DNA of 40,926 nucleotides from an uncultured Mycobacteriaceae bacterium (GTDB lineage: Bacteria > Actinomycetota > Actinomycetes > Mycobacteriales > Mycobacteriaceae), in assembly GCA_902826815.1 (NCBI GenBank), contig CADEGF010000056.1, positions 7,230-48,155 of the forward strand, given 5' to 3'. Positions within the stretch are counted from its first letter, which is position 1. The number at the start of each line of letters is the position of its first letter. Shown piece after piece: positions 1-40,926 of the stretch. The notes beneath the pieces are model-generated. The model saw only the letters and a list, made by a program, of their open reading frames with translations, was not told the origin of the DNA and did not search any database. The translations under genes were made by a program, and so were the position numbers.

Positions 1-1257
1 GACTGGACAGCGATCGCGATCTTCCTGCCGATCGCGCTTCTCGCCAATCTGCTTGTGGGCCAAGCGAGATTACGTGCCGCCGAGGCGGAGTTGCGCCGCC
101 ACGAAGCCGAAGAGAGCAAGGACGAGATCCGCGTCCTCGCCGAACAGCAGGCCGCCCTGCGACGGGTCGCGACCCTGGTGGCACAGGCGCGAAGCCCGTC
201 GGACGTGTTCGCGGCCGTCACCGACGAACTGGCTGCGCGGCTGGGTCTTCAGCACTCGGCGCTGATCCGATTCGAACCGGACGGTTCGTCGCTGCTGATC
301 GCCTACTACGACGATCCCCCGGCGACCAGGCGGCTCGGCGAACGCTATCCGCTGGGCCACGGCGGCGTCGCCGAGCAGGTCTATCTCACCGGGCGCTCGG
401 CACGGATGGACCGCGGGGAGGTCACCGGTGCCGCGGCGGACCGCGCCGAGGATATGGGCATCGGCGCGATGGTCGGCGTCCCCATCGTTGTGCACGGCCG
501 CATCTGGGGCGCCGCGGTCGTCGGCTCGTCGGGAGACGAACCGTTGTCAGCGGATACCGAGGCAGACGTCGGGGACTTCACCGATCTGGTCGCCACCGCG
601 ATCTCCAACGCGCAGGCGCGATCCGAACTCGCGGCGTCACGCGCCAGGATCGTCACCGCCGCCGACAGCGCGCGTCGCCGACTTGAGCGCGACCTGCACG
701 ACGGAGCCCAGCAGCGGCTGCTGTCGCTGGGTCTGGAGTTGCGCGCCGCGGAGGCGTCGCTGCGGCCGGACTCCGACGATGTCGCCGATCAGCTCTCCGA
801 GATCGTCACCGGATTGACCACCGTCTCCGACGAGCTCCGCGAGATCTCCCGCGGCATCCACCCGGCGATCCTCTCGAAGGGTGGGCTCGGGCCCGCGCTG
901 AAGGCCGTTGCGCGCCGTTCGGCGGTTCCGGTCGAGCTGGACATCTCCGTCGACGGCCGACTCCCCGAGTCCGTCGAAGTAGCCGCGTATTTCGTGGTGG
1001 CCGAGTCACTGACGAACGTCGCCAGGTATGCGGGAGCGAACGAGGTGAGGGTGAGCGCCGAGACCGACGCCACCAGCCTGCGGCTGGCGATTCGCGACGA
1101 CGGCGTCGGCGGCGCTGATCCTTCCAAAGGGTCGGGCCTCATCGGGCTGATCGACCGGGTCGAGGCCCTCGGTGGGCATTTCGAATTATCCAGCCCCGCA
1201 GGCGAAGGCACGTCGTTGCACGTCTCGATTCCGTTGGAAGCGCCCGTTCACGACTGA
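1..1257 (+). CDS. GAF-domain sensor histidine kinase, 5' end outside window
   Basis: The frame is open from base 1, and the first 18 codons match the end of the membrane region of the kinase at 2533-4125, so the start lies upstream of the window. The GTG at 55 is internal. Visible parts are the end of a membrane segment, a short linker helix, a GAF domain (about bases 160-600), a HisKA_3 dimerisation domain with the phospho-accepting His in ERDLHDGAQQRL (codon 697-699), and a HATPase_c domain with N-box AESLTNVARYA and G-box DDGVGG. This is the NarL-partner kinase class: it would sense a signal through GAF, autophosphorylate on His and pass phosphate to a receiver. The stop overlaps the stub of a disulfide reductase gene on the other strand. 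The natural partners are the receiver and NarL proteins of the duplicated block. The signal is unknown. Confidence 0.9.
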   Translation, partial: DWTAIAIFLPIALLANLLVGQARLRAAEAELRRHEAEESKDEIRVLAEQQAALRRVATLVAQARSPSDVFAAVTDELAARLGLQHSALIRFEPDGSSLLIAYYDDPPATRRLGERYPLGHGGVAEQVYLTGRSARMDRGEVTGAAADRAEDMGIGAMVGVPIVVHGRIWGAAVVGSSGDEPLSADTEADVGDFTDLVATAISNAQARSELAASRARIVTAADSARRRLERDLHDGAQQRLLSLGLELRAAEASLRPDSDDVADQLSEIVTGLTTVSDELREISRGIHPAILSKGGLGPALKAVARRSAVPVELDISVDGRLPESVEVAAYFVVAESLTNVARYAGANEVRVSAETDATSLRLAIRDDGVGGADPSKGSGLIGLIDRVEALGGHFELSSPAGEGTSLHVSIPLEAPVHD

Positions 1258-1301
1258 GGTACGTTCGAGAACAGCGCGCCGAGCCCTTCGGCCATTGTGG
1301 G
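1244..1301 (-). pseudogene. 3' stub of a flavoprotein disulfide reductase gene
   Basis: These 58 bases match 23163-23220, the 3' end of the intact reductase gene, at 55 of 58 positions. Read on the minus strand they encode the same ending (TMAEGLGALFSNVPQS) and the same stop. Beyond 1301 the match stops abruptly. The match also covers the last bases of the kinase gene (CCGTTCACGACTG), so the convergent kinase/reductase junction was duplicated as a unit. No start codon or body of the gene is left here. Confidence 0.85.
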
Positions 1302-1399
1302 CTTGCAGCTAGCAGGTATCCGCGGTTGGGGCTGGCCGGAGGGCCAAATGGGTGTCAGCGTTGACGACTTCGCACGCCGAGACGGCCATTCTATGAAGC

Positions 1400-2014
1400 A
1401 TGGTGACAAGTGAGCGGACTGTGAACAACGAATCTGACGCCGCGTTGATGCAGCCCGACAATCCGCTGATCGTGCCGATCTCTCCGCATGACCCGATGGT
1501 CGCGCGCTCAGCGGTAGGCCTGGCAGGCCGCCCGACAATCGTTGCCATCGGCCCGTTTGACGACCGCGCACACGCCGAGCAACTGGCCGACGCCTTCACC
1601 GTGGTGCGGCACCGCTGCCAGGTGCAGCTCGTCCTGCTCGGGACCGGCGCACAGCGCATCACCATCATGCGAAGGACTCTGGCACAAGGTGTTCGGACCA
1701 GCGTGCACGTGGAAAAGGATCTCACCGGGCGATGGGCCGAACTGATCGCCGCCGCGGATGTCGTCGTGCCCAGTGTCGCCTCGGGACCGATCACCCTGCT
1801 GGACGTGTTGGCCGCAGGCAGGCCCGTGGTCGCGCAGGCTGATCCAGCGACCGTGACGGCGATTGTTCCGGCCAGCGTTGGACTCGTCTATCGGTCAGGC
1901 GATGTGCCCGCGATGGCGAGGGCACTCCTTCGTCTCCTGGCCAGTCCTGCACTACGTACTGGGATGGGCTGTCGCGCAAGTGAAGTCGCACGTCGATATC
2001 ACGGGCCACGATGA
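1400..2014 (+). CDS. half-size GT4-type glycosyltransferase-like protein
   Basis: The 204-residue product looks like the C-terminal, nucleotide-sugar-binding Rossmann half of a GT-B (family 4) glycosyltransferase. After about 45 residues comes a strand plus loop (TIVAIGPFDDRAHAEQLADA), then VQLVLLGTGAQR, and then an acidic-loop region (AADVVVPSVASGPITLLDVLAAGRPVVA) where the family usually has E-x7-E. Full GT4 enzymes have about 350-400 residues, so the acceptor half is missing. The usual first Glu is not obvious (SGPITLLDVLA), so activity is doubtful. ATG at 1400 and GTG at 1403 are both possible starts. The gene sits in the stretch that replaced the reductase body in this copy of the duplicated block. 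It could be a degenerate or regulatory relative. Confidence 0.6.
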   Translation: MVTSERTVNNESDAALMQPDNPLIVPISPHDPMVARSAVGLAGRPTIVAIGPFDDRAHAEQLADAFTVVRHRCQVQLVLLGTGAQRITIMRRTLAQGVRTSVHVEKDLTGRWAELIAAADVVVPSVASGPITLLDVLAAGRPVVAQADPATVTAIVPASVGLVYRSGDVPAMARALLRLLASPALRTGMGCRASEVARRYHGPR

Positions 2015-2062
2015 CGCCACAGCGGGCCCGACACGCGGTATGACCATGCGTAACTCAATAGA

Positions 2063-2100
2063 TTGGCGGAAGCGATATCTGGTGATACCGCTTCCGCCAA
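2063..2100. terminator. strong stem-loop between convergent genes
   Basis: A 17-bp arm (2063-2079, TTGGCGGAAGCGATATC) pairs with 2084-2100 with one mismatch around a TGGT loop. It lies between the stop of the plus-strand glycosyltransferase gene (2014) and the stop of the minus-strand gene at 2114, where a two-way terminator is expected. A short T run (CTTTT) follows on the plus strand. Confidence 0.65.
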
Positions 2101-2113
2101 CGCTTTTGAGGCG

Positions 2114-2374
2114 CTACCAACGGCGACCCCAGCCCCACGGGTTCCAACCCCGCGGAGCCCAGCCGAAGTGATGGCCGCGGAAGCCACCGTGATAGCCGCC
2201 ATGGAAACCACCACCGCCGTGATAGCCGGCGGGGACAACCTCACTTGCCACGACCGTCGGAGGGTGCGTTGTTGCCGTCGCTGGCTCGGCTGCTGCCGTT
2301 GGTGCCGCAACGATGGCGAGCGCGGCAGCGCCCGCAGCCAACGCCGGTGTGATGTGGATCAGTTTCATTCGCAT
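2114..2374 (-). CDS. small secreted Gly/His-rich protein
   Basis: ATG at 2374 is chosen because GAGAG lies 6-10 bases upstream; a longer frame reaches 2482 but has no ribosome site. The 86-residue product starts with a signal peptide (MRMKLIHITPALAAG, then an Ala-rich core) with a likely cleavage after TAAAEP or nearby. The mature part is rich in Gly, His and Trp, with YHGGGGFHGGYHGG-type repeats and a GWGRRW-type end. Such His/Gly-rich tails can bind metals or sit at the cell wall; no family function is known to me. The leader and ribosome site resemble those of the small secreted protein at 22610-22849, so the two look like diverged relatives in the two copies of the signalling block. Confidence 0.7.
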   Translation of the reverse strand: MRMKLIHITPALAAGAAALAIVAAPTAAAEPATATTHPPTVVASEVVPAGYHGGGGFHGGYHGGFRGHHFGWAPRGWNPWGWGRRW

Positions 2375-2532
2375 AATCTCTCGTGAAGGCCGGCCAATCG
2401 GCCCGCGATCAGCCGGCGTTTCTGTATCTTGCAATTCCAGAGTTGCTCGCGCTCGCGGCCATGTAATCACCGCCTGCACCAATCAATTCGGTACCGCTAG
2501 CCGGAAGCGGCGGCCGCTGCGCGGTAGGACGC

Positions 2533-4125
2533 TCAGGATTCTGTGAGTGGGATCGTCGCCCGTAGTGACGTGCCGCTCCCGACGACGCTGGAGATCCGCA
2601 GCTGCCCGCCGAGCGCCTCGACTCGATCGATCAACCCGATGAGCCCCGACCCGTTGTGTGGATCGGCACCGCCAACTCCGTCGTCGGCAATCGAAAGGCG
2701 CAAGTCCGCCTCATCAGCGTCGAGGCTCAGCGTCACCTCAGACGCCTGTGCATACTTGGCCACGTTCGTGAGCGCCTCCGCGACAACGTAATATGCGGCC
2801 ACTTCGGCGGAGTCGGGCAACCGTCTGTCGATGGCGAGGCGAAGATCCACCGGAACGGCAGACCGACGGGCCAGTGTCTTCAGCGCTGGGCCAAGCCCAC
2901 CTCTCGAAAGAATCGCGGGATGGATCCCGCGGGATATCTGTTGGAGATCTGCCGATACACCTGTCAGACCCGTGACGACGTCAGAAAGCCTCTCCCGCAA
3001 GACATGCCAGCCGGACGGCACCGACGCCTCCACCGTGCGCAGCTGCAGCCCCAACGACACGAGCCGCTGCTGGGCACCGTCGTGCAGGTCGCGTTCGAAT
3101 CGGCGCCGGGCGGCGTCAGAAGCGGCAACGATCCTGGCCCGCGATGCCGTGAGTTCCGTGCGTGCGTCGGCGTTGGCAATCGCGGTCGCGACCAGGTCCG
3201 CGAAGTCCCCGACGCGCGCCTCGGTATTCGGCGGTAGCCGATCGTGACGTGACGACCCGATATTGGCCGCGCCCCACAGCCGGCCGTTAACAATGATCGG
3301 CACGCCGACACCTGAACGCAGGCCGAGCTCATGGATGTACTGAACGTCCTCAGAAGGCGCATCCTCGTAGCTGTTCCGTCGGGCGGCCCGGCCCGCGCGG
3401 AAAACCATCGCCGCGACACTTTCACCGTCGAACGAAAACCGCTTACCGGTCGGAATCTTCTTCTGCGCCCCACGGTCGTCGTGGCTGGCGAGCAGAACCG
3501 CAGAACCGTCGGCCCCATAGCGAACCAGATTTGCGTGAGTAACTCCAAGGCAGCGGGCCAACTCCTCCGTCACCGCTAAGAACACCTCGTAGGGCGCCAC
3601 CGCCCGCGCCACCAGGGTGGCAATGCGCCGCAAGGCGGCCTGTTGGTCAGCGAGCACGCGGTACTCATCCCGGCTTTCCTCGGCCTCCTTACGGCGCCGA
3701 TTCGCCTCGGCGGCTCGTAATCGCGCGTGGCCCACAAGCACATTGGCCAGCAGCGCGATGGGCACGAAGACGATGATCGCCAGCGAGTCTTCGGTCGTGA
3801 TGGGGAAGATGCTCCCGTCGGCGTCGAGATGGACGAACGCGTAGACGAGCGCGCTCACCATCGTCGTCGACACCGCCAGCCCGAATCCCCAGCCGGCCGA
3901 GACCACCAGCACGCCGAGCAGGAAGGCGACACCAAAGGGCATCCCAGGAAAAACCTTCTCGAGCAGATATACGAGGAATGTCTCGGCAGCGATGAAAAAC
4001 GCGGCTACCGCGATGCCGACGGCGAGCGGCGGTGCCGTGGGGCGCACCAACAGGCCGACCAGGCTGGTGCGCGTCAGTGGTGACGCTGCCTCGGCGCCAG
4101 ACCGCTGGCCACGCACACCTCTCAC
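2533..4125 (-). CDS. membrane GAF-domain sensor histidine kinase
   Basis: The 530-residue kinase has a four-helix membrane region of DUF4118 type (about residues 30-132), a charged linker helix, a GAF domain (about 165-320), HisKA_3 with His348 in ERDLHDGAQQRL, and HATPase_c with EALTNVAKYA and DDGVGG. It is close to the kinase at 1-1257 along its whole visible length, so the two are paralogs. The start is GTG at 4125; another GTG at 4116 is possible and no ribosome site decides between them. The stop lies 158 bases upstream of the start of the secreted protein gene on the same strand. It is divergent from the lone receiver gene at 4420, its likely phosphate acceptor. The signal is unknown; GAF domains of this class may bind haem or small ligands, but nothing here shows which. 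Confidence 0.9.
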   Translation of the reverse strand: MRGVRGQRSGAEAASPLTRTSLVGLLVRPTAPPLAVGIAVAAFFIAAETFLVYLLEKVFPGMPFGVAFLLGVLVVSAGWGFGLAVSTTMVSALVYAFVHLDADGSIFPITTEDSLAIIVFVPIALLANVLVGHARLRAAEANRRRKEAEESRDEYRVLADQQAALRRIATLVARAVAPYEVFLAVTEELARCLGVTHANLVRYGADGSAVLLASHDDRGAQKKIPTGKRFSFDGESVAAMVFRAGRAARRNSYEDAPSEDVQYIHELGLRSGVGVPIIVNGRLWGAANIGSSRHDRLPPNTEARVGDFADLVATAIANADARTELTASRARIVAASDAARRRFERDLHDGAQQRLVSLGLQLRTVEASVPSGWHVLRERLSDVVTGLTGVSADLQQISRGIHPAILSRGGLGPALKTLARRSAVPVDLRLAIDRRLPDSAEVAAYYVVAEALTNVAKYAQASEVTLSLDADEADLRLSIADDGVGGADPHNGSGLIGLIDRVEALGGQLRISSVVGSGTSLRATIPLTES

Positions 4126-4419
4126 TGGCGTAGGCCGCCTGTGGCCGCGATGACGAGCCCGCCAAATATCGTGATCTTCATGCTGCTCCGATCTCGCCGA
4201 GTCTCCGCATACCTGGGTGTGCGTGGTTGTATGCCAGCGTTGTGCATCAATGAAGCGGTGTCGCTACCGCTGATACCAATCGACGCCCCCCGGCAGGGGG
4301 AACCTCCGTATACCTGCCAGCCGGAGCTTGTGCCCGCGAATCAGATGTTTGCAGTTAGTAGGAATGCGCACCTGCACTCAACACTGCGAAGCTGATCGCA
4401 TGCTGCTGCGAGGTTTCCA
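4126..4419. promoter_or_regulatory. divergent intergenic region, kinase / lone receiver
   Basis: This stretch of 294 bases separates two divergent signalling genes and holds no convincing ORF. From about 4347 to the receiver start it is alignable with 24674-24744, upstream of the second lone receiver: both have TTTGCAG, GGAATG, and AAGCTG exactly 25 bases before the start codon. It also holds GCTGGCAGGTATAC on the minus strand (4308-4321), which recurs with 13 of 14 matches at 20455 and more loosely at 1308. A GGCAGG/CCTGCC inverted repeat (4292-4297, 4313-4318) overlaps it. Confidence 0.5.
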
Positions 4420-4806
4420 ATGCGCTGTCTAATCGTTGATGACAGCGCGGCTTTCGTTCAGGCCGCACGTGGCCTGCTGGAATGTGAAGGCTTGTCGGTC
4501 GTAGGCGTGGCGTCCACCGGAGCCGAGGCGCTGCGGTTGTTCGAAGAATTACGGCCCGACGTGACGCTGGTCGACATCAACCTCGGCGGGGAGAGCGGCT
4601 TCGAACTCGTTGAGCGACTCCATCGGGTGGGGTGGTCAACATCGTCACCGGTGGTATTGATCTCCACGCACGCCGCCGAGGACTTCGCGGACATGATCGA
4701 GACCAGCCCGGCCGCTGGGTTCGTCTCCAAGTCCGCGTTGACCGGCGCGGCCATCCGCGTTCTCGTCGGCGGGTCAGCAAGCGTCGAGAAAGGTGATCAC
4801 CGCTAA
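4420..4806 (+). CDS. stand-alone response regulator receiver protein (copy A)
   Basis: The 128-residue product is a bare CheY-like receiver: acidic pair Asp7-Asp8, phospho-acceptor Asp52 in VTLVDINLGG, Ser82 and Lys104. There is no output domain, so it acts by protein contact, as a phosphate sink or as a relay between the kinases and a NarL-type regulator. The paralog at 24745-25125 is alike along its whole length and ends with the same residues (GDHR). The stop overlaps the 3' end of a NarL gene stub on the other strand, the same arrangement as in the other copy. All key residues are kept, so this copy may still be active although its NarL neighbour is broken. Confidence 0.85.
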   Translation: MRCLIVDDSAAFVQAARGLLECEGLSVVGVASTGAEALRLFEELRPDVTLVDINLGGESGFELVERLHRVGWSTSSPVVLISTHAAEDFADMIETSPAAGFVSKSALTGAAIRVLVGGSASVEKGDHR

Positions 4807-4918
4807 CACACGGCGGTGATCGTCGCCGGCCTCGGCCAGGTTCAGTTTGGTCAAGATGCTGCGGATATGCTTTTCCACAGTGCCCTCGGCGACCCAAAGC
4901 CGGTGGGCGATACCGGCG
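4774..4918 (-). pseudogene. 3' stub of a NarL/LuxR-type response regulator
   Basis: About 47 codons, from AGIAHRLW to the stop, match the DNA-binding end of the intact regulator at 25093-25749, including VTEGTVEKHVRSILTKL-like recognition-helix residues. Upstream of about 4918 the match is lost, and the receiver domain and first HTH helix are gone. The frame runs on to an ATG at 4995 but that part does not resemble the family. The stub overlaps the receiver gene end exactly as the intact gene does in the other copy. Confidence 0.8.
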
Positions 4919-4963
4919 CGAATCTGCCGCATAGCCGACGAATCTGCCCTGGCCTTTTGGCCC

Positions 4964-5773
4964 CTAGCTCTCGGCGCGTCGCGGTGGATCTTCATCGCTC
5001 GGTGTTGTGAATACCTCGCTGGCCGCGGCGCCGAACCCCTCGGGCTGCCCTACCGCCGCGAACGTCCGGCCGACTTCGGCAAGCTCATAGGACCACCGCC
5101 AGCCCTTCTCGTCGCTCTGCCGCCGGGCACGCAGCCACGCCGCTGCGAGGTGGGGTTGGCTGATCGCCCATTCGGTCGCCAGGTCGTCGTCGACTCCGTA
5201 GGCCGCAGCGGTCCGTCGGATCGAAACCAGCAATGCCGCAGTTGTCTTGGTCCAGGCCGCGTACGTCATCTTCAGCGCTGATGCGGCCGGCGGCGGACCG
5301 GTCAGGCTGACGACGTCGAGCGCGGATCCGGCGAACAGGTTCGCGACCTCGCCATCGTCGCCAGCCAAGTAGAGCCGTGTAGTGCCTGCTGTGACTGGGG
5401 GCGGGCCGATGATGCCACCGTCGACGTAGCGGGCGCCGCCGCCGGTGACCGTGCGACCGATGAGCGCCGCCGCCTCGGGGCTAATGGCGTTGGCGTCCAC
5501 CACGATTCCCCGGAATCCCGCCAACGCTCGGGCCACTTCGAGTGCGCCGTGCGGCGGGCAAATCGAGAACACGATGCCGGCGTGGTGCAGCAGCTCGGCA
5601 AGGTCGTCGAACGGGGTCAATCCGGCCTGCACGGCTCGCTGTAGCGTCGCTTCGCTTCGGCCGGCGCGCAACCAGCCGACGTCGTCGCCGCGACCGACCA
5701 GGCAGGCGGCTACGGCCGCGCCCATGGTGCCGGGATGGATGACGGCGAGTAGACGCTTACCGGTCACTGGCAT
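4964..5773 (-). CDS. NAD(P)-binding dehydrogenase of the 6-phosphogluconate / hydroxyisobutyrate type
   Basis: The 269-residue protein has an N-terminal Rossmann fold with LLAVIHPGTMGAAVAACLVGRG (residues 8-29), the beta-hydroxyacid dehydrogenase layout, and a C-terminal helical domain resembling DUF1932 (TGPPPAASALKMTYAAWTK, with the Lys at the position of the family's catalytic Lys). It should oxidise a beta-hydroxy acid or reduce an imine with NAD(P); the substrate cannot be read from sequence. ATG at 5773 lies 31 bases after the stop that the cupin gene would have without its frameshift, so the two probably form an operon. Its 3' end meets the NarL stub, marking the edge of the duplicated block. 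Confidence 0.75.
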   Translation of the reverse strand: MPVTGKRLLAVIHPGTMGAAVAACLVGRGDDVGWLRAGRSEATLQRAVQAGLTPFDDLAELLHHAGIVFSICPPHGALEVARALAGFRGIVVDANAISPEAAALIGRTVTGGGARYVDGGIIGPPPVTAGTTRLYLAGDDGEVANLFAGSALDVVSLTGPPPAASALKMTYAAWTKTTAALLVSIRRTAAAYGVDDDLATEWAISQPHLAAAWLRARRQSDEKGWRWSYELAEVGRTFAAVGQPEGFGAAASEVFTTPSDEDPPRRAES

Positions 5774-5804
5774 GGCGATACTCCATTGGCGGTCGGATAG
5801 CTCG

Positions 5805-6282
5805 TTAGTCGGACTCGTTCGAGAGTGCGTACAACTCAGGAAGATTGATCACAATTGCTTCTTGGGTGCTGCGTGCGATCACGATCACCCGCGGGTGAGT
5901 TGGGATCCGGATTTTCTTCACGGTGCGGCACGTACGGTGGGACGAATATGTAGTCGCCGGGCGCGGTGGTGATGCGGACTTCACCGACACCGTCATGGAA
6001 TACGAACTCTGGGGTTCCGCTTCGTACGAAGATCGCTGTCTCGGAATCGCCATGGTGATGGTTGTGCGACGCCGTCGCCGGCGAAACACGGGTCTCACCC
6101 ATCCAGATGCTCGCCGACCCGACCGAGGTACCGCTAATCGCGGCAAATCGCTGCATACCTTCTGTCTGGGCCGTATCGGTGCTGAGCTCTGACGCCCTCA
6201 CATGGTGCACGCGCGAACGCAACAACCGGTGGACATGATCGCCAGTGGTCAAGTCCGGATGAAAACCGTCTCTGTTAGACAT
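5805..6282 (-). pseudogene. cupin protein gene with a +1 frameshift near its end
   Basis: The frame from ATG 6282 encodes a single-domain cupin with metal-site motif HNHHHGDSE (about residues 73-81), GDYIFVPPYVPHREENP, and then unrelated residues to a stop at 5836. The other frame restores a natural ending (RVIVIARSTQEAIVINLPEL) that stops at 5805. The switch needs one extra base to be skipped in the CCCAACTCACCCGCG stretch near 5893-5908. The metal site is upstream of the shift, so a shortened protein could fold partly. It may be a real mutation or a read error. Before the shift it is an ordinary small metal-binding cupin, probably co-transcribed with the dehydrogenase downstream. Confidence 0.7.
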
Positions 6283-6510
6283 GGCACCTCGGCCTCATTC
6301 CTTGGCTCCTCGAAATATAGTCCTCCGCGACCTCATCGGCCCTCGGTTCTTCGGAGGTCATGCGTGCCCTTCGGTGAGGGAATTCACATTGCCAAGGATA
6401 GATGCCTCCTTGCACGGGTCGGCAACGGGTGTTGGACGGGATCCTGCACGAAGCGGAGCGTCGAAGGTGAAGGCGCACAGCCATAAACGGTGCAGAGAGG
6501 GCCTCCGATC

Positions 6511-6594
6511 ATGACCACCCTTTCCACACCGGCGACGGCGGCAGGCACGAATGCTGCGGCCAAGATCACCGACGGGTACCACCGGCGCGACTAG
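6511..6594 (+). CDS. possible 27-residue ORF upstream of the Crp-type gene
   Basis: ATG at 6511 follows GAGAGG with about 10 bases spacing and reads 27 codons to TAG (begins MTTLSTPATAAG, ends DGYHRRD). It may be a short leader peptide or the first codons of a lost gene. No family is recognised and the length makes chance possible. Confidence 0.3.
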   Translation: MTTLSTPATAAGTNAAAKITDGYHRRD

Positions 6595-6614
6595 CGGACG
6601 GCAAGTAGTCAAGA

Positions 6615-6632
6615 GTTCCGGCTAGCGGGAAC
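6615..6632. promoter_or_regulatory. 18-bp palindrome upstream of the Crp-type gene
   Basis: GTTCC-G-GCTAGC-G-GGAAC is symmetric except for the two single G positions. It lies 122 bases before the ATG at 6754. Its core GCTAGCGG recurs in GYTAGCGGTACC stretches at 2490 (minus strand) and 20480, so it may be an operator. It does not match the usual Crp site TGTGA-N6-TCACA. Confidence 0.4.
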
Positions 6633-6753
6633 CGTTGATGGACGCCAGCAGTGGCGACATGTGCTCGTCGGTCCGCGATCGTGGCAGCTGCAACGTTGCA
6701 CGCGAGAACCCGACGACCACAATGCGAACCGTCCGCCCGATCGGAGACTTCAG

Positions 6754-7491
6754 ATGACTGCTGACCCGGAAGTGCTCAACATCGTACCGGTGACGACAGC
6801 ACGACCCGATGCTCGTGTGGACAAGATCCTGGCCAGGGCCGGGATGTTCCGCGGGATCGAAGCCTGTGCTGTTCCCGCGTTGAAAGCGCAACTGCAGCCC
6901 GTCAAGTTCCCACGCGCGCATACCGTGTTCGCCGAGGGGGACCCTGGCGATCGGCTGTTCATCGTCATTTCGGGCAAGGTCAAGATCGGCCGCCGATCAC
7001 CGGACGGCCGCGAGAAGCTGCTCACCATCATGGGGCCGTCGGACATGTTCGGCGAATTGTCGATCTTCGACCCGGGACCGCGAACGTCAAGCGCGACCAC
7101 CATCACCGAAGTGCGTGCCGTCTCGATGGACCGCGACGTGCTGCGCGCCTGGATCGCCGACCGGCCCGAAATCGCCGAAAAACTGCTGCGGATACTGGCC
7201 CGCCGGCTCCGTCGCACCAACAACAACTTCGCCGACTTGATCTTCACCGACGTGCCGGGCCGTTTGGCCAAGCAGCTGCTGCAACTGGCGCAATGCTTCG
7301 GCACCCGGGAGCTCGATGCGCTGCGCGTCGACCACGACCTCACCCAAGAGGAGATCGCGCAGCTGGTCGGTGCGTCAACGGAGACGGTCAACAAGGCGCT
7401 CGCCGATTTCGCCCACCGTGGCTGGATTCGGTTGCAACCCAAGAGCGTCCTGATCTACGACTGCGAACGCCTCACACGGCGCGCGCGCTGA
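6754..7491 (+). CDS. Crp/Fnr-family cAMP-type transcription regulator, divergent paralog
   Basis: ATG at 6754 is chosen for GGAG 7 bases upstream; a frame open to 6661 lacks one. The 245-residue protein has a cNMP-binding domain ([19 protein letters not shown]; phosphate cassette [18 protein letters not shown], with the Arg-Thr-Ser that holds cAMP) and a winged HTH ([14 protein letters not shown]). It is very close to mycobacterial Crp (Rv3676 type) but has about 25 extra residues at the start. In the recognition helix it reads [10 protein letters not shown] where I recall ASRETVNKAL: the Arg equal to E. coli CRP Arg180, which touches DNA, is Thr (codon 7378-7380). Ligand binding looks intact, DNA choice probably altered. 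Some mycobacteria carry a second Crp; this could be it. It lies 59 bases upstream of the tailoring cluster in the same direction, so it may control or join it. Confidence 0.85.
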
Positions 7492-7550
7492 CAGTTTCTG
7501 AAGCCGGATGAACCACGCACCGTTCTACATCGTCTTTCTAGTAACAACCC

Positions 7551-8417
7551 GTGACGACGGAGTCATGGCGCAAAGATCCAGCAATCGTCGCGGGAGCAAG
7601 TCTGTCTAAATCGTCTGCAGGTGCGTTGTCCGCCGCTCCACCGCTGGTGCTACTGCATCCGTTGGGGTCGACGGGCGCGATGTCATGGGCCCCACTCGCC
7701 GAATCGCTTCGGGGTGCGGGCTATCGCGTCGCGGCTCCAGATCTGCCAGGGCACGGGACCGCCCGCGACACCCCGTTCACGTGGGAGAGCGCAAAGGCGA
7801 CGGTTCGTGCGGCAACCGAGCGGTTCGCGCCGGAGAAGCCGGTCCTTATCGGCCATTCCCTCGGGGCGGCGACCGCGATTTACTCCGCACAGCGCGACCC
7901 GACCAGCTTTGCCGGTCTGCTGCTCAGCGGTGCGGGAGCCTGTTGGAACGACCGGTACGTCAGGTGGGGGCTGACGGTGGCGGCGGCCGTCGGAGCTCTC
8001 GCGGCAGCCGTCGGCCGTCGCGAATTACTCGTTCATGCCGCAGGCGTACGCGGCCCTCAAATCGTCAGTGCCGCCCGCACCGCAGATGTCGGGCCGATCC
8101 AATTATGGTGCGCCGCAAGACAGTTGACGCGATTCGATGTACGCGGCACACCCCCGCCACCGATACCGTGCGCTGTCATCGTGCTCACCGATGACCGGCG
8201 GATGCCGCCGGGGCTCCAGCGGGCACTCGCGAGGTACTTGAGCTGTCCGCACGTGGACGTCGCCGCGGATCACGACGGGCCGGTGCGCCAGACCGCCCGG
8301 TTCTACGACGGCGTGCAAACCGCGCTCGCGCTGCTAAGCGGTGGCGACAAGATCGGTGCCGTATTGCCTCAATCGGTGGCTATCGTCAGCCAAAAGGGAG
8401 GGAACGATCCCCTATGA
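7551..8417 (+). CDS. alpha/beta hydrolase
   Basis: The 288-residue product has the alpha/beta hydrolase layout: oxyanion region LLHPLGSTGAMSW (HPLGS in place of the usual HGxxG), nucleophile Ser in GHSLGAA, an Asp in VIVLTDDRRMP and a late His in VAADHDGPV that complete a triad. Its job could be hydrolysis of an ester, thioester or lactone; the substrate is unknown. GTG at 7551 is the only early start in frame and has no clear ribosome site, so the message may be leaderless. The stop overlaps the next ATG (ATGA at 8414), which ties it to the flavin monooxygenase as first gene of the cluster. Confidence 0.8.
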   Translation: MTTESWRKDPAIVAGASLSKSSAGALSAAPPLVLLHPLGSTGAMSWAPLAESLRGAGYRVAAPDLPGHGTARDTPFTWESAKATVRAATERFAPEKPVLIGHSLGAATAIYSAQRDPTSFAGLLLSGAGACWNDRYVRWGLTVAAAVGALAAAVGRRELLVHAAGVRGPQIVSAARTADVGPIQLWCAARQLTRFDVRGTPPPPIPCAVIVLTDDRRMPPGLQRALARYLSCPHVDVAADHDGPVRQTARFYDGVQTALALLSGGDKIGAVLPQSVAIVSQKGGNDPL

Positions 8418-9616
8418 CAACGCAATTCCAAGACAACCGCGACGCGGTAGTCATCGGGGCGGGCCCCTCCGGTCTCGCCATCGCACGCGAGCTCGAGCAT
8501 AAGCACGGCGTCGACACACTTGTCGTCGACCGAGCAACGGCGCCCGCCATCTCGTGGCGCACCCGCTACGACAACTTCCGCCTGAACACCACCGGATTTT
8601 TGTCACATCTTCCGGGGCAGCGGATCCCGTTGACCGCAGGCCGCTGGCCAACGCGTGAGGACATGGTCCGTTACTTCGACGATTACGTGCGGTGCCAGAA
8701 CATCACACTCGAGCTTGGCTGTGATGTCAACGGGGTCGTCCCCGCCGCAGGCGGCTGGCGGGTCGACACATCGTCAGGGGAAATCCGAACCCGGGCAATC
8801 GTTCTCGCCACCGGCAACTACCGCACACCCACCATCCCTCCGTGGCCGGGCCTGAGTCAGTTCACCGGCGAGGTCGTGCACTCCGGCAACTTCAGAAACG
8901 CTTGGCCCTTCCGCGACCGCGACGTCCTCGTTGTCGGTGCGGGTAACTCGGCGGCTGACATCGCCGTCCAGCTCGCCAACAACGGCGCGCGGCGGATCTG
9001 GCTCGCGGTCCGCACCCCGCCGCATCTTGTGCGGCGGGCAATCGGACCGCTGCCGTCGGATGTGCTCCTCGAGCTTTTCGCCTGGGCGCCTGCGGGCGCG
9101 GTTGATCCGATAATCGGGCTGTACGAACGGCTGATATGGGGCGACTTGTCGGCATACGGCTTCGATCGACCGCCGGCGGGGCTGAAGGCGACGGTAGAAC
9201 GGACGGGCCGCATCCCCACCCTCGCCGGCGAGCTCATTGCCGCCGTGCGGGCAGGTCGCGTCGAGGTCGTCCCGTCTGTGGAGGCCGTCGAACACGAACG
9301 TGTGGTCCTCGCCGACGGCAGCCGCATACCGCCGACGGTGATCATCGCCGCCACCGGGTTCAGCATGGATCTCGACGGTCTGGTCGGCCACCTCGGCGTA
9401 CTAGACGAACGCGGCAAGCTAGGCGGCGGATTCGCCTCACACATCGGCGATGGAATGTTCGCGATCGGCTACGGCATTCCGCCGAATGGCCCACTGCGAG
9501 CAATCCGCCGCGCCGCCTCGCCGCTGGCCCGTGAGATCGCCGCCTACCTGGCGCCAGCGCTACCGATTCACGTTTCGCAGCAGGCCACGCCCAACAGCAG
9601 GCTGCCAGCTATGTGA
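8414..9616 (+). CDS. CzcO/YUCCA-type NAD(P)H flavin monooxygenase
   Basis: The 400-residue enzyme has an N-terminal FAD fingerprint (VVIGAGPSGLAIARELE), the flavin-monooxygenase motif FTGEVVHSGNF, a second nucleotide fingerprint for NADPH (VVGAGNSAADIAVQLA) and the late ATGF motif. These are marks of class B single-component monooxygenases, which make a flavin hydroperoxide to add one oxygen to a soft or carbonyl centre. Many relatives are annotated as trk-type or CzcO without proven function. It overlaps the hydrolase gene by ATGA and is followed by a 200-base gap with a possible promoter, then by the oxidase. Substrate unknown. Confidence 0.85.
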   Translation: MTTQFQDNRDAVVIGAGPSGLAIARELEHKHGVDTLVVDRATAPAISWRTRYDNFRLNTTGFLSHLPGQRIPLTAGRWPTREDMVRYFDDYVRCQNITLELGCDVNGVVPAAGGWRVDTSSGEIRTRAIVLATGNYRTPTIPPWPGLSQFTGEVVHSGNFRNAWPFRDRDVLVVGAGNSAADIAVQLANNGARRIWLAVRTPPHLVRRAIGPLPSDVLLELFAWAPAGAVDPIIGLYERLIWGDLSAYGFDRPPAGLKATVERTGRIPTLAGELIAAVRAGRVEVVPSVEAVEHERVVLADGSRIPPTVIIAATGFSMDLDGLVGHLGVLDERGKLGGGFASHIGDGMFAIGYGIPPNGPLRAIRRAASPLAREIAAYLAPALPIHVSQQATPNSRLPAM

Positions 9617-9817
9617 GACCGATCCGCAAGGCGAACCACGTCGATGGCAATCGGCGAAATCGCCGTAGTATCAGTATGTTTCGGCCACAGTCGAGATGGG
9701 CTTTTGCTGCTGGTGACCAATCTGTGACGTCGACCACTCCTGGTGAACGAATACCACGCAAGAGCCGTTTCACCTGATAGCCGGTGAATCAGCCGGATCT
9801 CGAGAAGGAAATTAGCA
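9617..9817 (+). promoter_or_regulatory. intergenic region with a partial Crp-like site
   Basis: No gene of its own is seen in these 201 bases. TGTGACGTCGACCACT at 9723-9738 has a perfect left half of the mycobacterial Crp consensus (TGTGA-N6-TCACA) and 3 of 5 matches in the right half. With a Crp paralog 2.2 kb upstream it could be a regulated promoter for the oxidase operon, but single half sites are common by chance. Confidence 0.3.
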
Positions 9818-9889
9818 ATGGGCGCAAAGCATCTGGTCGCCAGGGTGGCATCGCCGAGAGCGCCATTGGGTGAAATCAAGGGGACGTGA
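9818..9889 (+). CDS. 23-residue leader ORF coupled to the oxidase gene
   Basis: ATG at 9818 follows AAGGA with about 9 bases spacing, the best ribosome site of the cluster. The frame ends in TGA at 9887-9889, whose last base is the first base of the oxidase ATG (TGATG), the classic layout for re-initiation. The peptide begins MGAKHLVARV and ends EIKGT; no family is recognised. It probably sets translation of the downstream operon rather than acting as a protein. Confidence 0.5.
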   Translation: MGAKHLVARVASPRAPLGEIKGT

Positions 9890-11229
9890 TGGTTCTGCTT
9901 TCCGTCGAAAAGTACTACTTCCGGGGCGCACCGGAGTACGAGACCGCCCGCCGGGCGACGGTATGGAATGGCCTTCTACCCGACCGCTTTCCCGACGTGA
10001 TCGTGCAAGCTCACGACACCGACGACGTGGTCGCAGCAATCCGCTATGCGCGAGCCAACGGCCACAAAGTCGGCGTACGTTCGGGTGGGCATAGCTGGGC
10101 GGCCAATCACCTGCGCGACGGCGGATTGCTGCTCGACGTCAGCCGCCTCGACCACTGCACCGTCGACGCATCTCGGATGACTGCGGACGTCGGGCCTGGC
10201 AAGATCGCCAGCGATTTTGCGATCGAACTCGACTCGCAAGGGCTTTTCTTTCCTTCGGGCCATTGCGAAGGCATTCGGCTCGGCGGCTTCCTGTTGCAGG
10301 GCGGATACGGCTGGAACAGCCCGGCGATTGGCATGGCATGTGAGAGCGTGATTGGGCTGGAGGTCGTCACCGCCGACGGCGAACAGATCTACTGCGACCC
10401 CGAGAACCACGCCGACCTGTATTGGGCCGCTCGCGGCTCGGGCACGGGCTTCTTCGGTGTGGTCACCGCATTCAAACTGCGGATTCACCGGCGCCCGGCG
10501 GTGGTGGGCACCTGCCTGTACATGTACCCAATCGAGCTCGTCGACGAGGTGTACACCTGGGGACGCGAGATCAGTTCGCAGGTCGACGACCGGGTCGAGC
10601 TGCAGATCCTCGCCACCCGCGCTAACCCGGCAGCCGGCATCGACCACCCCACCATCACGATCGCCTCGCCGGTCTTCGCCGAATCAGAAGAGGAGGCGGC
10701 GAAAGCCCTTGGCGTGCTTGGCACCTGCCCGGTCGCCGACAAGGCGATGATCAACGTTCCCTACCTGCCGACCACCCTGGCGAACTGGTACACCGCCGTG
10801 ATGACCAACTACCCGGAAGGGCACCGCTACATCGCCGACAACATGTTCACGTCGGCCTCGGCGGCGGAGCTACTGCCGGGCATCCGCAACATCATCGAAA
10901 CGATGCCGCCGCACCCCTCGCACTTCATCTTCACGGGTTGGAAGGCGTCGCCGGAACGCGTGGACAAGGTGTACGGCCTGGAGGACGAGATCTATATGGC
11001 GCTGTACACCGTCTGGCAGGACCCCGCCGACGACGCGCGTTACCGCGACTGGGCCGCCTCCAACATGGCGGCGATGTCGCATCTGGCAACCGGCATCGCG
11101 CTCGCCGACGAGAATCTCGGCAGGCGCCAGGCGCGTTTCATCACCGAACCGAACGTGGCACGCCTCGACAAGGTGCGCTCGAGTTACGATCCGGACGGCC
11201 GCTTCCACAGTTGGATGGACTGTCCATGA
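9889..11229 (+). CDS. berberine-bridge-type FAD oxidoreductase (PCMH/VAO fold)
   Basis: The 446-residue protein has the PCMH-type FAD domain: VRSGGHSW with the His that takes covalent FAD (about residue 70), then FPSGHCEGIRLGG, where the Cys lines up with the second attachment Cys of bicovalent relatives (TCPTVGVGG type), and GSGTGFFGVVTAF. The end has a BBE-like motif (RSSYDPDGRFHSW; the usual is YDPxNxF). Such enzymes oxidise alcohols, sugars or amines, or close rings, with oxygen as acceptor. ATG 9889 is preferred to GTG 9886 because AAGGGG ends 5 bases before it and the leader ORF stop overlaps it. There is no signal peptide, so it is cytoplasmic. The stop overlaps the next gene (ATGA at 11226). 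Confidence 0.85.
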   Translation: MVLLSVEKYYFRGAPEYETARRATVWNGLLPDRFPDVIVQAHDTDDVVAAIRYARANGHKVGVRSGGHSWAANHLRDGGLLLDVSRLDHCTVDASRMTADVGPGKIASDFAIELDSQGLFFPSGHCEGIRLGGFLLQGGYGWNSPAIGMACESVIGLEVVTADGEQIYCDPENHADLYWAARGSGTGFFGVVTAFKLRIHRRPAVVGTCLYMYPIELVDEVYTWGREISSQVDDRVELQILATRANPAAGIDHPTITIASPVFAESEEEAAKALGVLGTCPVADKAMINVPYLPTTLANWYTAVMTNYPEGHRYIADNMFTSASAAELLPGIRNIIETMPPHPSHFIFTGWKASPERVDKVYGLEDEIYMALYTVWQDPADDARYRDWAASNMAAMSHLATGIALADENLGRRQARFITEPNVARLDKVRSSYDPDGRFHSWMDCP

Positions 11230-12464
11230 AACTGACTGCGCAGCAACGTAATTCGGATAAGTGCTCCGCAAAAAAGAGGCGAGACTCCGACTCGCTTCGG
11301 GTCCTCGTGATCGGCGCTGGGGTCGGCGGTATCTCCATTGCCCGGGGACTGCTGCGAGACGGGCACGACGTCACCGTGTTCGAACAACGACCAGATAACC
11401 GACCCGGTGGCGGTGCAGTGACCATCTGGTCCAACGGGGCGACGGTACTGGACCAGCTGGGCGTCGACATGGGCGGCGCAGGTCAACTGCTGTCCACCGT
11501 GCGGCTTTCCACATCGACGGGGCGCCCGCTGGTCAACATCGACCTGACCACGATTGTGGACCGGCTGGGCGGCACCGTGCGGATGGTCCCGCGTCGGGTC
11601 CTGCTCGAGCGCCTGTCGGAGGGCTTCCCGGTCGAACGCATCCGATTCAACTCCCGTGCGATCGGCGCCGTCAGTACCAGAGACGGGGTACGGATCGAGT
11701 TCGAAGACGGTAGCTCGGCAGAAGGCGATCTGTTGATCGGCGCCGACGGACTGCACTCGGTCGTTCGAGACATTTCCGGTGCGCCGCCTGCGAAGCCGAC
11801 CGGGTGGTGCAGCTGGCAGGGGCTGATCACGCTCCCCCACATCGCCGAAAAGCAGGTCGCACTGCAGATCATCGGAGAGCACGGAAACGTCGGGCTCTGG
11901 CCAGCGGGTGGCCGCGAACTGCAGTGGTGGTTCGATCGTCGGTGGTCACCCGACTTCGTCAGGCCGGAACACCCGATCGACATGCTCCGCTCCAACTTCA
12001 GCGGATGGTCCGACTCGGTCGATCGAGTACTCGCGATGCTGACCGACGACGACCTGGCGGACTCGCCGTTCCCGCACTTTCGGCATCCGATTCCGCGCAC
12101 GCCGCGCAACGGGGCGATGACATTGCTCGGCGACGCCGCACATGCGATGCCGTCCATCCTCGCGCAGGGCACGAATCAGGCTCTGCTCGACACGATGGTG
12201 TTGTGGAAAGCACTTTCGGATTTCCAGAAGGGCACGACAGGTGATCTGTCGGACGCGCTGCGCTGGTACGAGAAGACGAGGCGGCCCAAGGTTTCGGCCG
12301 TGTCGTGGGTGACATCGCGGCAGATGTCGCAGAGCGAGTCAGTGCTGAAGCCAGCGGCCATGCTCTCGGACTCGTTTGGCACATGGGCAATGACTACGTT
12401 TCTGAGTTCGCTCAGCCACCGCCGGATTGCCGCGGACGTAGACCGAGAGTTGTCGAACCGATGA
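11226..12464 (+). CDS. aromatic-type FAD monooxygenase (PHBH fold)
   Basis: The start is ATG 11226, overlapping the oxidase stop; the long upstream frame is a shadow. The 412-residue enzyme has, after about 25 residues, the FAD fingerprint VLVIGAGVGGISIARGL, then the DG motif GADGLHSVVR and the GD motif LLGDAAHAMPSILAQGTNQAL. These are marks of group A hydroxylases, which hydroxylate aromatic or polyketide rings using NAD(P)H and oxygen. The stop overlaps the methyltransferase start (ATGA at 12461), so oxidase, hydroxylase and methyltransferase are translationally coupled and probably act in one pathway: a hydroxyl added here could be methylated next. Confidence 0.87.
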   Translation: MKLTAQQRNSDKCSAKKRRDSDSLRVLVIGAGVGGISIARGLLRDGHDVTVFEQRPDNRPGGGAVTIWSNGATVLDQLGVDMGGAGQLLSTVRLSTSTGRPLVNIDLTTIVDRLGGTVRMVPRRVLLERLSEGFPVERIRFNSRAIGAVSTRDGVRIEFEDGSSAEGDLLIGADGLHSVVRDISGAPPAKPTGWCSWQGLITLPHIAEKQVALQIIGEHGNVGLWPAGGRELQWWFDRRWSPDFVRPEHPIDMLRSNFSGWSDSVDRVLAMLTDDDLADSPFPHFRHPIPRTPRNGAMTLLGDAAHAMPSILAQGTNQALLDTMVLWKALSDFQKGTTGDLSDALRWYEKTRRPKVSAVSWVTSRQMSQSESVLKPAAMLSDSFGTWAMTTFLSSLSHRRIAADVDRELSNR

Positions 12465-13543
12465 ATCATGTGCCACCCGCCAAGCTGGCCCGCGTCATCG
12501 AGTGGACGCGCCACCATCTGTATCGGCTCAATCAACGGCTGATGCCCGCGCCGGCAGCGCTTTTCGAGATCATCCTCGCCGGCTGGACGTCGCAGGCGAT
12601 CACGGTGGCGGCCCAACTCGGCGTCGCCGATGCCCTCGCCGACGGCCCATTGTCGATCGACGAGTTGGCGGCCCGGGTGGACGCCGACGCGGATGCACTG
12701 CGCCGGCTGCTGCGGGCATTGATCGGTCGCGGCATATTCCGGCAGCGGCGTGACGGCCGGTATGAGCTGAACTCCCTCGCCGACACTCTGCGGTCCGACG
12801 CCGCAGTGTCAATGACTTCCGCGGCACGGTTCTACGGTTCGCAGGAACAGCGCGAACGCTGGACCCTGCTGGTGGATTCCGTGCGCACCGGGGACTCAGT
12901 CGTCGCGGCATTGCGCGGCAAGGAGAGCTTCGACTACTTCGCCGAGAAGCCTGAGCTTGCCCAACTCTTCAACCAGACCATGTCGAGCATTTCGGCGCTG
13001 ACCGACGCAACCGTTGTCGCCGGATACGACTTCAGCGTCTACCCGACCATCATCGACGTCGGCGGCGGGCATGGCACACTGCTGGCCGCCATGCTGGCGT
13101 CCGCGCCGACGTCGCGGGGTGTCCTGTACGACCTGCCGTCGGTCGTCGCGGACGCCCCCGACCTGTTGCGGAAGCAGGAGGTCGCCGACCGCGTTCGTAT
13201 CGCCGAGGGATCGTTTTTTGACAGCGTTCCGCCCAACGGTGACGCGTACATCCTCAAGAACATCCTTCACGACTGGCCGGACGACAAGGCGGTTCAGATC
13301 CTGCGTAGCGTCCGCGCGGCAACCGGCCCCCGAGCCACGGTGCTGCTTGTGGAGCTCGTCATCCCCCGTCACAACCGTGACTTCCCGGGAAAGTGGGCGG
13401 ATCTGGAGATGATGCTGAATCTGGGGGCGCGTGAACGCACCGCGGCCGAGTACCGAGAACTGCTGAGCGAAGCTGGATTCCGGATGACGAGGGTGGTCCC
13501 AACCGCTTCACCGCTCAGCGTGGTCGAGGCCACGCCCGCGTAA
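12461..13543 (+). CDS. SAM-dependent O-methyltransferase (small-molecule type)
   Basis: The 360-residue protein has an N-terminal winged-helix dimerisation domain (about residues 25-105) and a class I methyltransferase domain with DVGGGHGTLLAAML for SAM, and LKNILHDWPDD, where the His is the usual general base of Methyltransf_2 enzymes (plant COMT / hydroxyneurosporene methyltransferase type). It should methylate a phenolic or enolic oxygen. ATG 12461 overlaps the previous stop. It is the last gene of the cluster; 23 bases separate its stop from that of the convergent MmpL gene, and no hairpin is seen between them. Confidence 0.87.
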   Translation: MNHVPPAKLARVIEWTRHHLYRLNQRLMPAPAALFEIILAGWTSQAITVAAQLGVADALADGPLSIDELAARVDADADALRRLLRALIGRGIFRQRRDGRYELNSLADTLRSDAAVSMTSAARFYGSQEQRERWTLLVDSVRTGDSVVAALRGKESFDYFAEKPELAQLFNQTMSSISALTDATVVAGYDFSVYPTIIDVGGGHGTLLAAMLASAPTSRGVLYDLPSVVADAPDLLRKQEVADRVRIAEGSFFDSVPPNGDAYILKNILHDWPDDKAVQILRSVRAATGPRATVLLVELVIPRHNRDFPGKWADLEMMLNLGARERTAAEYRELLSEAGFRMTRVVPTASPLSVVEATPA

Positions 13544-13566
13544 TCCCGCAATACGCCTCGAAACCG

Positions 13567-15840
13567 TTAGGCCACGGGCACCGTGGTTCGTGAGGTCAAC
13601 TTCTCGTCCTCATTCTCACCCTCGCGCAGGCCGATGCGGTCGTGCAGCCACACCAACGGTTTCGGTGCCCACCAGTTCCACTTACCCAGCACGTGCATGG
13701 AAGCGGGCAGCAGCACCATCCGCACCAGCGTGGCGTCGACCAGTACGGCCAGCGTCAGGCCCAGCCCGAGCATCCGCATGAACTGCACGTGGGCGCCAAA
13801 CAGGGCGGCGAACGATATCGACATCACCAGGGCTGCGGCGGTGATCACCCGACCGGTGCGGGCCAACCCCATTGCGACGCTCTCATCGTTGTCGGCACGG
13901 GTTCGCCGCGATGCCAGCCAGTACTCGCGAATCCGCGACAGCAGGAACACCTCATAGTCCATCGACAGGCCAAAAGCGATGCAGAACAACAACACCGGAG
14001 TGTTGGCGGGCAGGGTTCCGGTGGACGTCGTTCCGAGCGCACCCAGGTGCCCATCCTGGAAAATCCACACCAGCGCACCGAACGCGGCGGTGAGCGAGAG
14101 CACGTTGAGTACGAGTGCCTTGAGCGGCAGCACGACGCTGCCCGTCAGCAGGAACAACAGTCCGAACGTGATCACCGCGATCAGCCCAAGCACCGCGGGC
14201 AACCGTGACGTGATGGCGTCGACGCTGTCGCGGTTGGTCTGCGCGATGCCGGTCAGCTCGACCGGGCGGCCTGCCGGTCCGGGTACCGAATGCAGCCGGT
14301 CGAGTTGGGTCTGCGAGGAATCGGAGAACAACGGGGCTGCGCTGTCGACGGTGAGGAAGGCGCTGCCCTGCGTCAGCCCGGTGGCCGCCGAGGGCGGCCC
14401 GACCCGGACTCCTGCGACGAACGTGCCCGACGGCGCCGACACCGCCGAAACATCCGGGACGCGGGACAATTCGGCGGCGTAGCGCTCCAGATCCGCCGGT
14501 GTGAGGCCCTTCGCGTCGGGGATCACCGCGGTGACCGCGGTGGCGGCGGTGTCGCCGAAGTCATTGCGCAACTGGTCGCCGACCTGATGCGCCGACACCG
14601 ATGTCGGCAGTACTCGGTCATCGGGGAATCCCCACTTCACCCCGAGGAAAGGCGCGCCGAGCACCAGCAGCAGCGCCACAACGGCCAGGCCGAGAGGCAG
14701 GGCGCGGCGCATCACGAACGTCGTCGACCGATACCAGAACTGTGCCTCGACCGGCCGGGGTGCAGGGTCGGGGCGGTGCAGCAGCCGCCGTACAAGCCGT
14801 CGCACATCCAGAGCGTTCAGCCGGTCGCCCAGCAGGACGATGGCCGCAGGCGCGACGACCACCGCCGCCAGCGCCGCGAACGCGACGGTGGCGACACCGG
14901 CGTAGGCGAACGACTTCAAAACGTGCATCGGGAACAGGGCCAGCGCGGCCATCGACAGCGCCACCGTCGTCGCCGAGACCAGCACCGTGCGCCCCGCCGT
15001 CGTCATCGTGCGGACCAGGGCGATGTGCGGGTCGGCGCCGCCGGCCAGTTCGTCGCGATAGCGGCTGATGATCAGCAACGTGTAGTCGATCGCCAGGGCG
15101 AGGCCCATCGCGGTGCTGAGGTTGGGCGCGAGGTTCGACACGTCGGTGCCGAAGCTGATGAAGCGCAGGACCGCCATCGACCCCAGGATCGCCATCAGCC
15201 CGACCGCAACGGGCAGTGCGGCCGCCAGTAGGCCACCGAATACCCAGACCAGCACGAGGAAGCTCAACGGAATGGCGATCGACTCCATGAGCAGAAGATC
15301 GCGCTGCAGCTCGGAGTTGATCTGCGCGTTCACCATCACGACCCCACCCGACCGGACCATGACACCGGTCGCCCCGACGGGATGATCGCGCGCCACCTCC
15401 TCGGACAGCGTCTGGGCGGAATCCTGCGCGACGCTCTCTCCGCCGCTGATACCCGCGACAACCAATCCGACCTTGCCGTCCGTGCTGACAAGATCTTTCG
15501 CCGCCGCCGGTTGGGCGCTCCACGCCGACGTCACCTCGGCGACGTTCGGTGCTCGCCTCAGCTGATCCACGATGCTCAACCCCACCGCGCGGGCCGCCGG
15601 GCCGGTGGCGCTGTCCGGCGCGGTGACCGTGATCAGCATCTGCATATCGCCCTGGTGGAACTTGTCGGTCAGCAGTTGCGTCGCCCTTGCCGACTCCGAA
15701 CTTGGGTCCTGGAATCCGCTCGAGGACAGGCTTTTGGCGACCGGGACACCAAAGACCCCCGCGGCCAGCATGACCAACACGGCCGCCGCGATGACCCGCC
15801 GCGGCGCTGCGATCGCCAGCAATGCGATTCGTTGCGGCAC
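13567..15840 (-). CDS. MmpL-family RND transporter
   Basis: GTG at 15840 is chosen because AAGGAGGA, a near-perfect ribosome site, ends 6 bases before it; the frame runs up to 15882 without one. The 757-residue protein has the MmpL plan: one helix, a large outer loop, five helices with the first Asp-Tyr pair (LALAIDYTLLIISRYRDE), a second loop and a second bundle with the other pair (GLSMDYEVFLLSRIRE). The pairs carry the proton path. It lacks the long C-terminal tail of MmpL3. MmpL proteins export lipids, siderophores or drugs; its place facing the tailoring cluster suggests export of the product, but it is on the other strand with its own promoter, so that link is inference. Confidence 0.9.
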   Translation of the reverse strand: MPQRIALLAIAAPRRVIAAAVLVMLAAGVFGVPVAKSLSSSGFQDPSSESARATQLLTDKFHQGDMQMLITVTAPDSATGPAARAVGLSIVDQLRRAPNVAEVTSAWSAQPAAAKDLVSTDGKVGLVVAGISGGESVAQDSAQTLSEEVARDHPVGATGVMVRSGGVVMVNAQINSELQRDLLLMESIAIPLSFLVLVWVFGGLLAAALPVAVGLMAILGSMAVLRFISFGTDVSNLAPNLSTAMGLALAIDYTLLIISRYRDELAGGADPHIALVRTMTTAGRTVLVSATTVALSMAALALFPMHVLKSFAYAGVATVAFAALAAVVVAPAAIVLLGDRLNALDVRRLVRRLLHRPDPAPRPVEAQFWYRSTTFVMRRALPLGLAVVALLLVLGAPFLGVKWGFPDDRVLPTSVSAHQVGDQLRNDFGDTAATAVTAVIPDAKGLTPADLERYAAELSRVPDVSAVSAPSGTFVAGVRVGPPSAATGLTQGSAFLTVDSAAPLFSDSSQTQLDRLHSVPGPAGRPVELTGIAQTNRDSVDAITSRLPAVLGLIAVITFGLLFLLTGSVVLPLKALVLNVLSLTAAFGALVWIFQDGHLGALGTTSTGTLPANTPVLLFCIAFGLSMDYEVFLLSRIREYWLASRRTRADNDESVAMGLARTGRVITAAALVMSISFAALFGAHVQFMRMLGLGLTLAVLVDATLVRMVLLPASMHVLGKWNWWAPKPLVWLHDRIGLREGENEDEKLTSRTTVPVA

Positions 15841-16001
15841 GTCGCGTCCTCCTTGTCTCCGCGGACGCAAGATCAGCGGCAACGTATTTCACGTCAATAA
15901 TGAAAACGAGCGACGGCCTCGCAGGGTTCATCCCGCGCGCACTACACCGACGTCGTCGAGGAATCACCGACGGTCAACCGTGTCCGGGTTAGTGACGAGG
16001 G

Positions 16002-16779
16002 TCACGCACTCGGTGAGCGGGTCGCAAGAAGCAGTAAGGCATCCCCGCCCACCGACACACCTTTCGAACCGATGCGTTCAGTCAGCCTGGCTCGTAGCTC
16101 CGAGGCCTCGTCTGCGGCGAGGATGAGGTGGGTCGAATAGGTGAATGCGAGGTCTAGCCACTGCTCGGTGGAATAGTGGTCGCGCCGAGGGTAGGTGCGC
16201 TCCTCAACGGTGAACCCAGAAGCCGTGATCGCCGCGATCACGCGGTCGGTCTCGATGCGATCGCGCGACGAGCCGTCGACCAGAGGCGAATCCACATCCA
16301 CGTAGTCCCGGTATATCTCGGCGAAGTCGCTGTGCGTGGGATGTGTTGGGCGCACGCGGTTCCACATCAATGCCAGACGTCCACCCCTGGAGAGCAATCG
16401 ATGAATCTTCGGCAGTGCAATACCAGGATTCACCCAATGAAAGGACGACCCAAACACGACGAGATCGAAGCGGCGCCCCGCAGGGTCCCAGCTCTCGATC
16501 GTGGCGATCTCGGTCGGGATGCCCTTCTCCCTGGCGATTTCGGCCATTCGTGGATCCGGTTCAACCGCAAGGACATCGACGTTCGAGGAATTGTTCGGAA
16601 GCGATCCCTGTACCGGCGCCGACATCGAGCACCGTTTGCGCGTCCTGCGATAAGAGGTCATCGATCAGCCGGGTGGGGTAGCGCGGCCGACGGACATCGT
16701 AGATTCGCGCCACGGAACCGAAGGAGTCCGCGCGGGCACGATCAGCGTAGAGATTTTCACGTGGCTGCATACCGAACAC
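16002..16779 (-). pseudogene. class I SAM methyltransferase gene with a frameshift
   Basis: The first frame (from about 16779, or ATG 16770) encodes the family start (SFGSVARIYDVRRPRYP) and motif I (TVLDVGAGTGIASEQFLER), then hits TGA at 16561-16563. A second frame continues the domain with VDVLAVEPDPRMAEIAREKG, FGSSFHWVNP and the rest to 16002. The frames meet at about 16570-16585, where the acidic-loop strand should follow motif I; one extra base or two missing bases explain it. The two halves together give about 250 residues, normal for the family (ubiE/Methyltransf_11 type). It lies downstream of and in line with the reductase gene (16798), 19 bases away. Confidence 0.75.
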
Positions 16780-16797
16780 TTTTGAGTGGGTATCGGC

Positions 16798-19700
16798 CTA
16801 CAACAGCCCGACCAGCTGCAGGTCGGTGATGTACTTGACGATGATCGGTGCCGTGACATGTGGGATGTCTTTGTCCGGACCGATTTTCGCCTCCTGTACC
16901 GCTGCGTTGAACCGGTCGGTGGGTGCCATCGACCCGAGGATCGGCTTCTCTGGATGCTGGTAATTGTGCAGCAACGGCAGGAGTGAGGCCTGGCGTTGCT
17001 TGTCCGGCAGGGCCCGCAAGGCGGTGTCGAACCGTTGCAGCCAGTTGCCGTAGCCGCGGATTCGCTGGATCGGGTGGCCGTCGTGGACAAGCCAATCCAC
17101 ATACTCGTCGAGCCCGATTCCGTCGTCATAGGGGTTCATCACGTGGTAGGTCGCGAACCCGTCCACTACCTGCGCGCCGAGGGCGGAGATCGCTTCGGCG
17201 ATGAAGCCGACCGGCAGCCCGTCGTAATGCGCACGTTGTCGGTGACCGTCGGCGTCAAGGTCGTAAAACGAGTCAGGCGCGATTCCAGTGGCCACCAGGC
17301 TCAGCATCAACCGCGTGAACATGTCCGGCACGTTGAGCTGACCGGCGTAGGTGGTATCAGCCAGGATCATGTCGCAACGGAAGATCGCGACCGGCAGACC
17401 GCACAACTCATTCGCCTCGCGCAGCAGTACCTCGCCGGCCCACTTGCTGTTGCCGTAGCCGTTAGCGTAATTGTCGTTGACGCTGCGGGTCGGGCTGATG
17501 ATCCGGATGTCGGCGTCCTCCGTGAAAGCCGACGGTTTGATCTGGTCACCGACACCTATGGTTGACACGTAGGTATATGGCTTCTGTTTGGTGGTCAGCG
17601 CGATGCGGATCAGCTCGGCGGTGCCGACCGCGTTGGGGCCGAACAACTCGCTGTACGGCAGCACATGGTTGACCAGGGCGGCGGGATCGACGATCAGGTC
17701 GACAGTGTCGGCCAGCCGCTGCCAGGTCTGTTGGCCCAGTCCGAGATTCGTCTCACCCTTGTCACCGGCGAGCACCTCCAGATGATCGGCCGCCAGTTTG
17801 CGGTAATGGCGCAGCAATTCGGGATCACCGCTGTCGAAGACGGCGTCCAGCCGCTGGCGGGCCGCGGTGTCGTCCTTGGCGCGCACCAGGCAGATCAGCC
17901 TGCCGTCGACGAGTTCCATCCGCTCCAGCCATTCCAAGGCCAGGTAGCGGCCGAGGAATCCGGTCGCACCGGTCAGCAGGACGGTGCGCACTTCGGCGCT
18001 TGGCGGGGCCAGGGTCGGGGCGGCGGCCAGCGTCTTGGCGTCGATGAACTTGTCGAGCGTGAGGTCGCGGGCGTACACCTCGGTGGCGTCCCGACCGTGG
18101 ACCGTGGCGAACGTGGGCCGCTTCGATCCCGGCGTGCGCTCGGTTTCGATGAAGGCGGCGATCGACTGCAGATCGCTGGCCGGGCTGACGATCACCCCGA
18201 CCGGCACGTCGATACTGAAGATCTCGTGCAGCAGGTTGCCGAATGTCAACGCCGACAAAGAGTCTCCGCCCAGGTCAGTGAAGTGGGCGTCGGGCGCCAG
18301 ATCGCCGGTCGAAACGCTCAGCAGCACGCCGGCGGCACGGGTAACGGTATCCAGCACTGGCCCGTTGGCACCGTTCTGACGCAGTGCCCGCAGCTCGTTC
18401 GTTTGACTGTCGGCCAGCTCGGCGTAGAGCTGCTCCAGGCGGTCGCCGTAGTGCGCCTTCAGTTTTGGCCTCGCGAGCTTGCGGATGCCGGTGAGTAGGC
18501 CGTTCTCCAGCGTGAACGGGGTTGCCTCGACAAGGTAGTCGCGGGGCAACTCGTAGGACTGCAGACCCGCATCCCTTGCGATGTCTTGTAAGGACTCACT
18601 GATCGCCTGCTTGAGCGACTCGACGTCCCCGCCAGTTCGGTTCAACGCGTCCTCGGTGGGCACGACGACGGCGAGCACGTAGGAGCGTGCGCTGTTGCCG
18701 TAGACGTAGATCTGGCGGATCAACGGGCTGTCACCGAACACCGCCTCAAGCTTCGACACCGTGACGAACTCACCCTGCGAAAGCTTGAGCACGTTGTTGC
18801 GCCGATCCAGGTAGACGAGCTGATCGGGACCGACCTCGGCGACCACGTCGCCGGTCCGGTAGTAGCCGTCGGGATCGAACACCTCCGCGGTGACCTCGGG
18901 TCGCTTGTAATAGCCGGGGAACAGGTCCTCCGTCTTGACGAGCAGCTCGCCCCGCGGGTAGGGCCGGTCGGTGTGGAAGTAACCTAGGTCGGGCACATCG
19001 ACCAGCTTGTAGTCGATCACCGACGGGCGTCGCACCTGGCCGTCGATGTAGACGATGCCCGCCTCTGTCGAACCGTAAGCCTCAACGAGATGGAGGTCGA
19101 GCAGGGATTCGACGAACTCATTATTCTCGGCCGAGATCGGCGCTGAGCCCGTCATCGCCGAGACGAACCGTCCGCCGAGCAGGTTCTGCGCCTGGTCCGC
19201 CATGACCTCGGCTTCGACTGCGGCGCGATCGGCGCCGTCGACCGATCGTCGGTCCACTTCGCTCTGGAACTCGCTGAAAAGCATGTCCCAAATCCGCGGC
19301 ACGAAGTTCAGTTCAGTGGGCCGCACCAGCGCGAGATCTTCGAACAACGTCGAAAGATCGCTCCTGGCAGTGAAATACACGGTGCCCCCCTGGCCCAGCG
19401 TTCCGTAGAGGATGCCGCGCCCCATCACGTGGCTCATCGGCATGAAGCTGAGCGTGATCGACGGCTCGACGCTCGACTCGTCCCAGTTCCACCGCGACCT
19501 GCGCCAGAAGTTGGCGACCAACCGTTCCGGGTACATGGCACCCTTCGGCGCGCCTGTGCTGCCCGAGGTATAGATGAGCAACCTCAACGGGTCGTCATCG
19601 TCGTCGGACACGAACTCCGGTGCGGCAGGCAGCGACTCGCCGCGTTCGAGCAACTCGGCCAGAGACTCCACCACCACCGGGCTGCCCGCCTCCGCCAGCC

Positions 19701-20331
19701 GCGTCAGTGCGGTATCGAAGGCCTCACGCTGCTCGTCGACCTCGGGGCGGTAGTCGAAGACCACCAGCCGCGCAGGCTCGTGACCAGTCAGCACCAGCTC
19801 GACGGCGTCGCCGAGATCGTCGACGCTGGACGCGAATACGCGCGGTTCGGTTTCGGTGACGATGGGTCGTAACTGACTGACCGGCGCGCTGGTTTGAAGC
19901 GGCACGCACACCGCGCCCAGCACTCCCAATGCCATGTCGATCGTCGCGTAGTCCACGCTTGTGAAGCCCAGCACACAGACCCGATCGCCATGCCGCAGTG
20001 CCTGGGCTCCGGTGCCGGTCAAGCCGCGCACAACCGCGTCAACGCGCTCCCACAACTTTCCGTACGTCACAGTCTCGAACCACGGCAGAAGCTCAAGGGT
20101 TGTGCGACCGGTCTCCGGATTTGTCACGAGGTCGACAGCACGTTCTCCAACCGCGGGCCGCTCCGCGTATGCCTGCATCACAGTGCGCACGATCCGCGAC
20201 AGCCGGAGTCCGGGTTGCTCGATCGCCGCGGTGAGTGCCTCGATCGGCTTGGCGGCGGCGAACTGGGAGTCGGTGGCGTACAGGTCGGCGACACGACTCG
20301 CGAGCCGCTCTTCGCGGGGATCGGTGGACAT
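16798..20331 (-). CDS. car: carboxylic acid reductase (CAR)
   Basis: The 1177-residue enzyme has the three CAR parts: an adenylation domain ([30 protein letters not shown], about residues 1-640), a carrier domain with the phosphopantetheine Ser in LGGDSLSAL (about 690), and a thioester reductase domain ([21 protein letters not shown], with YVSTIGVG and the YGNSKW catalytic Tyr-Lys). It turns carboxylic acids into aldehydes with ATP and NADPH after a PPTase adds the arm; the product leaves the enzyme. It is close to the CARs I know from M. smegmatis in length and ending (LLGLL-like). ATG 20331 is preferred over an upstream in-frame TTG at 20361. No PPTase gene is in the window. It may serve fatty or aromatic acids; the tailoring cluster lies 3.3 kb away on the other strand. 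Confidence 0.95.
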
Positions 20332-20520
20332 AAGATCACTAGTTCTTTCTGAGTGGCTCAATTAGTTTGTGCAGCAACAACTCCACGGTAGGCTCGTCCG
20401 ACGGAATCGACAGCCAGCCTCGATGCTCCGTTGACGGCACAGTGGGCATTTGAAGCTGGCAGGTATAGAAAGATTGCCGTTAGCGGTACCTGTTCGGGTG
20501 TAGGGAGGCCGGATCTGGAA
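20332..20520 (-). promoter_or_regulatory. region upstream of car with paired repeats
   Basis: This 189-base gap carries the probable car promoter. It holds GCTGGCAGGTATAG (20455-20468), near-identical to 4308-4321 on the minus strand, and GTTAGCGGTACC (20480-20491). CAGGTA at 20460-20465 and TACCTG at 20487-20492 form an inverted repeat with a 21-base gap. No ORF is convincing. Confidence 0.4.
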
Positions 20521-22107
20521 CTAGAAACCGGCGGCCTGCCCATCGCGACGCGGGTCGCTCGCTGCGAGATACCCGTCCGGCAACCGCCAGATGGCCTGGC
20601 AGCTTCCGAACTGGTTGTAGTCGTCGACCGCGACGAGGTCGTGGCCGCGCCCGCGCAGCTCATCAGCCGTCGCTGGCGGGAAGCGGTCCTCAAGACTCAC
20701 CTGCATGCCGCGCAGCCAACGGAACCTCGGCCCGTCACATGCCGCCTGCGGGTTCTGGCCATAATCGGCGATCCGCACCATCATCTGTAAATGCCCTTGC
20801 GGCTGCATGGCGCCGCCCATCACGCCGAAGCTCATCACGGGTGCACCGTCTCTGGTCACGAAGGCCGGAACGATGGTGTGGTAAGGGCGCTTTCGCGGCC
20901 CAACGAGGTTCGGGTGCCCCGGCGTCACGCTGAACCCGATTCCTCGGTTCTGCAATGAGATTCCAGTGCCCGGCACCACCACGCCCGACCCGAAACCGTT
21001 GTAGTTGGACTGGATCATCGACACCATCATCCCGTCGGCGTCGGCCGCGGTCAGATACACCGTGCCGCCCTTCGGTGGCCTGCCCACCGAAACCGGGCTG
21101 GCCCGCGCCGGGTCGATCAACGTCGATCGCTGCCTGAGATAGTCGGCGTCCAGCAGCTGTTTCGGCCGCACCTGCATGTGATCGATGTCGGCCACGTAGG
21201 TCAGCGCATCCGCGAACGCAAGCTTGATCGCCTCGATCTGCAGGTGCACGCTGTCCGCCGAATCCACTGGAAGCGAGGCCATGTCGAAGTGCTGCAGGAT
21301 GCCTAGAGCGGTCAACGCGATGATCCCCTGACCGTTCGGTGGGATCTCATGCAGCGTGTATCCCTGATAGTCGATGCTGATCGGTTCGACCCAGTCCGCG
21401 GTGTGAGCGGCCAAGTCCGAGACCATCATTGCTCCACCGTTCGACGTCGAATGAGCTTGCATCTTCGCCGCCAACTCACCGCGATAGAACGCCTCCCCGC
21501 CCGTCGCCGCGATCCTTGCCAAGGTCGCCGCGTGCTCGGGAAAGCGGAACCGCTCCCCCGCTGTCGGCGCCCGGCCACCCGGGAGAAACGCCTCGGCGAA
21601 TCCGGGTTGTGACCGTAGCTCCGACACCTGTGCGGCCCACTGCTTAGCCACCGTCGGCGAGACGAGGAATCCGTTGGAGCCGTATTCGATCGCCGGCTCG
21701 AAGACCCGCGCGAACGGCAGCCTGCCGAACCGCGCGTGCAGTTCGGTCCAGGCCGACACCGCGCCGGGCACGGTGACTGAGTTCCAGCCTCGCACCGGAA
21801 CCGGTCCGCCGCGGAAATACTCCGGCGTCCACAACGCCGGTGACCGGCCCGAGGCATTCAACCCGTGCAACCGCTCGCCGTCCCACACGATCGCGAACGC
21901 GTCCGAGCCGATGCCGGTGGACACCGGCTCGACGAGGGTCAAGGTGATTGCGGCGGCCAGGGCCGCGTCGGCCGCGCTGCCGCCGTCGGCGAGCATCGCC
22001 AGGCCTGCCTGCGCGGCCAGCGGCTGGGACGTGCAGACGACGTTGCGCGCCAGCACGGGTTTGCGCGGCCATGCGTAGGGCAGCTCCCACGAGAACGGGG
22101 CAGTCAT
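20521..22107 (-). CDS. gamma-glutamyltransferase-family (Ntn) hydrolase
   Basis: The 528-residue protein spans both subunits of the family. The N-terminal part has VCTSQPLAAQAGLAML and GGSAADAALAAAITL; the self-cleavage site lies in PPKGGTVYLTAAD, where the Thr would become the new N-terminus and nucleophile; later come SMIQSNYNGFGSG, PGTGISLQNRG and VMGGAMQPQG. There is no signal peptide, so it is cytoplasmic, unlike secreted GGT. Members cleave glutathione-like gamma-glutamyl bonds or cephalosporin side chains; mycobacteria lack glutathione, so the true substrate is open. It is upstream of car on the same strand, 189 bases away, so it is probably a separate unit. Confidence 0.85.
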   Translation of the reverse strand: MTAPFSWELPYAWPRKPVLARNVVCTSQPLAAQAGLAMLADGGSAADAALAAAITLTLVEPVSTGIGSDAFAIVWDGERLHGLNASGRSPALWTPEYFRGGPVPVRGWNSVTVPGAVSAWTELHARFGRLPFARVFEPAIEYGSNGFLVSPTVAKQWAAQVSELRSQPGFAEAFLPGGRAPTAGERFRFPEHAATLARIAATGGEAFYRGELAAKMQAHSTSNGGAMMVSDLAAHTADWVEPISIDYQGYTLHEIPPNGQGIIALTALGILQHFDMASLPVDSADSVHLQIEAIKLAFADALTYVADIDHMQVRPKQLLDADYLRQRSTLIDPARASPVSVGRPPKGGTVYLTAADADGMMVSMIQSNYNGFGSGVVVPGTGISLQNRGIGFSVTPGHPNLVGPRKRPYHTIVPAFVTRDGAPVMSFGVMGGAMQPQGHLQMMVRIADYGQNPQAACDGPRFRWLRGMQVSLEDRFPPATADELRGRGHDLVAVDDYNQFGSCQAIWRLPDGYLAASDPRRDGQAAGF

Positions 22108-22165
22108 CAGCGCAATCCTAGGAGCACGCCGGCGGCAATCGCAGCGATCCCGGACTCATTGCAGC

Positions 22166-22479
22166 ATCGCCGATGAACTCATCGCCACCGGCACTGCCTC
22201 ACACGGGTTCTTCGGTGCGCGGCTTGCCGACGATGTGCATACCAACGGCGCCCGGATTGTCGAGGTCTACAGCGGCGGCCCCGCGGCGACGGCCGGCCTG
22301 CCCCAGGCGCGTTGGTCACCAAAGTCGACCGTCAACTGATCGACAACGCTGACGCACTGAGTGCCCTCGTGCTCACCAAGGCGCCTGGCACCTCGATTTC
22401 CGTAAACTATCGCGACCCCTTGGGGGCTGCCCGCACCACGCGAGTCCTGCTCGGCACCGATCAGGGACAGCAGTCGTGA
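22166..22479 (+). pseudogene. PDZ-domain fragment of an HtrA/PepD-type serine protease
   Basis: Read on the plus strand, the stretch gives IADELIATGTASHGFFGARL, then GARIVEVYSGGPAATAGLPQ, and, after a one-base deletion near 22300 (CAGGCGCG for an expected CAGGGCGCG), LVTKVDRQLIDNADALSALV and a normal end at TGA 22477-22479. This is the C-terminal PDZ domain of mycobacterial trypsin-like proteases (PepD type). The protease domain and membrane anchor are missing upstream of about 22160. So it is a double-damaged remnant: truncated and frameshifted. Confidence 0.75.
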
Positions 22480-22609
22480 AAGCCGCTGTCCAGCTGGGGA
22501 AACGGTTCCTGTTAGCCGGTACGTCCGTGGGGGATAGCAGGGATGACACGCGGCCGCTCGAGGAGCACCCTGGAGTCAGGCCGTCAGTCCCCGTGACAGG
22601 AGAGAAATC

Positions 22610-22849
22610 ATGCGAACCAAACTCACCTACATCACAGCGCTCGTCGGAACCGCAGCGGCCGCCGTGGCGGTTCTCGCCGCACCTGTCGCCGCGGCGGCCG
22701 GTCAGCCCTGTTCGGCGACTGAATCAGCAACCGTGTGCCAGTCGCCCGGCAATGTACAGCTCAATGACGCTCCTCCGGCCGTCAACTTCCATCGGTACGG
22801 CGGATACGGACTCGCACTCGGCGGCGGCGGCATTCTGCCCGGACGATAG
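22610..22849 (+). CDS. small secreted protein
   Basis: ATG at 22610 follows GAGAGA with 4-9 bases spacing. The 79-residue product begins with a clear signal peptide (MRTKLTYITALVG, Ala/Val-rich core, cleavage likely after VAAAAG). The mature part of about 47 residues has two Cys (CSATESATVC) that could form a disulfide, and a Gly-rich end (GLALGGGGILPGR). The function is unknown. The leader and ribosome site resemble those of the secreted protein at 2114-2374, which also lies next to a copy of the signalling block. Confidence 0.65.
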   Translation: MRTKLTYITALVGTAAAAVAVLAAPVAAAAGQPCSATESATVCQSPGNVQLNDAPPAVNFHRYGGYGLALGGGGILPGR

Positions 22850-23162
22850 GTGACGCGAGGGCAGCGGTCGGCCATGGCGCACAGCATGTTCAGCTCGGGA
22901 ATGTAGTCGAGTCCGCGGTCGCGCATGTCTTCGGGGTTCATTGAACAGCGCGGTGCACAAAATCCAATGAGGCGCCATTGCTGTTGGCGGGCATCGGCTG
23001 ATTGCAGCTGGGGGGAAACAGGTTTGGGCGTCATCGGTGATGACGCGGGCGCCGAACAGGGAAATCCTGGGATGAGCCACTTATGCGCCAGATGATCGAA
23101 AGCCTTGAGAAGCCCGCCTGGATGCTGAAGTCGGAGAACCGCAAGATCTGACTCACGACCGT
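22850..23162. other. 313-base stretch without a recognisable gene
   Basis: Several frames look gene-like but none is complete. On the plus strand a frame ending at 23151 reads SWDEPLMRQMIESLEKPAW and stops, like the tail of a lost protein. On the minus strand a frame reads MNPEDMRDRGLDYIPEL from 22941 but runs into the secreted protein gene. These are probably decayed gene pieces at the edge of the duplicated block; I recognise no family. Confidence 0.3.
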
Positions 23163-23166
23163 CCGT

Positions 23167-24579
23167 TCACGACTGCGGCACGTTCGAGAACAGCGCGCCG
23201 AGCCCTTCGGCCATGGTGGGGTGGGCGAGCACTGCGTCGCGCAGCCTGGTGAAGGGCAGCCCCGCCATCATCGCCACCTGGACGGTCGCCGTCACCTCAC
23301 CGGCCTGCGCACCGAACATCGTGAAGCCGAGGATGCGATCGTCGTCCTCGGCGACCAGTGCCTTCATGAAACCCCTTGTCTCACCGGTCGTCTGGGTGCG
23401 CAGCACAGCTGCGGTCTCCAGCCGCGCGACCCGGACTCCAACTCCCCGGTTCGCAGCCTCGGTCTCGGTCCACCCGACACGGGCCAGTTCGGGGTCGGTG
23501 AACATGCAGTGCGGCACCAGCCGGTCGCCGGTGCTGCGGGTCCCGCCTGCCAGGTTGTCGCGAAGGATCCGGAAGTCGTCGAACGAAACATGGGTGAATT
23601 GCGGGTGATGAGAACAGCATTCGCCGATCCCCCACACGTCGGGTGCCGTCGTCTCCAACCGATCGTTGACCAGGAGATAGCCGTTCTCGTCGCACTGGAC
23701 CCCCGCCACGTCGAGTCCGATTCGTGCGGTATTCGGTACGCGTCCGGTGGCCACCAGGATGTCGGTGCCGTCGATGGCTTTTCGGCCGCCCGGCGTCTCG
23801 ACCACGACGGTCACCTCGTCACCCGAGGAACCGGTGACCTCAACCGGTGCGGCGTTTTCCACGATGTCGATACCTTCGTCGACGAGCATCCGCCTGACCT
23901 CTTCTGCGACGTCGTCGTCCTCGCGACTCACGACGTGGGGACCGTGCTGGACGATCGTCACGCGGCTGCCGAACCGGCGATACGCCTGCGCAAGCTCGAG
24001 GCCGACGTAGCCGCCGCCCAGCACGATCAGATGTGGGGGCACGTAATCGAGGTCGAGCGCCTCGACACTGGTCATCGGCCTGGCTGCCCGCAGACCCGGC
24101 ACCTCGGGAATCGCCGCACGGGTGCCGAGGTTGAGGAACACCCGATCACCGGTCAGCAGCCGTCGACCACCGTCGTTCAGCCGCACCGAAATAGTCCGCG
24201 GCGCAACGAATCTCCCGCGACCCATGATCAGCTCAGCGCCGCTGTTCTGGTACTGCTTCAACGTGCCCGCCACCATGTAGTCGACCATGTCGCGCTTGCG
24301 TTCCCTGACCTTGCCCATGTCGACCTGGACGAAATCGCCTCCCGCACCGAACGTCGCGGCGCGGTGCACAAGATCGGCGACCTTCGCGCTCCAGATCTCG
24401 TTCTTGCTCGGCAGGCAGTTGATGTTGGGGCACGATCCGCCGATCCACCTGCGCTCGACTACCGCGACACGCACGCCTGACTCGGCGAGATGCCAGGCCA
24501 GATACATACCGCCGTTGCCGCCTCCCAGCACCACCGCGTCGAAGTGTTCTGCTGCGTCGTCCCGCATGTTCCTCAGCAT
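23167..24579 (-). CDS. FAD-dependent pyridine nucleotide-disulfide reductase
   Basis: The 470-residue protein has the class I flavoprotein disulfide reductase plan: FAD fingerprint AVVLGGGNGGMYLAWHLAE, redox-active pair in GGSCPNINCLPSKN (CPNINC in place of the usual CxxxxC with VNxG), NAD(P) fingerprint VLGGGYVGLELAQAYRRFG, second FAD motif APDVWGIGEC, and the dimer domain with AHPTMAEGL carrying the catalytic His. It is nearest to dihydrolipoamide, mercuric and mycothione reductases; no N-terminal metal domain is present. ATG 24579 has AGGAA and GAGG upstream; ATG 24567 is also possible. It is divergent from the receiver gene at 24745. The other copy kept only its last 18 codons (1244-1301). 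A thiol-redox link to the kinases is likely but unproven. Confidence 0.85.
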   Translation of the reverse strand: MLRNMRDDAAEHFDAVVLGGGNGGMYLAWHLAESGVRVAVVERRWIGGSCPNINCLPSKNEIWSAKVADLVHRAATFGAGGDFVQVDMGKVRERKRDMVDYMVAGTLKQYQNSGAELIMGRGRFVAPRTISVRLNDGGRRLLTGDRVFLNLGTRAAIPEVPGLRAARPMTSVEALDLDYVPPHLIVLGGGYVGLELAQAYRRFGSRVTIVQHGPHVVSREDDDVAEEVRRMLVDEGIDIVENAAPVEVTGSSGDEVTVVVETPGGRKAIDGTDILVATGRVPNTARIGLDVAGVQCDENGYLLVNDRLETTAPDVWGIGECCSHHPQFTHVSFDDFRILRDNLAGGTRSTGDRLVPHCMFTDPELARVGWTETEAANRGVGVRVARLETAAVLRTQTTGETRGFMKALVAEDDDRILGFTMFGAQAGEVTATVQVAMMAGLPFTRLRDAVLAHPTMAEGLGALFSNVPQS

Positions 24580-24744
24580 CGACCTCGATTCCTGCCGTGT
24601 CGCTACTGCTGTCACCCATCGGTTCGCCGCTAGCTGCAATCCGCTCTACCGGTTAACCCCCATCGCGTTTGTCTTTGCAGGTAACGGGAATGACCGGGAC
24701 TACCCGGGGTGACAAGCTGTTGCTGTGGAAATGAGAGGTGACCC
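24580..24744. promoter_or_regulatory. divergent promoter region, reductase / lone receiver copy B
   Basis: It contains TTTGCAGGTAACGGGAATG (24674-24692), shared in part with the upstream region of receiver copy A, and ACCGGTTAAC (24650-24659). GGGACT at 24697-24702 is a half-site-like match to the DosR box (GGGACT-N-AGTCCC type), but the right half is missing. Confidence 0.4.
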
Positions 24745-25125
24745 GTGCGCTGTCTGATCGTCGACGACAACGTTGGCTTCGTCGCAGCAGCGCGCAAGCT
24801 GCTTGAGGCCGGCGGGATCACGGTTGTCGGCTCCACGGCGTCGAGCGCTGAGGCGTTCGATCTCGTCGCATCCCTTCACCCCGACGTGACGCTCGTCGAC
24901 ATCGACCTCGGCGCCGAAACCGGCTTCGACCTGGCCGAGCGTCTCCACCAAACCGGTGCGCCGTCGCCCGTCGTTCTGGTCTCGGCCTACTCACCGGACG
25001 ACTTCCTGGAGTCGATCACCATGTGCGGCGCAGCAGGTTTCGTGGCCAAGTCGCAGTTGACCGCGTCCGCGATCCGCGATGTTCTCGGCGCGTCAGCGGG
25101 ATTCGAGGAAGGTGATCACCGCTAA
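24745..25125 (+). CDS. stand-alone response regulator receiver protein (copy B)
   Basis: The GTG start has GAGAGG 6-7 bases upstream. The 126-residue product is a bare receiver with Asp7-Asp8, acceptor Asp52 in VTLVDIDLGA, Ser80 and Lys102, and no output domain. It is the paralog of 4420-4806; the 3' ends and their overlap with a convergent NarL gene are the same in both. With no kinase gene left at this copy, it must receive phosphate from kinases elsewhere, such as those at 1-4125, or be fed by cross-talk. It may act as sink or relay for the NarL protein encoded opposite. Confidence 0.85.
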   Translation: MRCLIVDDNVGFVAAARKLLEAGGITVVGSTASSAEAFDLVASLHPDVTLVDIDLGAETGFDLAERLHQTGAPSPVVLVSAYSPDDFLESITMCGAAGFVAKSQLTASAIRDVLGASAGFEEGDHR

Positions 25126-25749
25126 CACCCTGCGGTGATCGTCGCCGGTCTCAGACAGATCCAATTTGGTCAGAATGCTGCGCACATGTTTTTCGACGGT
25201 GCCTTCTGTGACCCACAGGCGCCGGGCGATACCGGCGTTGGACCGCCCTTCCGCCATCTGGGCAAGCACTTCGCGTTCGCGGTCGCTGAGCGCGCCAAGG
25301 GGGTCGTTGCGGCGACGGGCGGAGACGAGTTCCTGCACAAGCGCGGGATCGACGATCGATGCGCCCCTTGCGATGCTCTCGACGGATTCGATGAAGTCGG
25401 CCACATCGGTGATCCGGCTCTTGAGCAGATAGCCGATTCGATGACCGCTGGCGAGCAGCTCCATCGCATCCTCGATGTCCACGTGCGCGGACAGCACCAG
25501 GACGGCGGTATCGGGCATCTCTTCGCGGATCACCCGCGCGGCGTCGAGCCCCTCCGTGGTGTGCGTCGGCGGCATCCTGATGTCGGCCACCACGAATTCC
25601 GGCCTCTCCCTGCGGACCAATTCGAGCAGTTGCGGGCCGTCACCGGCCTGCGCGACGACGTCGAAACCCGCACGCTCGAGCAGGCTGGCCAGCCCCTCAC
25701 GTAGCAGCACGTCGTCGTCGGCAACCACCACGCGGAGCGGATCCGCCAT
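25093..25749 (-). CDS. NarL/FixJ-family response regulator
   Basis: The 218-residue protein has a receiver (acidic run Asp11-13, acceptor Asp56 in FVVADIRMPP, Lys near 109 in YLLKSRI) and a LuxR-type HTH (LSDREREVLAQMAEGRSNAGIARRL, TEGTVEKHVRSILTKL). It would bind DNA as a dimer when phosphorylated, by a GAF/HisKA_3 kinase of the kind in this window. Its last 33 bases overlap the receiver gene on the other strand, so antisense coupling is possible. The repeated GYTAGC/GGTA motifs near the duplicated genes are candidate sites for it, though this is a guess. Confidence 0.9.
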   Translation of the reverse strand: MADPLRVVVADDDVLLREGLASLLERAGFDVVAQAGDGPQLLELVRRERPEFVVADIRMPPTHTTEGLDAARVIREEMPDTAVLVLSAHVDIEDAMELLASGHRIGYLLKSRITDVADFIESVESIARGASIVDPALVQELVSARRRNDPLGALSDREREVLAQMAEGRSNAGIARRLWVTEGTVEKHVRSILTKLDLSETGDDHRRVLAVITFLESR

Positions 25750-25826
25750 CGGGCCTCCTCACGGTTCTGACCGGGCTGCTGTGAACATGCTGCGCGAAAA
25801 CCCGTGTTTCTACAACGGCATCGGTG

Positions 25827-26216
25827 CTAGACCGCGCCGCGCGGCGGCGGCTGCGATCCGGCGGACTCTGGATCGACCTCGACGGCGTACGACGTGATCG
25901 CGGTGATCTCCTCGCCTGCGAACTCATAGATGTCGCAGCTGGCAACCGCTGTGAGACCGGATGGGCCCGCGTAGCGGGCGAACGTGTCGACGGCTACCGC
26001 GTCTGATCCGGCCGCCACCACGCAGCGGTCGTACGTGGTGGTGGTGTCCTCGAGGCTGGCGGCCGTTTCCCGGCACGTCTGGCGGACCGCGTCGGCCCCC
26101 TCGAGAACCATGTACCCGACGATCGTCCACCGGACGTTCCTCGCGAGATGGGAAAGCGCCTCGTCGAAACGATGCTCCGAGAACGCGCGGCCGACGGCGG
26201 CTGGGTCGAATGCCAT
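25827..26216 (-). CDS. SnoaL/NTF2-like protein
   Basis: The 129-residue product has the small alpha+beta cone fold signature of SnoaL-like proteins: a helical start (VGRAFSEHRFDEALSHLARN), VRWTIVGYMVLEGADAV, and a strand-rich end (CDIYEFAGEEITAITSYAVEV). Such proteins are polyketide cyclases, isomerases or simple ligand carriers. The gene starts 15 bases after the anti-sigma stop, so it is the third gene of that operon. Some ECF sigma factors (SigJ/ECF41 type) carry such a domain fused to them; here it is a separate protein with the sigma pair, which suggests a sensory or metabolic role in that circuit. Confidence 0.7.
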   Translation of the reverse strand: MAFDPAAVGRAFSEHRFDEALSHLARNVRWTIVGYMVLEGADAVRQTCRETAASLEDTTTTYDRCVVAAGSDAVAVDTFARYAGPSGLTAVASCDIYEFAGEEITAITSYAVEVDPESAGSQPPPRGAV

Positions 26217-26231
26217 GAGCCGACGGTACTT

Positions 26232-26933
26232 CTATCGCATCGTCGTGACGGCCAATGGCTCGTGTGTGCCACTCACTCGGATGTCGACGGTGCGGATTCT
26301 GGCGGTCGGAATCGCCGTCGAGGCTGCGAGTCCACTCGCATGGTCGCTGGCCGGACTCCATGTCCCGACCGCCGACTCGGCGCCCTCGACCGTGGTCACC
26401 ACGATGTCGTAAGCGGGGGCCGCCTTGGCCCAGTCCTTGACGTATTCGCACGTCCAGTCCAGCCGGGTACCCCACTTCTTCTCGGTCACCGCCAGGGCGG
26501 CGTTGATGCCGCCCTTGAGCGTCGGTTGCATGGCCTGCAGCGCGATTCCCTCCGCCTTCTCCTGGTGCGGGAATGCGGTGGCCCCGACCGCGCCTGCCCC
26601 GATCGCGATCGCGGCAGCCGTCGCGAACCCCGCGACGAGCATGCTGCGCCGAGATCGGCGCTGCCTCCTGGCAGCCGCGAATGCCAACGAAGGCACCAGA
26701 TCCAACGCCAGCACGTCGGCCTTCGAGTCGCCTGCTTGTTCGGTCAGCGCGATGGCCTCATCGCAGGTGAGCATGTTGAGGATGCCGGGTAGGCCGGCAA
26801 GTTCGGTGAGCGCAGCGGCGCGGTCGGGGTTTTCGGCGAGATAGGTCTCATAGAGATGCCGGTCATCCCGACTGAGAGCGCCGAGAACATAGGCGGCGTC
26901 CCAGTCGGCTCTTTCGTCGACGTCGTCCATCAT
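26232..26933 (-). CDS. membrane anti-sigma factor (RskA-like)
   Basis: ATG 26933 overlaps the sigma gene stop (ATGA) and has GGAGAGGGG upstream; the longer upstream frame is a shadow. The 233-residue protein has an N-terminal anti-sigma domain (YVLGALSRDDRHLYETYLAENP; family pattern ALGxLxxxERxxxExHL) without the His-x3-Cys-x2-Cys zinc motif, one membrane helix (about residues 97-120) and an outer RskA-type domain (ALQAMQPTLKGGINAALAVTE to the end). It should hold the sigma factor at the membrane until a signal leads to its cleavage or release. Confidence 0.8.
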   Translation of the reverse strand: MMDDVDERADWDAAYVLGALSRDDRHLYETYLAENPDRAAALTELAGLPGILNMLTCDEAIALTEQAGDSKADVLALDLVPSLAFAAARRQRRSRRSMLVAGFATAAAIAIGAGAVGATAFPHQEKAEGIALQAMQPTLKGGINAALAVTEKKWGTRLDWTCEYVKDWAKAAPAYDIVVTTVEGAESAVGTWSPASDHASGLAASTAIPTARIRTVDIRVSGTHEPLAVTTMR

Positions 26934-27442
26934 CGGACGACACCCCTCTCCTGCAATGCAATTCGTAGTGCCCGCAGCGCGTAGTGCAGCCGGGACTTGA
27001 CCGTGCCCTCTGGAATCTGTTCGTGCGCAGCGATGTCGGCGACGGTTTGGCCCAGGTAGTAGGCGTGAACCACAGCGACCCGATGGTGGCGCGACAGCGA
27101 CATCAGGGCGTCGGACATGATCCACTTGTCGAACGCGGGACCGATTTCATCCGGCGACGACCGCTCTGGAACGGAGTCGGTCTTCAATTCACGTGCGTAC
27201 CTTGCACTTCGGCGATCGTCGATCACCTGGTTACGGGCGACGGTGAACAACCAGGCCCTGACCCCGTCCGTGCGCTGCTGCAGGAGCTCCGGCTTCCGCC
27301 ACAGCCGCAGCAGCGATTCCTGCACGACGTCCTCGGCGAATGCCATGTCCCCAGAGGTGAGGCGGAGGACGTAGCGCAACAACTCCTGTCTGTGCGCATC
27401 GTGGATCGCTCGCATTAGTGCCGCCCGATCCTGATCGGTCAT
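26930..27442 (-). CDS. ECF-type RNA polymerase sigma factor
   Basis: Region 2 (DMAFAEDVVQESLLRLWRKP) and region 4 (HRVAVVHAYYLGQTVADIAA, IPEGTVKSRLHYALRALR) are both clear, with no extra domain. ATG 27442 gives 170 residues, usual for the family, with GGAG about 10 bases upstream; the frame is open to a TTG at 27523. It is followed with overlap by its anti-sigma gene. No promoter sequence was identified, so autoregulation is expected from the family, not seen. It may belong near SigL/SigM-type factors; I cannot place it more exactly. Confidence 0.85.
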   Translation of the reverse strand: MTDQDRAALMRAIHDAHRQELLRYVLRLTSGDMAFAEDVVQESLLRLWRKPELLQQRTDGVRAWLFTVARNQVIDDRRSARYARELKTDSVPERSSPDEIGPAFDKWIMSDALMSLSRHHRVAVVHAYYLGQTVADIAAHEQIPEGTVKSRLHYALRALRIALQERGVVR

Positions 27443-27534
27443 GTCGCTGATGCTCCGCGCGGGTCCTCCGCGTTTGCTGTGAACTTCCTCGTGAATACGA
27501 GACAGAACGCGGAGATCGTTCAACGACGCGTGAA

Positions 27535-28707
27535 TCAGTCGAGCACTGTTCGCACCACTGCGTCGGCCAGCAGGCGGCCTCGGTCGGTGAGCACCAACCG
27601 GTCCGTGTCGATGCGCAGCAAGCCGTCGTCGACGGCGATCCGGGCGCGGTCGCGCTCCCGGTCGCTGAGCGTCTCGGCCGCCAACCCCTGTCGCAGCCGC
27701 AGCCGCAGCATCACGTTCTCGAAGTGCGTCGCGGCGTCATCGAGCTGCTCGAAATCGGCGACAGGAAGCCGTCCATCCGCAATGGCTTGACCATATGCGT
27801 TGGGGTGCTTGATATTCCACCATCGCTTCGACCCGACGTAGCCGTGTGCACCCGGTCCGGCGCCCCACCACTCGCCGCCGTTCCAGTAACCCATGTTGTG
27901 TCTGCACTCGCCGTCGGGTCTGCTCCAGTTGGAGACCTCATACCAGTCGAATCCGGCGGCGCGCAGCCGTTCGTCAGCAATCTCGTAGCGGTGCGCGAGC
28001 ACGTCGTCGTCGGTCGGCGCCATCTCGCCGCGGCGGACGCGGCGCCCCATCGCGGTGCCTTCCTCGATGGTCAGCGCGTACGCGGAGATGTGATCAACGC
28101 CTCCTTCGACAGCGGTGTCGATCGACCGCAGGAGGTCGTCGTCGGACTCCCCCGGCGTGCCGTAGATGAGATCGATGTTGACGTGATCGAACCCGGCCGC
28201 GAGCGCTTCGCGCGCCGCCGCGGGTGCCCGTCCTGGCGAGTGCACGCGGTCCAGCGTGGCCAGCACGTGCTGCGCCACCGACTGCATGCCGAGCGACACC
28301 CGGTTGTAGCCGGCCGCGCGCAACTGCGCGAAGACCTCGGGCGATGTCGACTCCGGGTTCGCCTCTGTGGTCACCTCGGCGCCGCGGGCCAGCACGTAGT
28401 GCTCGCGGACGGCGTCGAGCACCCGCGCCAGGCCTTCCCCGCCCAGCAGCGTCGGAGTTCCGCCGCCGACGAACACCGTCTGGACTTCCGGAGGTGAGCC
28501 GAGCAGCTCTGCTGCCCGCCCGAGCTCGGCGCGCAGGGCCACCAGATACCCGTCAGGATTCGTGCCGCCGAGCTCGGTCGGCGTATACGTGTTGAAGTCG
28601 CAGTACCCGCAGCGGGTGGCACAGAACGGGACGTGGATATAGAGGCCGAACGGACGACCCGGCGTCGGCGCGAGGCCGGTCAGGTCAGGGGCCGTTCGGA
28701 CAGTCAT
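27535..28707 (-). CDS. hemW: radical SAM haem chaperone HemW
   Basis: The 390-residue protein has the radical SAM cluster motif with the HemW spacing (VPFCATRCGYCDFNTY), the GGGTPTLL motif, EANPES, GMQS and the HemW C-terminal domain (AYALTIEEGTAM, WGAGPGAHGY). It is the HemN-like family that carries haem rather than oxidising coproporphyrinogen; the Cys after CGYC is Phe, as in HemW. It corresponds in position to hemN (Rv2388c) of M. tuberculosis, beside the sulfite reductase operon. It is divergent from sirA. Confidence 0.9.
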   Translation of the reverse strand: MTVRTAPDLTGLAPTPGRPFGLYIHVPFCATRCGYCDFNTYTPTELGGTNPDGYLVALRAELGRAAELLGSPPEVQTVFVGGGTPTLLGGEGLARVLDAVREHYVLARGAEVTTEANPESTSPEVFAQLRAAGYNRVSLGMQSVAQHVLATLDRVHSPGRAPAAAREALAAGFDHVNIDLIYGTPGESDDDLLRSIDTAVEGGVDHISAYALTIEEGTAMGRRVRRGEMAPTDDDVLAHRYEIADERLRAAGFDWYEVSNWSRPDGECRHNMGYWNGGEWWGAGPGAHGYVGSKRWWNIKHPNAYGQAIADGRLPVADFEQLDDAATHFENVMLRLRLRQGLAAETLSDRERDRARIAVDDGLLRIDTDRLVLTDRGRLLADAVVRTVLD

Positions 28708-28785
28708 ACGACCAGTCTCCCAGAGGCGTTTGGCTCACCCTGAGCGCAAATCTCGGCCGGTTAGGCCAGATGGCGGTGTCCGTGG

Positions 28786-28791
28786 CACAAT
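28786..28791 (+). promoter_or_regulatory. candidate -10 element for the sirA leader transcript
   Basis: CACAAT ends 7 bases before the GTG of the Cys-codon leader ORF. That spacing puts the transcription start on the GTG itself, giving a leaderless message. The hexamer deviates from TANNNT at the first position, so it is weaker than the matching element upstream of the subI leader. No good -35 box is seen. Confidence 0.4.
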
Positions 28792-28798
28792 CGAGCAC

Positions 28799-28894
28799 GT
28801 GAAGTCTGCCCGCATCTTCCCCCAGCGTGTCTCGCTGGTCGTGCGGCGCCATGTCGACTTCAAGCGCGTCTGTACCTGTTGTTGTCTGCCTTGA
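28799..28894 (+). CDS. 31-residue Cys-codon leader ORF upstream of sirA
   Basis: From GTG 28799 the frame reads 31 codons to TGA and ends VDFKRVCTCCCLP: four TGT Cys codons within five codons right before the stop. No ribosome site precedes the GTG, but a -10-like box does, so it is probably leaderless. Leaderless polycysteine ORFs that act as cysteine-responsive attenuators are known in M. smegmatis for Cys-related operons, including that of sirA; this one fits in place and form. Ribosomes pausing at the Cys codons when Cys-tRNA is short would change folding of the leader before sirA. Confidence 0.8.
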   Translation: MKSARIFPQRVSLVVRRHVDFKRVCTCCCLP

Positions 28895-28977
28895 CGTCGT
28901 AGACCTGCCCACCTGTACTTTCAGCTGGCCGCCGGATCTGCGCCGCCGGTCAGCTCACCGGTGTGCTTGCGCGGTCC

Positions 28978-28994
28978 GGCTCCACTAAGGAGCC
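28978..28994 (+). promoter_or_regulatory. hairpin covering the sirA Shine-Dalgarno
   Basis: GGCTCC (28978-28983) pairs perfectly with GGAGCC (28989-28994) around ACTAA, so the AAGGAG ribosome site (28987-28992) is inside the stem or loop. A second stem AGCTGGCC/GGTCAGCT (28923-28930, 28948-28955, one G-U pair) lies between the leader ORF stop and this hairpin. Together they form a plausible translational switch governed by the leader ORF. Confidence 0.6.
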
Positions 28995-29001
28995 CAACCA
29001 C

Positions 29002-30681
29002 ATGACTACTACTGAAACCAAGCCGAAGCCCGTCAAGCGTCCACGTGCCGAAGGGCAGTGGGGCCTCGGCTACCGCGAGCCGCTCAACCCGAACGAGCAG
29101 TTCAAGAAGGACGACGACGCGCTCAACGTCCGCGCGCGGATCGTCGACATTTACTCGAAGCTGGGTTTCGACAGCATCGACAAGCAGGATCTGCGCGGCC
29201 GATTCCGCTGGATGGGTCTGTACACCCAGCGCGAGCAGGGCTACGACGGCACCTGGACCGGCGACGAGAACGCCGACCTACTCGAGGCCAAGCACTTCAT
29301 GATGCGGGTGCGCTGCGACGGTAAGGCATTGTCGGCCGCCGCGCTGCGCACGCTGGGACAGATATCTACCGAGTTCGCTCGCGATACCGCCGACATCTCC
29401 GACCGGATGAACCTGCAATACCACTGGCTCGACATCGAGAATGTGCCGGAAGTCTGGGACCGGCTTGCCGTTCACGGTCTGCAGACCACCGAGGCGTGCG
29501 GCGATTGCCCGCGCGGGATGTTGGGCTCGCCGTTGGCCGGCCAATCGCTCGATGAGGTGCTCGACCCGACGCCCGCGCTCGACGAGATCGTGCGACGCTA
29601 CATCGGCAATCCCGAGTACTCCAACCTGCCGCGCAAGTACAAGACCGCGATCTCGGGCCTGCAGGACGTCGCCCACGAGGTCAATGACATCTCTTTCATC
29701 GGGGTCAACCACCCCGAGCACGGCCCCGGGCTGGACCTGTGGGTCGGCGGCGGGCTGTCCACCAACCCAATGCTGGCCCAGCGGGTCGGTGCGTGGATTC
29801 CACTCGACGAGGTGCCCGATGTCTGGGAGGCCGTCACCGCGGTGTTCCGCGACTACGGCTACCGCCGGCTACGGTCCAAGGCGCGGCTCAAGTTCCTGAT
29901 CAAGGACTGGGGCGTAGAAAAGTTCCGTCAGGTGATCGAGGACGAGTACCTGGGTCGCAAGCTGATCGACGGGCCCGCCCCGGAACCGGTCAAGCATCCG
30001 ATCGATCACGTCGGAATCCAGAAGCTCAAGAACGGGCTGAACGCCGTCGGCGTCGCGCCGGTCGCGGGCCGGGTGTCCGGCACGATCTTGACGAAGGTGG
30101 CTGATCTGGCAGAGGCTGCGGGCTCGGACCGGATCCGGTTCACCCCCTATCAGAAGCTGATCATCCTCGACGTGCCGGACGACAAGCTCGACGAACTGTC
30201 GGCGGGCCTCGAGTCCCTCGGGCTGCCGCCAAAGCCGTCGGCGTGGCGCAAGAACCTGATGGCCTGCACCGGCATCGAGTTCTGCAAGCTGTCGTTCACC
30301 GAGACCCGCACCCGAGCGCAGGTGCTCGTGCCGGAACTGGAGAAGCGGCTCGAGGACATCAACGCCCGGCTCGACGTGCCGATCACGATCAACATCAACG
30401 GCTGCCCGAACTCCTGCGCGCGAATCCAGGTCGCCGACATCGGGTTCAAGGGCCAGATGATCGACGACGGCAACGGCCCAGTCGAGGGCTTCCAGGTGCA
30501 CCTCGGCGGCAGCCTCGGCCTGGACAGCGGTTTCGGCCGCAAGCTGCGCCAGCACAAGGTGCTCTCCAGCGAGCTGGGTGACTACATCGACCGCGTTGTT
30601 CGCAATTTCGTGAAACAACGCGAGGAGGGTGAGCGTTTCGCCACGTGGGCAATACGAGCAGACGAGGCGGACCTCAGGTGA
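29002..30681 (+). CDS. sirA: ferredoxin-dependent assimilatory sulfite reductase
   Basis: ATG 29002 has AAGGAG 9 bases upstream. The 559-residue protein has two ferredoxin-like repeats and the siroheme/4Fe-4S ligands in CTGIEFCKLSF and CPNSC, plus Tyr in MGLYTQR and Cys in ACGDCPRG at the places where the M. tuberculosis NirA/SirA forms a Tyr-Cys cross-link. It reduces sulfite to sulfide with six electrons from ferredoxin. It is first in the operon with cysH and che1: reduced APS gives sulfite, this enzyme makes sulfide, and the chelatase supplies siroheme. It is regulated through the leader ORF and hairpin upstream. It corresponds to Rv2391. Confidence 0.95.
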   Translation: MTTTETKPKPVKRPRAEGQWGLGYREPLNPNEQFKKDDDALNVRARIVDIYSKLGFDSIDKQDLRGRFRWMGLYTQREQGYDGTWTGDENADLLEAKHFMMRVRCDGKALSAAALRTLGQISTEFARDTADISDRMNLQYHWLDIENVPEVWDRLAVHGLQTTEACGDCPRGMLGSPLAGQSLDEVLDPTPALDEIVRRYIGNPEYSNLPRKYKTAISGLQDVAHEVNDISFIGVNHPEHGPGLDLWVGGGLSTNPMLAQRVGAWIPLDEVPDVWEAVTAVFRDYGYRRLRSKARLKFLIKDWGVEKFRQVIEDEYLGRKLIDGPAPEPVKHPIDHVGIQKLKNGLNAVGVAPVAGRVSGTILTKVADLAEAAGSDRIRFTPYQKLIILDVPDDKLDELSAGLESLGLPPKPSAWRKNLMACTGIEFCKLSFTETRTRAQVLVPELEKRLEDINARLDVPITININGCPNSCARIQVADIGFKGQMIDDGNGPVEGFQVHLGGSLGLDSGFGRKLRQHKVLSSELGDYIDRVVRNFVKQREEGERFATWAIRADEADLR

Positions 30682-31379
30682 TCGAGATCAGCGACACAGA
30701 CCTGCAACAGCTCGCGGAGCGCGGTGCGGCCGAACTCGACGGCGCCAGTGCTGACGATCTGCTGCGCTGGACCGACGAGAACTTCGGCGCCGATTACGTG
30801 GTGGCGTCGAATATGCAGGACGCCGTTCTCGTATCGATGGCCGCAAAGGTCAGGCCCGGCGTCGACGTTCTGTTCCTGGACACCGGCTACCACTTCGTGG
30901 AGACCATCGGCACCCGCGACGCCGTCGAGGCGGTATACGACGTCAACATCGTCAACGTGACCGCCGAGAACAGCGTCGCCAGGCAGGACGAGCTGTTCGG
31001 CAAGGATCTCTTCGCCCGCGACCCAGGCGATTGCTGCCGGATGCGCAAGGTCGAACCGCTGGGCAAGGCCCTTTCGGGTTACTCGGCGTGGGTGACCGGC
31101 ATTCGCCGCGTCGAAGCGCCGACCCGGGCGAACGCACCGTTGATCAGCTGGGACCAGGCGTTCAACCTGGTGAAGATCAACCCCATCGCTGCGTGGACGG
31201 ACGAGGAAATACAGGCGTACATCGACGCCAACGACATCCTGGTCAATCCCCTTGTCTTCGACGGCTATCCGTCCATCGGATGCGCACCGTGCACGTCGAA
31301 GCCCGCCGAGGGTGCCGACCCGCGCAGCGGCCGCTGGGCCGGCTCATCCAAGACTGAGTGCGGGTTGCACGCGTCGTGA
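30678..31379 (+). CDS. cysH: assimilatory APS reductase
   Basis: The GTG start at 30678 overlaps the sirA stop (GTGA). The 233-residue enzyme has the PAPS/APS reductase fold (VVASNMQDAVLVSMAA, LDTGYHFVETI) and the iron-sulfur Cys set of the APS-type enzyme: DCCRMRKVEPL and IGCAPCTSKP. The catalytic Cys is in ECGLH at the end. It reduces adenylylsulfate to sulfite with thioredoxin. Coupled to sirA and che1 by overlaps, it corresponds to Rv2392. Confidence 0.95.
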   Translation: MIEISDTDLQQLAERGAAELDGASADDLLRWTDENFGADYVVASNMQDAVLVSMAAKVRPGVDVLFLDTGYHFVETIGTRDAVEAVYDVNIVNVTAENSVARQDELFGKDLFARDPGDCCRMRKVEPLGKALSGYSAWVTGIRRVEAPTRANAPLISWDQAFNLVKINPIAAWTDEEIQAYIDANDILVNPLVFDGYPSIGCAPCTSKPAEGADPRSGRWAGSSKTECGLHAS

Positions 31380-32077
31380 CGCTCGTCCTGACGGCACACG
31401 GCAGCGCGGACCCGCGTTCCGCGGCGAACGCGCATGCCATCGCCGACACCGTGCGACGGCTGCGTCCGTCGCTCGATGTGCGGGTCGCGTTTTGCGAGCA
31501 GAACTTTCCGAACCTGCGCGACGTGCTTCCGACCTTGTCGCGCGGTGCCGTCGTGGTTCCGCTTCTCCTCGCCGACGCTTATCACGCCCGGGTAGACATC
31601 CCCGCGATGATCGCCGAGGCCGGCGTCGACGCCCGCCGGGCCGATGTGCTCGGCGAGGACGATCGGTTGATTCATGCCCTGCGCCAACGGCTAGAGCAGG
31701 CCGGGGTGTCGCGGCTCGATTCTGAAGTCGGAGTATTGGTCACGGCGGTGGGTTCGTCCCGCCCCGAGGCCAATGCCGGCACCGAGACGGTGGCTCGCGA
31801 GCTGACCCTGACGACGCGCTGGACGGCTACCACGGCGTTCGCCACCGGACCGCATCCCACCCTGGCCGAGGCAGCGGAACTACTGAGGTGCCGCGGTGCT
31901 ACCCGGTTGGTCGTCGCGCCGTGGTTCCTCGCCCACGGCAAGATCATCGATCGCGTCGCCGAATTCGCAGAGGCAGAACACATCCCGATGTCATCGCCGT
32001 TGGGCGCACACCGCCAGGTGGCGGCAACGGTGCTCGACCGCTTCGACGCCGTCGCGGCATCCCGCGCCGCCGCCTAG
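31376..32077 (+). CDS. che1: sirohydrochlorin ferrochelatase (CbiX/SirB type)
   Basis: GTG 31376 overlaps the cysH stop (GTGA); GTG 31358 is also in frame but would overlap more. The 233-residue protein is a tandem of two CbiX half-domains: the first with LTAHGSADPRS and VVVPLLLADAYH, the second with TAVGSSRPEANAGTE and VVAPWFLAHGKI. The His residues of HGSAD and HGK coordinate metal insertion. It inserts iron to make siroheme for SirA. It corresponds to Rv2393 in the same operon order. Confidence 0.85.
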   Translation: MTLVLTAHGSADPRSAANAHAIADTVRRLRPSLDVRVAFCEQNFPNLRDVLPTLSRGAVVVPLLLADAYHARVDIPAMIAEAGVDARRADVLGEDDRLIHALRQRLEQAGVSRLDSEVGVLVTAVGSSRPEANAGTETVARELTLTTRWTATTAFATGPHPTLAEAAELLRCRGATRLVVAPWFLAHGKIIDRVAEFAEAEHIPMSSPLGAHRQVAATVLDRFDAVAASRAAA

Positions 32078-32238
32078 CGCGGGTTCTTCTCCCCCGCCTC
32101 GACGGCGACCGTCAGCCTGTTTTCTGCGGGAGCAACCGGGCAGGTGGCGTAGTCGGTGAATGCGCACGGCAGGTTCGACGCCCGGTTGAGATCGAGCGTT
32201 ACCGTGCCGTCTGCCGCCGGGTCGGCGTTAGAGAGTCC
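32074..32238 (-). pseudogene. 3' remnant of a DUF1684 gene
   Basis: The last 55 codons on the minus strand carry the DUF1684 ending (TVTLDLNRASNLPCAFTDY, ATCPVAPAENRLTVAVEAGEK), with the conserved Asn, Pro, Cys and PxPENRL set. The N-terminal two thirds are missing: upstream of about 32238 the frame enters the flavin monooxygenase remnant. It overlaps the che1 stop by a few bases. Confidence 0.75.
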
Positions 32239-32260
32239 GCGGCGCGCTGGAGGGAATGGT

Positions 32261-32603
32261 ATGTCGGCGGCGAATCCGAGCCGGGGTCGGGCGTTGGTCG
32301 CCGAAAACGCCGACGTCTTTTTCATCAACGGACGGTCGTTCGCCGATACAGTCGAGGTCATCGAAGATCTGCGCGCGAGGCCTCGGGATGGAGCACCGCT
32401 TGCGATTCGGCCTGCTTTCCGGCACCAAACGCATCGGCTCCAACGGCGGGACCCTGGCAGGCCTGGTGGGAAGCTACGACCAGGTGATCGAACGCATCGA
32501 GGCGTACCACGACGCCGGAATCGAACTGTTCATGCTTCAGTTCCAGCCCATCGAGGCCGAGGTGGACCGGTTCGCCGACAAGATCATTCCCCATTTCCGA
32601 TAA
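32261..32603 (+). pseudogene. remnant of an LLM-class flavin (sulfonate) monooxygenase
   Basis: The first part (frame 2) reads GRALVAENADVFFINGR and VEVIEDLRARPRDGAPL, as in SsuD/SfnG-like enzymes. One extra T near 32400 (CCGCTTGCG for CCGCTGCG) shifts the frame to LRFGLLS, after which about 50 codons are missing. The second part continues with RIGSNGGTLAGLVGSYDQVI and FMLQFQPIEAEVDRFADKI, the family's usual ending, to TAA at 32601-32603. So it is a gene with a lost 5' half, a frameshift and an internal deletion. It stops 15 bases before the SfnB/DszC-type gene, with which it was probably an operon. Confidence 0.75.
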
Positions 32604-32618
32604 CGCCTGGGAGCACGC

Positions 32619-33854
32619 ATGCCTGTCACGCCTGACGCGGTCGCACCGCGGAGACCGTTCACCAGCCAACCGCTCGGCGGTTCGGTCTCAGAACGGCTGG
32701 CGCGGCTGCCTGAGGTCGTCGCCGCATTGCGCAGCGAGGACGCGGCGGCGGAACGCGGGCGGGAACTACAGTACGACGCTGTCGAGTTGATCCGGCAGAC
32801 AGGCGTGCTCGGCCTGCGGGTTCCGACGGAGTTCGGCGGACCGGGTGGCAAGGCCCGCGATGTGCTGTCGGCGGTGATTCAGATCGCGCGCGGCAGTTCC
32901 AATGTGGCGCAGGCTCTCCGGTCACACTTCGGATTCGCCGAGCGGCTGCTGAGCAACCGGGCGACACAGGCGGAGCGCGAAGTGTGGTTCCCGCGTGTCT
33001 ATCCGGGACTCGTGGTGGGCAACGCGATCACCGACGCCGCAGGCAAGGCCCCGTCGAGCGCGGACACCAAGGTGCTTCCCGATACGGCGGGGGGGTTGAA
33101 GCTCAACGGCTACAAGTTCTATTCGACGGGCACGCTCTTCGCCGACGTCATCGCTGTTTCTGCGCTGGATGCCGATGGTCGTGACGTGCAGGCGATCATT
33201 CCGGCCGATCGGCCCGGCGTCGAATTGTTCGATGACTGGGACGGTTTCGGCCAGCGCACCACGGCCAGCGGCGGAACGCGCTTCACCGAGGTCGAGGTCG
33301 AACCCGACGAGGTGGTCACGGTGTCCGAGGGCAACACCCTGGGACATGCGACCGCATTCCTGCAGCTGTATCTGGCGTCGGTCGCGGTGGGCATCGCGTA
33401 CGCCGTACAAGACGATGCCGTCGAGTACGTGCGCACGAAGGCGCGGCCTGCGTCGCACTCCGTCGCCGACAGTGCAGCGACGGATCCGTTCGTGTTGGAG
33501 GCCGTCGGCGAGATCGCCGCTGCGGCAGCGTCGTCGGAAGCCATCGTGCTCACCGCGGCCGATGCCATCGACCAACTCGTCGACAACGGCCGCCAGCACG
33601 ACCCGGATGCGGTCGCCGATGTCGCCGTCGTGGTCGCCAAGGCGCAGCTCGTATCCGAGCGCCTGACGATCTCGGCCGCAGGCAGGCTCTTCGACACCGG
33701 CGGGGCGTCGGCCACTGCCCGCGCGCTCAACCTTGACCGGCATTGGCGCAACGCCCGCACGATCGCCGGGCACAGCCCGCTGGCCTACAAGGCGTATGCG
33801 GCAGGCAATTACGCCGTCAATGGGACCTGGCCGCCCGCCAACGGCTACTTCTGA
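32619..33854 (+). CDS. SfnB/DszC-type acyl-CoA-dehydrogenase-fold flavin monooxygenase
   Basis: ATG 32619 has GGAG 6 bases upstream. The 411-residue protein has the acyl-CoA dehydrogenase fold: helical N-domain, beta domain (LKLNGYKFYSTGTLFADVIAVSAL; GQRTTASGGTRFTEVEVEPDEV) and a C-terminal domain of Acyl-CoA_dh_2 type ending with LDRHWRNARTIAGHSPLAYK and GNYAVNG. This ending is typical of flavin-dependent DszC/SfnB enzymes, which oxidise sulfur compounds using FMNH2 from a partner reductase. The remnant of a sulfonate monooxygenase just upstream and the sulfate genes around it fit a role in taking sulfur from organic sources. No flavin reductase gene is nearby. Confidence 0.85.
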   Translation: MPVTPDAVAPRRPFTSQPLGGSVSERLARLPEVVAALRSEDAAAERGRELQYDAVELIRQTGVLGLRVPTEFGGPGGKARDVLSAVIQIARGSSNVAQALRSHFGFAERLLSNRATQAEREVWFPRVYPGLVVGNAITDAAGKAPSSADTKVLPDTAGGLKLNGYKFYSTGTLFADVIAVSALDADGRDVQAIIPADRPGVELFDDWDGFGQRTTASGGTRFTEVEVEPDEVVTVSEGNTLGHATAFLQLYLASVAVGIAYAVQDDAVEYVRTKARPASHSVADSAATDPFVLEAVGEIAAAAASSEAIVLTAADAIDQLVDNGRQHDPDAVADVAVVVAKAQLVSERLTISAAGRLFDTGGASATARALNLDRHWRNARTIAGHSPLAYKAYAAGNYAVNGTWPPANGYF

Positions 33855-33861
33855 TATCGCG

Positions 33862-33918
33862 CGAGCAGACGTGAAAACCCCCGATTTCCGCCTGAAATGG
33901 GGGCTTTCGCGTCTCTCG
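33862..33918. terminator. long imperfect stem-loop after the SfnB/DszC-type gene
   Basis: The left arm 33862-33888 (CGAG, AGACG, GAAA, CCCCC, ATTTC blocks) pairs with 33894-33918 (GAAAT, GGGGG, CTTTC, GCGTCT, CTCG) around CGCCT, with two single-base bulges, one G-U pair and one mismatch, about 24 pairs. It begins 8 bases after the stop. The GCGAGCAGACG start resembles terminator-like palindromes I have seen between mycobacterial genes. It is a good candidate for a terminator even without a U tract. Confidence 0.65.
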
Positions 33919-33970
33919 AAAATTGGGCGTATGCCCCGATCGCGGGTCATGCCTGGCCGGGCGGCCCCGC

Positions 33971-34024
33971 GACTGTGCGCCTTCGTACGCTGTATCGGGG
34001 CGTCGCGTACGAATCCGCACAGTC
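33971..34024. repeat. 20-bp inverted repeat between convergent genes
   Basis: GACTGTGCGCCTTCGTACGC (33971-33990) and the complement of 34005-34024 agree at 18 of 20 positions, with a 14-base gap. It lies 63 bases before the stop of cysA on the other strand, so it may be the terminator of the sulfate transporter operon. Confidence 0.6.
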
Positions 34025-34086
34025 GGCTCAATTTTCACCACCCACGGCGGAGCGCAGTTCCCCTGACAGCTGCTCGCGAGAGAAAC

Positions 34087-35145
34087 TCAGGCCTTCGTCA
34101 GGACCTCGTTCTCGTCGGCCTGGTCAGACTTCGGAATGTCGCTGCCGCCGGGCAGCGTAGGCACCCGGGTAGCGCGGACGTAGACGGTGTCGCCCTCCTT
34201 GAGGCCGAGCGCCTCGGCGTCGCCGCGGGTGATCTGCGCGGTGAACGGCAGGTTGTTCGATGCCGCGGTCAGCTCGACGCGAACCTCGAAGCCCAGTACC
34301 ACGATCCGGTCGATGATGGCCTTGAGAACACCGGTGGCCTGAACCGAATCGTCGGTATTCGCAATCGCCATGTCCGGATTCCGACCCACCCGAATATCGT
34401 GTGGCCGCACCAGAGCTCCGTTGAGGGACGACACCGCGCCTAGGAACGACATCACGAACGCGTTGGACGGTGTGTCGTAGACATCGGTCGGTGAGCCGAC
34501 CTGCTCGATACGGCCCTTGTTCAGCACAGCGATCCGGTCGGCCACGTCGAGCGCTTCGGCCTGGTCGTGAGTGACCAGCACGGTAGTGACGTGCACCTCG
34601 TCGTGCAACCTGCGCAGCCAGGCCCGAAGGTCTTCGCGCACTTTGGCATCGAGCGCGCCGAACGGTTCGTCGAGCAGCAGCACCTGCGGGTCGACGGCGA
34701 GCGCACGGGCCAGCGCCATGCGCTGGCGTTGCCCACCGGACAGCTGGTTGGGATACCGGCCCTGGAAGCCGCTGAGGCCGACTACCTCGAGCAGGTTGTC
34801 GACCTTGTCCTTGATCTCCGACTTCGGCCGCTTGCGGATACGCAGACCGAATCCGACGTTGTCGCGGACGGTCAGATGCTTGAACGCCGCGTAGTGCTGG
34901 AACACGAAGCCGATGCCGCGGCGCTGCGGCGGAACGTGTGTCACATCGTCGCCGTTGATGGTGATCGTGCCCGTGTCGGGTTGGTCGAGGCCTGCGATCG
35001 CCCGTAGCAGCGTCGACTTGCCCGAGCCGCTCGGCCCCAGCAGCGCGGTCAGCGAGCCGGACGGCACGTCGAAGTCGACGTTGTCCAGCGCGGCGAAGTC
35101 ACCGTAGTGTTTGTTGGCACCCCGCACCGTGATCGCATTCGTCAT
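34087..35145 (-). CDS. cysA: sulfate ABC transporter ATPase CysA
   Basis: The 352-residue protein has Walker A (GPSGSGKST), Q-loop (FQHYAAF), signature ([15 protein letters not shown]), Walker B (VLLLDEP) and H-loop (VTHD), and a C-terminal TOBE-like regulatory domain. It powers sulfate (and thiosulfate) import with CysT, CysW and SubI. It is last in the operon subI-cysT-cysW-cysA, starting 19 bases after the cysW stop. It corresponds to Rv2397c. Confidence 0.95.
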
Positions 35146-35164
35146 ATCAGCGTCTCCTCAAGCC

Positions 35165-35977
35165 CTAATTGTCCGTCTTCGCGCGCCGAGCGTCGAGGAT
35201 CACCTGGGCGATCAGCACGATCACCGCGACGCTCATCAGCAGCGTCGCGACGGCATACGCGCCGTACTCTGCGCCGCGGTTGTACCGGTCGGCCACCAAC
35301 AGTGTGAGGGTTTGCGACCGTCCCGGCAGGTTGGACGACACCATGATGACCGCACCGAACTCGCCAAGGGTGCGAGCGACGGTCAGCACGATGCCGTAGG
35401 TGAGGCCCCACCGAATCGACGGCAAGGTGATGCGCCAGAACGTCTGCCACCACTGCGAGCCAAGCGTCGCGGCGGCCTCTTCCTGGTCGGTACCCAGCTC
35501 GTGCAGCACCGGTTCCACCTCGCGGATGACGAACGGCACGGTGACGAAGATGCTTGCCAGCACGATGCCCGGGAAGCCGAAGATGATCCTCAGGCCGAAG
35601 TCGTTCTGGACGAAGCCGAGCGCACCGCCAGTGCCCCACAGCAGGATCAGTGCCACGCCGACCACGACCGGCGAGACGGCGAAAGGCAGGTCGATGACCG
35701 CCTGCAGCAGGCTCTTGCCACGGAATTTGTTGCGGGCCAACACCAATGCCGTCGGGACACCGAACAGCACGTTGAGCGGTACGACGATAGCGACGACCAG
35801 CAACGACAGCTGCAGCGCTGAGATCGCGGCCGGAGTGGTGATCGACTCGAAGAACGCGCCGATACCCGGTGTGAAGGTGCGCCAGAGGATCAACCCGACC
35901 GGCACGATCAGCAGCAGGACGAGGTATCCGAGCGCGGTGTACCGAAGCAGGTAGCGCACGGCCGGCGAAACGTTCAT
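35165..35977 (-). CDS. cysW: sulfate ABC transporter permease CysW
   Basis: The 270-residue protein has six membrane segments and the permease EAA loop (ELGTDQEEAAATLGSQWWQTFWRI, the cytoplasmic contact with CysA). The start overlaps the cysT stop by ATGA. Together with CysT it forms the channel for sulfate. It corresponds to Rv2398c. Confidence 0.93.
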   Translation of the reverse strand: MNVSPAVRYLLRYTALGYLVLLLIVPVGLILWRTFTPGIGAFFESITTPAAISALQLSLLVVAIVVPLNVLFGVPTALVLARNKFRGKSLLQAVIDLPFAVSPVVVGVALILLWGTGGALGFVQNDFGLRIIFGFPGIVLASIFVTVPFVIREVEPVLHELGTDQEEAAATLGSQWWQTFWRITLPSIRWGLTYGIVLTVARTLGEFGAVIMVSSNLPGRSQTLTLLVADRYNRGAEYGAYAVATLLMSVAVIVLIAQVILDARRAKTDN

Positions 35978-36864
35978 CTGGCCAGCTCCTCACGCTTGGC
36001 CGCGCGGGAACCGATGCTGCGCAGGATGAACAGCACCAGGAACGAAATCGCCAGCAGCACAATCGAGATCGCCGCCGCACCGGTGCGGTCGTCGTTCTCG
36101 ATCAGCGTCCGGATCCACTGCGACGACACCTCCGTCTCGCCGGGGACGGCACCGCCGATCAGCACCACCGATCCGTACTCGCCGATCGCCCGCGAAAAGG
36201 CCAGTCCCGCACCGGAGAGCAGTGACGGCAGCAGGGCGGGCAGGATGACCAGCGTGAAGATGGTGCGGTTGTTCGCACCAAGGGACGCCGCGGCCTCTTC
36301 GACCTCTTGGTCCAGCTCCAACAGGACCGGCTGCACCGACCGCACGACGAACGGCAGGGTGACGAACAGAAGCGCTATGCCCACACCCCATTTGGTGTGC
36401 TGCAGGTGGATGCCGAAGGGGCTGTTGGGTCCGTAAAGGGCCAACATCACCAAGCTGGCGACGATCGTCGGCAGCGCGAACGGCAGGTCAATGATCGCAT
36501 CCACCAGTCGCTTGCCCGGAAAGTCGTCGCGCGTCAGCACCCACGCCACCAGCAGCCCGAAGACCAGGTTGATGAGCGCGACCGCGAACGAGATGGTCAG
36601 TGTGACCTTGAACGACTCGATGGCCGCGTTCGACGACACCGCGGTGTAGAACGCGTGCCATCCGCCGCCCGCGGACTGCCACACGATCGCCGCGAGCGGC
36701 AGCAGCACGATGATCGACAACCATGTGGTGGCGACACCGACGCGCAGTGACGTACTGCCGTACCGGCTTTTGAAGAAGCCGCCAGGCGGCCCGGCCTCAC
36801 CGTTGCCGGTGAGTTCTGGCCGGAGCCTCAATGTCTCGGACGAGGGTCCGACACCAGCTGTCAT
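35974..36864 (-). CDS. cysT: sulfate ABC transporter permease CysT
   Basis: The 296-residue protein has a polar start of about 40 residues, six membrane segments and the EAA loop (ELDQEVEEAAASLGANNRTIF). It overlaps subI and cysW by four bases on each side, so the three are coupled. It pairs with CysW. It corresponds to Rv2399c. Confidence 0.93.
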   Translation of the reverse strand: MTAGVGPSSETLRLRPELTGNGEAGPPGGFFKSRYGSTSLRVGVATTWLSIIVLLPLAAIVWQSAGGGWHAFYTAVSSNAAIESFKVTLTISFAVALINLVFGLLVAWVLTRDDFPGKRLVDAIIDLPFALPTIVASLVMLALYGPNSPFGIHLQHTKWGVGIALLFVTLPFVVRSVQPVLLELDQEVEEAAASLGANNRTIFTLVILPALLPSLLSGAGLAFSRAIGEYGSVVLIGGAVPGETEVSSQWIRTLIENDDRTGAAAISIVLLAISFLVLFILRSIGSRAAKREELAR

Positions 36865-37889
36865 CCAGTGGCCTGCTTGTAGATCTTGGTGATGGTGCCG
36901 TTGTCCTTGTCGAACAACTTGGGATCAACAGCGCTCCACCCGCCGAGGTCGGCGATGCTCCACAGCTTCTCCGGCGTCGGGAAGTCGTCCGCGAAGTCCT
37001 CGGCGACCGACGGGTCGACGGGCCGGAAGCCTGCCTGTGCCCAGATCTTCTGTCCCTCAGGGGTGTACAGGAAGTTCTTCAGGGCGTTCGCCTGGTCCAG
37101 ATGGGTGGTCGAGGTGACGACCGCGACAGGGTTCTCGATCTTGAACGTCTGCGGCGGATTGATGTGCTGGACCGGCTTGCCCTGCCGCTCGACGTTGATC
37201 GCCTCGTTCTCGTAGCTGAGCAGCACGTCGCCGGTGCCCTGCAGGAATACGTCGGTGGCTTCGCGGCTGGAGGCGGGTCGCGTCTTGACGTGCTCGGTGA
37301 CCAGCTTGGTGACGTAGTCGATTCCGGCCTGGTCGTCCTGGCCGCCGTTGCTCTTGGCCGCATAGGGCGCCAGCAGGTTCCACTTGGCCGAGCCGGAGCT
37401 CAGCGGGCTCGGTGTGACGACCTCGATCCCGGGCTGCAGCAGGTCATCCCAGTCCTTGATGTTCTTCGGGTTGCCCTCGCGGACGACCAGCGACACCACC
37501 GAGCCGAACGGGATGCCCCTGGTGGTATCGGCGTTCCAATCCTTGGCCACCTTGTCGGCCTTCACGAGCCGAGCGATGTCCGGTTCGACGGAGAAGTTGA
37601 CGATATCGGCGGGCTTGCCGTCGGCGACAGCACGCGACTGGTCACCGGATGCGCCGTACGAGGTGGTGACGGCGACGCCCTTACCCTCCTCGGTGGCGGC
37701 AAACGCCGGGATGATCTTGCTCCAGCCGGGTTCGGGCACCGCGTACGCGACCAGGGTCAAAGTGGTGTCGGCGTTGGCGCCCTCATCTCCTGCACCTGCG
37801 ACGTCGCTGGACCCGCCGCCGCACGCAGCGAGCAGGCTCGCTGTGGTGGCGAGCACGGCGGCATGAAGCCAGGTCTTACGGATGTTCAT
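36861..37889 (-). CDS. subI: sulfate-binding lipoprotein SubI
   Basis: The 342-residue protein has a lipoprotein signal with lipobox LLAACGGG (Cys about residue 22) and a type 2 periplasmic-binding fold of the sulfate class (TLVAYAVPEPGWSKIIPAF, TTSYGASGDQSRAV, VNFSVEPDIARLV, GSAKWNLLAPYAA, DVLLSYENEAI). It captures sulfate outside the membrane for CysTWA. ATG 37889 has GCAAGGAAAGG upstream, partly inside a hairpin, and a Cys-codon leader ORF precedes it. It corresponds to Rv2400c and is first in the operon. Confidence 0.95.
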   Translation of the reverse strand: MNIRKTWLHAAVLATTASLLAACGGGSSDVAGAGDEGANADTTLTLVAYAVPEPGWSKIIPAFAATEEGKGVAVTTSYGASGDQSRAVADGKPADIVNFSVEPDIARLVKADKVAKDWNADTTRGIPFGSVVSLVVREGNPKNIKDWDDLLQPGIEVVTPSPLSSGSAKWNLLAPYAAKSNGGQDDQAGIDYVTKLVTEHVKTRPASSREATDVFLQGTGDVLLSYENEAINVERQGKPVQHINPPQTFKIENPVAVVTSTTHLDQANALKNFLYTPEGQKIWAQAGFRPVDPSVAEDFADDFPTPEKLWSIADLGGWSAVDPKLFDKDNGTITKIYKQATG

Positions 37890-37900
37890 TCGTGACCTTT

Positions 37901-37939
37901 CCTTGCAGGGATTGACGGAAATCCGTCATGACGGCAAGG
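37901..37939 (-). promoter_or_regulatory. nested hairpin covering the subI Shine-Dalgarno
   Basis: In gene sense, CCTTGC (37939-37934) pairs with GCAAGG (37906-37901), which is the first half of the ribosome site GCAAGGAAAGG. Inside it, TGACGGA/TCCGTCA (37928-37922, 37919-37913) form a perfect 7-bp stem. So the subI ribosome site is partly hidden, as at sirA, which fits control by the leader ORF upstream. Confidence 0.6.
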
Positions 37940-38004
37940 CGAAGGATCAGTACTTGGGCATAGAGATAGCCGCTACCGACACCAAACCGCGGACGGGTGT
38001 GGAA

Positions 38005-38097
38005 TCAGCGACAACAACAGACATCAGCGACAGCTGTGAATCCCACGGCTATGAGGGCCACGATATGACCACTCTTGTTGCCGGACGCTGTCTGCAT
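38005..38097 (-). CDS. 30-residue Cys-codon leader ORF upstream of subI
   Basis: ATG 38097 opens a 30-codon frame ending ADVCCCR and TGA: three TGT Cys codons in a row next to the stop. There is no ribosome site, but TATTCT ends 7 bases upstream, so the message is probably leaderless. The body (HIVALIAVGFTAVADV) is hydrophobic and unlike the sirA leader, so only the Cys tract and place are shared. It is the second member of a pair of cysteine-sensing leaders that would set sulfate uptake and sulfite reduction together. Confidence 0.8.
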   Translation of the reverse strand: MQTASGNKSGHIVALIAVGFTAVADVCCCR

Positions 38098-38104
38098 GGC
38101 GGGA

Positions 38105-38110
38105 AGAATA
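38105..38110 (-). promoter_or_regulatory. -10 element TATTCT for the subI leader transcript
   Basis: TATTCT matches TANNNT and lies 7 bases before the ATG of the leader ORF (CCCGCC between), the spacing of leaderless mycobacterial promoters. No clear -35 box is seen. Confidence 0.6.
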
Positions 38111-38152
38111 ACAGAATCGCAGTTAGGACTCAGATCGGGGCGTTGGCCGACG

Positions 38153-38230
38153 TCAACGCGTGACCAGCCACATGACGACCACCAGCACCACGAGGATCAC
38201 CAAAACCAACGTCACCCGAGACCGCGGCAT
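38153..38230 (-). CDS. 25-residue membrane microprotein
   Basis: ATG 38230 is preceded by CGGAG about 9 bases upstream, inside the end of the gene at 38237. It reads MPRSR, then a run of 17 hydrophobic residues (VTLVLVILVVLVVVMWL), then VTR and stop: one membrane helix with a positive start, too short for most gene callers. It lies 6 bases after the neighbouring gene's stop in the same direction, so the two are co-transcribed. Its function is unknown. Confidence 0.5.
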   Translation of the reverse strand: MPRSRVTLVLVILVVLVVVMWLVTR

Positions 38231-38236
38231 GCGGGT

Positions 38237-38431
38237 CTACTCCGTTTCCTCGTCCTGGTGCCGTACCCGACGCAGGAGCCGGATGCCGTTGCCGAGTGCA
38301 CCGTCGAGCAGAATCGCAATGCCGTAGGCCAGGGCAAGCACGACGGGCATCACCACCGCGGTCTGGGCGACGAACCCGAGGCCGGACAGCCACAGTTCGA
38401 CGCTGTCCCACCAGTTGAGGAAGCCGCCCAC
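38237..38431 (-). CDS. 64-residue membrane protein (Rv2401A-like)
   Basis: GTG 38431 opens a frame with one long hydrophobic segment (GFVAQTAVVMPVVLALAYGIAI, about residues 19-40) after a Trp-rich start (MGGFLNWWDSVELWL), then a basic/acidic tail (RLLRRVRHQDEETE). A small membrane protein gene sits in the same place, between subI and the trehalase gene, in M. tuberculosis (Rv2401A). The ribosome site is weak. Its function is unknown. Confidence 0.65.
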   Translation of the reverse strand: MGGFLNWWDSVELWLSGLGFVAQTAVVMPVVLALAYGIAILLDGALGNGIRLLRRVRHQDEETE

Positions 38432-38568
38432 CCGGCCAGCCTACGGTGCCATCACGATCGGGCCGCTGTCCGAGCGCGTCCCCGGCTACACCCGGCGCGC
38501 AGCCAGCAACCTCGGACACACCCCTCAACGAGTGGACGCCGACCAGGTTGGCAGTCGATGATGTGCGA

Positions 38569-40575
38569 ATGGTTCTGCATCAGAGCGAGAAGTCTGACGA
38601 GACCGACGAGGCTCCCGGCCCCCCGCCGTTGACGGTGACGGCCCCGGTGCCCTATGCGCCAAGCAGTGCCTTGCGGAACCCGTTCCCGCCGATCGCCGAC
38701 TACGCATTCCTCTCCGACTGCGAGAACACCTGCCTGATCTCGTCGGCGGGCTCTGTCGAGTGGCTCTGCGTTCCGAGGCCGGACTCCCCGAGCGTTTTCG
38801 GCGCGATCCTCGACCGCGGCGCCGGACACTTCCGGCTCGGGCCGTACGGCGTCTCGGTGCCTGCAGCACGCCGGTATCTACCCGGCAGCCTGATCCTGGA
38901 GACCACGTGGCAGACCCACACGGGCTGGGTCATCGTGCGCGACGCGTTGGTGATGGGCCCGTGGCACGACATCGAGTCGCGGTCGCGCACCCATCGACGC
39001 ACGCCGATGGACTGGGATGCCGAACACATCCTGCTGCGCACCGTGCGCTGCGTGAGTGGCACGGTCGAACTGGTGATGCAGTGCGAGCCGTCGTTCGACT
39101 ACCACCGCGTCGGCGCCAGCTGGGAGTACTCGGCGCAGGCCTACGGCGAGGCGATCGCGCGGGCCAACAAGAACCCCGATTCGCATCCGACGCTGCGGCT
39201 GACCACGAACCTGCGCATCGGCCTGGAGGGCCGCGAGGCACGCGCGCGTACCCGGATGAAGGAAGGCGACAACGTCTTCGTCGCGCTGAGCTGGTCCAAA
39301 CACCCTGTGCCGCAGACGTATGACGAGGCCGCCGACAGGCTGTGGCAGACCAGTGAGTGCTGGCGTCAGTGGATCAACATCGGCGACTTCCCCGACCATC
39401 CGTGGCGGTCCTATCTTCAGCGCAGCGCGCTGACACTGAAGGGGCTGACCTACTCGCCGACCGGTGCGCTGCTTGCGGCTCCGACGACGTCGCTACCGGA
39501 AACCCCTCAGGGCGAACGTAACTGGGATTACCGCTACGCCTGGGTGCGCGACTCGACGTTCGCACTGTGGGGCCTCTACACCCTCGGCCTTGACCGCGAG
39601 GCCGACGACTTCTTCGCATTCATCGCTGACGTCTCTGGCGCCAACAACGGTGAGCGACATCCACTTCAGGTGATGTACGCCGTCGGCGGCGAACGCAGCC
39701 TTGTCGAAGAGGAACTCAACCACCTCTCCGGTTACGACAACGCCCGCCCGGTCCGGATCGGTAACGGCGCATACAACCAGGTGCAGCACGACATCTGGGG
39801 CACCATGCTGGATTCGGTTTATCTGCACACAAAGTCGCGCGAGCAGATCCCCGAAACGCTGTGGCCGGTGCTCAAGCAACAGGTCGAAGAGGCGATCAAG
39901 CACTGGAAGGAGCCCGACCGCGGCATCTGGGAGGTGCGCGGCGAACCGCAGCACTTCACCTCGAGCAAGATCATGTGCTGGGTGGCCCTCGACCGTGGAT
40001 CGAAGCTCGCAGAGATCGAGGGCGAACGGTCGTATGCGCAGCAGTGGCGCGCGATCGCCGAGGAGATCAAGGCCGACATCCTCGCCAACGGCGTCGATTC
40101 CCGCGGTGTGCTCACCCAGCGCTACGGCGACGACGCGTTGGACGCCTCGTTGCTGTTGGCGGTGCTCACCCGGTTCCTACCGCCCGACGACCCGCGGATC
40201 CGCGCCACCGTGCTTGCGATCGCCGACGAGTTGACCGCGGACGGCCTTGTGCTGCGCTACCGGGTCGAAGAGACCGACGACGGGCTGTCCGGGGAGGAGG
40301 GCACGTTCACGATCTGCTCGTTCTGGCTGGTGTCGGCGCTGGTCGAGATCGGCGAGATCCACCGCGCCAAGCACCTGTGCGAGCGGCTTCTGTCGTTCGC
40401 GAGCTCGCTGCATCTGTACGCAGAGGAGATCGAGCCACGGACCGGACGGCATCTGGGCAACTTCCCGCAGGCGTTCACCCACCTGGCATTGATCAACGCG
40501 GTGGTGCACGTCATCCGCGCTGAGGATGAGTCAGACAGCTCAGGTGGTTTCCAGCCGGCCAACGCGCCAATGTGA
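38569..40575 (+). CDS. GH15-family trehalase
   Basis: The 668-residue protein from ATG 38569 matches the mycobacterial trehalase as I know it in length and start (MVLHQSEKS, then [11 protein letters not shown] and [20 protein letters not shown]). It has an N-terminal beta-sandwich domain and an (alpha/alpha)6 barrel with [17 protein letters not shown], typical of glucoamylase-fold trehalases; the catalytic acids lie in EIEPRTG-like and YRYAWVRD regions. It splits trehalase substrate trehalose into two glucose. The frame is open to 38446 without a better start. It corresponds to Rv2402, keeping the order after the sulfate operon. Confidence 0.9.
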
Positions 40576-40926
40576 CCGGCGACGACAATCGTGATGAGCT
40601 AGGCGGCGACGCCGCCGAAGAGGTCGAACCCGACTATCGGTTCACGCTCGCCAATGAGCGAACGTTTCTGGCGTGGCAGCGCACCGCCCTCGGGCTGCTT
40701 GCAGCAGCTGTGGCGGTCATCCAGTTCGTCCCAGCGCTATCCGTGCCGGGCGCACGGCACGGACTTGGCCTGATCCTTGGAGCGTTATCGGTCGCCACCG
40801 CGATCATCGGCATCCGCCGATGGTCGCAAACCGAACGCGCCATGCGGCGCGGCGAGCCGATGCCCCGACAACCGTCGCCCGTCTATCTCGGCATCGGCCT
40901 CGTCCTGATCACGGTGCTGGCACTAG
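40572..40926 (+). CDS. DUF202 (YidH-like) membrane protein, 3' end outside window
   Basis: GTG 40572 overlaps the trehalase stop. The frame stays open to the last base. After about 27 acidic residues comes the family's signature ([20 protein letters not shown]), then hydrophobic segments ([32 protein letters not shown]; and one beginning [15 protein letters not shown]), giving the three-helix plan of DUF202. The function is unknown; it is translationally coupled to the trehalase. Confidence 0.75.

What the first reader, a model, noticed from the sequence alone, without database searches (positions are those of the whole stretch)
7551..13543. Orphan tailoring cluster: hydrolase, three unlike flavoenzymes and an O-methyltransferase
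Five genes in one direction, coupled by ATGA overlaps in two groups, combine a Baeyer-Villiger/N-oxygenase-type flavoprotein, a covalent-FAD oxidase, an aromatic hydroxylase and a phenol-type methyltransferase. This is the toolkit used to finish aromatic natural products, but no PKS, NRPS or terpene core is near. The substrate could be a host or plant aromatic compound, a quinone, or a product of a core enzyme elsewhere. An exporter faces it, a Crp paralog precedes it and CAR follows.
Basis: partly seen in the sequence, partly recalled or inferred. Interest (0 to 1): 0.72.

Follow-up and report, generated by a model that had tools for sequence, protein, structure and literature searches.

The report
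Carbazole tailoring genes under SigL control
These mycobacterial genes look like the finishing half of a pathway for a carbazole-type aromatic compound whose core-building genes lie elsewhere in the same genome, and both halves and a neighbouring exporter carry the same stress-type promoter, which suggests a job for a poorly understood mycobacterial regulator.

Summary
The five genes are real and as described, but not orphans. In 19 of 26 fetched Mycobacterium loci with a close relative of the FAD oxidase, the same stretch holds a CqsB2-like carbazole cyclase and a ThDP enzyme; 16 also hold the KASIII-like enzyme and HisC-like aminotransferase, the enzyme kinds of carquinostatin/neocarazostatin core synthesis. 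The window's genome has this set intact on another contig, between sigL-rslA and a MarR gene. A SigL-type promoter (TGAAC-N17-CGTnWY) stands before the hydrolase-FMO pair, the oxidase-hydroxylase-methyltransferase trio, the facing MmpL, sigL and the core operon. In 148 Mycobacterium genomes the hydroxylase occurs in 49, all with the cyclase, which occurs in 99. Best reading: tailoring and export arm of a split, SigL-controlled carbazole-type pathway. Product, enzyme steps, export and SigL control are inferred. Carbazole clusters are known from Streptomyces; listings of four paper searches showed no report of one in mycobacteria. Crp and CAR were not matched in the two relatives that have all five genes (one ends inside MmpL).

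The parts
7509..7536 (+). SigL-type promoter of the hydrolase-FMO pair: TGAAC-N17-CGTCTT, 42 bp before the hydrolase start
7551..8417 (+). alpha/beta hydrolase (Abhydrolase_6); found in 2 of 26 relatives (L039, L060); role unknown
8414..9616 (+). FMO-like (class B type) flavin monooxygenase with FxGxxxHxxxF at aa 150; in 24 of 26 loci with a close relative of the oxidase
9744..9771 (+). SigL-type promoter of the oxidase-hydroxylase-OMT operon: TGAAC-N17-CGTTTC, 142 bp before the annotated start
9886..11229 (+). FAD-linked oxidase of BBE/EncM type; His69 invariant in 17 of 17 aligned homologs, Cys of GHC in 15 of 17
11226..12464 (+). class A (FAD_binding_3) aromatic hydroxylase, nearest solved HpxO-type monooxygenase and tropone 2-monooxygenase; 49 of 49 sampled genomes that have it also have the CqsB2-like gene
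12461..13543 (+). SAM-dependent O-methyltransferase (Methyltransf_2 with dimerisation domain), nearest solved AlpH
13567..15882 (-). MmpL (MmpL3-like) RND exporter facing the operon, 23 bp stop to stop; inferred exporter of the product
15903..15930 (-). SigL-type promoter of MmpL: TGAAC-N17-CGTTTT, 48 bp before the annotated start

Best explanation
The genes are the tailoring and export arm of a split pathway for a carbazole-type aromatic alkaloid. Elsewhere in the genome (contig C6) a HisC-like aminotransferase would make indole-3-pyruvate from tryptophan, a ThDP enzyme would join it to pyruvate, a KASIII-like enzyme would add an acyl chain, and a CqsB2-like cyclase would close ring A to a catechol or o-quinone carbazole. 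The window enzymes would then oxidise it (EncM/BBE-type oxidase), hydroxylate it (class A hydroxylase, FMO) and cap a phenol by O-methylation, and the MmpL would export it. SigL, held by the zinc anti-sigma factor RslA until oxidation, would switch on core, tailoring genes and exporter together from matching promoters. Shown by sequence: gene identities, linkage in relatives, co-occurrence, shared promoter-like sites. Inferred: each enzyme step, export, and SigL control itself.
For: Linkage: of 26 fetched loci with a close relative of the oxidase, 19 hold the cyclase and ThDP genes and 16 all four core genes in the same <=21.3 kb. Core identity: the only PDB match of the small core protein is CqsB2 (6ipv, E 5e-51); Y144, Y172, H206, E209 kept in 11 of 11 homologs checked; the four enzyme kinds fit the published pathway (PMC7466098). 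Own genome: intact core between rslA and a MarR gene; the sigma factor matches PDB 'SigL' (5.4e-78) and the anti-sigma factor 3hug_B (1.1e-23; that 3hug is the M. tuberculosis SigL-RslA complex is recalled). Promoter: spacer 17 gives 79 hits in 605 kb, other spacers 10-24 give 1-12; 3 of 29 window genes examined have it within 250 bp upstream: hydrolase, oxidase, MmpL; genome-wide 84 hits, reversed-pattern control 10. Co-occurrence in 148 genomes: hydroxylase 49/49, FMO orthologs 13/13, oxidase orthologs 13/13, OMT 22/22 with the cyclase; more distant FMO (8/13) and oxidase (40/60) homologs show no association.
Against: No product or activity is known. The cyclases are 42-46% identical to CqsB2 and carry Asp at E105; the KASIII has Asn where FabH has His (position recalled), in all 11 checked, so the aryl or acyl substrate may differ. 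No ACP fits inside the core operon (layout); a prenyltransferase and ACP elsewhere were not searched for. In this genome core and tailoring genes lie on different contigs, at least about 92 kb apart. One relative (L038) has the oxidase without any partner. In L119 and L121 the motif is not upstream of the core or tailoring genes, and L163 has none. Identity cut-offs for orthologs were set after seeing the lists, related genomes are not independent, and the 79 promoter hits are in related loci.
Confidence: 0.7

Rival explanations
1. Same pathway logic, but the core uses another aryl-pyruvate (phenyl- or 4-hydroxyphenylpyruvate) and makes a naphthalene-type or other o-quinone rather than a carbazole; the window enzymes tailor that.
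For: The aminotransferase is HisC-like with no substrate preference known from its best models; cyclase only 42-46% identical to CqsB2 with E105D, and KASIII His->Asn; nearest solved ThDP proteins are BbmA/CsmA and acetolactate synthases.
Against: Four of five CqsB2 catalytic residues kept in 11 of 11; the four enzyme kinds are those of carbazole clusters in PMC7466098 and PMC10100901.
Confidence: 0.18
2. The window genes are only co-regulated with the core by SigL and act on some other redox-active or envelope compound.
For: They lie on another contig in this genome and in G143 (M. stellerae) and G080 (M. barrassiae); the hydroxylase is within 30 kb of the cyclase in only 15 of 51 copies.
Against: Physical linkage to the cyclase in 19 of 26 oxidase-ortholog loci; hydroxylase not seen in the sample without the cyclase (49/49).
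Confidence: 0.08
3. Catabolic or detoxifying cluster for a host or plant aromatic compound or quinone.
For: FMO, class A hydroxylase, hydrolase and CAR can all serve aromatic catabolism (family knowledge).
Against: No ring-cleavage gene among the 21 window frames scanned; BBE-type oxidase plus O-methyltransferase; linkage, co-occurrence and promoters tie it to a biosynthetic core.
Confidence: 0.04

Closest known systems
chlocarbazomycin cluster chlCz of Streptomyces tubbatahanensis (PMC10100901, section 12 part 1 and passages read)
   Same: HisC-like aminotransferase, ThDP enzyme, KASIII, SRPBCC carbazole synthase; two FAD oxidoreductases (441 and 391 in its table), and an O-methyltransferase (365) lying about 2.1 Mb away, so also split
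   Different: Has a clustered ACP, SDR enzymes and a proposed halogenase; no SigL-RslA or MmpL mentioned in what I read; homology of its FAD enzymes and OMT to the window's was not tested (sequences not available here)
carquinostatin (cqs) and neocarazostatin (nzs) clusters (PMC7466098, sections 4, 7, 11, 18 read)
   Same: CqsB1, CqsB2, CqsB3, CqsB7 match the four core genes in type; CqsB2 also by sequence
   Different: cqs/nzs have an ACP, a classical KASIII, a phytoene-synthase-like prenyltransferase, an IPP isomerase and (nzs) a P450; none of these was among the core-locus genes I scanned, and the genome was not searched for them; cyclase Glu105 is Asp here
M. tuberculosis SigL-RslA-Rv0737 regulators (PMC2877774, PMC10449499, PMC13002591: passages seen, abstracts among them for the first and third)
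   Same: SigL and RslA relatives by sequence; a MarR gene follows the core, at the position where rv0737 follows sigL-rslA in M. tuberculosis
   Different: In M. tuberculosis rv0737 lies immediately downstream of sigL-rslA (PMC13002591), so no core lies between; published targets are cell-wall, polyketide and lipid genes. That the MarR gene here is the Rv0737 ortholog rests on position, not on a sequence comparison

Membership tests
Carbazole (CqsB/Nzs-type) biosynthetic cluster | CqsB2-type cyclase with catalytic residues | tested here: met
   6ipv E 5e-51 for the M. nebraskense copy; Y144, Y172, H206, E209 kept, E105 is Asp, in 11 of 11 including the window genome's
Carbazole (CqsB/Nzs-type) biosynthetic cluster | KASIII-like enzyme, ThDP enzyme and aminotransferase beside the cyclase | tested here: met
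   All four contiguous in the window's genome; all four in 16 of 26 oxidase-ortholog loci
Carbazole (CqsB/Nzs-type) biosynthetic cluster | Dedicated ACP | tested here: inconclusive
   No room inside the core operon; ORFs under 120 aa elsewhere were not examined
Carbazole (CqsB/Nzs-type) biosynthetic cluster | Makes a carbazole | not testable with these tools
   needs enzymology or LC-MS
SigL regulon | Matching -35/-10 pair with fixed spacing before the genes | tested here: met
   half-sites TGAAC and CGT were recalled as SigL-like, spacer 17 and the ending were read off the hits; no published SigL consensus was found to check against
SigL regulon | Transcription depends on SigL | not testable with these tools
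   -
BBE/VAO-type oxidase with covalent FAD | FAD_binding_4 domain, His (and Cys) flavin-linking residues | tested here: met
   PF01565 1.8e-30; His69 in 17 of 17, Cys of GHC in 15 of 17; their linking role is recalled, the bond itself not tested
Class B flavin monooxygenase (FMO/BVMO) | FxGxxxHxxx(F/Y/W) between two Rossmann motifs | tested here: met
   aa 150, between GxGxxG/A at 15 and 175, (motif recalled)
Class A flavoprotein hydroxylase | GxGxxG, DG and GD motifs | tested here: met
   aa 30, 174, 302, (motifs recalled)

The most novel reading that the evidence does not exclude
Mycobacteria as a genus carry a redox-triggered pathway for an exported carbazole-type o-quinone or its methyl ether, built by the locus between rslA and the Rv0737-type regulator; it is a founding target of SigL, and lineages without it, M. 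tuberculosis included, keep an orphaned SigL-RslA-MarR switch. The window shows a form in which tailoring and MmpL export lie far from the core yet keep the same promoter.
Probability: 0.4. Interest if true: 0.87.

Novelty: new variant of a known kind. Interest (0 to 1): 0.76.

Why it matters
It would give mycobacteria an unsuspected class of aromatic alkaloid: the cyclase gene is in 99 of 148 sampled genomes, of which G074, G088, G090 and G114 have only broken or partial copies and a few others one stop. It would give SigL-RslA, a redox-sensing switch known from M. tuberculosis, a concrete biosynthetic target to test: the cyclase lies within 10 kb of a sigL match in 77 of the 89 genomes that have both. 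It also shows how a shared promoter can reveal the scattered parts of one pathway.

Tried and rejected
A paper search for a mycobacterial BBE/FMO/OMT cluster (listing) gave nothing relevant. Oxidase homologs at 58-67% identity looked at first like the same gene; where seen they have another neighbour (F28 in L062-L064 and L124) and show no association with the cyclase (40 of 60 genomes), although three copies at 64-66% (G062, G086, G108) do lie 5-7 kb from a cyclase. FMO homologs at 47-52%: 8 of 13, no association. The Streptomyces loci L069/L070 are 29-30% oxidase matches without a core gene and were set aside. Cyclase in 396 genomes of the phylum: 14 had it, 4 outside the window's genus; no match of the tailoring enzymes, MmpL, sigL or MarR at E 1e-4 in the 14-20 kb fetched around those four. 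Resistance-type names in the NCBIfam list of the hydroxylase (Tet(X), rifampin monooxygenase) are far below their cut-offs and were rejected. A published SigL consensus was looked for and not found (listing; passages). Structure prediction was not used.

Dropped rows and choices: the 148-genome sample was 'drawn evenly' by the tool; E cut-offs were set with each search, identity cut-offs for orthologs after seeing the lists; the OMT count uses only the 22 best rows (67% or more), while 111 of 148 genomes have some OMT homolog at the search cut-off; first-look candidates were scored only up to a cap per genome, so absences are not certain. Of 99 cyclase-positive genomes, 22 have no copy within 10 kb of a sigL match, 10 of these without any sigL match at the cut-off; 35 sigL-positive genomes lack the cyclase. 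The chance figure printed assumes independent genomes and is not used.
Full report
WHAT IS THERE. The five genes of the finding are present at the stated places, on one strand, with ATGA overlaps at 8414, 11226 and 12461. Pfam and NCBIfam give an alpha/beta hydrolase, an FMO-like flavoprotein, an FAD_binding_4 oxidase, an FAD_binding_3 hydroxylase and a Methyltransf_2 enzyme. Nearest solved proteins: EncM for the oxidase (1.5e-39), a flavoprotein monooxygenase (3rp8, 1.4e-36; recalled to be HpxO, which is also the best NCBIfam model) and tropone 2-monooxygenase (1.4e-34) for the hydroxylase, AlpH for the OMT (9.6e-91), 4usq for the FMO (1.1e-24). An MmpL faces the operon, stop to stop 23 bp. 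The genome is 6.87 Mb in 141 contigs; 29 of the 33 named loci found with the oxidase are Mycobacterium or Mycolicibacterium.

RELATIVES SHOW THE MISSING CORE. Of the 33 loci, 26 carry a close relative of the oxidase (72% identity or more); several are metagenome bins, and L040 and L055 are two contigs of one bin. In the 26 the FMO is found in 24, the hydroxylase in 15, the OMT in 16, FMO+oxidase+hydroxylase+OMT together in 14, the hydrolase in 2. In 19 of the 26 the same fetched stretch holds a ThDP enzyme and a small protein without a Pfam match, and in 16 also a KASIII-like enzyme and a HisC-like aminotransferase; some stretches end early at a contig end. The small protein has one PDB match, CqsB2, the carbazole cyclase of carquinostatin biosynthesis (6ipv, 5e-51). 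According to a review (PMC7466098, sections 4, 7, 11 and 18 read), carbazole cores are made from tryptophan by an aminotransferase, a ThDP enzyme, a KASIII-like enzyme and CqsB2: the same four kinds of enzyme. Of the five residues the review names for CqsB2, Y144, Y172, H206 and E209 are kept and E105 is Asp in 11 of 11 homologs checked; identity to CqsB2 is 42-46%. The KASIII keeps Cys and Asn but has Asn at the usual His position in all 11 (positions recalled from FabH).

THE WINDOW'S OWN GENOME HAS THE CORE. The cyclase (73% to the M. nebraskense copy), KASIII (77%) and ThDP enzyme (73%) lie together on contig C6, with the aminotransferase. The order on L083 is secY, adk, map, sigL, rslA, ThDP, cyclase, KASIII, aminotransferase, MarR. 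All four core frames are open over full length. The sigma factor matches PDB entries named SigL (6dv9, 5.4e-78) and its partner 3hug_B (1.1e-23, recalled as RslA). Core and window genes are at least about 92 kb apart, even if the two contigs were neighbours.

ONE PROMOTER TIES THE PARTS. I scanned with half-sites recalled as SigL-like, TGAAC and CGT 16-20 bases apart, and saw that sites with spacer 17 stood before these genes. Over 31 loci (605 kb) TGAAC-N17-CGTnWY gives 79 hits; every other spacer from 10 to 24 gives 1 to 12 (the loci are related, so hits are not independent). Of the 79, 70 lie from 30 bp inside to 300 bp before a gene of the system on its strand, 9 do not. In the window it stands 42 bp before the hydrolase, 142 bp before the oxidase and 48 bp before MmpL, and within 250 bp of no other of the 29 genes examined. 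On contig C6 it stands before sigL and before the ThDP gene. Genome-wide there are 84 hits, against 10 for the pattern read backwards. At that density 0.005 hits would be expected in five 150-bp stretches, where five were seen (the stretches were chosen after the hits were known). I found no published SigL consensus to check against.

CO-OCCURRENCE. In 148 Mycobacterium genomes the cyclase is in 99. The hydroxylase is in 49, all with the cyclase, against 50 of the other 99 (Fisher 1e-11); FMO orthologs 13 of 13, oxidase orthologs 13 of 13, OMT at 67% or more 22 of 22. Controls: FMO homologs at 47-52% 8 of 13, oxidase homologs at 58-67% 40 of 60, no association. On the same contig within 30 kb of the cyclase lie 16 of 22 OMT, 8 of 26 FMO, 12 of 79 oxidase and 15 of 51 hydroxylase matches. 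The cyclase is within 10 kb of sigL in 77 of 89 genomes with both; 22 of the 99 cyclase genomes have no such copy. Shared descent inflates these numbers. In G074 and G114, two 3.3-Mb genomes, the cyclase is broken by stops.

HOW IT LIKELY WORKS. Inferred steps: core product, a catechol or o-quinone carbazole; oxidation by the EncM/BBE-type enzyme, whose His69 and a nearby Cys suggest covalent FAD; hydroxylation by the class A enzyme; a further oxygenation by the FMO; O-methylation; export by MmpL. For MmpL the support is its own promoter here and in L060 (M. stellerae), and a 63%-identical MmpL near other cores in L119-L121. RslA of M. tuberculosis loses affinity for SigL on oxidation (PMC2877774, passages with abstract), so an oxidant is the likely trigger; Rv0737, a MarR protein, binds the sigL-rslA promoter (PMC13002591, passages with abstract), and in M. 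tuberculosis it directly follows sigL-rslA, the place where the core sits here.

WHAT IS KNOWN. The nearest published cluster is chlCz (PMC10100901, section 12 part 1 and passages): same kinds of core enzyme, two FAD oxidoreductases, and an OMT about 2.1 Mb away. Putative carbazole cores outside Streptomyces are reported for Sorangium and Scytonema (PMC7466098). The listings of paper searches for carbazole with mycobacteria, SigL, antiSMASH, or for CqsB2/NzsI showed no title or abstract start reporting a mycobacterial carbazole cluster; one search listed 20 of 64 papers, and subscription journals are mostly outside that library.

AGAINST. No product; substrate of the core unproven; hydrolase not part of the conserved set; no Crp or CAR match in L039 or L060, the two relatives with all five genes (L039 ends inside MmpL); one solitary oxidase (L038); the motif absent before the core and tailoring genes of L119 and L121 and from L163.

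Noticed in passing
window 26930-27523 (-): A second ECF sigma factor, 53% identical to M. celatum SigL, with a TGAAC-N18-CGTATT site at its annotated start; no Pfam match in the overlapping frame 26232-27125.
   Followed up: partly
L066:6645-7211, L043:7004-7579, L125:7357-7842: SigL paralogs (66-70%) near the tailoring cluster (M. moriokaense, M. barrassiae) or near a hydroxylase gene (G145); an MmyB-like regulator precedes the FMO in L066, with a sequence-clustered homolog (F33) in L043.
   Followed up: partly
L048, L051, L052, L054, L056, L058, L059: A carotenoid-oxygenase (RPE65-type) gene lies between two sigL matches, partial ones in L048 and L051, next to the core in 7 loci.
   Followed up: no
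L044, L045, L049, L050, L061, L065: Two copies of the core set on either side of mmsB-fadE9-mmsA; the first copy is partial in L049.
   Followed up: partly
L119, L120, L122, L163: Second type of core locus with a 39-43% FMO homolog and, in L119/L120, an MmpL; no SigL-type motif before the core or tailoring genes in L119 and L163 (L120 and L122 were not scanned).
   Followed up: partly
L038:11377-11716: Fragments similar to CAR directly after a solitary oxidase gene.
   Followed up: no
11 KASIII homologs: Cys-Asn-Asn instead of Cys-His-Asn at the FabH-type catalytic positions, also in the four genomes outside the genus.
   Followed up: partly
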